The position numbers and the translations under genes were made by a program. DNA of 44,365 nt, taken from contig JALWCE010000020.1 of NCBI GenBank assembly GCA_027036935.1, positions 1 to 44,365 on the forward strand. The letters are read 5' to 3'. Of this stretch, positions 1-44,365 are shown one piece after another; the first letter of the stretch is position 1, and each line of letters opens with the position of its first letter. This stretch comes from Nitratiruptor sp. GTDB lineage: Bacteria; Campylobacterota; Campylobacteria; Campylobacterales; Nitratiruptoraceae. The notes beneath the pieces are model-generated. The model was given only the letters and a program-made list of their open reading frames with translations. It was not told the DNA's origin and searched no databases.

Positions 1-362
1 CCATAGCCGATCAGCCGATATGGGGAAAAAAAAGCGCCTGAGGTATGCAAAAAGTGCTTGAGGGCTCCGCCCTTTTTTACTCGCTCTTTTTCTCTTTCAA
101 AAAGCTCTTTGACCTCTTGTAGCGGCTTTGCCTCTTCATAGAGCCCAAAGCGATCCTCTATCTGATCGATCGTATCGGGTCCTGGCGTGGCCGTAGTTTT
201 TTGTACCACTTTTTTGTAGCCATGAAAAGAGCCCATGACAATGAGCAAAGATGAGATGAAAGCCAGCTGGGTATTGAGTAAAAAGTATGGCGAGTGGATA
301 ACAAAAGAGAGGGCTATGACGCCCAGATCCAAAAGGATGAGAATTACCCAAAAACTTCTCAT
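1..362 (-). CDS. Small membrane protein downstream of atpZ, 3' end cut by window
   Basis: The reading frame opens with ATG at 362 and runs off the window without a stop, so only about 120 residues are visible. The first 50 residues hold two hydrophobic segments (about residues 4-20 and 33-48), followed by a charged soluble stretch containing DRFGLYEE and a Lys/Glu-rich helix. The ATG overlaps the atpZ-like stop in an ATGA motif, so it is translationally coupled and is the third gene of the hemL operon. I do not recognise a function. The place of this gene after hemL and atpZ suggests a conserved Campylobacterota inner-membrane protein. A longer ORF in another frame (136-480) is a shadow. Confidence 0.75.
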   Translation of the reverse strand, partial: MRSFWVILILLDLGVIALSFVIHSPYFLLNTQLAFISSLLIVMGSFHGYKKVVQKTTATPGPDTIDQIEDRFGLYEEAKPLQEVKELFEREKERVKKGGALKHFLHTSGAFFSPYRLIGY

Positions 363-625
363 TTGTCTTCGTAGTAATTTTTATATCGTGGATCTTTGGC
401 CAATTCCTCAAACTCCCTTTTTTGCTTCTGATAGGCCTTGTAGACATTGAGGATGGCAGCCGCCACGCCGATGAAAACACCTATCCACAAGAGCCACCCT
501 TGGCCAAAAAGATTTTTGAGCCAGTAGCCAAGCCCAACCCCAATAAGAATGGCTACGACGATGGAGATACCAAGGGAGAGGGCTTCGGCCCCCTCGATGA
601 TTTTTCTATATTTTGGCTGGCTCAT
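359..625 (-). CDS. AtpZ/AtpI-like membrane protein
   Basis: An 88-residue protein with two transmembrane segments (about 14-34 and 43-60), separated by a short turn with [14 protein letters not shown] and ending in a charged tail with [10 protein letters not shown]. This is the shape of the small AtpZ/AtpI family (putative F0F1-ATPase subunit), proposed in other bacteria to help assemble the ATP synthase c-ring or to move magnesium or calcium. No ATP synthase genes are visible here, so that role is by family only. Its ATG overlaps the hemL stop by four bases, and its own stop overlaps the next gene in the same way, giving a coupled hemL-atpZ-membrane protein operon. Confidence 0.8.
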
Positions 626-1905
626 ATGATCTTCTTTAATCCCTCGTCTATATGCTCGAGAGTTTCGTCGATGAGTTTGTCCTCCAGTGGCGTACAGATG
701 AAGCCGGTCTCGAACTGACTGCAGGCAAAGTAGACGCCTCGCTTGATCATCTCTTGATGGAACTTGGCAAAAAGCTCTAGATCGCTTTTTTGCGCGTCAT
801 CGAAATTTTTGACGGGCCGGTCGTTGAAGAAAAAGCCAAACATACTCCCTCTTACCTCCGTTTGCAAGGGCACGCCTCTGGCATCGGCAATCTTTTGAAA
901 GCCGCCCACCAATCCTTTAGCCCGAAGCTCCAAAATTTTGTAGATGGAGGGATCTTTTTTAAGCCGACGCACTACGCTTAGCCCCGCCGCCATCGCCACG
1001 GGGTTGCCGCTCAGCGTCCCCGCTTGATAGACTGGACCTTCTGGACTTAAATGGGCCATGATATCGGCTCTTCCTCCAAAAGCACCTACTGGCATACCGC
1101 CGCCTATGACTTTGCCCAAAGTGGTAAGATCGGGACGTACGGAGGTGATCCCTTGGGCACCTTTGAGGCTGGCTCGAAAGCCGCTCATCACCTCATCAAA
1201 AATCAAAAGCGTCCCATGCTCGTCGCAAAGAGCTCGAAGCTGCTGCAAAAACTCCTCATCCGCGGGTACCAATCCCATATTCCCGGCGATCGGCTCGATG
1301 ATGACGCAAGCGATATCACTGCTCGCTTCAAAACAGCGCTTGAGACTCTCTATATCGTTGTAGCGAGCCAAAAGGGTATGCTTGGTAAAGTCCTCGGGTA
1401 CGCCCGGACTGCTAGGATGGCCAAAAGTAGCGGCACCGCTGCCAGCACTGACTAGCAGGCTGTCGCTGTGGCCGTGGTAGCACCCCTCGAACTTGACGAT
1501 ATCATCTCTACCAGTGAAGCCTCGAGCCAGCCTGATGGCGCTCATCACCGCTTCAGTCCCGCTGTTGACGAAGCGGATCTTGTCGATAGAGTCGAAAAGC
1601 TCCACGATCTCTTTGGCTAGCTCGGTCTCAAGCAGTGTGGGCGCGCCAAAGCTCAGCCCCTTTTTTGCCTGCTCGCACACAACCTCTAATGTTTGGGGGT
1701 CTGCATGGCCAAAGATGAGAGGTCCCCAGCTTTGCACATAATCGATATAACGATTGCCATCGATATCGTACAAAAAGGCTCCCTCACCACGCTCGATAAA
1801 AGGAGGCACACCCCCTACGCTTTTGAAAGCTCGCACGGGCGAGTCCACCCCTCCGGGAATATAATGCAAGGCCTCTTCATATGCCGCTTTGCTCTTTTCT
1901 AGCAT
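622..1905 (-). CDS. hemL: Glutamate-1-semialdehyde 2,1-aminomutase
   Basis: A 427-residue PLP enzyme of tetrapyrrole synthesis that converts glutamate-1-semialdehyde to 5-aminolevulinate in the C5 pathway. The whole family pattern is present: [12 protein letters not shown] near the N-terminus, [31 protein letters not shown], and the PLP lysine in [16 protein letters not shown] (about Lys265). An upstream TTG at 1911 is possible, but the ATG at 1905 has AAGGA six bases before it and is preferred. It is first in an operon with the AtpZ-like gene and is divergent from the TonB-like gene. Confidence 0.95.
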
Positions 1906-1954
1906 ACTCAATCCTTTTTTTGCAAAATTTTATCCAAAGCTAGCTAAAAAGAGC

Positions 1955-1960
1955 TATAAT
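1955..1960 (+). promoter_or_regulatory. -10 box of the TonB-like gene
   Basis: A perfect TATAAT lies only six bases before the ATG at 1967. No -35 box is obvious, which is usual in Campylobacterota. Transcription from this box would start at or next to the ATG, so the mRNA may be leaderless. No Shine-Dalgarno sequence precedes that ATG. Confidence 0.45.
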
Positions 1961-1966
1961 TTGGCT

Positions 1967-2737
1967 ATGAATAGGCTTGTGCTCTCTTTTTTTATCACTT
2001 TGGCTCTTTATATCTTGCTACTTTGGGCCCTTTGGTTCGATGCCCGTCACACTACGCTTCCGCCCCACCATGCCAAATACAACATCCAAGGCCTCAAGAT
2101 TTTAAAACCGACTCCCAAACCATCCCCCATCCTCACCCGTCACCCTAAAACCCATAGTACAAATCCCCATCCAAAACCTATCAAAAAGCAAAAGAAGCCT
2201 AAAAATAAACCAAAACCATCCCATAAACACAAGCATCCCAAAAAGATACTAAAGAAATTGGCCAAGACAAAACATAAAAAATACAAAAAGCGGATCCAAA
2301 AAGAGCACAATCAGACTATGCCCTCTTTGCAAGCTCTTTTTGCCAAAACTACTCCCCAAAAGGCCAAAACCGGCCTATCCAAACTTCCACCGCAGCTGCG
2401 AAAACTCTATAAAGATGACTTTTCCACTTTTACCAAAGAGCAAAAAAAGTTTTTGCAAAACAATCTAAGCAAGATCGCCGCGATTACCCAAAAGTATCTC
2501 TACTTGCGAGGCTACCCCTATATCGCTATCAAAACTCGTCAAGAGGGCACCAACGCCGTGGAGTTTTTACTCCATCCAAATGGGGATATCAGCCAATTGC
2601 GGCTACTCACATCCAGCGGATACGAAATGCTGGACAAAAACAGTATCGAAACGATTAAAACAGCATTTAAAGATTACCCTCGTCCCAAAAGCACCACCAA
2701 AATTAAAATTTATATCCGATACTCCATCATCTACTGA
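1967..2737 (+). CDS. TonB-like energy transducer
   Basis: A 256-residue protein with a short cytoplasmic end, one membrane anchor (about residues 4-26), a long Lys/Pro/His-rich periplasmic spacer, and a C-terminal TonB-fold domain. That domain shows FLLHPNGDISQLRLL, then SSGYEMLDKNSI, then FKDYPRP, which is the classic TonB C-terminal pattern. TonB passes proton-motive energy from ExbB/ExbD to outer-membrane receptors. No exbB or exbD is present here. The 3' end overlaps the end of the convergent c-di-GMP gene by 7 bases, and the operon opposite encodes a TonB-dependent receptor, a likely partner. A reading-frame start at 1889 exists but would add residues before the anchor inside hemL. TolA is a less likely alternative. 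Confidence 0.8.
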   Translation: MNRLVLSFFITLALYILLLWALWFDARHTTLPPHHAKYNIQGLKILKPTPKPSPILTRHPKTHSTNPHPKPIKKQKKPKNKPKPSHKHKHPKKILKKLAKTKHKKYKKRIQKEHNQTMPSLQALFAKTTPQKAKTGLSKLPPQLRKLYKDDFSTFTKEQKKFLQNNLSKIAAITQKYLYLRGYPYIAIKTRQEGTNAVEFLLHPNGDISQLRLLTSSGYEMLDKNSIETIKTAFKDYPRPKSTTKIKIYIRYSIIY

Positions 2738-4683
2738 TTACATTCGACCTCTACATGCTCTTGTGGTTGAGCAAAATAGTAGCCTTGAACATAATCGACT
2801 CCAAGCTCCTTAACCTTTTCGTAAATCTCAGCAGAACTCACAAACTCAGCCACAGTAGCTATCTTCTTCTTTTTGGCCAAATTAACGATGGTAGAGATAA
2901 TGAGCTCGGAATTCTCGTCTGTAGAGACATTCTTGACCAAAGAGCCGTCTATTTTGATATAGTCAATAGGGAGCTTTAAAATATGCTCAAAATTGGAATA
3001 TCCCGTACCAAAATCATCAATAGCTATTTGACAACCGATATTTTTCATCTCCGCAACAAAATCATGCACCAACGAGTAGTTCTCTATCCCCTCAGACTCC
3101 ACAATCTCTAAAATCAATTGATTGGCCACTTGATATTTATCAATACTCTCTTTGAGAGTTTGGACGATCTCCTTGTTCATAATATCGAGGATAGAGAGGT
3201 TGATAGAGAAGCTGCAGTTGCTATGTTGAAAATATTGGCAGCTCTTTACAATCATAATCTGGGTAAGTTTGGGATAGTAGCGAGACTTTTTTGCAATTTC
3301 TAAAAATTCATAAGGAGTGTGGATCTGTCCCTCATCCCCTTTGATGCGCATCAAACACTCATACCCTTTTGGCTTTTTGGTCTTGGCGTTGATGATCGCT
3401 TGAAAAAAAGGCACTACTCTTTCTAAATCGATCGATTTTTTCAGCCTTTTGATCCATTCGATATTTTTTTGATACTGACGCTCCACCGATTTATCGCTCT
3501 CTTGATATATCTCATAGCTCTTTTTATACTGCTTGGCCTTTTTTAAAGCAATATCAGCCTTTTCCAAAGCCCCCTCTTTCCCAATACAAGCACCCATCGT
3601 CACATGTAAGGAGAGCTCTTTGTCCCCGTGAAAAAAGGTCATATTTTCTATTTTATTGGCTAAAAGCCCCAAAAACTGCTCAATATCGCTTTTTGTCATC
3701 TTCCTATTAAAGAGCATCGCAAACTCGTCTCCGGAAAATCTGTAAAATTTAGGATAATTGGTACTGATGAGATTTGTGATATTTTGAGCAAAACTAGCTA
3801 GTATCTTGTCGCCCGTCTTATGTCCAAAGAGGTCGTTGAGCTCTTTAAAATCATCAATATTGATGATAATAAGAGTAGCATCTTGCAAAGACTCTAAATC
3901 CTCTTGGAGACGAAATCTGTTTGGTAATCCCGTCAAAGAGTCCATATAGAGCCGCTTTTTGAGCTCTTGGGTCTTTTGCTGTACTTTTTCTTCTAAAATT
4001 TTATTCATATTTTCCTGTTTTAGGGCATAGCTTTTAATCTTTTGCTGCATCTTTTCTAATGTCCGAGATATCCTCCCTATCTCGTCCTCTCTATCGGAAA
4101 ACTCAAAAGAGAAGGTCTTTTTAGGGGTATAGTTGCTCAGTTGCAACACTATTTGTTTCAAAGGCGAGAGGAGCTGCTCCAAATAGATACTAAAAAGGAT
4201 CAATAGTACGGCGATCCCAAACAAAAATATCCATAAAAGTTTGCTATACTTGTTGACTAACCTCTTAAAATGGGCATAGGAGTAGATCACGTGCATCCGC
4301 CCGATACTCTCATTGGAATTGGGACGCTTGATGGTTCGTGTCATAATAAAATACTCGCTCTTGCCGATATCTTTTTTAAGGTAACTGCTTACCACCTTTC
4401 CATCGTTAACTATGGTGATACCAAGAATATTTTCATTATTTTTAGTTACTTCTTTGATCACTTTATTTACATTAGAGGTCATACCCAAATAGAGATTCAT
4501 AGCAATGGTGGGGAGGATTGTGTTAACTATAACTTCAGCTTTTTCTTTTTCCATCTGTTTAAAAGCCTCTTTTCCCGCCTCCTCGAAAGTATAAAAAACT
4601 CCGACAATAAGAGTCGTCCCCACGATAAAAAAGTAAAAGAGTATGCGAGAGCTTAACGATCTTTTCAAATTTAGCATATTCAC
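2731..4683 (-). CDS. Membrane sensor with HAMP, GGDEF and EAL domains
   Basis: A 650-residue inner-membrane c-di-GMP enzyme. The order is: transmembrane helix (about 14-32), periplasmic sensor (33-148), second helix (149-170), HAMP and coiled coil (172-243), GGDEF domain (245-395) and EAL domain (405-640). The GGDEF signature is SGDEF (317-321), with no RxxD inhibitory site before it. The EAL signature is ECL (442-444), but the remaining phosphodiesterase residues are kept: INL (494-496), LEIVESE, DDFGTG (556-561), the lysine of IKIDG, AEF and QGYYF. Net activity may therefore be c-di-GMP breakdown, but synthesis is not excluded. The GTG start at 4683 overlaps the upstream stop (GTGA); an ATG at 4677 is the alternative. 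The sensor layout resembles YfiN/DgcN, fitting the YfiR-like neighbour. Confidence 0.9.
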   Translation of the reverse strand: MNMLNLKRSLSSRILFYFFIVGTTLIVGVFYTFEEAGKEAFKQMEKEKAEVIVNTILPTIAMNLYLGMTSNVNKVIKEVTKNNENILGITIVNDGKVVSSYLKKDIGKSEYFIMTRTIKRPNSNESIGRMHVIYSYAHFKRLVNKYSKLLWIFLFGIAVLLILFSIYLEQLLSPLKQIVLQLSNYTPKKTFSFEFSDREDEIGRISRTLEKMQQKIKSYALKQENMNKILEEKVQQKTQELKKRLYMDSLTGLPNRFRLQEDLESLQDATLIIINIDDFKELNDLFGHKTGDKILASFAQNITNLISTNYPKFYRFSGDEFAMLFNRKMTKSDIEQFLGLLANKIENMTFFHGDKELSLHVTMGACIGKEGALEKADIALKKAKQYKKSYEIYQESDKSVERQYQKNIEWIKRLKKSIDLERVVPFFQAIINAKTKKPKGYECLMRIKGDEGQIHTPYEFLEIAKKSRYYPKLTQIMIVKSCQYFQHSNCSFSINLSILDIMNKEIVQTLKESIDKYQVANQLILEIVESEGIENYSLVHDFVAEMKNIGCQIAIDDFGTGYSNFEHILKLPIDYIKIDGSLVKNVSTDENSELIISTIVNLAKKKKIATVAEFVSSAEIYEKVKELGVDYVQGYYFAQPQEHVEVECNQ

Positions 4684-5225
4684 GGCTCTATAAATCGAGA
4701 TATTTGATAGAGTTGGGGCAAAAATTCAAAATCGCCACGTAACAAGACCTTTTTGTTGATATAGATCGCCACCTCCTTCTCAATTGCCACATTGCATAAA
4801 AATCCAAATAAAAGATCTTTTTTTTCATAGGTAAAGGAGTAGATATCTCTTTTATTTGCGATTTTTTTGGCTACTTTTTTCAAGATATCCCCCTTGGCTT
4901 TAAGTACATAAATAGCATCAGCTTCGCTTCTTTTATCGGCTAAAAAAGTGGAAAAATTTACGATCTTTGAGCAAAAACGATACCCTCCCATCCCCCTACC
5001 ATAGAGTCTATCAAGCTGTTTTTTAAGATATTTGGCATACAAACGATCAATCGCCGTAACCAAAATATAAAAATCGATGCGCTTGTCTTTTATATGGGAA
5101 GAGAGCTTTTTATCCATAAGCATCAATTTGGGATAAAGAGAAGATTGGGTACGCAAAAGAAGCTTATTGTACTCGTATGCCCTAGCAAGATAGGCTACCA
5201 AGATAAAAAGTACAATTTTTCTCAT
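4680..5225 (-). CDS. YfiR-like periplasmic protein (DUF4154-type)
   Basis: A 181-residue exported protein with an N-terminal signal sequence (MRKIVLFILVAYLARA). The C-terminal segment VAIYINKKVLLRGDFEFLPQ, followed by a short Leu/Ile-rich end, matches the closing pattern of the YfiR/HmsC family, in which an IN motif precedes a final helix. YfiR proteins bind and repress the periplasmic face of YfiN-type diguanylate cyclases. The gene sits between a TonB-dependent receptor and a membrane GGDEF/EAL protein, exactly where YfiR homologues are often found. The ATG at 5225 shares one base with the receptor stop (TGATG) and has GGGAG five bases upstream; an ATG at 5237 would spoil the signal peptide. 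The family assignment is by pattern and context. Confidence 0.65.
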   Translation of the reverse strand: MRKIVLFILVAYLARAYEYNKLLLRTQSSLYPKLMLMDKKLSSHIKDKRIDFYILVTAIDRLYAKYLKKQLDRLYGRGMGGYRFCSKIVNFSTFLADKRSEADAIYVLKAKGDILKKVAKKIANKRDIYSFTYEKKDLLFGFLCNVAIEKEVAIYINKKVLLRGDFEFLPQLYQISRFIEP

Positions 5226-7267
5226 CACAACTCCCAAACCAAAGAGAAGATAAAGCTCCTCCCTCTCATCGCCACATAATCTTCTATATAGGTATAAGGA
5301 GGGGAGGGATATTTGATCCTCACATCAAAAATATTTTTAGCGCCCAAACCAAAACGAAGAGTATTGCTTGGGGCATACAGAAGTCCAAAATCGCATTGGC
5401 TATAGCTTTTTAAGGGCTCCCTCGCATCAAAATCGAAACGGCGCTTTTTCCCCACATAACGGGCCAAAAAACTTACGCTCAAATTTGGAGTGAGTTGACG
5501 AAGTAGATACCCCTTAAGCATATGTCGAGCTATATTAGCCAGATGATCACCATGAGCGTTCTTACCCTCTACGAAAGAGTAGTTGGCATAGAGTTTAGTA
5601 TATGCGTCTAGCATCTTAGAGAGCTCGAGCTCAAAACCATAAAGCTTTTGCTCTTGCTTGTTAAAATATTTATGCTTAAGATTGATATTGTCTATAAGAT
5701 CTTTGTTGCGCAAGAAAAATAGGGAGGCTTGTAAAAATTCATCTGTACTCAAACGATGGATAAAGCTTGCTTCCAAAGCGTGCACCCGCTCGGGACGAAG
5801 ATTTGGATTGCCCACTTTTGTGATATTATTCATCGTAAAAAGTTCCTGCCATGAGGGATCCCTTTGGGATTTGGCATAAGAGGCTTTGGCAATGTTCTCA
5901 GCATCTATTTGATAAATCAAAGAGAGTCTGGGATTAAAAATATAGTCGCTTTGGGAATTTCTTTCTATATTGAAACCATAGTATAAGGAGAGATTTGGAC
6001 TATATTCAAAAGTATCGCTAAAAAAATAGATCAAAAAGAGGCGTTTGGCTTTTGGATTAAGAAAAGGAAAGCTTTGCGAGTAGTTTACTAGCGTATCGCT
6101 GCTCCCGCTTTTATCGGTGGTAATGGTAGTGACGCTATAGGTCTTTTCCTTAGAGATTCTTGAGCCTAATGTTAACGTATGCCTTTGCCATCCTTTATAG
6201 CGTATGTGCAGTTTAGCGTATACGCTTCGCTGTCTTGCTTGGAAAAAACCATAGAGCCCCTTTGGGTACAGCGCCAATTGACTTGGATCAAAAGGATTGG
6301 GCACCACAAGACCTGCTGGAGCGTAGTGGGTATCCATCGTCAAAGCGTCGTAGTGTATACCGCTTTGGAGGGCAAAACTCCATCCATTTATCAAATCTTT
6401 TTGATAACTCGCCTCCAAATAGCGATTTGGCATCAAAGAGTAGTCTTTTTTGGGCGGTAGCAAGAAACTCACGCCAAATCCCATGCCGTGCTTGTACTGA
6501 TTGTCTCTGGCTTGCAGTTTAAAGCCATCTAGACTCAAAGTCATGGCTAGCGAATAGTTCTTGAGCCATAAAGGTGCCGTGCCAGATTTGGCTAGATGCT
6601 TGTTGACCTTTCCCAAATAGCCGGTGTAGAGCATATCTGGTCCGGAGTAGACACTCTTGTCATCTTGCTGATAATAAAATTCCGTATAAACTCTTAATTT
6701 GCCAAAATGGTGGTTGGTATAAAATCCTCCTCCCCGGTAGAGCTGCGAATCCCTTTTTAAAAAGAGCTTGCCACAGGCAAACTCGCCAAAGTTTTCGGCA
6801 TATGTGATCACGTAAATCGATCCGGCATAAGCGTTTATCCCCTCGCTTTTGCTACCAGGTCCTCGTACCACTTCGATACGTTTGATTAGCTCTATGGGCA
6901 TACGCATATACTGGGTATAGTGGTCTCCAAACACATTGTTGACCAGTACACCGTCGATAAAGAGCTTGGTTTGGCCAAAAGCGATGGGATTAGAACCCCT
7001 AAAAACCGGATAGGCAATCCCCATATTGTCCGCATAGATATCAAGTCCCGGCACGAGCCATAAAGCCTCTTGAAGCGTCTGGACACCTAGCTTCTCTAGC
7101 TCATACCCTTTATAGACAGAAAGAATATGGGGCTGGAAAAATTCATTCTCTTTGGAAAGGTCGGCTATGTGCGAAAAGGTTTGAAGGTCTTGTTTAAAAC
7201 TCTCACCCCAAGAAGCAGCAAAAAGCGGTATGCTCATTGCAGTAGTGATTGCAATCCTTTTAACCAT
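5225..7267 (-). CDS. TonB-dependent outer-membrane receptor
   Basis: A 680-residue receptor. It has a signal peptide (MVKRIAITTAMSIPLFAAS), a plug domain with the hallmarks VQTLQEALWLVPGLDI, FIDGVLVNNV and IKRIEVVRGPGS, then a beta-barrel of aromatic-rich alternating strands. NPNLRPERVHALEASF and YSFVEGKNAHG are typical barrel motifs. Such receptors bring in siderophores, haem, vitamin B12 or other ligands using TonB energy; the ligand cannot be read from the sequence. The start at 7267 lies inside the end of the acyltransferase gene (34-base overlap) and has a GAGAG ribosome site; an internal ATG at 7237 would destroy the signal peptide. The YfiR-like and GGDEF/EAL genes follow, so ligand binding may be linked to c-di-GMP. 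Confidence 0.9.
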   Translation of the reverse strand: MVKRIAITTAMSIPLFAASWGESFKQDLQTFSHIADLSKENEFFQPHILSVYKGYELEKLGVQTLQEALWLVPGLDIYADNMGIAYPVFRGSNPIAFGQTKLFIDGVLVNNVFGDHYTQYMRMPIELIKRIEVVRGPGSKSEGINAYAGSIYVITYAENFGEFACGKLFLKRDSQLYRGGGFYTNHHFGKLRVYTEFYYQQDDKSVYSGPDMLYTGYLGKVNKHLAKSGTAPLWLKNYSLAMTLSLDGFKLQARDNQYKHGMGFGVSFLLPPKKDYSLMPNRYLEASYQKDLINGWSFALQSGIHYDALTMDTHYAPAGLVVPNPFDPSQLALYPKGLYGFFQARQRSVYAKLHIRYKGWQRHTLTLGSRISKEKTYSVTTITTDKSGSSDTLVNYSQSFPFLNPKAKRLFLIYFFSDTFEYSPNLSLYYGFNIERNSQSDYIFNPRLSLIYQIDAENIAKASYAKSQRDPSWQELFTMNNITKVGNPNLRPERVHALEASFIHRLSTDEFLQASLFFLRNKDLIDNINLKHKYFNKQEQKLYGFELELSKMLDAYTKLYANYSFVEGKNAHGDHLANIARHMLKGYLLRQLTPNLSVSFLARYVGKKRRFDFDAREPLKSYSQCDFGLLYAPSNTLRFGLGAKNIFDVRIKYPSPPYTYIEDYVAMRGRSFIFSLVWEL

Positions 7268-7866
7268 CGCACTCTCTTTTTATATTTTTCCAAAAGCGTA
7301 GGATTATCCCGCTCCAATCTTGCAATACTAAGCAAACAAGGGTATCTAGGCGAGCCGTAGCCCTCTTGTAAAGGACCAATAATATCGTAGCGTACGCCCA
7401 ACATCTTGACCAAACGGATAAAAGGCTTCTCCATAGCCGAATAGCAGTACTCTATCCCCAAATCTTTAACTACCGGATAGATTTTTTCTATGACAAAATG
7501 AGAAAGAATATACCTACTATCGTGCATATTGCGGTGCTTCTTGGCAATAAAAACCCGAGAAATTTCACTCAGTTTATCCCTTTTATACGTATCAAGAAGC
7601 TTCTTAAGATCTGGATAGATTTGTAAATGTTTTGGCGTAGGGTACCCTAAAGGGGAGTGATGGATCAGTCTCGTGGTAGCTACGATGGTACAATCTTCAT
7701 CCAAAGCGACAAAATGGGTGGCATACTGATCGTACTCATCTATCTCTTTTTTATCGGGATATCGCTTCTTGTCAAAAAATCCAAGCTCCTCGCAGAGGAT
7801 CTCATAACGAAACCGGTATATTCGCTCGAGCATATTCTCATCTACCACCTCAAAAAAATAGAACAT
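7234..7866 (-). CDS. LuxI-fold (GNAT) acyltransferase, autoinducer-synthase-like
   Basis: A 210-residue cytoplasmic protein with the residue pattern of acyl-homoserine-lactone synthases and the related PEP-CTERM/exosortase-associated acyltransferases. An Arg-rich RIYRFRYEILCEELGF (15-30) is followed by DEYDQYATHFVA (43-54) with the D-x-x-D pair, an Arg in TTRLI (66), and the E-x-x-R pair in SEISRVFI (Glu101, Arg104). These positions match the catalytic set of LuxI. The product is unknown; N-acyl amino acids, acyl-homoserine lactones or a lipid modification are all possible. The gene is one base after the CitE-like gene and overlaps the TonB receptor gene, so it is part of that operon. No LuxR-type regulator is seen. 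Confidence 0.75.
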   Translation of the reverse strand: MFYFFEVVDENMLERIYRFRYEILCEELGFFDKKRYPDKKEIDEYDQYATHFVALDEDCTIVATTRLIHHSPLGYPTPKHLQIYPDLKKLLDTYKRDKLSEISRVFIAKKHRNMHDSRYILSHFVIEKIYPVVKDLGIEYCYSAMEKPFIRLVKMLGVRYDIIGPLQEGYGSPRYPCLLSIARLERDNPTLLEKYKKRVRWLKGLQSLLQ

Positions 7867-7867
7867 C

Positions 7868-8791
7868 TTATTTCTTCAAGATATTCAAAGCGTCTTTATA
7901 GATAGGCTCATCGATAAATCCATATTTTTCATCCACAAATCCGCTTACCCCTTGCTTTTGCATCTTTTCAAACCGCTCTTTTATATACAAAGCCTTTTGT
8001 CTATTCCACGAAAAGATTCGATTGACTATCCGTACTTGATCTGGGGTAATGCAGGCTTTAGCCCCGTATCCCATCGCCTTTTCATATCGACACCACTCCT
8101 CAAACTCCTCTAGGTCTTGATACTTTTGGTATACAAAAGAGATAGGATGAAGTTTTACGCTCTTAGAGCTTATCAAAAATTTGGCCAAAATGTGATCGAT
8201 GGTAGGATTTTGCAAACGTAACGTACTTTGGGGGATATCAAGATCGGCCAACAGATCCAGTATACCTAAATAGAGTGTCGTCACTCGCTCATCTATCTTA
8301 AAATCTTTAAAATTTCTCCACGCCTCCTTAGTCTCTACCGAAATATGCAGATCAATAGGCTCCTTGAGCACTCCAAGAGCTTCTTGCACATCGGCTCTAG
8401 TATCAACTTTTGGGATTCTAATGGCATCTGGCATATAAGGATTTAAAAACTCTATCTCCTCCTTGCCCCCCTCATCCAAAGGATTGATCCGCACCACCAA
8501 CATAGGGACATCGGGAGGAGCGTGCTGAATAAAAAGAGCGGCTGCAAGGAGCGCCACTTTTTTATATTTTGGCGCCACCCCGTCCTCAAGATTGATAATC
8601 GCCGCATCACACTCTAGCTCATCGAGTTTGTTTAGATGCTTGGCCTTATGGGCAGAGACCATCAAAGCCGAACGGATCGCCACTTTTTTAAGAACTCTTG
8701 GCTTTGGTAAGAGTCGAGCAAGAAAATACTCCTCATCCAAATTCTCTATCGCCTCTTGAATTTCTCCCATCTTTTGTAGATCAAAGATCAT
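7868..8791 (-). CDS. HpcH/HpaI aldolase family, CitE-like lyase
   Basis: A 307-residue TIM-barrel protein of the citrate-lyase-beta (CitE) family, whose members cleave or form C-C bonds of CoA thioesters or act as malyl/citramalyl-CoA thioesterases. The family motifs are present: INLEDGVAPKYKK (66-78), VRINP (Arg101), IRIPKVDT (Lys128), the metal ligand Glu153 in ISVETKEAW, and GILDLLADLDI with Asp179. The C-terminal GYGAKACITPDQVRIV is the family's closing pattern. No CitD, CitF or CitC is present, so it is not part of a citrate lyase complex; a stand-alone lyase or thioesterase is likelier. The ATG overlaps the cytochrome stop (ATGA), and the acyltransferase follows after one base, which hints at a shared acyl-CoA substrate. 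Confidence 0.85.
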   Translation of the reverse strand: MIFDLQKMGEIQEAIENLDEEYFLARLLPKPRVLKKVAIRSALMVSAHKAKHLNKLDELECDAAIINLEDGVAPKYKKVALLAAALFIQHAPPDVPMLVVRINPLDEGGKEEIEFLNPYMPDAIRIPKVDTRADVQEALGVLKEPIDLHISVETKEAWRNFKDFKIDERVTTLYLGILDLLADLDIPQSTLRLQNPTIDHILAKFLISSKSVKLHPISFVYQKYQDLEEFEEWCRYEKAMGYGAKACITPDQVRIVNRIFSWNRQKALYIKERFEKMQKQGVSGFVDEKYGFIDEPIYKDALNILKK

Positions 8792-9135
8792 CGTTTCAAA
8801 CTTTTATGCTTGGAGCTTTTGAGATAGAAGTACAATGTTTTTATCTCTTGGAGGGTTAAAAAGTAGTGGGGCATCAAGCGGTGCTTGCCATTTGTGAGAG
8901 CTTCATAAAATTTTTTAAAAGAGAGGTTTGTGATGTTTGGCGCTTTGATGATAATGGTGCGGTTGCTCTCTTTGTATCTGCCAAGTACCTCTCCTTGCCC
9001 ATACTCGCCGTGACACTTATGACATCCTATCCCTCTAGGATTGTGATAGAGCATCTTCGCATACTCCTCCTTGGTAATAAAAGAGTCTTCCCCATAGCCC
9101 AAAACGACAAAAAAGATTAAACTGATCAGACGCAT
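8788..9135 (-). CDS. Small periplasmic c-type cytochrome
   Basis: A 115-residue monohaem cytochrome. It has a short signal sequence (residues 1-14), the haem-binding CHKCH (38-42) and a probable axial Met88 in HRLMPHYFLT, the usual class I arrangement. It begins the six-gene minus-strand operon and has AAGGGAG before its ATG. Its role among a lyase, an acyltransferase and a receptor is unclear: it may pass electrons to an oxidase, or it may simply be co-transcribed. It is divergent from folD. Confidence 0.85.
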   Translation of the reverse strand: MRLISLIFFVVLGYGEDSFITKEEYAKMLYHNPRGIGCHKCHGEYGQGEVLGRYKESNRTIIIKAPNITNLSFKKFYEALTNGKHRLMPHYFLTLQEIKTLYFYLKSSKHKSLKR

Positions 9136-9214
9136 TCGCTCCCTTAAACCAAATCACAATATAGTTTTGATATCATATCGAAAATTTTATGAAAATCCCC
9201 AAAAAGAGGCGTTT
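9136..9214. promoter_or_regulatory. Divergent promoter region, cytochrome operon and folD
   Basis: This 79-base gap must hold the promoters of both transcription units. On the minus strand TATATT (9163-9158) lies about 22 bases before the cytochrome ATG, which is preceded by AAGGGAG. On the plus strand TATCAT (9171-9176) lies about 38 bases before the folD ATG at 9215, which has AGAGG six bases upstream. Neither has a clear -35 box. Confidence 0.4.
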
Positions 9215-10066
9215 ATGCAGATTCTTGACGGAAAAAAACTCTCCCAAAAGATCAAATCACAAATCAAATCCCAAACCAAAGAGCTTAAAGAAAAGCACAA
9301 TATCGTCCCGGGTCTCGCGGTGGTACTCGTAGGCGACGATCCGGCGAGCCTCACCTATGTGAAGATGAAAGAAAAAGCTTGTAAAGAGGTAGGCTTTTAC
9401 TCCATCGTTCACCATATGCCCCAATCTATCTCCCAACAAGAGATCGAAGAGACGATCAAGATGATGAACCAAAACCCCAACATCGACGGCATCTTGGTCC
9501 AGCTCCCCCTGCCTTCTCATATCGATACCACCAAGATCTTAGAGCTTATCGATCCAACTAAAGATGTGGACGGCTTTCACCCGTACAACTTCGGACGATT
9601 GATGCAAGGACTCGATACTTTTGCCCCTTGTACGCCTCTAGGAGTGATGGAGCTGCTCAAAGAGTACGGGATCGATCCAAAGGGGATGGATGTGTGCGTC
9701 GTGGGTGCCAGCAATATCGTAGGCAAACCGATGGCCGCCCTCTTACTCAACGCCAACGCCACTGTAGATATTTGCCATATTTACACAAAAGACCTACAAT
9801 CTCATACAAAAAAGGCGGATATGGTGGTCGTAGGCGTGGGCAAACCAAACCTCATCACCGCAGACATGGTCAAAGATGGAGTGATTCTCATCGATATAGG
9901 CATCAACAGGCTCCCAGACGGCAAGCTTGTGGGTGACGCCGATTTTGAAGCTATCAGCCAAAAAGCCTCCTACATCACGCCAGTCCCCGGAGGTGTAGGG
10001 CCTATGACCATAGCGATGCTGCTGGCCAACACTATCAAAGCCGCCCGACAAAGGATAGGTAGTTGA
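9215..10066 (+). CDS. folD: Bifunctional methylenetetrahydrofolate dehydrogenase/cyclohydrolase
   Basis: A 283-residue enzyme that interconverts 5,10-methylene-, methenyl- and 10-formyl-tetrahydrofolate with NADP. It carries the YVKMK motif with catalytic Tyr48 and Lys52, ILVQLPLPSHID, the KDVDGFHPYNFGRL signature, the dinucleotide site VVGASNIVGKPMAALLL and the closing TPVPGGVGPMT. The start is the ATG at 9215, with AGAGG upstream; an in-frame start at 9167 would add residues not found in the family. It begins the folD-lepB-M50 cluster, and its stop overlaps the TTG start of lepB. Confidence 0.95.
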   Translation: MQILDGKKLSQKIKSQIKSQTKELKEKHNIVPGLAVVLVGDDPASLTYVKMKEKACKEVGFYSIVHHMPQSISQQEIEETIKMMNQNPNIDGILVQLPLPSHIDTTKILELIDPTKDVDGFHPYNFGRLMQGLDTFAPCTPLGVMELLKEYGIDPKGMDVCVVGASNIVGKPMAALLLNANATVDICHIYTKDLQSHTKKADMVVVGVGKPNLITADMVKDGVILIDIGINRLPDGKLVGDADFEAISQKASYITPVPGGVGPMTIAMLLANTIKAARQRIGS

Positions 10067-10842
10067 AAGAAAAACTCAAAAAATTTTATCACTGGTCCAA
10101 CACCTGGACCGGTACCATCGTCATTGTCCTTCTTGTCATATTCTTTATCGCTCAGGCTTTCGTCATCCCTAGTGGAAGCATGAAAAATACGCTCCTCATC
10201 GGCGACCACCTCTTTGTCAAAAAGTTCGCCTACGGCATCCCCACACCTCATATCCCGTGGCTTGAGATTCCTGTACTGCCAGATTTTGACGGGGACGGGC
10301 ATCTTATCTCAGGGCCTAGACCAAAACGGGGCGATATCGTCATCTTTCGCTATCCAGTCAATCCAAAGATCCACTATGTCAAACGTTGCGTAGCTGTAGG
10401 CGGGGATATGCTCTTTGTGCACAACAAACATCTCTATCTCCACCCCCACGAAGGAGGGCAATATATCAAAACCCACTATCCAGCAGATCGTATCGTCAAG
10501 ATCGCAGGATTTTTGTGGGTAGTAGATCCGTATATGCTCAAGCACCCGGGTATCCATCACGATCCAAATATCGTCGACGACGGCAGATATCCCAAAGAGA
10601 TATTTGACTTTCCCCCCGTACAAATTCCAAAAGATCAGTTTTTTATGATGGGCGACAACCGAGACCACTCCAACGACAGCCGCTTTTGGGGTCCGGTACC
10701 CTACAAGCTGGTAGTAGGGACCCCTTGGTTTATCTATTGGAGCTGGGATAAAAACTACGTGCCTAGATGGGAAAGAGTGGGCAAGACAGTAGAGCAGATA
10801 GAAGAGGAGATGCGAAAACGTGAGCACTTTGGAAATTCTTAA
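10063..10842 (+). CDS. lepB: Signal peptidase I
   Basis: A 259-residue membrane protease that removes signal peptides. One N-terminal anchor (about 17-34) is followed by box B, IPSGSMKNTLLIGD, with the nucleophile Ser39, then RGDIVIFRYP and YVKRCVAVGGD, with general base Lys107, and box E, GDNRDHSNDSRFWGPVP. The start is a TTG at 10063 that overlaps the folD stop (TTGA) and has AGGATAGG upstream. The 3' end overlaps the M50 protease gene by 23 bases. The order folD-lepB is common in Campylobacterota. Confidence 0.95.
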   Translation: MKEKLKKFYHWSNTWTGTIVIVLLVIFFIAQAFVIPSGSMKNTLLIGDHLFVKKFAYGIPTPHIPWLEIPVLPDFDGDGHLISGPRPKRGDIVIFRYPVNPKIHYVKRCVAVGGDMLFVHNKHLYLHPHEGGQYIKTHYPADRIVKIAGFLWVVDPYMLKHPGIHHDPNIVDDGRYPKEIFDFPPVQIPKDQFFMMGDNRDHSNDSRFWGPVPYKLVVGTPWFIYWSWDKNYVPRWERVGKTVEQIEEEMRKREHFGNS

Positions 10843-11515
10843 CATCATTGCCATGGTGCTGGCCCTAGCCGTTGCCATCATTGGACACGAGATCATGCAT
10901 GGGCTCGTAGCCTACAAGCTGGGCGACCCCACTGCTAAGCTGGCTGGACGTCTTAGTATCAACCCAATCGTCCATATCGATCCCGTGGGTACTATCCTAG
11001 TGCCAGCCCTACTCTATATTTCCAACGCCGGCTTCATATTTGGCTGGGCCAAACCGGTGCCAGTGAATATGCAAATCGTTTTGCGAAACGCCGGAGAGCT
11101 TGGAGCGATCGCTGTCAGCCTCGCCGGAGTGACCTACAACTTCATTGTCGCCCTGATCAGTGCACTAATCGTTGGGTGGATGGGCGAGCCCCACTCATTG
11201 GTAGGGGCCTTTTTCTTCCTCTTCTTTGCCCAAAGCGTGCTGATAAATGTGGTACTTGCCATCTTCAACCTCTGGCCTATCCCGCCACTCGATGGCGCCA
11301 ACGCGGTGATGTATCTGGCAAGATGGCTTGGGCTAAAGCCCATCGTGCGGCTATACGAGTATCTTTTCCCTTATGGGATGATCATACTTATCATCATTTT
11401 GGCCACGCCTTTGAGCTCCTTTTTCTTTACCCCTGTCTATTTTATATTGATACTGCTCTCTTGGCTCAGTGGAGTGGACTTTATCGCACTTATCAACCAA
11501 CTCGAAAGGATCTGA
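10820..11515 (+). CDS. Site-2 protease family protein (M50)
   Basis: A 231-residue polytopic membrane metalloprotease. The zinc site HEIMH (His23, Glu24, His27) lies in the first membrane helix, and NLWPIPPLDGAN (150-161) supplies the third ligand Asp158, as in the minimal M50B/site-2 protease group without PDZ domain. The substrate is unknown. The GTG start at 10820 lies inside lepB with a GGAG about ten bases upstream; an ATG at 10853 would cut into the first helix. It is followed directly by rpiB. Confidence 0.9.
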   Translation: MSTLEILNIIAMVLALAVAIIGHEIMHGLVAYKLGDPTAKLAGRLSINPIVHIDPVGTILVPALLYISNAGFIFGWAKPVPVNMQIVLRNAGELGAIAVSLAGVTYNFIVALISALIVGWMGEPHSLVGAFFFLFFAQSVLINVVLAIFNLWPIPPLDGANAVMYLARWLGLKPIVRLYEYLFPYGMIILIIILATPLSSFFFTPVYFILILLSWLSGVDFIALINQLERI

Positions 11516-11516
11516 T

Positions 11517-11954
11517 ATGAAAATCTACATAGGAAGCGACCATGCTGGATTTGCCGTCAAAGATTTGGTCAAGGAGCTTTTTGAAAAGCGAGGCTACGAA
11601 GTAGAAGACCTTGGCACCTACAGCGCCGAGCGGGTGGACTATCCCGACTATGCCGCCAAAGTGGCCCGTGCCGTAGCATCCGATCCAAATAGCCAAGGGG
11701 TGCTCATCTGCGGTACCGGTATCGGGATGAGTATCGCTGCTAATAAGATAAAAGGGATCCGAGCTGCCGAGGTACACGACTACTACACCGCTCAGATGGC
11801 TAGAGCTCACAACGACGCCAATGTGCTTTGCTTTGGCCAACGGGTAGTGGGACAAGGCGTAATCGAATCGATTGTAGAGGCGTGGTGTACCACCGAGTTT
11901 GAGGGAGGACGGCACGCCAAACGGATAGAAAAAATTATGGCTTTGGAGAAGTGA
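11517..11954 (+). CDS. rpiB: Ribose-5-phosphate isomerase B
   Basis: A 145-residue isomerase that interconverts ribulose-5-phosphate and ribose-5-phosphate in the pentose phosphate pathway. Family motifs are GSDHAGF (7-12), DYPDYAAKVA, the active-site Cys65 in GVLICGTGIGMSIAANK, and RAHNDANVLCFGQRVVG. The start is the ATG at 11517, with AAAGGA six bases upstream; the longer frame from 11469 only reads back into the M50 gene. The stop overlaps the start of a 30-residue ORF (TGATG). Confidence 0.95.
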   Translation: MKIYIGSDHAGFAVKDLVKELFEKRGYEVEDLGTYSAERVDYPDYAAKVARAVASDPNSQGVLICGTGIGMSIAANKIKGIRAAEVHDYYTAQMARAHNDANVLCFGQRVVGQGVIESIVEAWCTTEFEGGRHAKRIEKIMALEK

Positions 11955-12046
11955 TGGGCATTGAAATGGTAGGCTACATCTTTTTTGCTTTGTTGATGGT
12001 AGCGATGATCGGTCTAAAAGTTTTGCTTTTTGGAGGCAAAAAATGA
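11954..12046 (+). CDS. 30-residue single-pass membrane peptide between rpiB and apt
   Basis: A 30-codon ORF ([20 protein letters not shown] then a short tail ending GGKK) fills the gap between rpiB and apt. Its ATG shares a base with the rpiB stop (TGATG), its stop shares three bases with the apt start (ATGA), and GGAG stands five to six bases before its start. About 20 residues form one hydrophobic helix followed by a Lys-ended tail. The perfect fit between two coupled genes argues for translation. The GGAGG near its end is also the ribosome site of apt, so its translation may control apt. Function unknown. Confidence 0.65.
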
Positions 12047-12591
12047 GAGAACTAAGCCCAGAGCAAAAGAGATTCTTGCTCTCCACGATCCGTGATGTAC
12101 CCGACTTTCCAAAGCCAGGAATCGTTTTTAAAGATATCACCACGCTGCTCAACAACGCCGAGGCTTTTACTCTTTTGATGGAGCATCTCCAAAGCCGATA
12201 CAAGCCGATGGAGCTCGATTTTGTGGCAGGGATAGAGAGCCGCGGATTCATCTTTGGGGCAGCGCTGGCCACAAGGCTGGGGATCGGTTTCGTGCCTATT
12301 CGCAAAAAAGGCAAGCTCCCCTACACAACTGTGAGCGAAAAGTATACACTCGAGTACGGCGTAGACGAGATCGAAATCCATATCGACGCCTTTAGGGGCA
12401 AGCACAAACGAGTGCTCCTCATCGACGATCTCATCGCTACGGGGGGGACAGCCGAAGCCGCAGCAAAACTGATCAAAAAGGTGGAACAAGAGCTCGTAGA
12501 GGCCTGCTTTATTATTGAACTGGGCTTTTTACAAGGCAAACAAAAAGTCCAAAAACTCTGTCCAGTCTATAGCGTATTGGAGATAGCCTGA
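12043..12591 (+). CDS. apt: Adenine phosphoribosyltransferase
   Basis: A 182-residue type I phosphoribosyltransferase that makes AMP from adenine and PRPP. It shows [16 protein letters not shown] near the N-terminus, [14 protein letters not shown], and the PRPP loop [15 protein letters not shown] (123-137). It starts on the ATG at 12043 with a strong GGAGG upstream, overlapping the stop of the 30-residue peptide, and its own stop overlaps the trpB start (TGATG). Confidence 0.95.
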
Positions 12592-13790
12592 TGTATATAC
12601 CCCAAAAGAGCAACTACGACCCAAACGAACTGGGACACTTTGGAATACATGGTGGACGATATGTCCCCGAGACCCTTATGCCGATACTTTTAGAGCTCGA
12701 AGAGGCCTATCAAAAGATCCGTTTCGACGAAGAGTTTTGGAAGGAGGCCAGATACTATCTCGAAAACTACGTAGGGCGCCCAAGTCCTCTGTACTACGCC
12801 CAAAATCTCTCCCAAGAGCTCGAAGCCACCATCTATCTCAAACGAGAGGATCTTAACCATACCGGGGCCCACAAGATCAACAACACTATCCTCCAAGGCC
12901 TTTTGGCCAAGCGTCTTGGCAAAAAAAAGGTGATAGCAGAAACGGGTGCCGGGCAGCATGGAGTGGCCACAGCGACAATGGCCGCCCTTTTTGGGCTCGA
13001 GTGCGACATCTTCATGGGTGAAAAGGATGTAAAACGCCAAGAGCTCAACGTCTTTCGTATGAAACTCCTAGGGGCTAGAGTCCATGCGGTCAAAAACGGC
13101 TCGCGTACACTCAAAGACGCCATGAATGAAGCGATCCGCTACTGGGTCACCAACGCTAGGGATACTTTTTATGTTATTGGCACCGTGGCGGGCCCCCACC
13201 CCTATCCCATGATGGTGCGAGATTTTCAAGGGATTATCGGCTACGAGGCCAAGGCCCAGATTTTGGCTGCTAAAAATCGCCTCCCCGACTACGTGATCGC
13301 TTGCATCGGAGGCGGTAGCAACGCCATGGGAATATTTAACGCCTTTTTGGACGAAGAGGAGACCCAATGTATCGGGATAGAGGCTGGAGGCTTGGGGCTA
13401 GATACCAACAAGCATGGCGCAAGTCTAGCAAAAGGAAGTCCCGGAGTGCTCCACGGGCAGATGAGCTACGTCCTTCAAAACGAAGAGGGACAGATCCAAG
13501 AGGCCCACTCTATCAGTGCAGGGCTGGACTACCCAGGTATTGGACCCGAACACTCCTATCTCAAAGACCTTGACGTGGTACAATATGATACCATTACCGA
13601 TGAGGAAGCTTTAAATGCTTTTGTGTGGCTCAGCCAAAAAGAGGGAATTATCCCGGCTTTTGAGAGTAGCCACGCCGTAGCGTATCTCAAAAGGATGAAA
13701 AATATCAAAAATTCTCTTATAATCGTCAATCTCTCAGGACGGGGAGACAAGGATATGATTCAGGCTAAGTCCTTGCTCCATTTTGACTAA
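12591..13790 (+). CDS. trpB: Tryptophan synthase beta chain
   Basis: A 399-residue TrpB1-type subunit that joins indole and serine to tryptophan. Signatures are [13 protein letters not shown], the PLP lysine in [12 protein letters not shown] (Lys95), [12 protein letters not shown] with catalytic Glu117, and the phosphate loop GGGSNAMG. trpA and the other trp genes are not adjacent; trpB sits in a mixed housekeeping operon with rpiB and apt, as an unlinked trpB does in some Campylobacterota. The ATG at 12591 is coupled to the apt stop. Confidence 0.95.
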
Positions 13791-13798
13791 GGAAAACG

Positions 13799-14491
13799 AT
13801 GAAAACTTTCCTGCACAAAAACAGAGATTGGCTGATACAGCTGCTTTTGGCAGCCGTATTTGCCTTTGTCGCCTTTTTAGGCTACAAACTCTATCAAGCC
13901 CCGGGCCATAATCTTGAAGAGAAATTTTTATACCTGCTTAGAGAGTATGGCTATGTGATTTTATTTGTATGGAGTATCTTCGAAGGAGAGACGGGTCTCG
14001 TGATGGCAGGGGTGCTCAGCCACACGGGAGATATGAATCTTTGGCTCTCTATCTTTGTAGCTGGTCTTGGGGGATTTGTTGGCGATCAGATATACTTTTA
14101 TATCGGTCGTTTCAACAAACACTATATCCAACAGCTCATGAAAAAACAGCGTCGTAAATTCGCTTTGGCTCATCTGCTACTCAAAAAGTATGGCTGGCCT
14201 TTGATCTTCATCCAGCGCTATTTGTACGGAATGCGTACCATCATCCCGATGGCTATCGGTCTTACGCGCTACAGCGCAAAAAAATTTGCCATCATCAATT
14301 TTATTAGCGCCATGGTTTGGGCGGCGATGACCATCATTCCCGCCTACATTTTTGGCGAGCAGATTCTTGCCATCGTTAAATGGGCCAAAGCCCACTGGTA
14401 CTACGCCTTGCCATTAGCTATTGTGATCGCCGGAAGCATCTCGTACTACTTTCATAAAGTGACCCAAAAGAAACTCAAGGAGAGAAAATGA
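13799..14491 (+). CDS. DedA family membrane protein
   Basis: A 230-residue polytopic protein of the DedA/VTT family, which flips or transports phospholipids or undecaprenyl phosphate in bacteria. The membrane-dipping Glu motif FEGETGLVMAG (61-71) and GDQIYFYIGR are kept, followed by QRYLYGMRTIIPMAIG, with the essential Arg and Pro. Hydrophobic segments lie near 14-32, 48-60, 80-104, 160-178 and 200-216. The ATG at 13799 has AAGGAA upstream; the stop overlaps the aminopeptidase start (ATGA). Confidence 0.9.
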   Translation: MKTFLHKNRDWLIQLLLAAVFAFVAFLGYKLYQAPGHNLEEKFLYLLREYGYVILFVWSIFEGETGLVMAGVLSHTGDMNLWLSIFVAGLGGFVGDQIYFYIGRFNKHYIQQLMKKQRRKFALAHLLLKKYGWPLIFIQRYLYGMRTIIPMAIGLTRYSAKKFAIINFISAMVWAAMTIIPAYIFGEQILAIVKWAKAHWYYALPLAIVIAGSISYYFHKVTQKKLKERK

Positions 14492-15954
14492 AAATCGAAA
14501 TAGTAGATAAAAAATTACACGAGATCGATGCCGATATCGAGATCATCTTCGTCATAGACAAAAATCTGGACCACAAATGGGTCAAAGACAAAGAGGAGCT
14601 CCAGAAGCTTGGCTTCACGGGTGATGTGGAAGAGGTAGCCTTTTTGCCCCAAGTGGGCCGCATCTATGTAGGTGCGAAGCTCGACCACGACGAGATCCGT
14701 ATCGCAACGGCCAAAGCCCTCAAAGCCCTCAAGGGCAAAAACTTCAAAACGGCTAAAGCTGGTGTCTATATCCAAAACTGCCCTATCACCAATATCAAGG
14801 CTTTCGTAGAAGGGGCAATACTTGGAAGCTACTCCTTTGATAGATACAAATCAAAAAGCAAAAAGCTAGAACTAGAAAAGATTACTCTAGCCAACGAAGA
14901 GTATGCCAACAAGCCATTTACTCTTGAAAACGCCAAAAAAAGTATCAAAGAGGCCAAAATCGTGGCCAAAACCACAAACTTCGTACGTGATATCGTCAAC
15001 ACCCCTCCAAACGAGATCTATCCAGCAAGTTTCGCTAAATTGGCTAAAGAGGTAGCCAAAGAGGAGGATCTGCATATTGATATCTTAGATGAAAAAGAAC
15101 TCAAAAAAGAGAAGATGGAGGCTTTTTTAGCAGTAGGCAGAGCCAGCGCTCATCCACCCCGCCTGGTACATCTGCGTTACACTCCAAAAAACGCAAAAGC
15201 CAAGATAGCCATTGTCGGTAAAGGTCTTACCTACGATAGCGGGGGTCTTAGTCTCAAGCCCAGTGACTATATGGTGACGATGAAAAGCGACAAGAGTGGA
15301 GCGAGTGCAGCTCTTGGTATTATCAAAGCGGCCAAAAAACTAGATATCCCCGTAGAGATCCACGCTATCTTGGGATTGGCTGAAAATATGATAGACGGTA
15401 ACGCCTACAAACCAGACGACATCCTTAGGGCTAAAAACGGCAAGACTATCGAAGTGCGCAATACCGACGCAGAGGGGCGACTGGTACTGGCTGATTGCCT
15501 TTGTTACGCTCAAGAAAAAGTAGAACCAGACTTCATTATTGATATTGCCACCCTTACAGGCGCTTGTGTAATAGCACTTGGAGAGTATACAAGCGGCGTA
15601 ATGGGACATAGTGACGAACTGCGCTCCTCTATGCTCGCTGCCGCCAAGGCCAGCGGAGAGTTGGCAGGAGAATTACCTTTTAATCGCTACTTGCCAAAAC
15701 TGCTTGAGTCCAAAATTGCCGATATTTGTAATATCAGCTCTTCTCGATATGGTGGGGCTATCACAGCGGCTCTATTTTTGAGCGAATTTATCGAAGAAAA
15801 AAATAAAGATAGATGGCTACACCTTGATATCGCCGGACCCGCATACAGAGAAAAAGAGTGGGGATACAATCCATATGGCGCTAGTGGGGCGGGGGTGCGG
15901 ATGGTGATTAAGTGGTTACAAAAAGAGTTTGTTTATGACAAAAAACACCCCTAA
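14488..15954 (+). CDS. pepA: Leucyl aminopeptidase (M17)
   Basis: A 488-residue cytosolic two-metal aminopeptidase that removes N-terminal Leu and other residues. The C-terminal catalytic half holds VGKGLTYDSGGLSLKP (Lys245, Asp250), MKSDKSGASAALG (Asp268), and NTDAEGRLVLADCL (Asp327, Glu329 and Arg331). One small oddity is MKSDKSG where most family members have MKxDMxG. The ATG at 14488 overlaps the DedA stop. A GC hairpin straddles its stop codon. In other bacteria PepA can also bind DNA; nothing here tests that. Confidence 0.93.
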   Translation: MKIEIVDKKLHEIDADIEIIFVIDKNLDHKWVKDKEELQKLGFTGDVEEVAFLPQVGRIYVGAKLDHDEIRIATAKALKALKGKNFKTAKAGVYIQNCPITNIKAFVEGAILGSYSFDRYKSKSKKLELEKITLANEEYANKPFTLENAKKSIKEAKIVAKTTNFVRDIVNTPPNEIYPASFAKLAKEVAKEEDLHIDILDEKELKKEKMEAFLAVGRASAHPPRLVHLRYTPKNAKAKIAIVGKGLTYDSGGLSLKPSDYMVTMKSDKSGASAALGIIKAAKKLDIPVEIHAILGLAENMIDGNAYKPDDILRAKNGKTIEVRNTDAEGRLVLADCLCYAQEKVEPDFIIDIATLTGACVIALGEYTSGVMGHSDELRSSMLAAAKASGELAGELPFNRYLPKLLESKIADICNISSSRYGGAITAALFLSEFIEEKNKDRWLHLDIAGPAYREKEWGYNPYGASGAGVRMVIKWLQKEFVYDKKHP

Positions 15955-15960
15955 GGGTGT
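15945..15960. repeat. Inverted repeat at pepA stop / ychF promoter
   Basis: ACACCC (15945-15950) and GGGTGT (15955-15960) form a perfect six-base-pair stem around the pepA stop codon (loop CTAA). Read on the minus strand, the stem is followed by TTTTTTG, so it could stop antisense transcription. On the plus strand it ends two bases before the TATAAT of ychF, so it may act as a weak terminator or as an operator within the promoter spacer. Confidence 0.4.
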
Positions 15961-15962
15961 GC

Positions 15963-15968
15963 TATAAT
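15963..15968 (+). promoter_or_regulatory. -10 box of ychF
   Basis: A perfect TATAAT within GCTATAATTG. The likely transcript start is near 15975, followed by AAAGGAA (15984-15990) and the ATG at 15995. There is no clear -35 box; the inverted repeat occupies the spacer. Confidence 0.55.
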
Positions 15969-15994
15969 TGCGCCAAACAATTTAAAGGAATTTA

Positions 15995-17092
15995 ATGGGT
16001 CTTAGTGTAGGAATCGTAGGACTTCCAAACGTAGGCAAATCGACCACTTTTAATGCACTCACAAAAGCACAAAATGCAGAGGCGCAAAACTATCCCTTTT
16101 GCACTATCGAGCCAAATAAGGCGGTAGTACCCGTCCCAGATTCTAGACTCCAAGAGCTGGCCAAAATTGTCAATCCCCAGCGTATCCAGCACTCCACTAT
16201 CGACTTTGTCGATATCGCTGGACTCGTGCGAGGGGCCAGCAAAGGCGAGGGGCTTGGGAATCAGTTTTTGAGTAATATCCGAGAGACCGATATGATCTTG
16301 CATATGGTGCGCTGCTTTGATGACGGCAACGTCACCCACGTAGAAGGAGATGTGGATCCTATCCGAGATATCGAGATCATTGAGACCGAGCTCATATTTG
16401 CCGACTTGCAGCAGCTAGAAAAAAAGATCGAGCGGCTTAAAAAGCAGGCAAAAGCGGACAAAAAGATAGCCCCTCTCCTCGCGGTGGCCCAAGAACTTAA
16501 AAGTCATCTTGAGGAGCTAAAGCCCGTGCGAACTTTCGCCAATAAAAACGAGGCTTTCACACAGCTCAATAAGGAGCTTAGATTCCTTAGCGCCAAGCCG
16601 GTGATCTTTGGAGCCAACGTGGATGAAGAGGGGATGCTCGAAGACAACGAGTATGTCAAAAAGGTTAAGGAGTATGCCAAAGAGGTGGGCGCGGATGTGA
16701 TCAAGCTGTGCGCCAAGCTCGAAGAGGAGCTGGTGGGTCTAAGCGACGAGGAGGCTAAAGAGCTACTAAAGGAGATGGGCGTGGAAGAGAGTGGACTGGA
16801 CAAGATCATCCGCACAGCTTTCGAGCGCTTGGGGCTGATCAGCTACTTCACCGCTGGAGTCAAAGAGGTGCGCAGCTGGACGATCCATAAAGGCTGGACG
16901 GCTCCACAAGCTGCCGGCGTAATCCACAAAGATTTTGAAAAAGGCTTTATCAGAGCCGAGGTGATAGCCTATGAGGATTTTATCAAATATGGCGGCGAAC
17001 AGGGGGCCAAAGAGGCTGGCAAGATGCGTCTAGAGGGCAAGGATTACATCGTCCAAGACGGCGACGTAATGCATTTTCGTTTTAACGTTTGA
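15995..17092 (+). CDS. ychF: Redox-regulated ATPase YchF (Obg-type)
   Basis: A 365-residue P-loop protein of the Obg family with ATP preference that associates with ribosomes. The G1 loop GLPNVGKST (9-17), switch II DIAGLVRGASKGEGLGNQFL (73-92), and a coiled-coil insert of charged helices lead to the C-terminal TGS-like domain with WTIHKGWTAPQAAGVIH. It has its own promoter and a strong ribosome site. Its 3' end overlaps the convergent trmA by 11 bases. Confidence 0.95.
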   Translation: MGLSVGIVGLPNVGKSTTFNALTKAQNAEAQNYPFCTIEPNKAVVPVPDSRLQELAKIVNPQRIQHSTIDFVDIAGLVRGASKGEGLGNQFLSNIRETDMILHMVRCFDDGNVTHVEGDVDPIRDIEIIETELIFADLQQLEKKIERLKKQAKADKKIAPLLAVAQELKSHLEELKPVRTFANKNEAFTQLNKELRFLSAKPVIFGANVDEEGMLEDNEYVKKVKEYAKEVGADVIKLCAKLEEELVGLSDEEAKELLKEMGVEESGLDKIIRTAFERLGLISYFTAGVKEVRSWTIHKGWTAPQAAGVIHKDFEKGFIRAEVIAYEDFIKYGGEQGAKEAGKMRLEGKDYIVQDGDVMHFRFNV

Positions 17093-18179
17093 TCTTTTTT
17101 AGCACCACACCGCTCTCAAGGTGGCGGGTATAGGGAAACTGATCAAAAATGGCAAGATCAACAATTTCGTGCGTATCTTCCAAAGCTTCCACATCCCGCT
17201 TGAGGGTATTTAGATTGCAAGAGATATACACGATATTCTCAAACTCCTTTACCACTCCTCTCGTTGCACTATCGAGCCCGCAGCGGGGAGGATCTACAAA
17301 AACGGTGCGAAAATCGTAAGCTTTGAGGTCAATATCGGCTAGCCTACGAAACGCTCTCTCACCTCTTAGTGCTTCGGCTACCTCTTCGGCGCTCAGACGT
17401 ACGAACTCTATGTTCTTGATACCATTCATCGCTCTATTCTCTTTGGCCGCTTTGATACTGCTTTTGCTCACCTCGGTCGCCAATACTTTGCCAAAATTTT
17501 GAGCCAGCGGCAGCGTAAAATTCCCAGCCCCACAGTAGAGCTCAAGCAAATCGCCACCAAAATCCTTGCTCTGCTCTAGTACCCACTGTATCATCTTGAT
17601 ATTGACATACGGATTTGGCTGAGTAAAGCTCCCCTCGTAGTGGCGATAACGATAGGCCCTATCACCAATTAAGAGCTCCTCAGTAATATATTCTTGGCCA
17701 AAGGCTATCTTCTGCCCTCGACTACGCCCAATAATGTGTAGCCCTAGCTCTTGATGTAACTCTTTAGCGCTCTTTACCCACTTTTCATCCAACTTTTTAT
17801 GATAAACTAGCGTAGCGAGGGTTTCCCCGCTTAGCCCACTCAAAAAGTCGATACGAAAAAGTTTGTCCAAAAGCAGCCTATCTTTTTGCAAATATCCCAT
17901 AAGCTTTGGCATTGCCGTAAAAATTGGCTGAAGCATAATCGGACACTCTTGGATCGCCACTTTACCTCCTCTCATCCCATACATAGTATAAGAGAGCCCG
18001 CCCTCTTGATGCAAGATACCAAACTCCCCACGGGCTCGAAAATGGCTCTGGGGCGAGGGGAAGACTTGCGGCTTTTTAGCAAAAAGAGAGCTAAATTTTT
18101 CCACTTTTATCTCAAGCTGCCTTTGATACTCAGGATAAAGAGTACAACTGCCACAAATACCAAAGTACGCACAATTCAT
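17082..18179 (-). CDS. trmA: tRNA (uracil-5-)-methyltransferase with a Cys cluster motif
   Basis: A 365-residue SAM-dependent RNA m5U methyltransferase. The SAM loop [24 protein letters not shown] (294-303), nucleophile Cys321 in YISCN, and general base Glu355 in [10 protein letters not shown] are present; the last is the TrmA rather than the RlmC or RlmD form. Unlike E. coli TrmA, the N-terminus has Cys3, Cys9 and Cys12 and a fourth Cys79, the spacing of the [4Fe-4S] site in RlmC. The ATG at 18179 follows a weak ribosome site. It is divergent from glmU. Confidence 0.9.
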
Positions 18180-18235
18180 CGTTTTTTCAACCTTGTTACG
18201 ATAATATAGCTACAATTATATCGCAAAGGGTGCAT
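18180..18235. promoter_or_regulatory. Divergent trmA/glmU promoter region
   Basis: This 56-base gap serves both genes. On the plus strand TACAAT (18211-18216) precedes AAAGGG (18225-18230) and the glmU ATG at 18236. On the minus strand TATATT (18208-18203) lies about 24 bases before the trmA ATG. No -35 boxes are obvious. Confidence 0.45.
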
Positions 18236-19534
18236 ATGAGCGTAAGCATAGCAATCCTAGCCGCCGGACAAGGGACGAGGATGAAAAGCAGTCTCCCTAA
18301 GGTGTTGCACAAAATTAGCGGTCGACCGATGATTTGGCATATTATCAAAGAGGCAAAAAAGCTTAGCGAGGATATCAATGTAGTACTCTATCACGAAGCT
18401 GAGGTGATTCGCTCCTATCTTGAAGAAAATTTTCAAAATCTTCGCTTCCATATCCAAGACCATAAAAATTTCCCCGGAACTGGTGGCGCACTGATGGGAA
18501 TAACTTTTCACGCTGATAGAGTTTTGGTGCTCAACGGCGATATGCCGCTCATTCAATCAAGCGAGCTCGAGCAGTTTTTGCAAATTGACGCCGATATTGT
18601 CATGAGCGTTATTGACTTGGAAAATCCGCACGGCTATGGACGAGTCATAATCGAAGATACCGAAGTGGAGTGTATCGTCGAACATAAAGATTGCGGGGAA
18701 GCAGAACTTGCCCTTACTACCGTCAACGCAGGAGTTTATCTTTTTAAAAAAGAGGTGTTGCAAAAATTTCTCCCCAAACTCTCCAACGACAATGCACAAA
18801 AAGAGTACTATCTCACCGATATCATTGGTCTAGCAAAAAAAGAGGGCTATAGAGTCAAACCGATATTTGTCAAAGAGGAGAGTTTTAAAGGGGTTAACTC
18901 CAAAGTCGATCTTGCCCAAGCAGAAGAGATAATGCAAGAGCGCATCAAAAATCGCTGGATGCGTGAGGGAGTCATCTTTCGCCTGCCTACAACGAGCTTC
19001 GTAGAGATCGATGTAGAATTCGAGGGAGAGTGTGAAGTGGAGAGTGGCTGCGTATTGCGGGGCAAAAGTCGTATCATTGATAGCCACATCAAAGCAAACA
19101 GCGTCATAGAAGAGAGTGAGATTCGCTACAGCAGCGTAGGCCCCCTCGCGCGCGTGCGTCCCAAAAGTATCCTCGAAGACACCCACATCGGCAACTTCGT
19201 GGAGGTCAAAAAATCGCACCTAAGAGGTGTCAAAGCGGGACATCTTAGTTATCTTGGCGACAGCCAAATCGATGAAGGAACCAATATTGGTGCTGGGACG
19301 ATCACTTGCAACTATGACGGCAAAGAAAAACATCAAACAATTATTGGTAAAAATGTCTTTGTGGGCAGCGACAGCCAACTCGTAGCCCCGCTAAGGATTG
19401 AAGATGATGTAATCATCGCCGCAGGCACCACCCTCACCAAAGATATCCCCAAAGGCTCTTTAGCCATTGCACGGCCTCCTTTACAAATCGTCAAAAATTT
19501 TTATTATAAATTTTTTGGGAAGAAACGATGCTAA
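18236..19534 (+). CDS. glmU: Bifunctional GlcNAc-1-P uridyltransferase/glucosamine-1-P acetyltransferase
   Basis: A 432-residue enzyme that makes UDP-GlcNAc for peptidoglycan and lipid A. The N-terminal pyrophosphorylase has [18 protein letters not shown] and VLNGDMPLI. The C-terminal left-handed beta-helix carries hexapeptide repeats, [24 protein letters not shown] and the CoA-binding end [20 protein letters not shown]. It ends slightly earlier than the E. coli enzyme. The ATG at 18236, with AAAGGG five bases upstream, is preferred to a GTG at 18230. It overlaps coaBC by 7 bases and starts a long envelope/cofactor operon. Confidence 0.95.
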
Positions 19535-20779
19535 AAAACAAAAAAATACTTCTTGGTGTCAGCGGCTCCATAGCCATCTACAAATCTCTTGAACTGCTAC
19601 GCCTGTTTAAAAAAGCGGGAGCGAAAGTCAAAGTGATTCCCACTCCCGCAGCCAAACGTTTCATCACTCCCCTCACTTTCGAAGGAACCGGCAGCGAGGA
19701 GGTGCTCGATGAGCAGACCGAGAGCTGGCACAACCGAAACAACCATATTCATGTAGGCGAGGATTATGATATCTTAGTCATTGCGCCCGCTACGGCAAAT
19801 ACTATCAACAAACTCTCCAACGGTATCGCTGATAACCTACTGCTCCAAACGGCTCTGGCTTTTGATAAACCAAAGATATTGGCTCCTTCGATGAATACAA
19901 AAATGTACACCAACCGCTTTACAGAAGCTAGTCTCAAGCTTTTACGGCTTAACGGCTACCAAATTATCGAGCCCGTTGCCAAAGAGCTCGCCTGTGGCAC
20001 GGAGGGTATAGGCGCAATGACCGAGGTAGAAGATATCTTCTACACCGCCGCTAGAGCACTTCTTCAAGACCCCTTTTGGAGGGACCGCTATGCTATCGTC
20101 ACGGGAGGAGGGACGATTGAGCGGATCGATGACGTGCGTTATATCTCCAATTTCTCCAGCGGTAAGCAAGCCTGCGCCTTGGCCAAAGCTCTCTATCTCA
20201 AAGGGGCAAAAGTAGAGCTCATCACAACCAAAGAGTGCCAGAAACTGCCAAAAGATATCGAACTTTTCAAAGTAGAGTCGGCTCAGCAGATGAAAGAGTA
20301 TCTAGACGAGCGCATACGCGTGGCTAAAAAAGGGATCCTCAAGAAGCCGGATCTCGTCAACGACCTCACCCAACCCCGGCTCATTCAAAAAAAACCTTAT
20401 CTTTTTATGGCGGCGGCAGTCACGGACTATCGCCCCAAATATCCCCAAAAAGGAAAACTCAAAAAAGAGCAGATCGGCGATGAGTGGTGTTTGGAGCTTG
20501 TCAAAAATATCGATATCCTCTCTTCTATCGACAAAGAGGGTATCGTGGCCATAGGGTTCAAAGCCGAAACGGATGAAACAACAGCACTCCAAAATGCCCA
20601 AAAAATGCTTCAACAAAAAAATCTCGACGCAGTCTGTCTCAATCTGGTCACAGGACCCACATCTTTTGGCAGTGATCAAAACAAAATTATCTTCATCACC
20701 GATGATAAAATAATCCAAAGTCCCATCAAGGACAAATTGGCACTAGCCCTTGATATTACACAAATCGCAAAGGCCTTAG

Positions 20780-20787
<8 letters not shown>
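19528..20787 (+). CDS. coaBC: Bifunctional phosphopantothenoylcysteine decarboxylase/phosphopantothenate--cysteine ligase
   Basis: A 419-residue fusion of the CoaC flavoprotein and CoaB synthetase of coenzyme A synthesis. CoaC features are [16 protein letters not shown], a His in [10 protein letters not shown], the PATANT motif (PxSANT variant), [11 protein letters not shown], and the active-site Cys in [11 protein letters not shown]. CoaB begins near residue 190 with [20 protein letters not shown] and has [10 protein letters not shown]. The ATG at 19528 lies within the end of glmU, and its own end overlaps uppS by 8 bases. Confidence 0.94.
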
Positions 20788-21453
<666 letters not shown>

Positions 21454-21454
<1 letters not shown>

Positions 21455-22260
21455 TGCTCCTTTATCTCTTCGTTTTTCTGTTTGGCGTAGTTTTTGGCTC
21501 CTTTTTAAATGTAGTGATCCTACGCCTGCCGGAGGGCCAAAGTATAGCCTATCCGGGGAGTCACTGCCCAAAATGTGGCCAAAAACTTCGATGGTGGCAC
21601 AATATTCCACTGCTAAGCTGGTTTTTGCTCAAAGGCAAATGCGCCTACTGTCAAGAACCTATTAGCGTGCAATACCCGCTTGTAGAGCTTGGTACGGGAG
21701 CTCTTTTTGTAGGGATATTTAGCTTTGAACCAAATATCTACGGGATTCTCAGCGCCGTGGTTTTTGCCCTTTTGCTCGCTCTTGCTCTTATAGATCTACG
21801 CTACAAAGCGGTACCGGACAGCCTCAATCTCACCGCCGCTTTGCTTGCCCTTTTGAGTTCTCCTGATATTGTAAACAATCTCAAAAACGCCCTACTTATC
21901 GCCGGAACTTTGGCGATGCTGCGATTTTTGGTAAGCTACTATGTCAGTAAAAAAGAGCAACTGCGCCTCCAAAAACATATCCAAAAAGCTCCATGGCTTA
22001 TACACTATTATCCTCGTTTCGTTATGATCGAAGCGATGGGAGAGGGCGATGTGATCGTTGGGTTTGCTTTGGGAGCGATACTGGGGATACAAAAAACGAT
22101 CCTAGCCATCTTTTTAGCCGCACTCTTTGCCTTGCCCACTTCTGTATACTTTCGCATGCGACAAGGAGAAGCCGAAGTTCCTTTTATCCCCTTTTTGGTT
22201 TTAGGAGCGTTAGTAGCTTATATAGCTGGTGATCGTATTTGGGAGTTTGCGGGTGTCTAA
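21454..22260 (+). CDS. Prepilin peptidase (type IV leader peptidase, A24)
   Basis: A 268-residue polytopic aspartyl protease and N-methylase. It starts with FGSFLNVVILRLP, has the zinc-type Cys pairs CPKC (38-41) and CAYC (63-66) in the methyltransferase loop, and the two catalytic aspartates Asp114 in ALIDLRYKAVPD and Asp199 in GEGDVIVG. It would process type IV pilins or type II secretion pseudopilins, none of which is visible here. The GTG at 21454 is preferred because GGAGG lies seven bases upstream and the product then starts at the usual N-terminus; an ATG at 21373 reads back into uppS. Confidence 0.92.
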
Positions 22261-23266
22261 ACTTTTTAAATATCTTGGTGATCAACTCTTTAGCTCTTTT
22301 TTAAGCTTTTTTTTACCTCTTTTTGGAATAGCGAGCCTTATATTTTTTATTAAGCTTGTCTCCGTCACCGCAGTTATTCCGATGGATTTTAAAGAGCTGC
22401 TAGAACTCTACCTTTTTATTTTGCCCCAAATCCTCTTTTTTACTCTCCCTATTGCATTTTTTGCCGCCGCTATTGGAGCGCTCCACCGCCTCTCTTTTGA
22501 GTATGAGGCGATCGCCCTTTTCTCCTTGGGTATAGGACCCAAGCGTATCCTCGCTTTTTTTAGGCAGTATGCCACCTTTTTGAGTCTAGCACTTCTATTT
22601 TTATCTTTAGTTCTTATCCCTCAAGCCAAACAGCTCTACAAAGGCTTTATCGTCTACAAAAAGTTTCAAGCCAAAATAGACCTCAAACCGAGCGAATTTG
22701 GTCACCGCTTTGGAAACTGGTATCTTTTCATCGAAAAAAAGGGGCCAAACGGATATGAAAACGTGGCTCTTTACAATCAAAAATTCCAAAACCACGAAAA
22801 TTTTATCATAGCAAAACGGGCCAAGATCGACAACAAGCAAGGACTCAAACTCATCTTATTCTCAGGCCATGCCTATACATATGAGCCAAACAAACTCAAA
22901 CAGATCGATTTTGATACTCTCATACTCTATGATACCTCCGACAAACATCTTTTTCAGTACAAAGATTCCATTCTTTATTGGAAAGAGGCCCTCTCAAATC
23001 ATCGCAGAGCGTACGATTTGACTCTATTTATTCTTTTTTCTCTTTTTCCGCTGGTCTCACTATACTTTATTGTAGCACTTGGTATCCACAATCCGCGTTA
23101 TGAAAAAGGAGGAATCTTTATAAAATCCCTAGGAGTAATGGCCCTTTATTTTGGGATCAGTTTTGCCATATCGAAAGCTTTAGGCTTTTGGGCCTTGGTT
23201 TTTGCCCCCATATGGTTTATCTTGGGTCTGCTCTACTACAATAAAAAAATCGCCAAAAGGTACTAA
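22253..23266 (+). CDS. LptF/LptG family LPS-export permease
   Basis: A 337-residue inner-membrane protein of the YjgP/YjgQ family. Three N-terminal helices (about 10-115), a periplasmic beta-jellyroll (about 120-240) with alternating charged strands, and three C-terminal helices match the LptF/G plan. With LptB it would extract LPS from the membrane. Only one of the pair is here, so I cannot tell LptF from LptG. The GTG at 22253 (MSKLFKYLGDQ) overlaps the peptidase stop and has GGGAG upstream. truA starts on the next base. Confidence 0.85.
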   Translation: MSKLFKYLGDQLFSSFLSFFLPLFGIASLIFFIKLVSVTAVIPMDFKELLELYLFILPQILFFTLPIAFFAAAIGALHRLSFEYEAIALFSLGIGPKRILAFFRQYATFLSLALLFLSLVLIPQAKQLYKGFIVYKKFQAKIDLKPSEFGHRFGNWYLFIEKKGPNGYENVALYNQKFQNHENFIIAKRAKIDNKQGLKLILFSGHAYTYEPNKLKQIDFDTLILYDTSDKHLFQYKDSILYWKEALSNHRRAYDLTLFILFSLFPLVSLYFIVALGIHNPRYEKGGIFIKSLGVMALYFGISFAISKALGFWALVFAPIWFILGLLYYNKKIAKRY

Positions 23267-24010
23267 ATGCGTATCAAAGCCCTCATCGCATACGACGGGA
23301 GCCGTTTTTACGGCTTCCAAACGCAACACCACACCGCCAAAACCGTTATGGGCGAGCTTCACAAAGCTCTACGCAGTCTTGGCATTAGCACACAAATCGT
23401 AGGCAGCGGCCGCACCGATCGAGGGGTCCACGCAACGGCTCAGGTGATCCATTTTGATCTTCCTTCTTTTTGGGATATAGAACGATTTACACACTACTTC
23501 CAAAAGAAGCTAAATCCTTTTATCAAGGTACGCCGTCTCTCTTTGGCCCCTCCACACTTTCACGCCAGATTTGACGCAAAGTCTCGAGCCTACCGCTATA
23601 TCCTTAGCCCCATGCCCCCAACCCCTTTTGAGGCGGCATACTTTTGCTACGAACCCCATCTAAATAAAAGGCTTATTGCTCAAGCGCTCAAGCTTTTTGA
23701 GGGAAAACACGATTTTACCTATTTTATGAAAACAGGCAGCGACACCAAAACCAGCGTACGCACCATTTTCCGTACGGCCACCTATGAACATAACGGCCGT
23801 TTCGTACTCTATATTGAAGGGGATGCCTTTTTACGGGCACAGGTGCGAATGATGGTCGACTTCTTGCTCAAAATCTCACGAGGCGAGCTTACCATCACTC
23901 AGCTCCAAGAGCAATTGGCCAAAAAACATAGATACTCCACTACTCTAGCCCCTCCCGGGGGGCTGTACCTGTGTCGCGTGGTCTACTCTACAAAAGCCGC
24001 ACTCATATAG
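23267..24010 (+). CDS. truA: tRNA pseudouridine(38-40) synthase
   Basis: A 247-residue pseudouridine synthase that acts on the tRNA anticodon arm. YDGSRFYGFQTQ opens the protein, and the catalytic Asp51 lies in GSGRTDRGVHATAQV. RFDAKSRAYRYIL and FLRAQVRMMVDFLL are also typical. It begins directly after the permease stop and overlaps the convergent AmrB gene by 28 bases. Confidence 0.95.
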   Translation: MRIKALIAYDGSRFYGFQTQHHTAKTVMGELHKALRSLGISTQIVGSGRTDRGVHATAQVIHFDLPSFWDIERFTHYFQKKLNPFIKVRRLSLAPPHFHARFDAKSRAYRYILSPMPPTPFEAAYFCYEPHLNKRLIAQALKLFEGKHDFTYFMKTGSDTKTSVRTIFRTATYEHNGRFVLYIEGDAFLRAQVRMMVDFLLKISRGELTITQLQEQLAKKHRYSTTLAPPGGLYLCRVVYSTKAALI

Positions 24011-24780
24011 CCTACTACGGCACTTTGATCACCACTGGCATCTGCGCTGGTGCGATAATCAAGAATGCGCGGTTTGAGACCCAAAGTTCTAGCTGTTAGG
24101 ATGATCGCCTCCAGTCCTATCTTACCGCACGCTTCACATCCATTGTGCAGCTCTTGAATATCTAGATCGTGGACTGCTTTGAGACAATGCATATCCAAAG
24201 CCTCCGCCTCTTTAAGAGGATAGTAGTGGCTTAGATCGGTGCTAATGACAATAGCATTATCCCGATCACTAAGTACCGCTTCACAGATTTTGGACAGATG
24301 AAAAGGATCCTCTGCTCCATAAACTAGCTCAATCACCTTTGCTTGAGGCAAATAGTGCTCGATAAAGGGCATCTGAGTCTCGGTGCTGTGCTCTGCATGA
24401 GCCTCAGGAACAAAACCAATACCAAAAAGTTTGGCCAGATGCTCTAGATACTCTTTATCTATCGCCAAATCGCCACAAGGCGTTTCGTAACTATCATAAA
24501 AACTTCCACTCACCCCCTCTAAATAGACTCTATGGCTCGGCCCTATTACTACTACTCGTTTGGGACTGGAATTGGCCAAAACCCGATGGGCTATGTTGGC
24601 GGTAAATCCGCTGTACACATAACCAGCATGTGGCGCCACGATGGCTCTAGGTTTGATAGAAAGAACATCGCTATCTACAAGCGCCTTATCCAAGATAGAG
24701 TTAAACTGAGCGATCATAGTTTCCACTTCGCCACAACTTGCCGGATAGAAAGCCCCGGCTACACTCGCTTTTCGTTTCAT
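23983..24780 (-). CDS. amrB: AmmeMemoRadiSam system protein B (Memo-like)
   Basis: A 265-residue protein of the Memo family, a relative of metal-dependent ring-opening dioxygenases. APHAGYVYSGFTA, VVIGPSHRVYL, HSTETQMPF, STDLSHYYP and the final Cys-Gly region before DQSAVVGYMS fit the family. The usual partners AMMECR1 and a radical SAM protein are not next to it. The ATG at 24780 has AAGGAG five bases upstream; a start at 24807 would lie in the promoter. It overlaps truA at its 3' end. Confidence 0.88.
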   Translation of the reverse strand: MKRKASVAGAFYPASCGEVETMIAQFNSILDKALVDSDVLSIKPRAIVAPHAGYVYSGFTANIAHRVLANSSPKRVVVIGPSHRVYLEGVSGSFYDSYETPCGDLAIDKEYLEHLAKLFGIGFVPEAHAEHSTETQMPFIEHYLPQAKVIELVYGAEDPFHLSKICEAVLSDRDNAIVISTDLSHYYPLKEAEALDMHCLKAVHDLDIQELHNGCEACGKIGLEAIILTARTLGLKPRILDYRTSADASGDQSAVVGYMSAAFVE

Positions 24781-24796
24781 TTGTACTCCTTTAGTG

Positions 24797-24815
24797 TATA
24801 ATTGCACTCATTATA
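24797..24815. promoter_or_regulatory. Overlapping divergent -10 boxes of amrB and the GT39 operon
   Basis: A plus-strand TATAAT (24797-24802) and a minus-strand TATAAT (24815-24810) lie seven bases apart. The predicted starts (about 24809 plus, about 24803 minus) are so close that two polymerases could not bind at once. Each is followed by a good ribosome site (AAGGG and AAGGAG). Confidence 0.55.
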
Positions 24816-24831
24816 CCATTTAAGGGCATAG

Positions 24832-26274
24832 ATGCTTAAAGAAAACTTCAAAACTTTTCTTCTGCTTATTATTTTAATACAACTTTATAGATTTTTTGTG
24901 CTACTTAATGCACAGATCGACCTTTATGTGGATGAAGCTTACTATTGGGGCTGGAGCCAACATCTTGATTTTGGCTACTATTCCAAACCCCCTATGATCG
25001 CTTGGGTGATCGCCTTATTCACCTCTTTATGCGGCGAGAACGAGATTTGTATCAAATTACCAGCCCTTATACTCTATCCTATTACGTCAATTTTTATCTA
25101 CCTAACGGCGAAAGAGCTTTTTGAGGAGCGTACAGCCTTTTGGAGCGGCGTAGCCTTTTTAACTCTGCCAGCAGTCTCTTTAAGCTCTCTTATCATATCT
25201 ACCGATGTAGTGCTGCTACTTTTTTGGGCAATGGCTCTTTACTTTTTTATCAAAGCGATCAACTCCAATAAAAATCTCTACTGGGCGTTGGCGGCGGTAG
25301 CCGCAGGGGCTGGGCTGCTGAGCAAATATACGATGATCATCTTTTTGCTCAGTGTCTTTTGCTTCTTAGCTCTAGATCCAAGATACCGTCGCCATCTCAA
25401 AAATCCAAAACTTTACCTAACAATTCTTATTGCCGCCATCATCTATTTTCCTAATCTTGTCTGGAACGCCGCACACCAATATATTAGTTTCGTTCACACC
25501 AAACAGATCAGCGGCATCGAGAGTGAATCACATTTTCATATCACTAAGATGCTAGAATTCCTAGGGGCCCAGTTTCTCGTCTTTGGTCCTATCTTTTTTG
25601 GAGTATTCTTATGGCTCCTTTGGAAACGGCCCAAATCTATGCCATTTAAGCTATTACTTTGTTTTAGTATACCTTTTTTGGCAATCATCACCCTCCAAGC
25701 CTTTCTCTCTAAAGCCTTGGCCAACTGGGCAGCCCCCACCTATGTGGCCGCTACGATCCTTGTTGTGGCATATTTGCTCTCAATACAAAAGATACGGCTC
25801 CTCCTTATCGGCATTGCTTTAAATATCTTGCTCTCCCTTGGCTTTTACCATTACCACGCTCTTACCCATCTCCTAGATATCAAACTCACGGCCAAAAACG
25901 ATCCATACAAACGGGTGCGCGGCTACAAAGAGCTAGCCCAAAAACTTGAGCCTTTTATCAAGCGCTATCCAAAAACCCATCTACTTTTTGACGATCGCAC
26001 CACGATGGCGGAGATGATCTACTACCTCCATCCCCACCCTTTTGATGCGGTGATGTTCAATCCTACCCACCAACTCAAAAGTCAATACCACCTCTTTACC
26101 GATCTTAACAAATATCTAGGCGAAGACTTTTTATATATCACCGCTTCGCCAATAAACAAAGCGGCCCCCTATTTTCACCACTCTATGAAAGTAGGCACTA
26201 TCCATATCCCTTTGTATCAAGGATACGAGCGGATATATCATCTGTATCTACTCCAAGATTTTCAAGGCTATTAA
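24832..26274 (+). CDS. ArnT/GT39-type glycosyltransferase
   Basis: A 480-residue polytopic membrane protein with about 11-12 hydrophobic segments and the catalytic first-loop motif VDEAYYWGWSQHLDFGYYSK (Asp34, Glu35), followed by KPP. This is the GT39/PMT_2 pattern of ArnT and related enzymes, which transfer a sugar from polyprenyl phosphate to lipid A or protein at the periplasmic side. A soluble C-terminal domain follows. The operon continues with a PAP2 phosphatase, a polyprenyl-phosphate GT2 and a flippase-like protein. Confidence 0.88.
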   Translation: MLKENFKTFLLLIILIQLYRFFVLLNAQIDLYVDEAYYWGWSQHLDFGYYSKPPMIAWVIALFTSLCGENEICIKLPALILYPITSIFIYLTAKELFEERTAFWSGVAFLTLPAVSLSSLIISTDVVLLLFWAMALYFFIKAINSNKNLYWALAAVAAGAGLLSKYTMIIFLLSVFCFLALDPRYRRHLKNPKLYLTILIAAIIYFPNLVWNAAHQYISFVHTKQISGIESESHFHITKMLEFLGAQFLVFGPIFFGVFLWLLWKRPKSMPFKLLLCFSIPFLAIITLQAFLSKALANWAAPTYVAATILVVAYLLSIQKIRLLLIGIALNILLSLGFYHYHALTHLLDIKLTAKNDPYKRVRGYKELAQKLEPFIKRYPKTHLLFDDRTTMAEMIYYLHPHPFDAVMFNPTHQLKSQYHLFTDLNKYLGEDFLYITASPINKAAPYFHHSMKVGTIHIPLYQGYERIYHLYLLQDFQGY

Positions 26275-26909
26275 TGAGGGTACTGGCGCTATTGTTTCTT
26301 GGCTGCTTACTCTTTGTACTCTTTCCTCAAATCGATCTTTGGGTTAGTTCACTTTTTTATCACCATGGTTTTTATCTCAAAAAAGCCTCTTTAGCCCAAG
26401 CCATCTATAAGACCACGATCTTTATCACCGCAGGGATTGGGATTGGTCTGCTTGTACTTTTGATAGGAGAGCTGATCGCTAAAAAGGAGTGGGTATCTAA
26501 AAAGGTGCTTATCTACTTGCTTTTGGTACTGCTTCTAGGTCCCGGACTCATCGTCAACACCATTTTTAAAAACCATTTTGGCCGGGCCAGACCGAGCCAA
26601 ATCCAACGCTTTGGCGGTACCAAAAAGTTTACCCCAGCACTCATTATTACAGATCAGTGTCAAAAAAACTGCTCCTTTAGCAGCGGTCACGCGGCGGCGG
26701 CTTTTTACTTTTTGGCTCTGGTACCCTTGCTTAGAGGAAGAGCTAAATTGTGGGCCCTAGCAGGCGCTCTTTTATGGGGTAGTATCGTCTCAGCAGTGCG
26801 TATTCTCCAAGGCGGCCATTTTCTTAGCGATGTCTACTGCAGTGCCGTAGTGGTGTGGGGAGTGAGCGTAGGGCTGTACTACTTGATGTTTGAAAGGAAC
26901 AATAGATGA
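26274..26909 (+). CDS. PAP2-family phosphatase
   Basis: A 211-residue membrane phosphatase. The three PAP2 motifs are present: K-x6-RP in KNHFGRARP (99-107), CSFSSGHA (133-140), and SAVRILQGGHFLSDV, with Arg176, His182 and Asp186. It may remove a phosphate from lipid A (as LpxE or LpxF do), from undecaprenyl diphosphate, or from phospholipids; context favours lipid A or the lipid carrier. TAATG overlap with the GT39 gene; ATGA overlap with the next. Confidence 0.88.
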   Translation: MRVLALLFLGCLLFVLFPQIDLWVSSLFYHHGFYLKKASLAQAIYKTTIFITAGIGIGLLVLLIGELIAKKEWVSKKVLIYLLLVLLLGPGLIVNTIFKNHFGRARPSQIQRFGGTKKFTPALIITDQCQKNCSFSSGHAAAAFYFLALVPLLRGRAKLWALAGALLWGSIVSAVRILQGGHFLSDVYCSAVVVWGVSVGLYYLMFERNNR

Positions 26910-27841
26910 AACTCTCAGTTGTCATTCCAGTCATGAATGAAGAAGAAAATATTGCACCTCTTTTTAAAGCTTTGCGAGAGGCTTTAAAAGGGCTTGATTA
27001 TGAACTGATTTTTGTAGATGATGGCTCAACGGATGCAACCGTCCAAAAAATTAAGGAAGAAGCCAATGAGCGTACCAAACTTTTGGTATTGAGCCGAAAT
27101 TTTGGTCAAAGTCTCGCGATGGCAGCGGGTATCGACGCAGCCTCAGGCGATGTGATCGCCACGATCGATGGGGATTTGCAAAACGATCCAAGGGATATCC
27201 CCATAATGGTACAAAAGATGCAAAAAGAGGGATGGGATGTGGTAGCAGGCGTGCGAGCCAGGCGTCAAGACGGCCTTGTGCTGCGCAAGATCCCCAGTAA
27301 AATAGCTAACTGGATCATACGAAAAAGTACGGGAGTCTACCTCAAAGATTATGGCTGTACTCTTAAAGTTTTTAAAAAAAAGGTAGCCAAAAATTTGGGT
27401 CTTTACGGGGAGCTGCACCGCTTTATTCCAGTCCTCGCCAAACTCTATGGGGCTAAAATGACGGAGATGGATGTACGCCACCATCCAAGACTACACGGCC
27501 AGAGCAAATATGGAATAGGACGTACATTTAAAGTGATCAGCGATCTGATGCTGATGCTCTTTTTTCAAAAATACGGCACTAAACCAATGCACCTTTTTGG
27601 GACGCTTGGCTTTTTAATGCTTTTTATCGGCGTGATGATCGATTTGTACCTTTTCTTTCTCAAACTTTTTGGGCACGATATCGGTGGACGACCTTTGCTG
27701 ATTTTGGGCGTAATGCTCACGCTTGCGGGTATCCAGCTCATTACCACCGGTTTTTTGGCCGAGATTATGATGCGCACCTACTATGAATCGCAAAACAAAA
27801 AACCCTATGTGGTGCGTGAGGTCTACGAAGGCAAAGAGTGA
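26906..27841 (+). CDS. Family 2 glycosyltransferase, polyprenyl-phosphate sugar synthase type
   Basis: A 311-residue protein with a GT-A catalytic domain (SVVIPVMNEEENI, FVDDGSTDAT, then IDGDLQNDPRDIP with the metal-binding DxD) and two C-terminal membrane helices (about 230-255 and 262-290). This is the GtrB/DPM1/ArnC layout that charges undecaprenyl phosphate with a sugar. It would supply the donor for the GT39 enzyme two genes upstream. Start and stop overlap neighbours by four bases each. Confidence 0.88.
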   Translation: MKLSVVIPVMNEEENIAPLFKALREALKGLDYELIFVDDGSTDATVQKIKEEANERTKLLVLSRNFGQSLAMAAGIDAASGDVIATIDGDLQNDPRDIPIMVQKMQKEGWDVVAGVRARRQDGLVLRKIPSKIANWIIRKSTGVYLKDYGCTLKVFKKKVAKNLGLYGELHRFIPVLAKLYGAKMTEMDVRHHPRLHGQSKYGIGRTFKVISDLMLMLFFQKYGTKPMHLFGTLGFLMLFIGVMIDLYLFFLKLFGHDIGGRPLLILGVMLTLAGIQLITTGFLAEIMMRTYYESQNKKPYVVREVYEGKE

Positions 27842-28701
27842 AAGGACTCAAGCTAGCAATCAAGCTTTTTGTATCTGTGGCCCTTTTATGGCTGGTTTTA
27901 CGCCAAATCGATATCCATCGCCTCCTCACTCTCTTGCAAAAATCCAATCCTGTATGGCTGGGAATAGCCTTTATTCTTTACAATCTCTCCAAAATCCTCG
28001 CCTCTTTTCGCCTCAACTACTACTTTAAGGATCTGGGTCTAAGAATTTCGCAGTGGCAGGCTCTTAGGCTCTACTATGTGGGAATGTTTTATAATCTCTT
28101 TCTTCCAGGAGGCGTAGGAGGAGACGGCTACAAGATATATCTGCTTCAAAAATACCACAATCCCGGCTACAAACCTCTCCTAGCCGCTACCTTACTCGAT
28201 CGTTTGAGCGGGCTTACGGCACTCCTTTTTTTGGCGGGCGTGCTCTTTTTATTTAGCAGCTACGCAAAACTCTCCCCTTGGCTTGTATGGTGCGATCTTT
28301 TTTGTTTGATACTGCTCTATCCTATCTTTTTGCCTTTGCACAAAAAACTCTTTGGCAATTTTACCACCTATTTATGGCAAACGACCCTTTTAGGCCTTGG
28401 AGTACAAATCCTTCAGCTCCTTAGTGCCTACGCCCTAATTCTCGCTCTGCCCGTCACGGTGCCTATCATAGATTTTTTAACCCTCTTTTTGATCTCTAGT
28501 GTTGTAGCGGTGCTGCCCCTCACGATCGGCGGCGTGGGTGCGAGGGAGTTTACCTTTTTGTACGGGCTCAAACTTTTAAGACTCGATCCCTCCGCCGGCA
28601 TAGCCTTTAGTTTTCTTTTTTTTATACTATCGGCCCTCTCCTCGGCTATCGGAATATTTTTTATTCACAATCCTTATAACAGATTCCATAAAGAGATATG
28701 A
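27838..28701 (+). CDS. YbhN/AglD-type flippase-like membrane protein
   Basis: A 287-residue polytopic protein of the lysylphosphatidylglycerol-synthetase transmembrane (UPF0104) family, without the catalytic domain. The typical SKILASFRLNYYFK, FYNLFLPGGVGGDGYKIYL and TIGGVGAREFTFLYG motifs are present. A role in flipping a polyprenyl-linked sugar or lipid is plausible from context. The GTG start overlaps the GT2 stop (GTGA); the last 28 bases overlap the convergent zinc-ribbon gene. Confidence 0.85.
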   Translation: MKGLKLAIKLFVSVALLWLVLRQIDIHRLLTLLQKSNPVWLGIAFILYNLSKILASFRLNYYFKDLGLRISQWQALRLYYVGMFYNLFLPGGVGGDGYKIYLLQKYHNPGYKPLLAATLLDRLSGLTALLFLAGVLFLFSSYAKLSPWLVWCDLFCLILLYPIFLPLHKKLFGNFTTYLWQTTLLGLGVQILQLLSAYALILALPVTVPIIDFLTLFLISSVVAVLPLTIGGVGAREFTFLYGLKLLRLDPSAGIAFSFLFFILSALSSAIGIFFIHNPYNRFHKEI

Positions 28702-29735
28702 TGGTGGGTCTGCATCCATTGGTCCAAAAAGTACAGCGCCGCCACTCCGCCAAGAACAAGCAATATAAAAAGAGCGATCTTTATCCAGCTATAGGGACGC
28801 TCACCCACCACTGTGCCGCTTTGAGCATCGATAAAAAAGTCGTAACGCCTCTTTCGCCAATGGATTTGGATATGGTAAAAAGGAGCCAGGAAATAGACAA
28901 ACTCTTGCGAAAGATACTCGCTCTTATAGCGATCGATCCTTTGGGCATCCCCACCGATGTCTCTTCTAATCGCCCATTCCATCTTTGCGTCAAACTTAGG
29001 CTGAGCCGCCCGTCTCGCCTCTAATGGGCTATAGTGGTACTCCTTGCTCTCCCATCCGCTCAAAGCCTCCTTATGCACAACTTCTAATCTTCTTGCATTC
29101 CAATGAAGACGCTCCATAGAAGAGTCAATAGGGGGATACCCAAGCTGCTGGATATCCTCAATCATCAGTTCCACCACTCCGCTTACTGGCTCCCATTCCA
29201 TTGTGGTGCGGGTTTGGGGTTGGTTATTGACATAAACTATACGAGAGTGACGCACGCCCCTCCAGCCATCATAATAGATACGCACATAAGCATTAAAGCT
29301 CCAAATGGGATAATAAAAAGCTTTGGGGGATTTGGCCTTTTGATAACCTTTGATAAAAGCGTTTGGGGCAAACCAGAGGGATCGAATATGGGCTTTGAGC
29401 AAACCGGCAACTTTTTTGGGATCGACCCATATCGTTCCTACACCAAAAGGAGGCAAAGGATTGAAAAACTCACCTACCAACGGTGTCGAGCAGTAGGGAC
29501 AGAGCAAGGAGACCGAATCACTCTGGCTCACAGCACCGCAACTTGGACACTCAAAGAGCTTGAGCTCCGTGCATGCTTCTTTCTCTTCCAAAGGTCTTGG
29601 ATTAGGCTCTATCGGCTCGACTACTCTACTCTTTTCATACCCGCACTGGGTGCAGCGAAGTGCTTTTGGCACGGCGACTAGAGTACCCCCGCAAGCGGGA
29701 CAGACAAAACGGGTGACCTTAACTCTCTTTGCCAT
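28674..29735 (-). CDS. Double zinc-ribbon, single-pass membrane protein
   Basis: A 353-residue protein with two N-terminal zinc ribbons: Cys12, Cys15, Cys28, Cys31, and Cys63, Cys66, Cys79, Cys82. A central beta-rich domain follows and one membrane helix near the C-terminus (about 316-338). Such proteins sit beside SPFH/YdjI-type proteins and TelA in stress cassettes and are often misnamed as helicases. The ATG at 29735 is preferred over a TTG one codon earlier. It is the last gene of the long minus-strand run; the function is unknown, but a scaffold role in the membrane fits. Confidence 0.75.
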   Translation of the reverse strand: MAKRVKVTRFVCPACGGTLVAVPKALRCTQCGYEKSRVVEPIEPNPRPLEEKEACTELKLFECPSCGAVSQSDSVSLLCPYCSTPLVGEFFNPLPPFGVGTIWVDPKKVAGLLKAHIRSLWFAPNAFIKGYQKAKSPKAFYYPIWSFNAYVRIYYDGWRGVRHSRIVYVNNQPQTRTTMEWEPVSGVVELMIEDIQQLGYPPIDSSMERLHWNARRLEVVHKEALSGWESKEYHYSPLEARRAAQPKFDAKMEWAIRRDIGGDAQRIDRYKSEYLSQEFVYFLAPFYHIQIHWRKRRYDFFIDAQSGTVVGERPYSWIKIALFILLVLGGVAALYFLDQWMQTHHHISLWNLL

Positions 29736-30771
29736 CAAAGAGCTCTTTGAGCCTTTGGCCCGCCCTCTCCCACTCCCTCATCCCCTCTTGCCAAACCAGA
29801 TCATACGGGCTCAAATCCCCCTCTTGAGCCATCTGGCGCAAACGCTCTTTACTATATGGCCCGTTGGGCTGGCCGTTTTTGGCCACATAAAAGAGCTCTT
29901 GAGGGATGGGCGGAGGGGTAGAGGAGCCACTTTTTTCCTCGTTTTGAAAAAGATGCGAAGCCGCCGCAATCCCGGCCCCCAGACCCACCATATCCGAGGC
30001 CGTTCCTCCCGACCCGATTCCTTGAGCGCTTTTGTAACGCAAGTACTCGTCCATATCTGAAAGAATTGTCATCGAGCTTCGCTCATCCAGCGCCTTTTGC
30101 ACCTCCTCAGGCAGTGAGACATTTTCAATATAAAATCCCTCCAAAGAGAGTCCATAGCGCTCAAAATAGGGCGCAAGTTCCTTTTTAAGACGCTCGCCAA
30201 GCCGTTTATAGTGTTTGGCCAACTCTAGAACCGTTACGCCGCTTTTGGCTAAAACGTTTGGCAGATTGGAGAGGATGATATTGTCTAACTGCCCTTTGAT
30301 CTCTTCAAGAGTAAAGTAGCCATCAGTCCCTACGATCTCTTGCAAAAATTTCTTAGGCTCTTGAATGCGAATCTCATAGCTCCCAAAAGCCCGCACCCGC
30401 ACGGGACCAAGCTGGGGGTCGTTTAGGATAATGGGCTGTTTCGTTCCCCACTTCAAATCGGTAAAACGAGCGGTACTTACAAAGTACACCTCAGCTTTAA
30501 AAGGAGAGGTAAAGCCGTGATCCCAATGCTGCAAATCGGTAAGAATAGGCAAATTGTTTGTGGTCAGCTCATAGGTTCCCGGCCCCAGTTCATCGGCAAT
30601 CTTGCCCTCGCTCACAAATATCGCCCGCTGGCCAGGCCGTACGATCAGTTTGGCTCCGTTTTTTATTTCGTTGCCTTGTCGATCAAAACGATAGACCATC
30701 GTATCGTGGCTATCGTCAAGCCATTCGATTACATCGATAAACTGCCCCGTAAGCCAATCAAAAAGCCCCAT
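29719..30771 (-). CDS. SPFH-domain protein with C-terminal GYF_2 domain
   Basis: A 350-residue YdjI-type SPFH (virion core-like) protein. The N-terminal half (about 1-250) has VRPGQRAIFVSEGKIADEL, AFGSYEIRI and FYIENVSLPEEVQKALD, typical of this group. The C-terminal 50 residues (FYVAKNGQPNGPYSKERL, then YDLVWQEGMREWERAG) form a GYF_2/DUF4339 domain. These proteins form oligomers and are linked to membrane or envelope stress. Start ATG 30771 is directly after TelA, with AAAGGAG six bases upstream. Confidence 0.82.
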   Translation of the reverse strand: MGLFDWLTGQFIDVIEWLDDSHDTMVYRFDRQGNEIKNGAKLIVRPGQRAIFVSEGKIADELGPGTYELTTNNLPILTDLQHWDHGFTSPFKAEVYFVSTARFTDLKWGTKQPIILNDPQLGPVRVRAFGSYEIRIQEPKKFLQEIVGTDGYFTLEEIKGQLDNIILSNLPNVLAKSGVTVLELAKHYKRLGERLKKELAPYFERYGLSLEGFYIENVSLPEEVQKALDERSSMTILSDMDEYLRYKSAQGIGSGGTASDMVGLGAGIAAASHLFQNEEKSGSSTPPPIPQELFYVAKNGQPNGPYSKERLRQMAQEGDLSPYDLVWQEGMREWERAGQRLKELFDGKES

Positions 30772-31896
30772 CTACGACTCCTTTGGTGGCGTCACACCCT
30801 CTTTTTTTGCTTTGATGGCCATCAAAGTGCTCTTAAGCTCGCTCTCCATCTTCTTAAGCTCCTCTTCGGCACTCTTTCTAGCAGCTTTTCCCTCCTCTGC
30901 TATTTGTAGCGATTCATTGAGGGTCTGGATGAGCGTCTGATTGGCTTTTTTGATACTCTCAATGTCAAAGACTCCCCGCTCGACTTGAGTACGCACCTCT
31001 TTATTGGCCATTCGCAGCGCTTCGGCATTTTTCTCCAGCAGTTCGTTGCTTAGATCAGAAGCGGCCTTGAGGGATTTGGCAGCATCTCGACTACGAATCA
31101 CCGTCACCACTTGGGCCAGCTGGTTACGCCATAAAGGCAAGGTATTGACCAGCGTAGAAGTGATCTTATTGATAAGAGCCTTATCATTTTCTTGGATGAG
31201 GCGAATACTAGGAAGCGCTTGCATCGCCACTTGACGAGAAAGACGCAGATCGTGGAGTCGTCGCTCCAGATCATCTCGAAAATCTTTCACCTCTTTGAGC
31301 TGCTGTACATCAAGCATATCGCCCGCTTTTGCCTTGGCCTCAAACTCGGGAATAACCTGCTCATCTAGCTCTTTAAGCTTCTCTTCCGCGGCCTTGATAT
31401 AGAGTTCGAGCTGCCGAAAATAGTCTAGATTGGCTTCGTAAAGCTTTTCTAAAGCGATCACATCAGCAGTAAGCTTGGATTTATGGCGCTCCAGCTCATT
31501 GGCAATGGTATCGATTTGGTCCCGTACCTCCTCATACTGCTGCAACGCTTTGACCACAGGCGTACTCCAGCCCAGCAACTTTTTCCACCAGGGAAGCTCC
31601 TCAGGCTTGAGCTCCTCAATATCAAATCCTCGAATCGCCATCACCATCTTATTGAGGCTCTCTCCAGCTTCACCTACCTCTTTGTTTTTGACCCCCTCGA
31701 TCATCTGATTGGAGATAGTATCAAGTTTTTCTTGTGCCTCCACACCAAAAAAGAGTACGGAGTTGCGGTTGCGAAAATCGAGCTGCTTCTTTAACTCCTC
31801 AATACGCTCTTGCTCCTCTGGCATCATTGGCTCAATTGGCTCTGGCAACTTTTTATCGATACTTTTTTCGATACTCTCTTTGAGTTGGGGTACCAT
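30772..31896 (-). CDS. TelA family toxic-anion-resistance protein
   Basis: A 374-residue, almost wholly helical protein with long coiled coils. PWWKKLLGWSTPVVKALQQY and LWRNQLAQVVTVIRSRDAAK are TelA hallmarks. TelA is named for tellurite resistance, but in many bacteria it is a general envelope or antibiotic stress factor. It stands between the XpaC gene and the SPFH gene, as in other TelA cassettes. AAAGGAG seven bases before the ATG indicates strong translation. Confidence 0.88.
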   Translation of the reverse strand: MVPQLKESIEKSIDKKLPEPIEPMMPEEQERIEELKKQLDFRNRNSVLFFGVEAQEKLDTISNQMIEGVKNKEVGEAGESLNKMVMAIRGFDIEELKPEELPWWKKLLGWSTPVVKALQQYEEVRDQIDTIANELERHKSKLTADVIALEKLYEANLDYFRQLELYIKAAEEKLKELDEQVIPEFEAKAKAGDMLDVQQLKEVKDFRDDLERRLHDLRLSRQVAMQALPSIRLIQENDKALINKITSTLVNTLPLWRNQLAQVVTVIRSRDAAKSLKAASDLSNELLEKNAEALRMANKEVRTQVERGVFDIESIKKANQTLIQTLNESLQIAEEGKAARKSAEEELKKMESELKSTLMAIKAKKEGVTPPKES

Positions 31897-31907
31897 AGTC
31901 TACTCCT

Positions 31908-32729
31908 TTAGGTTTTAATTTGATGATTCAGCGTACGCATCTTGACATCTAGATCGAATTTGCTTTGTTCTTGCAAACGTTTCAGCTCTTTTTCAAACCG
32001 CTCTTGTGTCTGATTGAGCAAAAAAAGCAGCTCTTCCACACGCTGCTGCCCCACACCCTCTTGGACAGCAATATAGGAGTCGGTAAGCTCTAAGAGCGAA
32101 TCGATGTACACTACCAAAAATCTTCTTGCTTCCCGTACGAAAATAGGCTTCTTCTCCAGCTGGGCTATTACTTCCTGAGCAGTTTGAATAGTTTTTTGCA
32201 TCTGCTCTTTTAGCCGCGGATGTGTAATCTTATCCAAACGCTCCTCGATTTTATGAAGACTCTCTTTGGCCTCTTGGATCGTACGAAAAGCCACATCAAC
32301 CCCCACGTCTCCCATATCGGGTACTTTGTCCTCTTTAGGATCAAAACCATACCATAGATAATATCCCAGCAAAGCTACAAGAGCCAAAAAGAGAGACTCC
32401 CAAAAGGAGCGTTTGCACACAAGGAGGGAAGTATACAAAACCGCCAAAGAAAGAGCCAAAGCTCCTAAAAGTTTATACGGCGTTTTGGGAGCCAAAGCAA
32501 AGGGAGCCTGATCATATGCAAACTCTTGCTCGAAACCTTTTTTACTTATAAAAAGAGCCAAAAGAAACAGAGCAAAGGAGATAAGATCCAGCACAAAAGC
32601 CTTGATTTGCAACGTTACTACCGAAAAAATTACGGCTAAAAAGGGGGGAATAACAAACAAATACAGCAGCACCCCCAGCGTTTTGGTATGTTGAACCATC
32701 TTGGGCTCATAGGGTCTAGCCAGTGCCAT
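31908..32729 (-). CDS. XpaC-like membrane protein
   Basis: A 273-residue protein with four hydrophobic N-terminal segments (about 17-32, 36-60, 85-103 and 110-128) and a helical C-terminal domain with a coiled coil, the layout of the XpaC family (5-bromo-4-chloroindolyl phosphate hydrolysis protein), the usual partner of TelA. The ATG at 32729 lies six bases after AAGGGG, but that ribosome site is buried in an 11-bp hairpin. An earlier frame start at 32750 is inside the hairpin loop and not credible. Confidence 0.8.
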   Translation of the reverse strand: MALARPYEPKMVQHTKTLGVLLYLFVIPPFLAVIFSVVTLQIKAFVLDLISFALFLLALFISKKGFEQEFAYDQAPFALAPKTPYKLLGALALSLAVLYTSLLVCKRSFWESLFLALVALLGYYLWYGFDPKEDKVPDMGDVGVDVAFRTIQEAKESLHKIEERLDKITHPRLKEQMQKTIQTAQEVIAQLEKKPIFVREARRFLVVYIDSLLELTDSYIAVQEGVGQQRVEELLFLLNQTQERFEKELKRLQEQSKFDLDVKMRTLNHQIKT

Positions 32730-32731
32730 CT

Positions 32732-32827
32732 TTATCCCCTTATGAGACAAATAAGGGGATACCAGCTAACGATCCCCGCACTAAAGAGCAACAAGAAAAA
32801 TCCTAAAGCCTTTTTGAAAAATCGCAT
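32732..32827 (-). CDS. 31-residue membrane peptide upstream of xpaC
   Basis: A 31-codon ORF (MRFFKKALGFFLLLFSAGIV then a short tail ending CLIRG) lies between the dihydroorotase and xpaC. Its ATG shares a base with the dihydroorotase stop (TGATG), GGTAGAG precedes it, and its stop lies two bases before the xpaC ATG. One helix of about 18 hydrophobic residues follows a basic N-terminus, so it could be a small inner-membrane protein or a leader peptide. Its last codons form the left arm of the hairpin that hides the xpaC ribosome site. Confidence 0.6.
   Translation of the reverse strand: MRFFKKALGFFLLLFSAGIVSWYPLICLIRG
32733..32761 (-). promoter_or_regulatory. Hairpin hiding the xpaC ribosome binding site
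   Basis: A perfect inverted repeat of 11 bases per arm (32733-32743 and 32751-32761) with a seven-base loop. In the minus-strand mRNA the 3' arm contains AAGGGG, the ribosome site of xpaC, and the 5' arm lies in the codons of the 31-residue ORF. Translation of that ORF up to its stop would open the stem, so the sequence looks like a coupling device. A heat- or ion-sensing switch is another reading. Confidence 0.65.
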
Positions 32828-33993
32828 CACTCTACCTTTTTTTCCCTCACTAAACGCACATTTCCTTTTAGTGTACCATACAAAGGCACCTCTATCTCTT
32901 TATTCGGATCAAAAAGCAAGAGTTGCGCCTCATACCCTTCTTCGATCTTACCAAGTTTCTCCCCCAAAAAGCAGGCGGGATTAGCCGAGAGTAGCTCGGT
33001 AAGCTTTGGCATATCAATTATGCCTTTGTCCACAAGATGGGTATAAACCAAAGGCAACAAGTAGGCCAAAGCATCAATACCAAAAGCCGCCTCTTGGAAA
33101 CTCACCTCTTTGGCAACTCTGGATTTTGGCGAGTGCAAGGAGCTTATGAGATCGATCTTGCCCTCTTGCAAAGCGAGTAAAAGTCTTTGGCGCTCCTCCT
33201 CGCTTCGTAGCGGCGGTATAATTTTAGCAAGAGTATTATACCCAGCACATGCCTCTTCACTGAGCAATAAATGATGAATCCCCACCTCCGCATAACAATA
33301 GTGCGAATCGGCAATAAGATCAAGACTCCTAGCTGTAGAAACTCCCTTAAAAAGCACAGGTACGCCATAGTGCTCGCTGTATTCGATTACCTTAGCTACT
33401 TCAGCTTTCTCCTCCAAAGAATCAATCCCGCCAAGACCCAGCTCAAAAGCCATCTTACCCTCGTTCATCACACCAACGTCTTGAAAAATCTTATTGCGCG
33501 GAGCGATATGCAAAGGGATTTGATGCATTTTGGCGTACTCAAAAATTCTAGCTAAAAGATAGGGATTACTATCAGATGGGGTATATACGCCAGCCGCTCC
33601 CTTTTTGAGCAAGATAGAAATCTCACTTAGCCCCTGCTCTTTGGTTCCCATCACCAAAGGATAGAGCTTAGTGGGCAAATCGTGGGATTTGACAAATTCT
33701 AACGATATCTCCTCATCCACAGGGGGAGAGGTATCGGGAATAAGAGCTACGGCCCCTATTCCGCCACGCAACGCCTCTTGACCAAGAGCGTGCAAATTGG
33801 TAGTATTAATCCGATCATCCAACACCCGCACATTTAGATCAATCACCGAGGGGAGTAAGTAGGCCCCGTCTGCTTCTAGTACCTCATCATCACTTAACCT
33901 TGCACCAATCTTTTTTATAATCCCCTCTTGAATCAACACATCAGCGCAGCGTTCACCATTGAGATCTACCACTTTAGCGTTTTTGATGATCAT
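32827..33993 (-). CDS. Non-catalytic dihydroorotase-like protein (PyrC')
   Basis: A 388-residue amidohydrolase-fold protein close to type I dihydroorotase. The zinc motif DxHxH is replaced by DLNVRV, and the catalytic DHAPH segment reads SSLHSPKS, so the enzyme is probably inactive. Other family patterns are kept: VGIHHLLLSEEA, PPLRSEEER and SFQEAAFGIDALAYLLPL. Similar inactive partners (PyrC' in Pseudomonas) support aspartate transcarbamoylase assembly; no pyrB is present here. The ATG at 33993 has AGGAG upstream; the frame from 34044 reads into the neighbour. Confidence 0.82.
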   Translation of the reverse strand: MIIKNAKVVDLNGERCADVLIQEGIIKKIGARLSDDEVLEADGAYLLPSVIDLNVRVLDDRINTTNLHALGQEALRGGIGAVALIPDTSPPVDEEISLEFVKSHDLPTKLYPLVMGTKEQGLSEISILLKKGAAGVYTPSDSNPYLLARIFEYAKMHQIPLHIAPRNKIFQDVGVMNEGKMAFELGLGGIDSLEEKAEVAKVIEYSEHYGVPVLFKGVSTARSLDLIADSHYCYAEVGIHHLLLSEEACAGYNTLAKIIPPLRSEEERQRLLLALQEGKIDLISSLHSPKSRVAKEVSFQEAAFGIDALAYLLPLVYTHLVDKGIIDMPKLTELLSANPACFLGEKLGKIEEGYEAQLLLFDPNKEIEVPLYGTLKGNVRLVREKKVE

Positions 33994-34378
33994 AAGCGCT
34001 CCTAATCTCTTGGAGTTTGGCCAAAAAAGTTTTAGCCGTCGCACCCCCTACAAGAGCCCTGGTAATCTTTGAGCCGTTGGCGTCAAGGAAGTAAAAAGTG
34101 GGCGTACCATAGGCTTTGAGCCCCAAAGACCTCGCTTGAGACAAAGAGAGCTTAAGAGGGATAAAAAAGTTTTCCACATAATCGCTTAGACTCTCCGTCT
34201 CAAAAGCCACATCATCCATATATTCACAGGTAGGACAATTTGGCTGTGAGATCATCACCATAATGGGCTTATGCTCTTTTTTGGCCAGTTCCAGCGCTTT
34301 AGCATACCCCTCTACCCAATCAAAATCGGCTCCCCAAACCATCAAAGCTATAATTATCAGCAAGACTACTCTTCTCAT
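33974..34378 (-). CDS. Periplasmic thioredoxin-fold protein
   Basis: A 134-residue exported protein with a signal peptide (about 1-16) and a thioredoxin active site CPTC (48-51) in QPNCPTCEYM, plus a cis-proline in YGTPTFYF. It resembles the thioredoxin_7/SoxW-type periplasmic reductases. It directly follows dsbD (ATGA overlap), so DsbD probably reduces it. Its target is not known; cytochrome c maturation or protein repair are options. Confidence 0.85.
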   Translation of the reverse strand: MRRVVLLIIIALMVWGADFDWVEGYAKALELAKKEHKPIMVMISQPNCPTCEYMDDVAFETESLSDYVENFFIPLKLSLSQARSLGLKAYGTPTFYFLDANGSKITRALVGGATAKTFLAKLQEIRSAYDHQKR

Positions 34379-36123
34379 TGGCTTCTCCTTTTAGCCTCTT
34401 GCAAAATCCTCAAAAACTCCTCGGGACTTTTGTACCCAACAATCCGCAGATCCCTTAGCTCCTTGCCGTTTTTAAAAAATAAAATAGCCGGAGGACCAAA
34501 AAGCCCAAAACGCTTCAAAAACTCCTTATCACTTTGGGAGTTATCCGTCATATCCAACCGAAGGGCGGTAAACTCACCTATCTTTTGCCGTACTCTAGGA
34601 TCGCTAAAAGTATTTTCCTCTAGCTCCTTGCAGCTCGCGCACCATTTAGCCGTAATATCCAAAAGAAGCGGTTTTGAGGAGTTTTTGGCAATGCGCTCAA
34701 ACTCTTGGTAATCTTTAACTACACGAAACAAAGGTTTAGTCTGCACGGCTTGCGCCTGCGTTTGTAGGAGCGGTTTAAGAGGATCTAAAGGATTAGCAGC
34801 GCCTAAAAAGGCTCCAATAAAAACTAATAGGCCGTATATAAACAGCACAAGACCCAAACTCTTTTTAAAATAGGCAAACCAATGCGCCCCCGTTTGTATC
34901 TGTTCAAGCGCTCGCAAATAGACCGCACTGGAGATAAAAAGCGTAGCCCACAACACCATCGTAATTTTATCGGGAAGGACTCGCGAGAGCATCCAGATCG
35001 CTACGCCTAGCATTACTACGCCAAAGACTTTGCTCACCGCTTCCATCCAGCCACCAGGTTTTGGCATAAACTTGCCTGCTCCTACGCCAACAAGCAGTAG
35101 CGGCATCCCCATCCCAAGACTCATCGCAAAAAGAGCCGCTCCTCCAAGCAAAGCATCACCGGTCTGACCGATATAGATAAGAGCTCCAGCAAGCGGCGGC
35201 GCCACACAAGGTCCCACGATCAGAGCCGATAAAAAGCCCATAATCGCAACCCCGATAAGCCCTCCCTTGTGACTGGCTTCATCACTCCTTTTGGCCAATT
35301 TGGTCTGCAAAGAAGCGGGCAGACCAATCTCGTAAAGACCAAACATACTCAAAGCCAACGCCACAAAAATAAGAGCAAAAAGAATAATCGCCACAGGATT
35401 TTGCAAAGCCGCTTGCAAATTGGCCCCAAAAAGGCCCGCAAGGACCCCAGCAATCGTATAGGTCAAAGCCATCGCCAATACATAGACCACCGAGTAGAGC
35501 AGAGCTTTTTTTGTGTTCATATTTTTGGCGCCGACAATGAGCGAGGAGAGAATGGGAATCATCGGAAAGATACAAGGGGTCAAAGAGAGCAAAAGACCAA
35601 ATCCAAAAAAAGTGGCCAAAATTACCCACCACGACTCGATTTTGAGAGTTTGAGCGATACCCTGCTCCTCAGATTGGCCAGCCTGGGTAAGAGTGGACGC
35701 TTGAGTTGGAATAGTAAGATTAAACTCTTTAGTCTGGGGCGGATAGCAAATACCTATTTCATTGCACCCTTGATAAGAAAGAGCCAGCCGTACATCGCCG
35801 TTATCAAAAAGCTTAAGAGGCAAAAAGATGCTCATATTCCCTTCATACACCTCCTCGCCGTGAAGCTTTTTTGGCTTTGGCAAGAAAGGCTCAATATCGA
35901 TGGTACGCTTTTTTGGAGAGAGCTCTTGGAGTTTAAAGTACTTTTTATACAAGTAGACCTTGTCGGCCATTTTGATATCGATACGAAGTTTACCTTTTTC
36001 TACTTGAAAAGAGGGTTTATAGGCTTTTTGGACTGGGACGATCTTGGGGCCCTCCTCCCCTACAAAGCCAAAACCAAAAAGCAGTTGGAGGCCAAGCAGC
36101 AGTGTAAAAATGAAGCGAAACAT
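34375..36123 (-). CDS. dsbD: Thiol:disulfide interchange protein DsbD
   Basis: A 582-residue membrane reductase with all three parts. The periplasmic N-terminal domain has Cys120 and Cys126 (QGCNEIGICYPP); the membrane core (about 165-440) has Cys184 in LTPCIFPMIP and Cys306 in VGPCVAPPLAG; the C-terminal thioredoxin domain has WCASC (Cys495 and Cys498). It moves electrons from cytoplasmic thioredoxin to the periplasm. AAGGGG lies seven bases before the ATG. It begins a run of eight coupled or closely spaced genes down to 28674. Confidence 0.93.
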   Translation of the reverse strand: MFRFIFTLLLGLQLLFGFGFVGEEGPKIVPVQKAYKPSFQVEKGKLRIDIKMADKVYLYKKYFKLQELSPKKRTIDIEPFLPKPKKLHGEEVYEGNMSIFLPLKLFDNGDVRLALSYQGCNEIGICYPPQTKEFNLTIPTQASTLTQAGQSEEQGIAQTLKIESWWVILATFFGFGLLLSLTPCIFPMIPILSSLIVGAKNMNTKKALLYSVVYVLAMALTYTIAGVLAGLFGANLQAALQNPVAIILFALIFVALALSMFGLYEIGLPASLQTKLAKRSDEASHKGGLIGVAIMGFLSALIVGPCVAPPLAGALIYIGQTGDALLGGAALFAMSLGMGMPLLLVGVGAGKFMPKPGGWMEAVSKVFGVVMLGVAIWMLSRVLPDKITMVLWATLFISSAVYLRALEQIQTGAHWFAYFKKSLGLVLFIYGLLVFIGAFLGAANPLDPLKPLLQTQAQAVQTKPLFRVVKDYQEFERIAKNSSKPLLLDITAKWCASCKELEENTFSDPRVRQKIGEFTALRLDMTDNSQSDKEFLKRFGLFGPPAILFFKNGKELRDLRIVGYKSPEEFLRILQEAKRRSQ

Positions 36124-36182
36124 AAAGCCCCTTTATAACGCAAGTTAGCTTTAGATAATTTTAGCTAAAAACTCTTTACGCT

Positions 36183-37250
36183 TCACTTTCTTAAAACTGC
36201 TATCTCCTCCATCAAGTCAACTTTGCGACTCAAAATATCTTCTAGCAAGAAACGCTTGAGCACTTTTTGGCTCTCATACTCTGTAAACACAATCTCTTTT
36301 TTACGAGGATCTTTTTTGATCTCATAGATCTTTTCGCCTTTTTCTACCCCAATACCTGCCTCGCCACTTCCAAACGGAGCTATCCAATAATAGATTAACC
36401 CATATCTTTTGTCTACCTCGGCCTCAAGCCGCCATTTTATCTCTCTTTTTTCCCTTGGCTTAAGCTTGAAAAAAGCACGAAAGATATACCATGTGTACAG
36501 CTCTTTGGCGTTTCTCCACTTCCATCTATCTGGTTTCGTATCGCCGGCGTTGAGAAAAATTCTCTCCTCATCCTCAAAAACAATTTGAAAATGTCTAGTA
36601 TCCTCTAGTACGCTCCAGTGCTCTTTTGGATTGATAAAAAAACTTTTCCAATCATGCACATCAAACACATAGGTATCAATCAACTCAAAAAGATCCTCAA
36701 AAGTATCAATTTGATCCAAAAGAGTTTTAAAACTCTCTTTACCAAATACTTTTCTCCAATTCTCCTCTTTTACCCTAAGCCTCGTATCAAAAGTACAAAA
36801 AGTTTTTTTTCTCCAGTCGTGACTTGGCAAGTAGTCCTCAATAGTGAGCAACGCCCTTTGGATATGTGTCTGGGCTTTCTTATCTTTTTGTACCGTACCC
36901 TTAAAGAGGATAAAAAATTTCTCTTTATATTTCTTAAAAGCTTCTAAATCCTCTTTCGCATAATCGATCAAAAAACCGACCTGTCCCTCCAGATACCAAT
37001 GCTCCTCCGCCTCAATGAGCACTTTTTCCCATCGCTCATTTTTATTGATAAGAGCGACTTTGCGCCGCTCTTCTTCTTTTTGCTTCGTGTTTACCCCTCC
37101 AAGGGAGGAAAAATCGATCTCTTTGTAAACATCAAAAGTAATTGTATCCGCTAAAGCACGAAGTCCTCTAAGGGCTTTTACAAATGCATCTCCCTCTTCG
37201 ACTCTTGTGTTGCGTATCAAATTTTTGGCGATCCTTTGCCATCGACGCAT
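36183..37250 (-). CDS. C-terminal part of the interrupted DUF262 protein
   Basis: A 355-residue ORF with Lys/Glu-rich helices and strands and no motif that I recognise as a nuclease. It continues the same frame as the DUF262 fragment upstream after the TAG. The start ATG at 37250 has no ribosome site (GATATCCAG precedes it), so separate translation is unlikely. The N-terminal MRRWQRIAKNLIRNT resembles the segment that follows the helical domain in DUF262 proteins. Confidence 0.6.
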   Translation of the reverse strand: MRRWQRIAKNLIRNTRVEEGDAFVKALRGLRALADTITFDVYKEIDFSSLGGVNTKQKEEERRKVALINKNERWEKVLIEAEEHWYLEGQVGFLIDYAKEDLEAFKKYKEKFFILFKGTVQKDKKAQTHIQRALLTIEDYLPSHDWRKKTFCTFDTRLRVKEENWRKVFGKESFKTLLDQIDTFEDLFELIDTYVFDVHDWKSFFINPKEHWSVLEDTRHFQIVFEDEERIFLNAGDTKPDRWKWRNAKELYTWYIFRAFFKLKPREKREIKWRLEAEVDKRYGLIYYWIAPFGSGEAGIGVEKGEKIYEIKKDPRKKEIVFTEYESQKVLKRFLLEDILSRKVDLMEEIAVLRK

Positions 37251-37325
37251 CTGGATATCGTCAAAATCTTTTAAAACTCCTAAGCTCCAAATATGAAAAT
37301 CGAGTCTTTGGGCGTAGTCTATATC

Positions 37326-38249
37326 CTATGTGCAATAAGCTTTTAAATTTTTATATTTGCTCAAATTATCCAAAAGCTTGACTATACTCTTTACATTGTT
37401 TGGATCTTTATAAACCTCCTCGTAAAAATCAAAAAGCTCTTTTTGCTTGATGAAATTTTTATCAAGTTCGTAATTTTGGGCGTAAAAATGTAGAGTCGTA
37501 TGGAAGAAAAAGAGGTAAAACAGCTTCTCAGCCTCTTCAAATCCCAATTTCCAAAAGATATCAAGCCATTCGTTATCAAGTTTGGATTTAGTCGCCAAAT
37601 CATCTATATATTTTTCAAACTCCGCTTTAAAATTTTCAAAATTTGAAAGCTGCTTACCCCTTGCATTCATTTTAATATATAGATCCTCATCGAGTCCATA
37701 CTCGGCCAAATCTAAAAACTCAAATCCTATTTTTTCTAGATCCTCGGGCTTATAACTCGCAAATCTCTCCTCTATCATCTGTAACATCTTCAAAGCCGAC
37801 TGAACGCTCAAATCCCTCTCCCAAGACAAAAAGTACCAGCTGCTGTTTTTGATCTGTCGTACAATATCTTTTCTTGTAAGCTTTTGCCAATGCTCCTCTT
37901 TACACAGCGCTTTAAAAAACTCCTCGCTTGATGGACGGACGGCATAAGTTAAATGCCGCAACTGAGACATATATTTCTCCTCTAGCGAAAGATAGAAGTA
38001 GAGTAAAAAAAGAGTAGTCAGCCGCTGTTGTCCATCAATAGGTATAAATCTACCCGCCCCATTTTCCTCACTTTTTTTGCTTCCAAAAATAAAATCAAGA
38101 TGGAGCCCTTTCCCGTCGATCCCAGCTTTAATAGCCTCTAAAAATCTTTTGGCTTTTTTCTCATCCAGCCCTTGCACATAATCCCTTTGAATAACGGGTA
38201 TTTCGATACTATTCTCTGTAATAATATCGCTAAATTTTTTTAAACTCAT
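37326..38249 (-). CDS. N-terminal part of a DUF262 (ParB-like) protein
   Basis: A 307-residue fragment with the DUF262 core: IPVIQRDYVQGLDEKKAKRF (17-36), then IPIDGQQRLTTLFLLYFYLS with the nucleotide-binding DGQQR, and YIKMNARGKQLSNFENFKAE. These motifs define the ParB/Srx-like NTPase half of GmrS-type defence proteins. It ends early at the TAG, where homologues go on for several hundred residues. It is coupled to the DUF262/DUF1524 gene upstream. Confidence 0.75.
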   Translation of the reverse strand: MSLKKFSDIITENSIEIPVIQRDYVQGLDEKKAKRFLEAIKAGIDGKGLHLDFIFGSKKSEENGAGRFIPIDGQQRLTTLFLLYFYLSLEEKYMSQLRHLTYAVRPSSEEFFKALCKEEHWQKLTRKDIVRQIKNSSWYFLSWERDLSVQSALKMLQMIEERFASYKPEDLEKIGFEFLDLAEYGLDEDLYIKMNARGKQLSNFENFKAEFEKYIDDLATKSKLDNEWLDIFWKLGFEEAEKLFYLFFFHTTLHFYAQNYELDKNFIKQKELFDFYEEVYKDPNNVKSIVKLLDNLSKYKNLKAYCT

Positions 38250-39925
38250 CGCTTCTCCTTTATAAATGGGCCCAGTTTCTCTTGTAAAACTCTTTTATAC
38301 GCTTCCCTATCCTTTCTATTCCATCTCAAAAAATCTCCTGCCTCATCGCTATAGTATTTCATAAAAACGTTTTTGGTACCCAAAGGGATAAATCGCCCCT
38401 CTTTATCCCGCTTTTTGATTCTTGCTCTTTTTTCGGGAAAGACAGCACTGTTTAAAGAGGAGTTGTCCGCTTTAGAAAGTAGTGCCAAATTATCGATCGT
38501 ATCAATCTCCTCATCCTCATCGGTAAACTTTTGATAGATCTTTTGCTCAATGGTATTAAAAGCATCGGGATCTATTGAATCTTGCGACAACAGCTCTTGA
38601 ATGCTCTTTTTTAAGGAGTCATCGATATATCGCGAGCGCAACTGCTCTTGCAACAGCTCTTTTTTATATTTCTCTGGCATCTCTTCGCTATTTTTGGCGT
38701 GGATGTGTTCTAGTGACCACTGCTCTTTGATATGTAGATCAAAAGGATACCTTGCATACCCGCTATCAAGCGTAATCAATACGTTAAACAAAAATAAAGC
38801 TTTGTGTATCTCTTTTGAGTGGGCATTGTACTCTAAATCTTCTAAAGGTTTCGTGAGTACAATCCTCATCATCTTTTCAAGCTCTTTTTTAAATTGATCC
38901 TTATTCTCTTTCTCAAAGGTTTCAACTATTGTAAGAAGAGAAGCGGATTTAGAGTTGATCAAATAACCCACATAATGATAATAGCAATTCTCGTTATAAA
39001 GCTCTTCAAAAATCCTAAAATACTTTTTGACTTCGTCCCACAACTCCTCCTTTTTGATCAATCCCTCTTTCAATAGCTTCTCAAAAAGATAAAAACTAAA
39101 CCGCTCATCTTTCTCTTTTACATGGATGTTATATTGCTTCTTATACTTTTTGGCTACTAAATCGAAAATAAAATCTATGCGTGTATTCTTATATTTTTTT
39201 GTCGTTAAAAAAGCAAAAAATCTATCATCTTGTACATTTTTCTCTATATAATCCCATTCCGAGACAATCTTGAATTGCTCGTTTTGTGGTATTCCTTGCA
39301 ATATGAGAGCTTTTATTAGCTCAGAATTGCTCAACGGAATTTTACCGATGTTCAGCCGTGTAAAGACCTTGATCTCATCTTCGTTTGGAGGGAGCTCATA
39401 CCAGATAAAGCGCACATTATTGGCCCTGTCTTTTCCATCTTTCTCTTCAAATTTTAGCAAAGCGTTTAAAAAATCGGCTTTGTTAATTTTGTTGTTTTCA
39501 AACCACTCTTTAATCGTTTGGTACGCTTTGCTCATGTAATAAAAGTCTGGATTTTGCCTATTTACTCCTTTGGAGAGATTATTTTGTAAGAAATTTTGGG
39601 AATCTTTCCTTGTCTCATACTCCAATTCAAAAAGTCTATCATCGCTAAAGATTATTCTTCTTGCCTCTTCTAAATATTTTAAAATTATATAGAGCGTGGT
39701 CAACCTTTGCTGTCCATCAATAACTCTATAGCGATTTAATCCATCTGGTTGTACAACGATTGGCTGTAGACAATAAAAGCCTTTTTCTTTTTTCTGCGAA
39801 AAATCATAAATATCGTTTAAGAGATCTTCCACTTGCCTCCTATCCCATCTATATCCTCTTTGATAAAAGGGTATAAAAAAATCAAAATCCAAAATCTGCC
39901 ACACCGCCTTGAGCTCTAATCCCAT
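38246..39925 (-). CDS. DUF262/DUF1524 protein, GmrSD-like nuclease
   Basis: A 559-residue protein. The N-terminal DUF262 domain has IPFYQRGYRW (18-27), VIDGQQRLTTLYIILKYL (68-85) and FTRLNIGKIPLSNSELIKAL. The C-terminal DUF1524 HNH-type domain has SLEHIHAKN (His407) and then NLALLSKADNSSLNSAVFPE followed by KR. GmrSD and relatives (BrxU, SspE) couple nucleotide hydrolysis to cleavage of modified or foreign DNA. The region is A+T-rich compared with its neighbours, suggesting acquisition. It has its own promoter and AAAGGA seven bases before the ATG. Confidence 0.85.
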   Translation of the reverse strand: MGLELKAVWQILDFDFFIPFYQRGYRWDRRQVEDLLNDIYDFSQKKEKGFYCLQPIVVQPDGLNRYRVIDGQQRLTTLYIILKYLEEARRIIFSDDRLFELEYETRKDSQNFLQNNLSKGVNRQNPDFYYMSKAYQTIKEWFENNKINKADFLNALLKFEEKDGKDRANNVRFIWYELPPNEDEIKVFTRLNIGKIPLSNSELIKALILQGIPQNEQFKIVSEWDYIEKNVQDDRFFAFLTTKKYKNTRIDFIFDLVAKKYKKQYNIHVKEKDERFSFYLFEKLLKEGLIKKEELWDEVKKYFRIFEELYNENCYYHYVGYLINSKSASLLTIVETFEKENKDQFKKELEKMMRIVLTKPLEDLEYNAHSKEIHKALFLFNVLITLDSGYARYPFDLHIKEQWSLEHIHAKNSEEMPEKYKKELLQEQLRSRYIDDSLKKSIQELLSQDSIDPDAFNTIEQKIYQKFTDEDEEIDTIDNLALLSKADNSSLNSAVFPEKRARIKKRDKEGRFIPLGTKNVFMKYYSDEAGDFLRWNRKDREAYKRVLQEKLGPFIKEKR

Positions 39926-39954
39926 TACAAATCCTTTTACCTAACTCTTTTTCA

Positions 39955-39978
39955 ATTATAATGAAAACTTGATATAAT
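39955..39978. promoter_or_regulatory. Divergent -10 boxes of the DUF262 pair and the YyaL operon
   Basis: On the minus strand TATAAT (39960-39955) lies about 30 bases before the ATG at 39925. On the plus strand TATAAT (39973-39978) precedes the ATG at 40016, with AAGGG at 40006-40010; another plus TATAAT overlaps at 39957-39962. The 90-base gap is strongly A+T-rich. Confidence 0.5.
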
Positions 39979-39996
39979 TTAGTTAAATTAGTTAAA
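39979..39996 (+). repeat. Tandem nine-base repeat in the promoter gap
   Basis: TTAGTTAAA occurs twice in tandem (39979-39987 and 39988-39996), directly downstream of the plus-strand -10 box. It would lie in the 5' end of the YyaL transcript. It may be an operator half-site pair or chance in A+T-rich sequence. Confidence 0.35.
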
Positions 39997-40015
39997 AATT
40001 AGCACAAGGGCAATT

Positions 40016-41935
40016 ATGGCGAACAGACTCGAAAACGAACACTCACCCTATCTACAGCAGCACGCGAACAATCCGGTGGACTGGTATCCATGGGGAGAGG
40101 AAGCTTTTGAAAAGGCAAAAAAAGAGAACAAACCTATCTTTCTCTCCATTGGCTACAGCAGCTGCCACTGGTGTCACGTGATGGAAAAAGAGGTATTTGA
40201 AAACGAAGAGGCGGCCAGGGAGCTCAACGAAAATTTCGTAAGCATCAAAGTAGACCGGGAGGAGCGACCCGATCTGGACAAATATTTCCAAGAAGTATAT
40301 CAGCTGCTCAACCAGCGCCCGGGAGGCTGGCCCCTTTCTATTTTCATGACTCCGGACAAAAAGCCCTTTTTTGCCGCTACCTATATCCCGCTAGAGCCAA
40401 AATATGGGATGCCTGGCTTCATCCAGCTGATACGAAACATCAGCGATACCTACAAAAAAAAGCCCCAAAGTATCGCCGAGCAGTGCAAGGAGATAGAGCG
40501 CTTCATGCAGCCCACCACTCCTACCAAAGCGGTGCGCTTCGATGAGAGTATCGCCCAAAAGTTCGTCGAAGCCGTCAAAAAGCACTACGACAAAGTTCAT
40601 GGCGGTTTTGGCACCAAACCCAAATTTCCCCATACCTCCACCATCAATACACTCCTTGATGTCTACCGGCTTACAGGAAACAAAGAGGCCCTTGAAATGG
40701 CCGAGCATACACTAAAGAGTATGGCCAAAGGGGGGCTAAGAGACTTGGTGGATGGTGGATTTTGCAGATACAGCGTGGATGAGAAGTGGCTGGTGCCCCA
40801 CTTTGAGAAGATGTGCTATGACAATGCATTACTAATGGAGAGCTACCTGAGAGCCTATTATGCCACAAAAGATGAGTGGTACAAGCAGATCGCCTTCGAA
40901 ACGGCCGATTTTTTGATGAAGTATATGAGCCAAAAGGGACTCTTTTTCAGTGCCAGCGACGCAGACAGCGAGGGAGTGGAGGGGAAATATTTCCTCTACG
41001 ACTATGACGAGATCGTACAAAAACTCAAACAAGATGGCTTTAGTGAGGAAGAGATCGAGCTGGTGCTTCGTAAGCTTGGTATCACCAAAGGCGGAAACTT
41101 CGAGGGCAAAAACATCCCCAGAAGCGAGGATATCTTTTTGTGTGAGACCAGTAAAAGAGCGCTACGCTCACTCAAAGAGCTGAGAAAAGATCGTATCTAT
41201 CCCTTTATAGATAAAAAGATCATCACCAGCTGGAACGCCATGATGATCAAGTCGCTCTATATGGCCAGCCGCATAGACAACCGATACTTCGAGGCGGCGG
41301 AGGAGTCGATGGAGGCTTTGTGGAACAAAATGCACAAAGATGGACATCTTTATCACGTGGCGCTCATCGACACCGAACCCAGTATCAAAGCTTTTTTGGA
41401 AGATTACGCCTATCTGGCCGTGGCATTGCTAGAAGCGTATAAAACGACACTGGATGAAGAGTATCTGGCCAAAGCCAATCTCATCGTCAACGACGCATTG
41501 GTGGAGTTTTTTGAGGAGGGGCGATGGTATTTCTCCAAAGGGGAGATTTTCGTCGAAGCTGAGCACACCGACACCTCCTATCCTAGCAGTGCGGCGATGA
41601 TAGTGGACGCCATGCTCACCCTCGGTACAATCCTCGATCCAAAGTATATCGAGTTTGCCTACCAAAGTATCGAGTACTACAGCGAGCGGATATATCGCTA
41701 TATGCCTTGGGCCGCCAAATTTGTGGAGGATGTGCTGCGTTTTGTCTATCAAGATAGAGTGGTCAAGTCCACAAGAGAAAATCTAGCTCCTTGCACTACC
41801 CAGATCGATTTTGTACGCTATCCTTTTGTATGGCTCCATATTCAAGAGCATGAGAGCTATCAGCTCTGCAACCGCATCAGCTGCTTCAAAGAAGCAAACA
41901 GCTGCGATGAGATCATAAAGGCTTTGGATGAGTGA
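40016..41935 (+). CDS. Thioredoxin-domain/glycosidase-like protein YyaL
   Basis: A 639-residue protein of the DUF255/YyaL (SPATA20-like) family. The N-terminal thioredoxin-like domain has [11 protein letters not shown] (Cys50 and Cys53), and DREERPDLD and [16 protein letters not shown] are signature stretches. The rest resembles an alpha/alpha six-barrel ([33 protein letters not shown]). The exact reaction in bacteria is not established. It precedes and overlaps msrA by 8 bases, hinting at a thiol or protein-repair role. Confidence 0.9.
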
Positions 41936-42452
41936 GACGGCGATATTAGGTGGTGGATGCTTTTGGTGCCTAGAGGCAATTTTTAAACGGGTCAAAGGGG
42001 TCAAAAAAGTCATAAGCGGGTATGCTGGATGCCGCCGGCCAAATCCTACTTACGAGCAGGTATGCACCGGTACCACCAAATGTGCTGAAGTGGTCAAGAT
42101 AGAGTATGATCCAAATATCATCAGCTACGAGGAGCTGCTGCATATCTTCTTTGCCATCCACGACCCCACCCAGCTCAATCGCCAAGGTGCGGATGTGGGC
42201 ACACAATACCGCTCGGTCATCTTCCCTCTCGATGAGCGTCAGCGCCAAATCGCTCAAAAAGTGATCGAAGAACTCAATCCCCTCTATGGCGGCAAGATCG
42301 TCACTACCATCGAAGAGCCCGGAGAATTTTATGAAGCCGAAAGCTACCATCAAAACTACTACGACACTCATCCAAATCAAGGCTACTGCCAATTTGTCAT
42401 AGCTCCCAAACTGCAAAAATTTCAAAAAAATTTTAAAGAGTATCTTCAATGA
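41928..42452 (+). CDS. msrA: Peptide-methionine (S)-S-oxide reductase
   Basis: A 174-residue MsrA that repairs oxidised methionine. The active site [12 protein letters not shown] (Cys11 nucleophile, Cys14), [19 protein letters not shown], and a resolving Cys in NQGYCQFVI are present. Two conserved spots differ from the family: GYAGG reads GYAGC and the TGHAEVV strand reads TKCAEVV, so one Gly and the His are replaced by Cys. This could change metal or thiol chemistry. It is followed by a small membrane protein (ATGA). Confidence 0.92.
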
Positions 42453-42766
42453 TCAAACTAGGCCTTTTTCTTGCCACCCTTTTTCTACTCACCTTTTACA
42501 AAATTTATAGAGATTACGAAGGGGATAAAAAGAAATTTGCCCTCGATCTGGGACTCCTATTTTTCTTACTTTTTGCCACTGGATTTAGCAAGTATGCACG
42601 GGTCTATTTGCCCCTTTTTGTAGTGCATATCGTACTTACATTTTTTGCTTGGCTCTGGTTTTATCTATATCTATGGGGCCGTACAGACAAAATCTGGTAT
42701 ATTTTCGCGCCGATTCTCTCCATCGGCGCTTTTTTTCTTATTGGCTTTTTAGCAAGCCAAACTTAG
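42449..42766 (+). CDS. Small four-helix membrane protein
   Basis: A 105-residue protein with four hydrophobic segments (about 2-18, 31-45, 53-75 and 83-102) separated by basic or aromatic loops. I do not recognise its family. Its ATG overlaps the msrA stop (ATGA), so it is the last gene of the YyaL-msrA operon, and it overlaps the convergent gene by four bases. Confidence 0.7.
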   Translation: MIKLGLFLATLFLLTFYKIYRDYEGDKKKFALDLGLLFFLLFATGFSKYARVYLPLFVVHIVLTFFAWLWFYLYLWGRTDKIWYIFAPILSIGAFFLIGFLASQT

Positions 42767-44365
42767 TAGCTAAACTCCTCGGCCACATTAAAGGTACACT
42801 GTACGCTTCCGTTATAATTTATGTTTGTCTCATTCGTATCGCTATTAACCTGAGCCTTTCCTTTTGGATAGACACAAACAAAGATATAACCGTTTTCATC
42901 TGTTCTAGGAGTTATGAGATCCAACGCCCTATCACATCCGTATCGCGCCACATCGTACGCAGAGCGGACACTATAAGCAGCATTTGTCCCTACACAATGC
43001 TTCTCTAGCTTGCTATAAACGAGTCTAGCCTCTGGCACCTCATCTAATGTGATGGGTACTCGCCACAAACACCACTCCTCTTTACATGCATACGTATCGG
43101 GATAAAGAAGTTTGGTCGCCTTGAGCGTTCGCTTAAAAGAGTTGGCAAAGCGAGGCTGTGTCAAGGACTTAATAGAGATAAAAATATCTTTTCCAACCAT
43201 AAAAGGGTTATACCTCAGAGTAAAAGTTAGAGAGTTATTCTCATCAAGAGTGTATATGCCATTGTTACTATCGAGGGTTACATAACTTATCGTAGCATGT
43301 ATAGGATCATATCTACTCCCGTCTCCTATAACGAAGCTCAGATTATCGGCTTGTATGGGTGATCGCTCCTTTAAACGCAAGGCGTTGGTATTGGGACGCT
43401 TAAACAAAATATCCCAACTTCCTAAAATCCTTTTGTCTGTATTGTATTTGTTTGGCAGTATGATAAGTTTCTCGATTCCGGGCTCAACTTGGGATAGATC
43501 ATATTTATCCGTAGTAAAATAGGTATATCTTTCATTAAATAGACGACCGCTATAATGCTGCGGCTGCTCTACATCCAAAGCATCTTCCACGCCTGTGTAT
43601 TTGATCTCCTCGTAGTACACATACGGATTGTCTGTATCCAATGCACCAGTACTAAAACCAGAATAGTACGCCTGTGGATATAAGATCTTTGGCGAAACTA
43701 CTTCAACTTTTACCCGTTTATCCTCTATATCTCCTAAGACATGCGCCTTATAGGTGGAGATAAACTGACCATTGGAAGCTTTTGTACCCATATAGGTCAA
43801 AGATATCTCATTTACAGGCGTGGCAGAAACTGCTAAGAGGAGTGTATCGCTACTTTTCTTACCATCTTTGAGCGTGACTTGCATATCTATCGTACACTCC
43901 TGCACGCCCGGTTTTGCCTGAATGTAGAGTATACCCGAAGATTTATCTCTTATTTCAAGACTATCTTTTTTCTCACCATTATAGAGCAGATATCCATATG
44001 CTATAAAAAACTCTATTTTTTGGATATTTTGCGGATCCGCTATCTCTCCGTCTTGAAGTACTTCGTACTTTATTTGATAACTTTTAAAAGGAGTAATGGT
44101 AGAAAAAGGAGCAAGCAGCTTAGCTTTTGTTTGCATTACCGGCTTGGGTAAAATAGTGATTTGATAATCGTTTTTGACTTCGATGGGCACCACGTCACCA
44201 GCTATTTTGGCTTCTACCCGGATTTTAGCACTACCGGGCTGATGTAAGGAGCGGATAGTAAAGGTGCCATAGGAAGAGCCGCTTATTTCTTGGACATCTT
44301 GCAAACTACCATTAACATCCAGTAAAAGCTTTTGAGCGTTCAAGGAGCGTATACGCACCCATTCT
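42763..44365 (-). CDS. Large exported beta-rich protein, N-terminus outside window
   Basis: The frame is open to the end of the window (the start at 44358 is only an internal GTG), so the protein is longer than the 533 visible residues. It is beta-rich with Thr/Ser/Tyr-rich strands such as GTFTIRSLHQPGSAKIRVEA, typical of Ig-like or invasin-type extracellular domains. The last 110 residues have several Cys (YACKEEWCLW, KHCVG, YGCDRAL, VCVYPKG, VQCTFNV), suggesting disulfides in an exported protein. No function or family is recognised; it could be an adhesin or pilus-associated protein. Confidence 0.7.
   Translation of the reverse strand, partial: EWVRIRSLNAQKLLLDVNGSLQDVQEISGSSYGTFTIRSLHQPGSAKIRVEAKIAGDVVPIEVKNDYQITILPKPVMQTKAKLLAPFSTITPFKSYQIKYEVLQDGEIADPQNIQKIEFFIAYGYLLYNGEKKDSLEIRDKSSGILYIQAKPGVQECTIDMQVTLKDGKKSSDTLLLAVSATPVNEISLTYMGTKASNGQFISTYKAHVLGDIEDKRVKVEVVSPKILYPQAYYSGFSTGALDTDNPYVYYEEIKYTGVEDALDVEQPQHYSGRLFNERYTYFTTDKYDLSQVEPGIEKLIILPNKYNTDKRILGSWDILFKRPNTNALRLKERSPIQADNLSFVIGDGSRYDPIHATISYVTLDSNNGIYTLDENNSLTFTLRYNPFMVGKDIFISIKSLTQPRFANSFKRTLKATKLLYPDTYACKEEWCLWRVPITLDEVPEARLVYSKLEKHCVGTNAAYSVRSAYDVARYGCDRALDLITPRTDENGYIFVCVYPKGKAQVNSDTNETNINYNGSVQCTFNVAEEFSY

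Follow-up and report, generated by a model that had tools for sequence, protein, structure and literature searches.

On the minus strand of a 44,365-nucleotide stretch of Nitratiruptor sp. DNA (the window, meaning the whole stretch that was analysed), an enzyme resembling autoinducer synthases is encoded next to a TonB-dependent receptor, a YfiR-like protein and a HAMP-GGDEF-EAL protein. This locus raises the question of which of the neighbouring genes form a unit, and whether the enzyme might make the molecule that the receptor captures. ORF translations and family scans agreed with the initial annotation on the six ORFs, their strand and tight junctions, and on a TonB-like gene facing the operon end. 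Pfam and NCBIfam scans gave names to five of the six proteins, the exception being the YfiR-like one. The features are listed below.

622..1911, minus strand: presumed hemL, encoding glutamate-1-semialdehyde aminotransferase; flanks the insertion site (translation and synteny)
1889..2737, plus strand: TonB (TonB_C 5.2e-16), convergent with the cassette
2731..4683, minus strand: membrane HAMP-SGDEF-EAL protein, 650 aa, cassette gene 4 (EAL 7e-62, GGDEF 1e-24, HAMP weak)
4680..5225, minus strand: periplasmic protein with predicted YfiR fold, 181 aa, cassette gene 3 (no Pfam sequence match)
5225..7267, minus strand: TonB-dependent receptor, 680 aa, cassette gene 2 (barrel 4.3e-32, plug 3.3e-14)
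7234..7866, minus strand: predicted LuxI-fold GNAT acyltransferase, 210 aa, cassette gene 1 (Acetyltransf_5 9.5e-13, Autoind_synth 2.1e-6)
7868..8791, minus strand: CitE/CLYBL-like lyase (HpcH_HpaI 5.6e-19)
8788..9135, minus strand: small c-type cytochrome, cytC (CxxCH present; Pfam Cytochrom_C 19.5 bits, cut-off 21.3)
9167..10066, plus strand: presumed folD, other flank of the insertion site (translation and synteny)
10063-10842: lepB, after folD

The junctions measure -4 (cytC/citE), +1 (citE/acyltransferase), -34 (acyltransferase/receptor) and -4 (YfiR-like/GGDEF-EAL). The ATG of the YfiR-like gene lies on the receptor stop codon; its ORF opens at 5237, and the 181 aa are counted from this ATG. 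Further along, an A-T-rich island (36183-39925, 35-38% GC) carries on the minus strand two adjacent GmrSD_N (DUF262) proteins and an uncharacterised 355-aa protein, and has the look of a locus for type IV restriction or another kind of defence.

Extent of the unit and its insertion site

We surveyed 299 genomes of the same order, taking a profile match at E <= 1e-20 as a strong acyltransferase homologue. Such homologues occurred in 44 genomes, and in 38 of these, across five families (f1, f4, f7, f10 and f17), the next gene downstream of the enzyme encodes the same type of receptor. A YfiR-like gene follows where the contig allows, as does a HAMP-GGDEF-EAL gene in almost all cases; in G170 and G287 the GGDEF-EAL gene is divergent and flanks the acyltransferase gene from the opposite side. 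The initial annotation had grouped the synthase-like enzyme with the receptor, the YfiR-like protein and the GGDEF-EAL protein. These four do form a conserved unit, and a check for homologues scattered without these partners left the association standing. The order recurs in many genomes, so the arrangement is more than chance, and the gene association within the cassette is well supported. In G226 (family f9) the enzyme and receptor are on different contigs, with receptor, YfiR-like and GGDEF-EAL genes all present, and in G281 the contig ends at the acyltransferase locus, leaving its neighbours unreadable. A second, separate branch of the enzyme has no receptor or YfiR partners. It is found in four genomes that belong to a single f4 genus (G003, G067, G080 and G117) and as a second copy in G173, and its loci include L032, L035 and L123; the gene adjoining the enzyme in L035 and L123 we take to be DapD-like. 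A phylum-wide sample yielded no match beyond the order, and a plasmid search returned one weak match for the acyltransferase, in Rhizobium, and none for the YfiR-like protein.

Only four genes are common to all cassettes. The CitE-like lyase and the cytochrome, which the initial annotation had counted as module members, fall outside: a CitE-like profile matches 198 of the 299 genomes, the acyltransferase being missing from most of these 198, and the cytC-citE pair adjoins folD-lepB where no cassette is present, being divergent to it in 13 of the 15 loci read. The facing tonB likewise belongs to an old hemL-tonB locus. In five genomes (G182, G003, G040, G181 and G192) the far side of cytC-citE is taken up by hemL-tonB, and no cassette separates them. 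Together, hemL, tonB, citE-cytC and folD-lepB are an older conserved locus, present without the cassette in many genomes of the order. Two genomes of the window's own genus, G036 and G064, have no cassette, and about 6.8 kb separate their citE and tonB genes. In G036 this interval (L144, 9326-15982) holds a Complex I/hydrogenase-4-like operon, and the gap in G064 (L145) is of the same size. The citE-tonB interval thus seems to be a repeated insertion site. Since the locus occurs without the cassette or with another insert, the cassette of family f1 is an insertion that parted citE from tonB; in families f4, f7, f10 and f17 it resides elsewhere and not near citE. As a neighbour outside the cassette, the facing tonB could still supply the receptor with energy.

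It is true that cytC-citE lies just upstream in 16 of 16 f1 cassette genomes, often within a few bases, as would suit a six-gene module in which lyase and cytochrome contribute to signal metabolism. Such a module is nevertheless very improbable: citE-cytC is widespread without the cassette, and the cassettes of the four other families are located elsewhere. The CitE survey and the insertion-site comparison led us to reject it. The actual unit is the four genes from 7866 to 2731 on the minus strand, encoding the acyltransferase, the receptor, the YfiR-fold protein and the HAMP-(S)GDEF-EAL protein.

The acyltransferase and its closest families

An AlphaFold2 model of the acyltransferase (pLDDT 93.8) gave BjaI, TofI, LasI, RpaI and FeeM as top Foldseek matches, which supports a LuxI/FeeM fold for the modelled protein. 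Its score against the LuxI-type family PF00765 (27.8 bits) exceeds the Pfam cut-off of 24; Acetyltransf_5 and TIGR03694 outscore PF00765 on the same protein. The conserved residues of LuxI are R25, E44, D46, D49, R70, E101 and R104 in V. fischeri numbering (PMC5539150). All seven of this R/E/D/D/R/E/R core are kept in the acyltransferase, where R20, E41, D43, D46, R66, E101 and R104 are invariant among 15 sequences aligned to LasI. The LuxI aromatics F29 and W35, by contrast, have no conserved counterparts, position 24 being L, V, A or M and position 30 F, Y, I or V.

The exosortase-associated acyltransferase family TIGR03694 matches all 15 relatives (best 6e-31), and the window member scores best against it, at 96.4 bits, under the curated cut-off of 111.95. 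The FeeM-type N-acyl amino acid synthase family PF21926 matches nine of the 15 at E <= 0.01 (best 2e-8), the window member falling below the cut-off (21.8 bits against 27). By sequence comparison, the exosortase-associated acyltransferases, kin of the N-acyl amino acid synthases, are the closest family. With TIGR03694 closest and the LuxI aromatics missing, an N-acyl amino acid would be a likelier product than an acyl-homoserine lactone (AHL). The enzyme probably makes a small acylated molecule, and the window gene and its G138 counterpart are under purifying selection (dN/dS 0.07). The earlier label of autoinducer synthase is therefore too specific.

A PEP-CTERM/exosortase system was considered and rejected, since exosortase PF09721 found no match in the window's genome and the system showed no link to the cassette. 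Small exosortase/archaeosortase-like proteins of about 170 aa were noticed in congeners (G138, contig C69, L142; G193, contig C28, L143; G018; G051; G231). A LuxR partner was likewise rejected: the autoinducer-binding domain PF03472 had no match in 31 genomes, including that of the window. In the literature searched we found no described AHL circuit for this bacterial group, and the open-access papers searched contained no report of this gene combination.

The putative sensing proteins and their inheritance

The receptor has a plug and a barrel, with Cir and BtuB as the nearest solved relatives; its best NCBIfam matches are haem/siderophore receptor subfamilies, and a Pfam scan found no signalling N-terminal domain. 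The YfiR-like protein gave no Pfam or NCBIfam match by sequence. PF13689 (DUF4154; YfiR/HmsC-like) matched one of 12 members (E 0.007) and not the window protein. We turned to fold comparison because the YfiR-like alignment, when searched against solved structures, returned nothing. For an AlphaFold2 model built from the 12 relatives (pLDDT 87.8), 15 of the 16 best Foldseek PDB matches were crystal structures of YfiR (4yn9, 4yn7, 4zhu and others; E 5e-5 to 5e-4, TM up to 0.71). The model supports a YfiR fold and upholds a call that had been made from sequence alone.

The HAMP-SGDEF-EAL protein has two transmembrane segments (14-32 and 149-168). The stretch of about 115 residues between them is presumably periplasmic; no convincing Pfam domain was found in it. 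By analogy with YfiR on YfiN, it could be a docking place for the YfiR-like protein. The GGDEF signature reads SGDEF in nearly all members and GGDEF in one. In the EAL domain, E442, N495, E529, D556, D557, K577, E613 and Q633 are invariant among 10 sequences, and we take these to be the catalytic set (E, N, E, DD, K, E, Q).

A maximum-likelihood tree of 63 receptors placed all LuxI-linked receptors in one clade of 42 with 100/100 support; none of the 21 outside it, nearly all from YfiR loci, adjoins the enzyme. The six unlinked members within the clade include the receptors of G226 (enzyme elsewhere), G126 (enzyme decayed) and G181 (second copy). Distance trees of the four cassette proteins correlate pairwise, in part through shared descent (Mantel r 0.75 to 0.89, with none of 999 permutations as high; r=0.79 for enzyme and receptor). 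Losses within the window's genus affect enzyme and receptor jointly. G115 keeps only the YfiR-like and GGDEF-EAL genes, G127 and G240 keep only GGDEF-EAL, and G182 has lost all four; no cognate receptor was found elsewhere in these genomes, whose completeness is 98 to 99% for G115 and G127, 85% for G182 and 71% for G240. In G239 and G126 a remnant of the enzyme gene lies beside an intact receptor gene.

Within the order, triplets of receptor, YfiR-like protein and cyclase that lack the enzyme are common. The cassette therefore resembles such a triplet that gained a ligand-making enzyme, perhaps on a single occasion, with the enzyme staying linked to that receptor clade ever since. A separate triplet branch with a cyclase of about 765-800 aa and no acyltransferase was also seen (L128 and L129 in G036 and G064, L166 in G077, L175 in G129 and L178 in G089).

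A candidate self-sensing cassette and its alternatives

Gene content, conservation, co-inheritance, co-loss, predicted folds and catalytic residues together led us to read the locus as a transferable cassette of four genes by which a cell would sense an acylated molecule of its own making and feed c-di-GMP, a reading to which we give a probability of about 0.5. In what we infer of the product's identity, its export, its role as the receptor's ligand and the sign of the output, the cytoplasmic LuxI-fold enzyme would acylate a small amine, with an amino acid as the likeliest acceptor and ACP or CoA as acyl donor, and the product would leave the cell; no exporter gene is linked to the cassette. 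The dedicated TonB-dependent receptor would capture the product and carry it into the periplasm, where the YfiR-fold protein may bind either the product or the loaded receptor and change its grip on the periplasmic part of the HAMP-SGDEF-EAL protein. The latter would then alter c-di-GMP, probably as a phosphodiesterase. AHLs and other small acyl signals normally pass through the outer membrane without help, and a TonB receptor is therefore unexpected for them. The enzyme-less triplets indicate that the sensing part in general needs no self-made ligand, and the standalone related enzymes of G003, G080, G117 and G067 count against self-sensing.

Several other relations between enzyme and receptor would account for parts of this pattern. 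The relatedness of the receptor to Cir, BtuB and haem/siderophore receptors, together with a TonB dependence that suits a large or metal-bound ligand, would fit a metallophore-like or amphiphilic scavenging compound that the enzyme makes or acylates and whose loaded form the receptor re-imports, with successful uptake reported to c-di-GMP by the YfiR-like and GGDEF-EAL proteins. A lone acyltransferase rarely makes a metallophore, however, and no further biosynthetic gene is constant in the cassette, so we regard this as unlikely. We think it similarly improbable that the ligand is external and that the acyltransferase modifies or detoxifies it, or a derivative, after uptake with no self-signalling. 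The strict tie of the enzyme to one receptor clade, their joint loss, and the persistence of the receptor without the enzyme in G126 and G239 would all agree with this, but LuxI/FeeM-type enzymes are known for synthesising acylated products and not for modifying compounds that have been imported (PMC11631085). Less likely again is an enzyme that makes a membrane aminolipid or envelope modification and is merely co-regulated with a nutrient receptor and c-di-GMP sensor. Weak matches to ornithine-lipid acyltransferases and the solitary relatives point that way; against it, no partner O-acyltransferase is a constant neighbour and the association is confined to one receptor clade.

Among known systems, the proposed self-sensing cassette invites comparison with YfiBNR of Pseudomonas aeruginosa and E. 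coli (YfiN being also TpbB or DgcN), where YfiR-YfiN control is known and GGDEF-EAL outputs occur in divergent Yfi systems (PMC3375315). Both have a periplasmic YfiR-fold protein, predicted here, and a membrane HAMP-GGDEF protein, with input supplied by an outer-membrane partner. That partner is the lipoprotein YfiB in YfiBNR, whereas a TonB receptor stands beside the YfiR-like gene in all cassettes; the cassette also differs in its intact EAL domain, its attached synthase gene and a YfiR-like protein that DUF4154 misses in 11 of 12 members. The receptor-YfiR-GGDEF(-EAL) triplets of the same order share the receptor/periplasmic/membrane layout but have receptors of other clades and no LuxI-fold gene. 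With LuxI-LuxR the cassette shares the synthase fold, the seven-residue core and a synthase gene beside a presumed receiver, and genomes keeping only the receiver part resemble LuxR solos. Unlike LuxI-LuxR, it has no LuxR domain, the LuxI-typical Phe and Trp are missing, and its receiver would be in the outer membrane and periplasm with a c-di-GMP output. Of the enzyme's relatives, FeeM-type synthases figure among the structural matches, and the PEP-CTERM/exosortase acyltransferases are closest in sequence, but the window member stays below their cut-off and its genome has no exosortase.

There is a fair chance that the cassette represents a new class of acyl-signal sensing. The fuller proposal, which we advance more tentatively than the reading of the locus itself, is of a new kind of system for cell-cell sensing or self-sensing whose genes are inherited and transferred together. 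In it, an acylated signal from a LuxI-superfamily synthase would be read from outside through a TonB receptor and a YfiR switch to c-di-GMP with no LuxR-type regulator. The genomes offer natural tests, in the joint loss of enzyme and receptor, the receptor with a broken enzyme, and the genes set apart in one genome. Ligands of TonB receptors are usually hard to guess, and even without a signalling role the pairing of a single receptor clade with a single enzyme leaves fewer candidates to consider. If the product is the ligand of the receptor, acyl-signal sensing would reach c-di-GMP by way of a receptor in the outer membrane, where LuxI-LuxR systems use a LuxR transcription factor.
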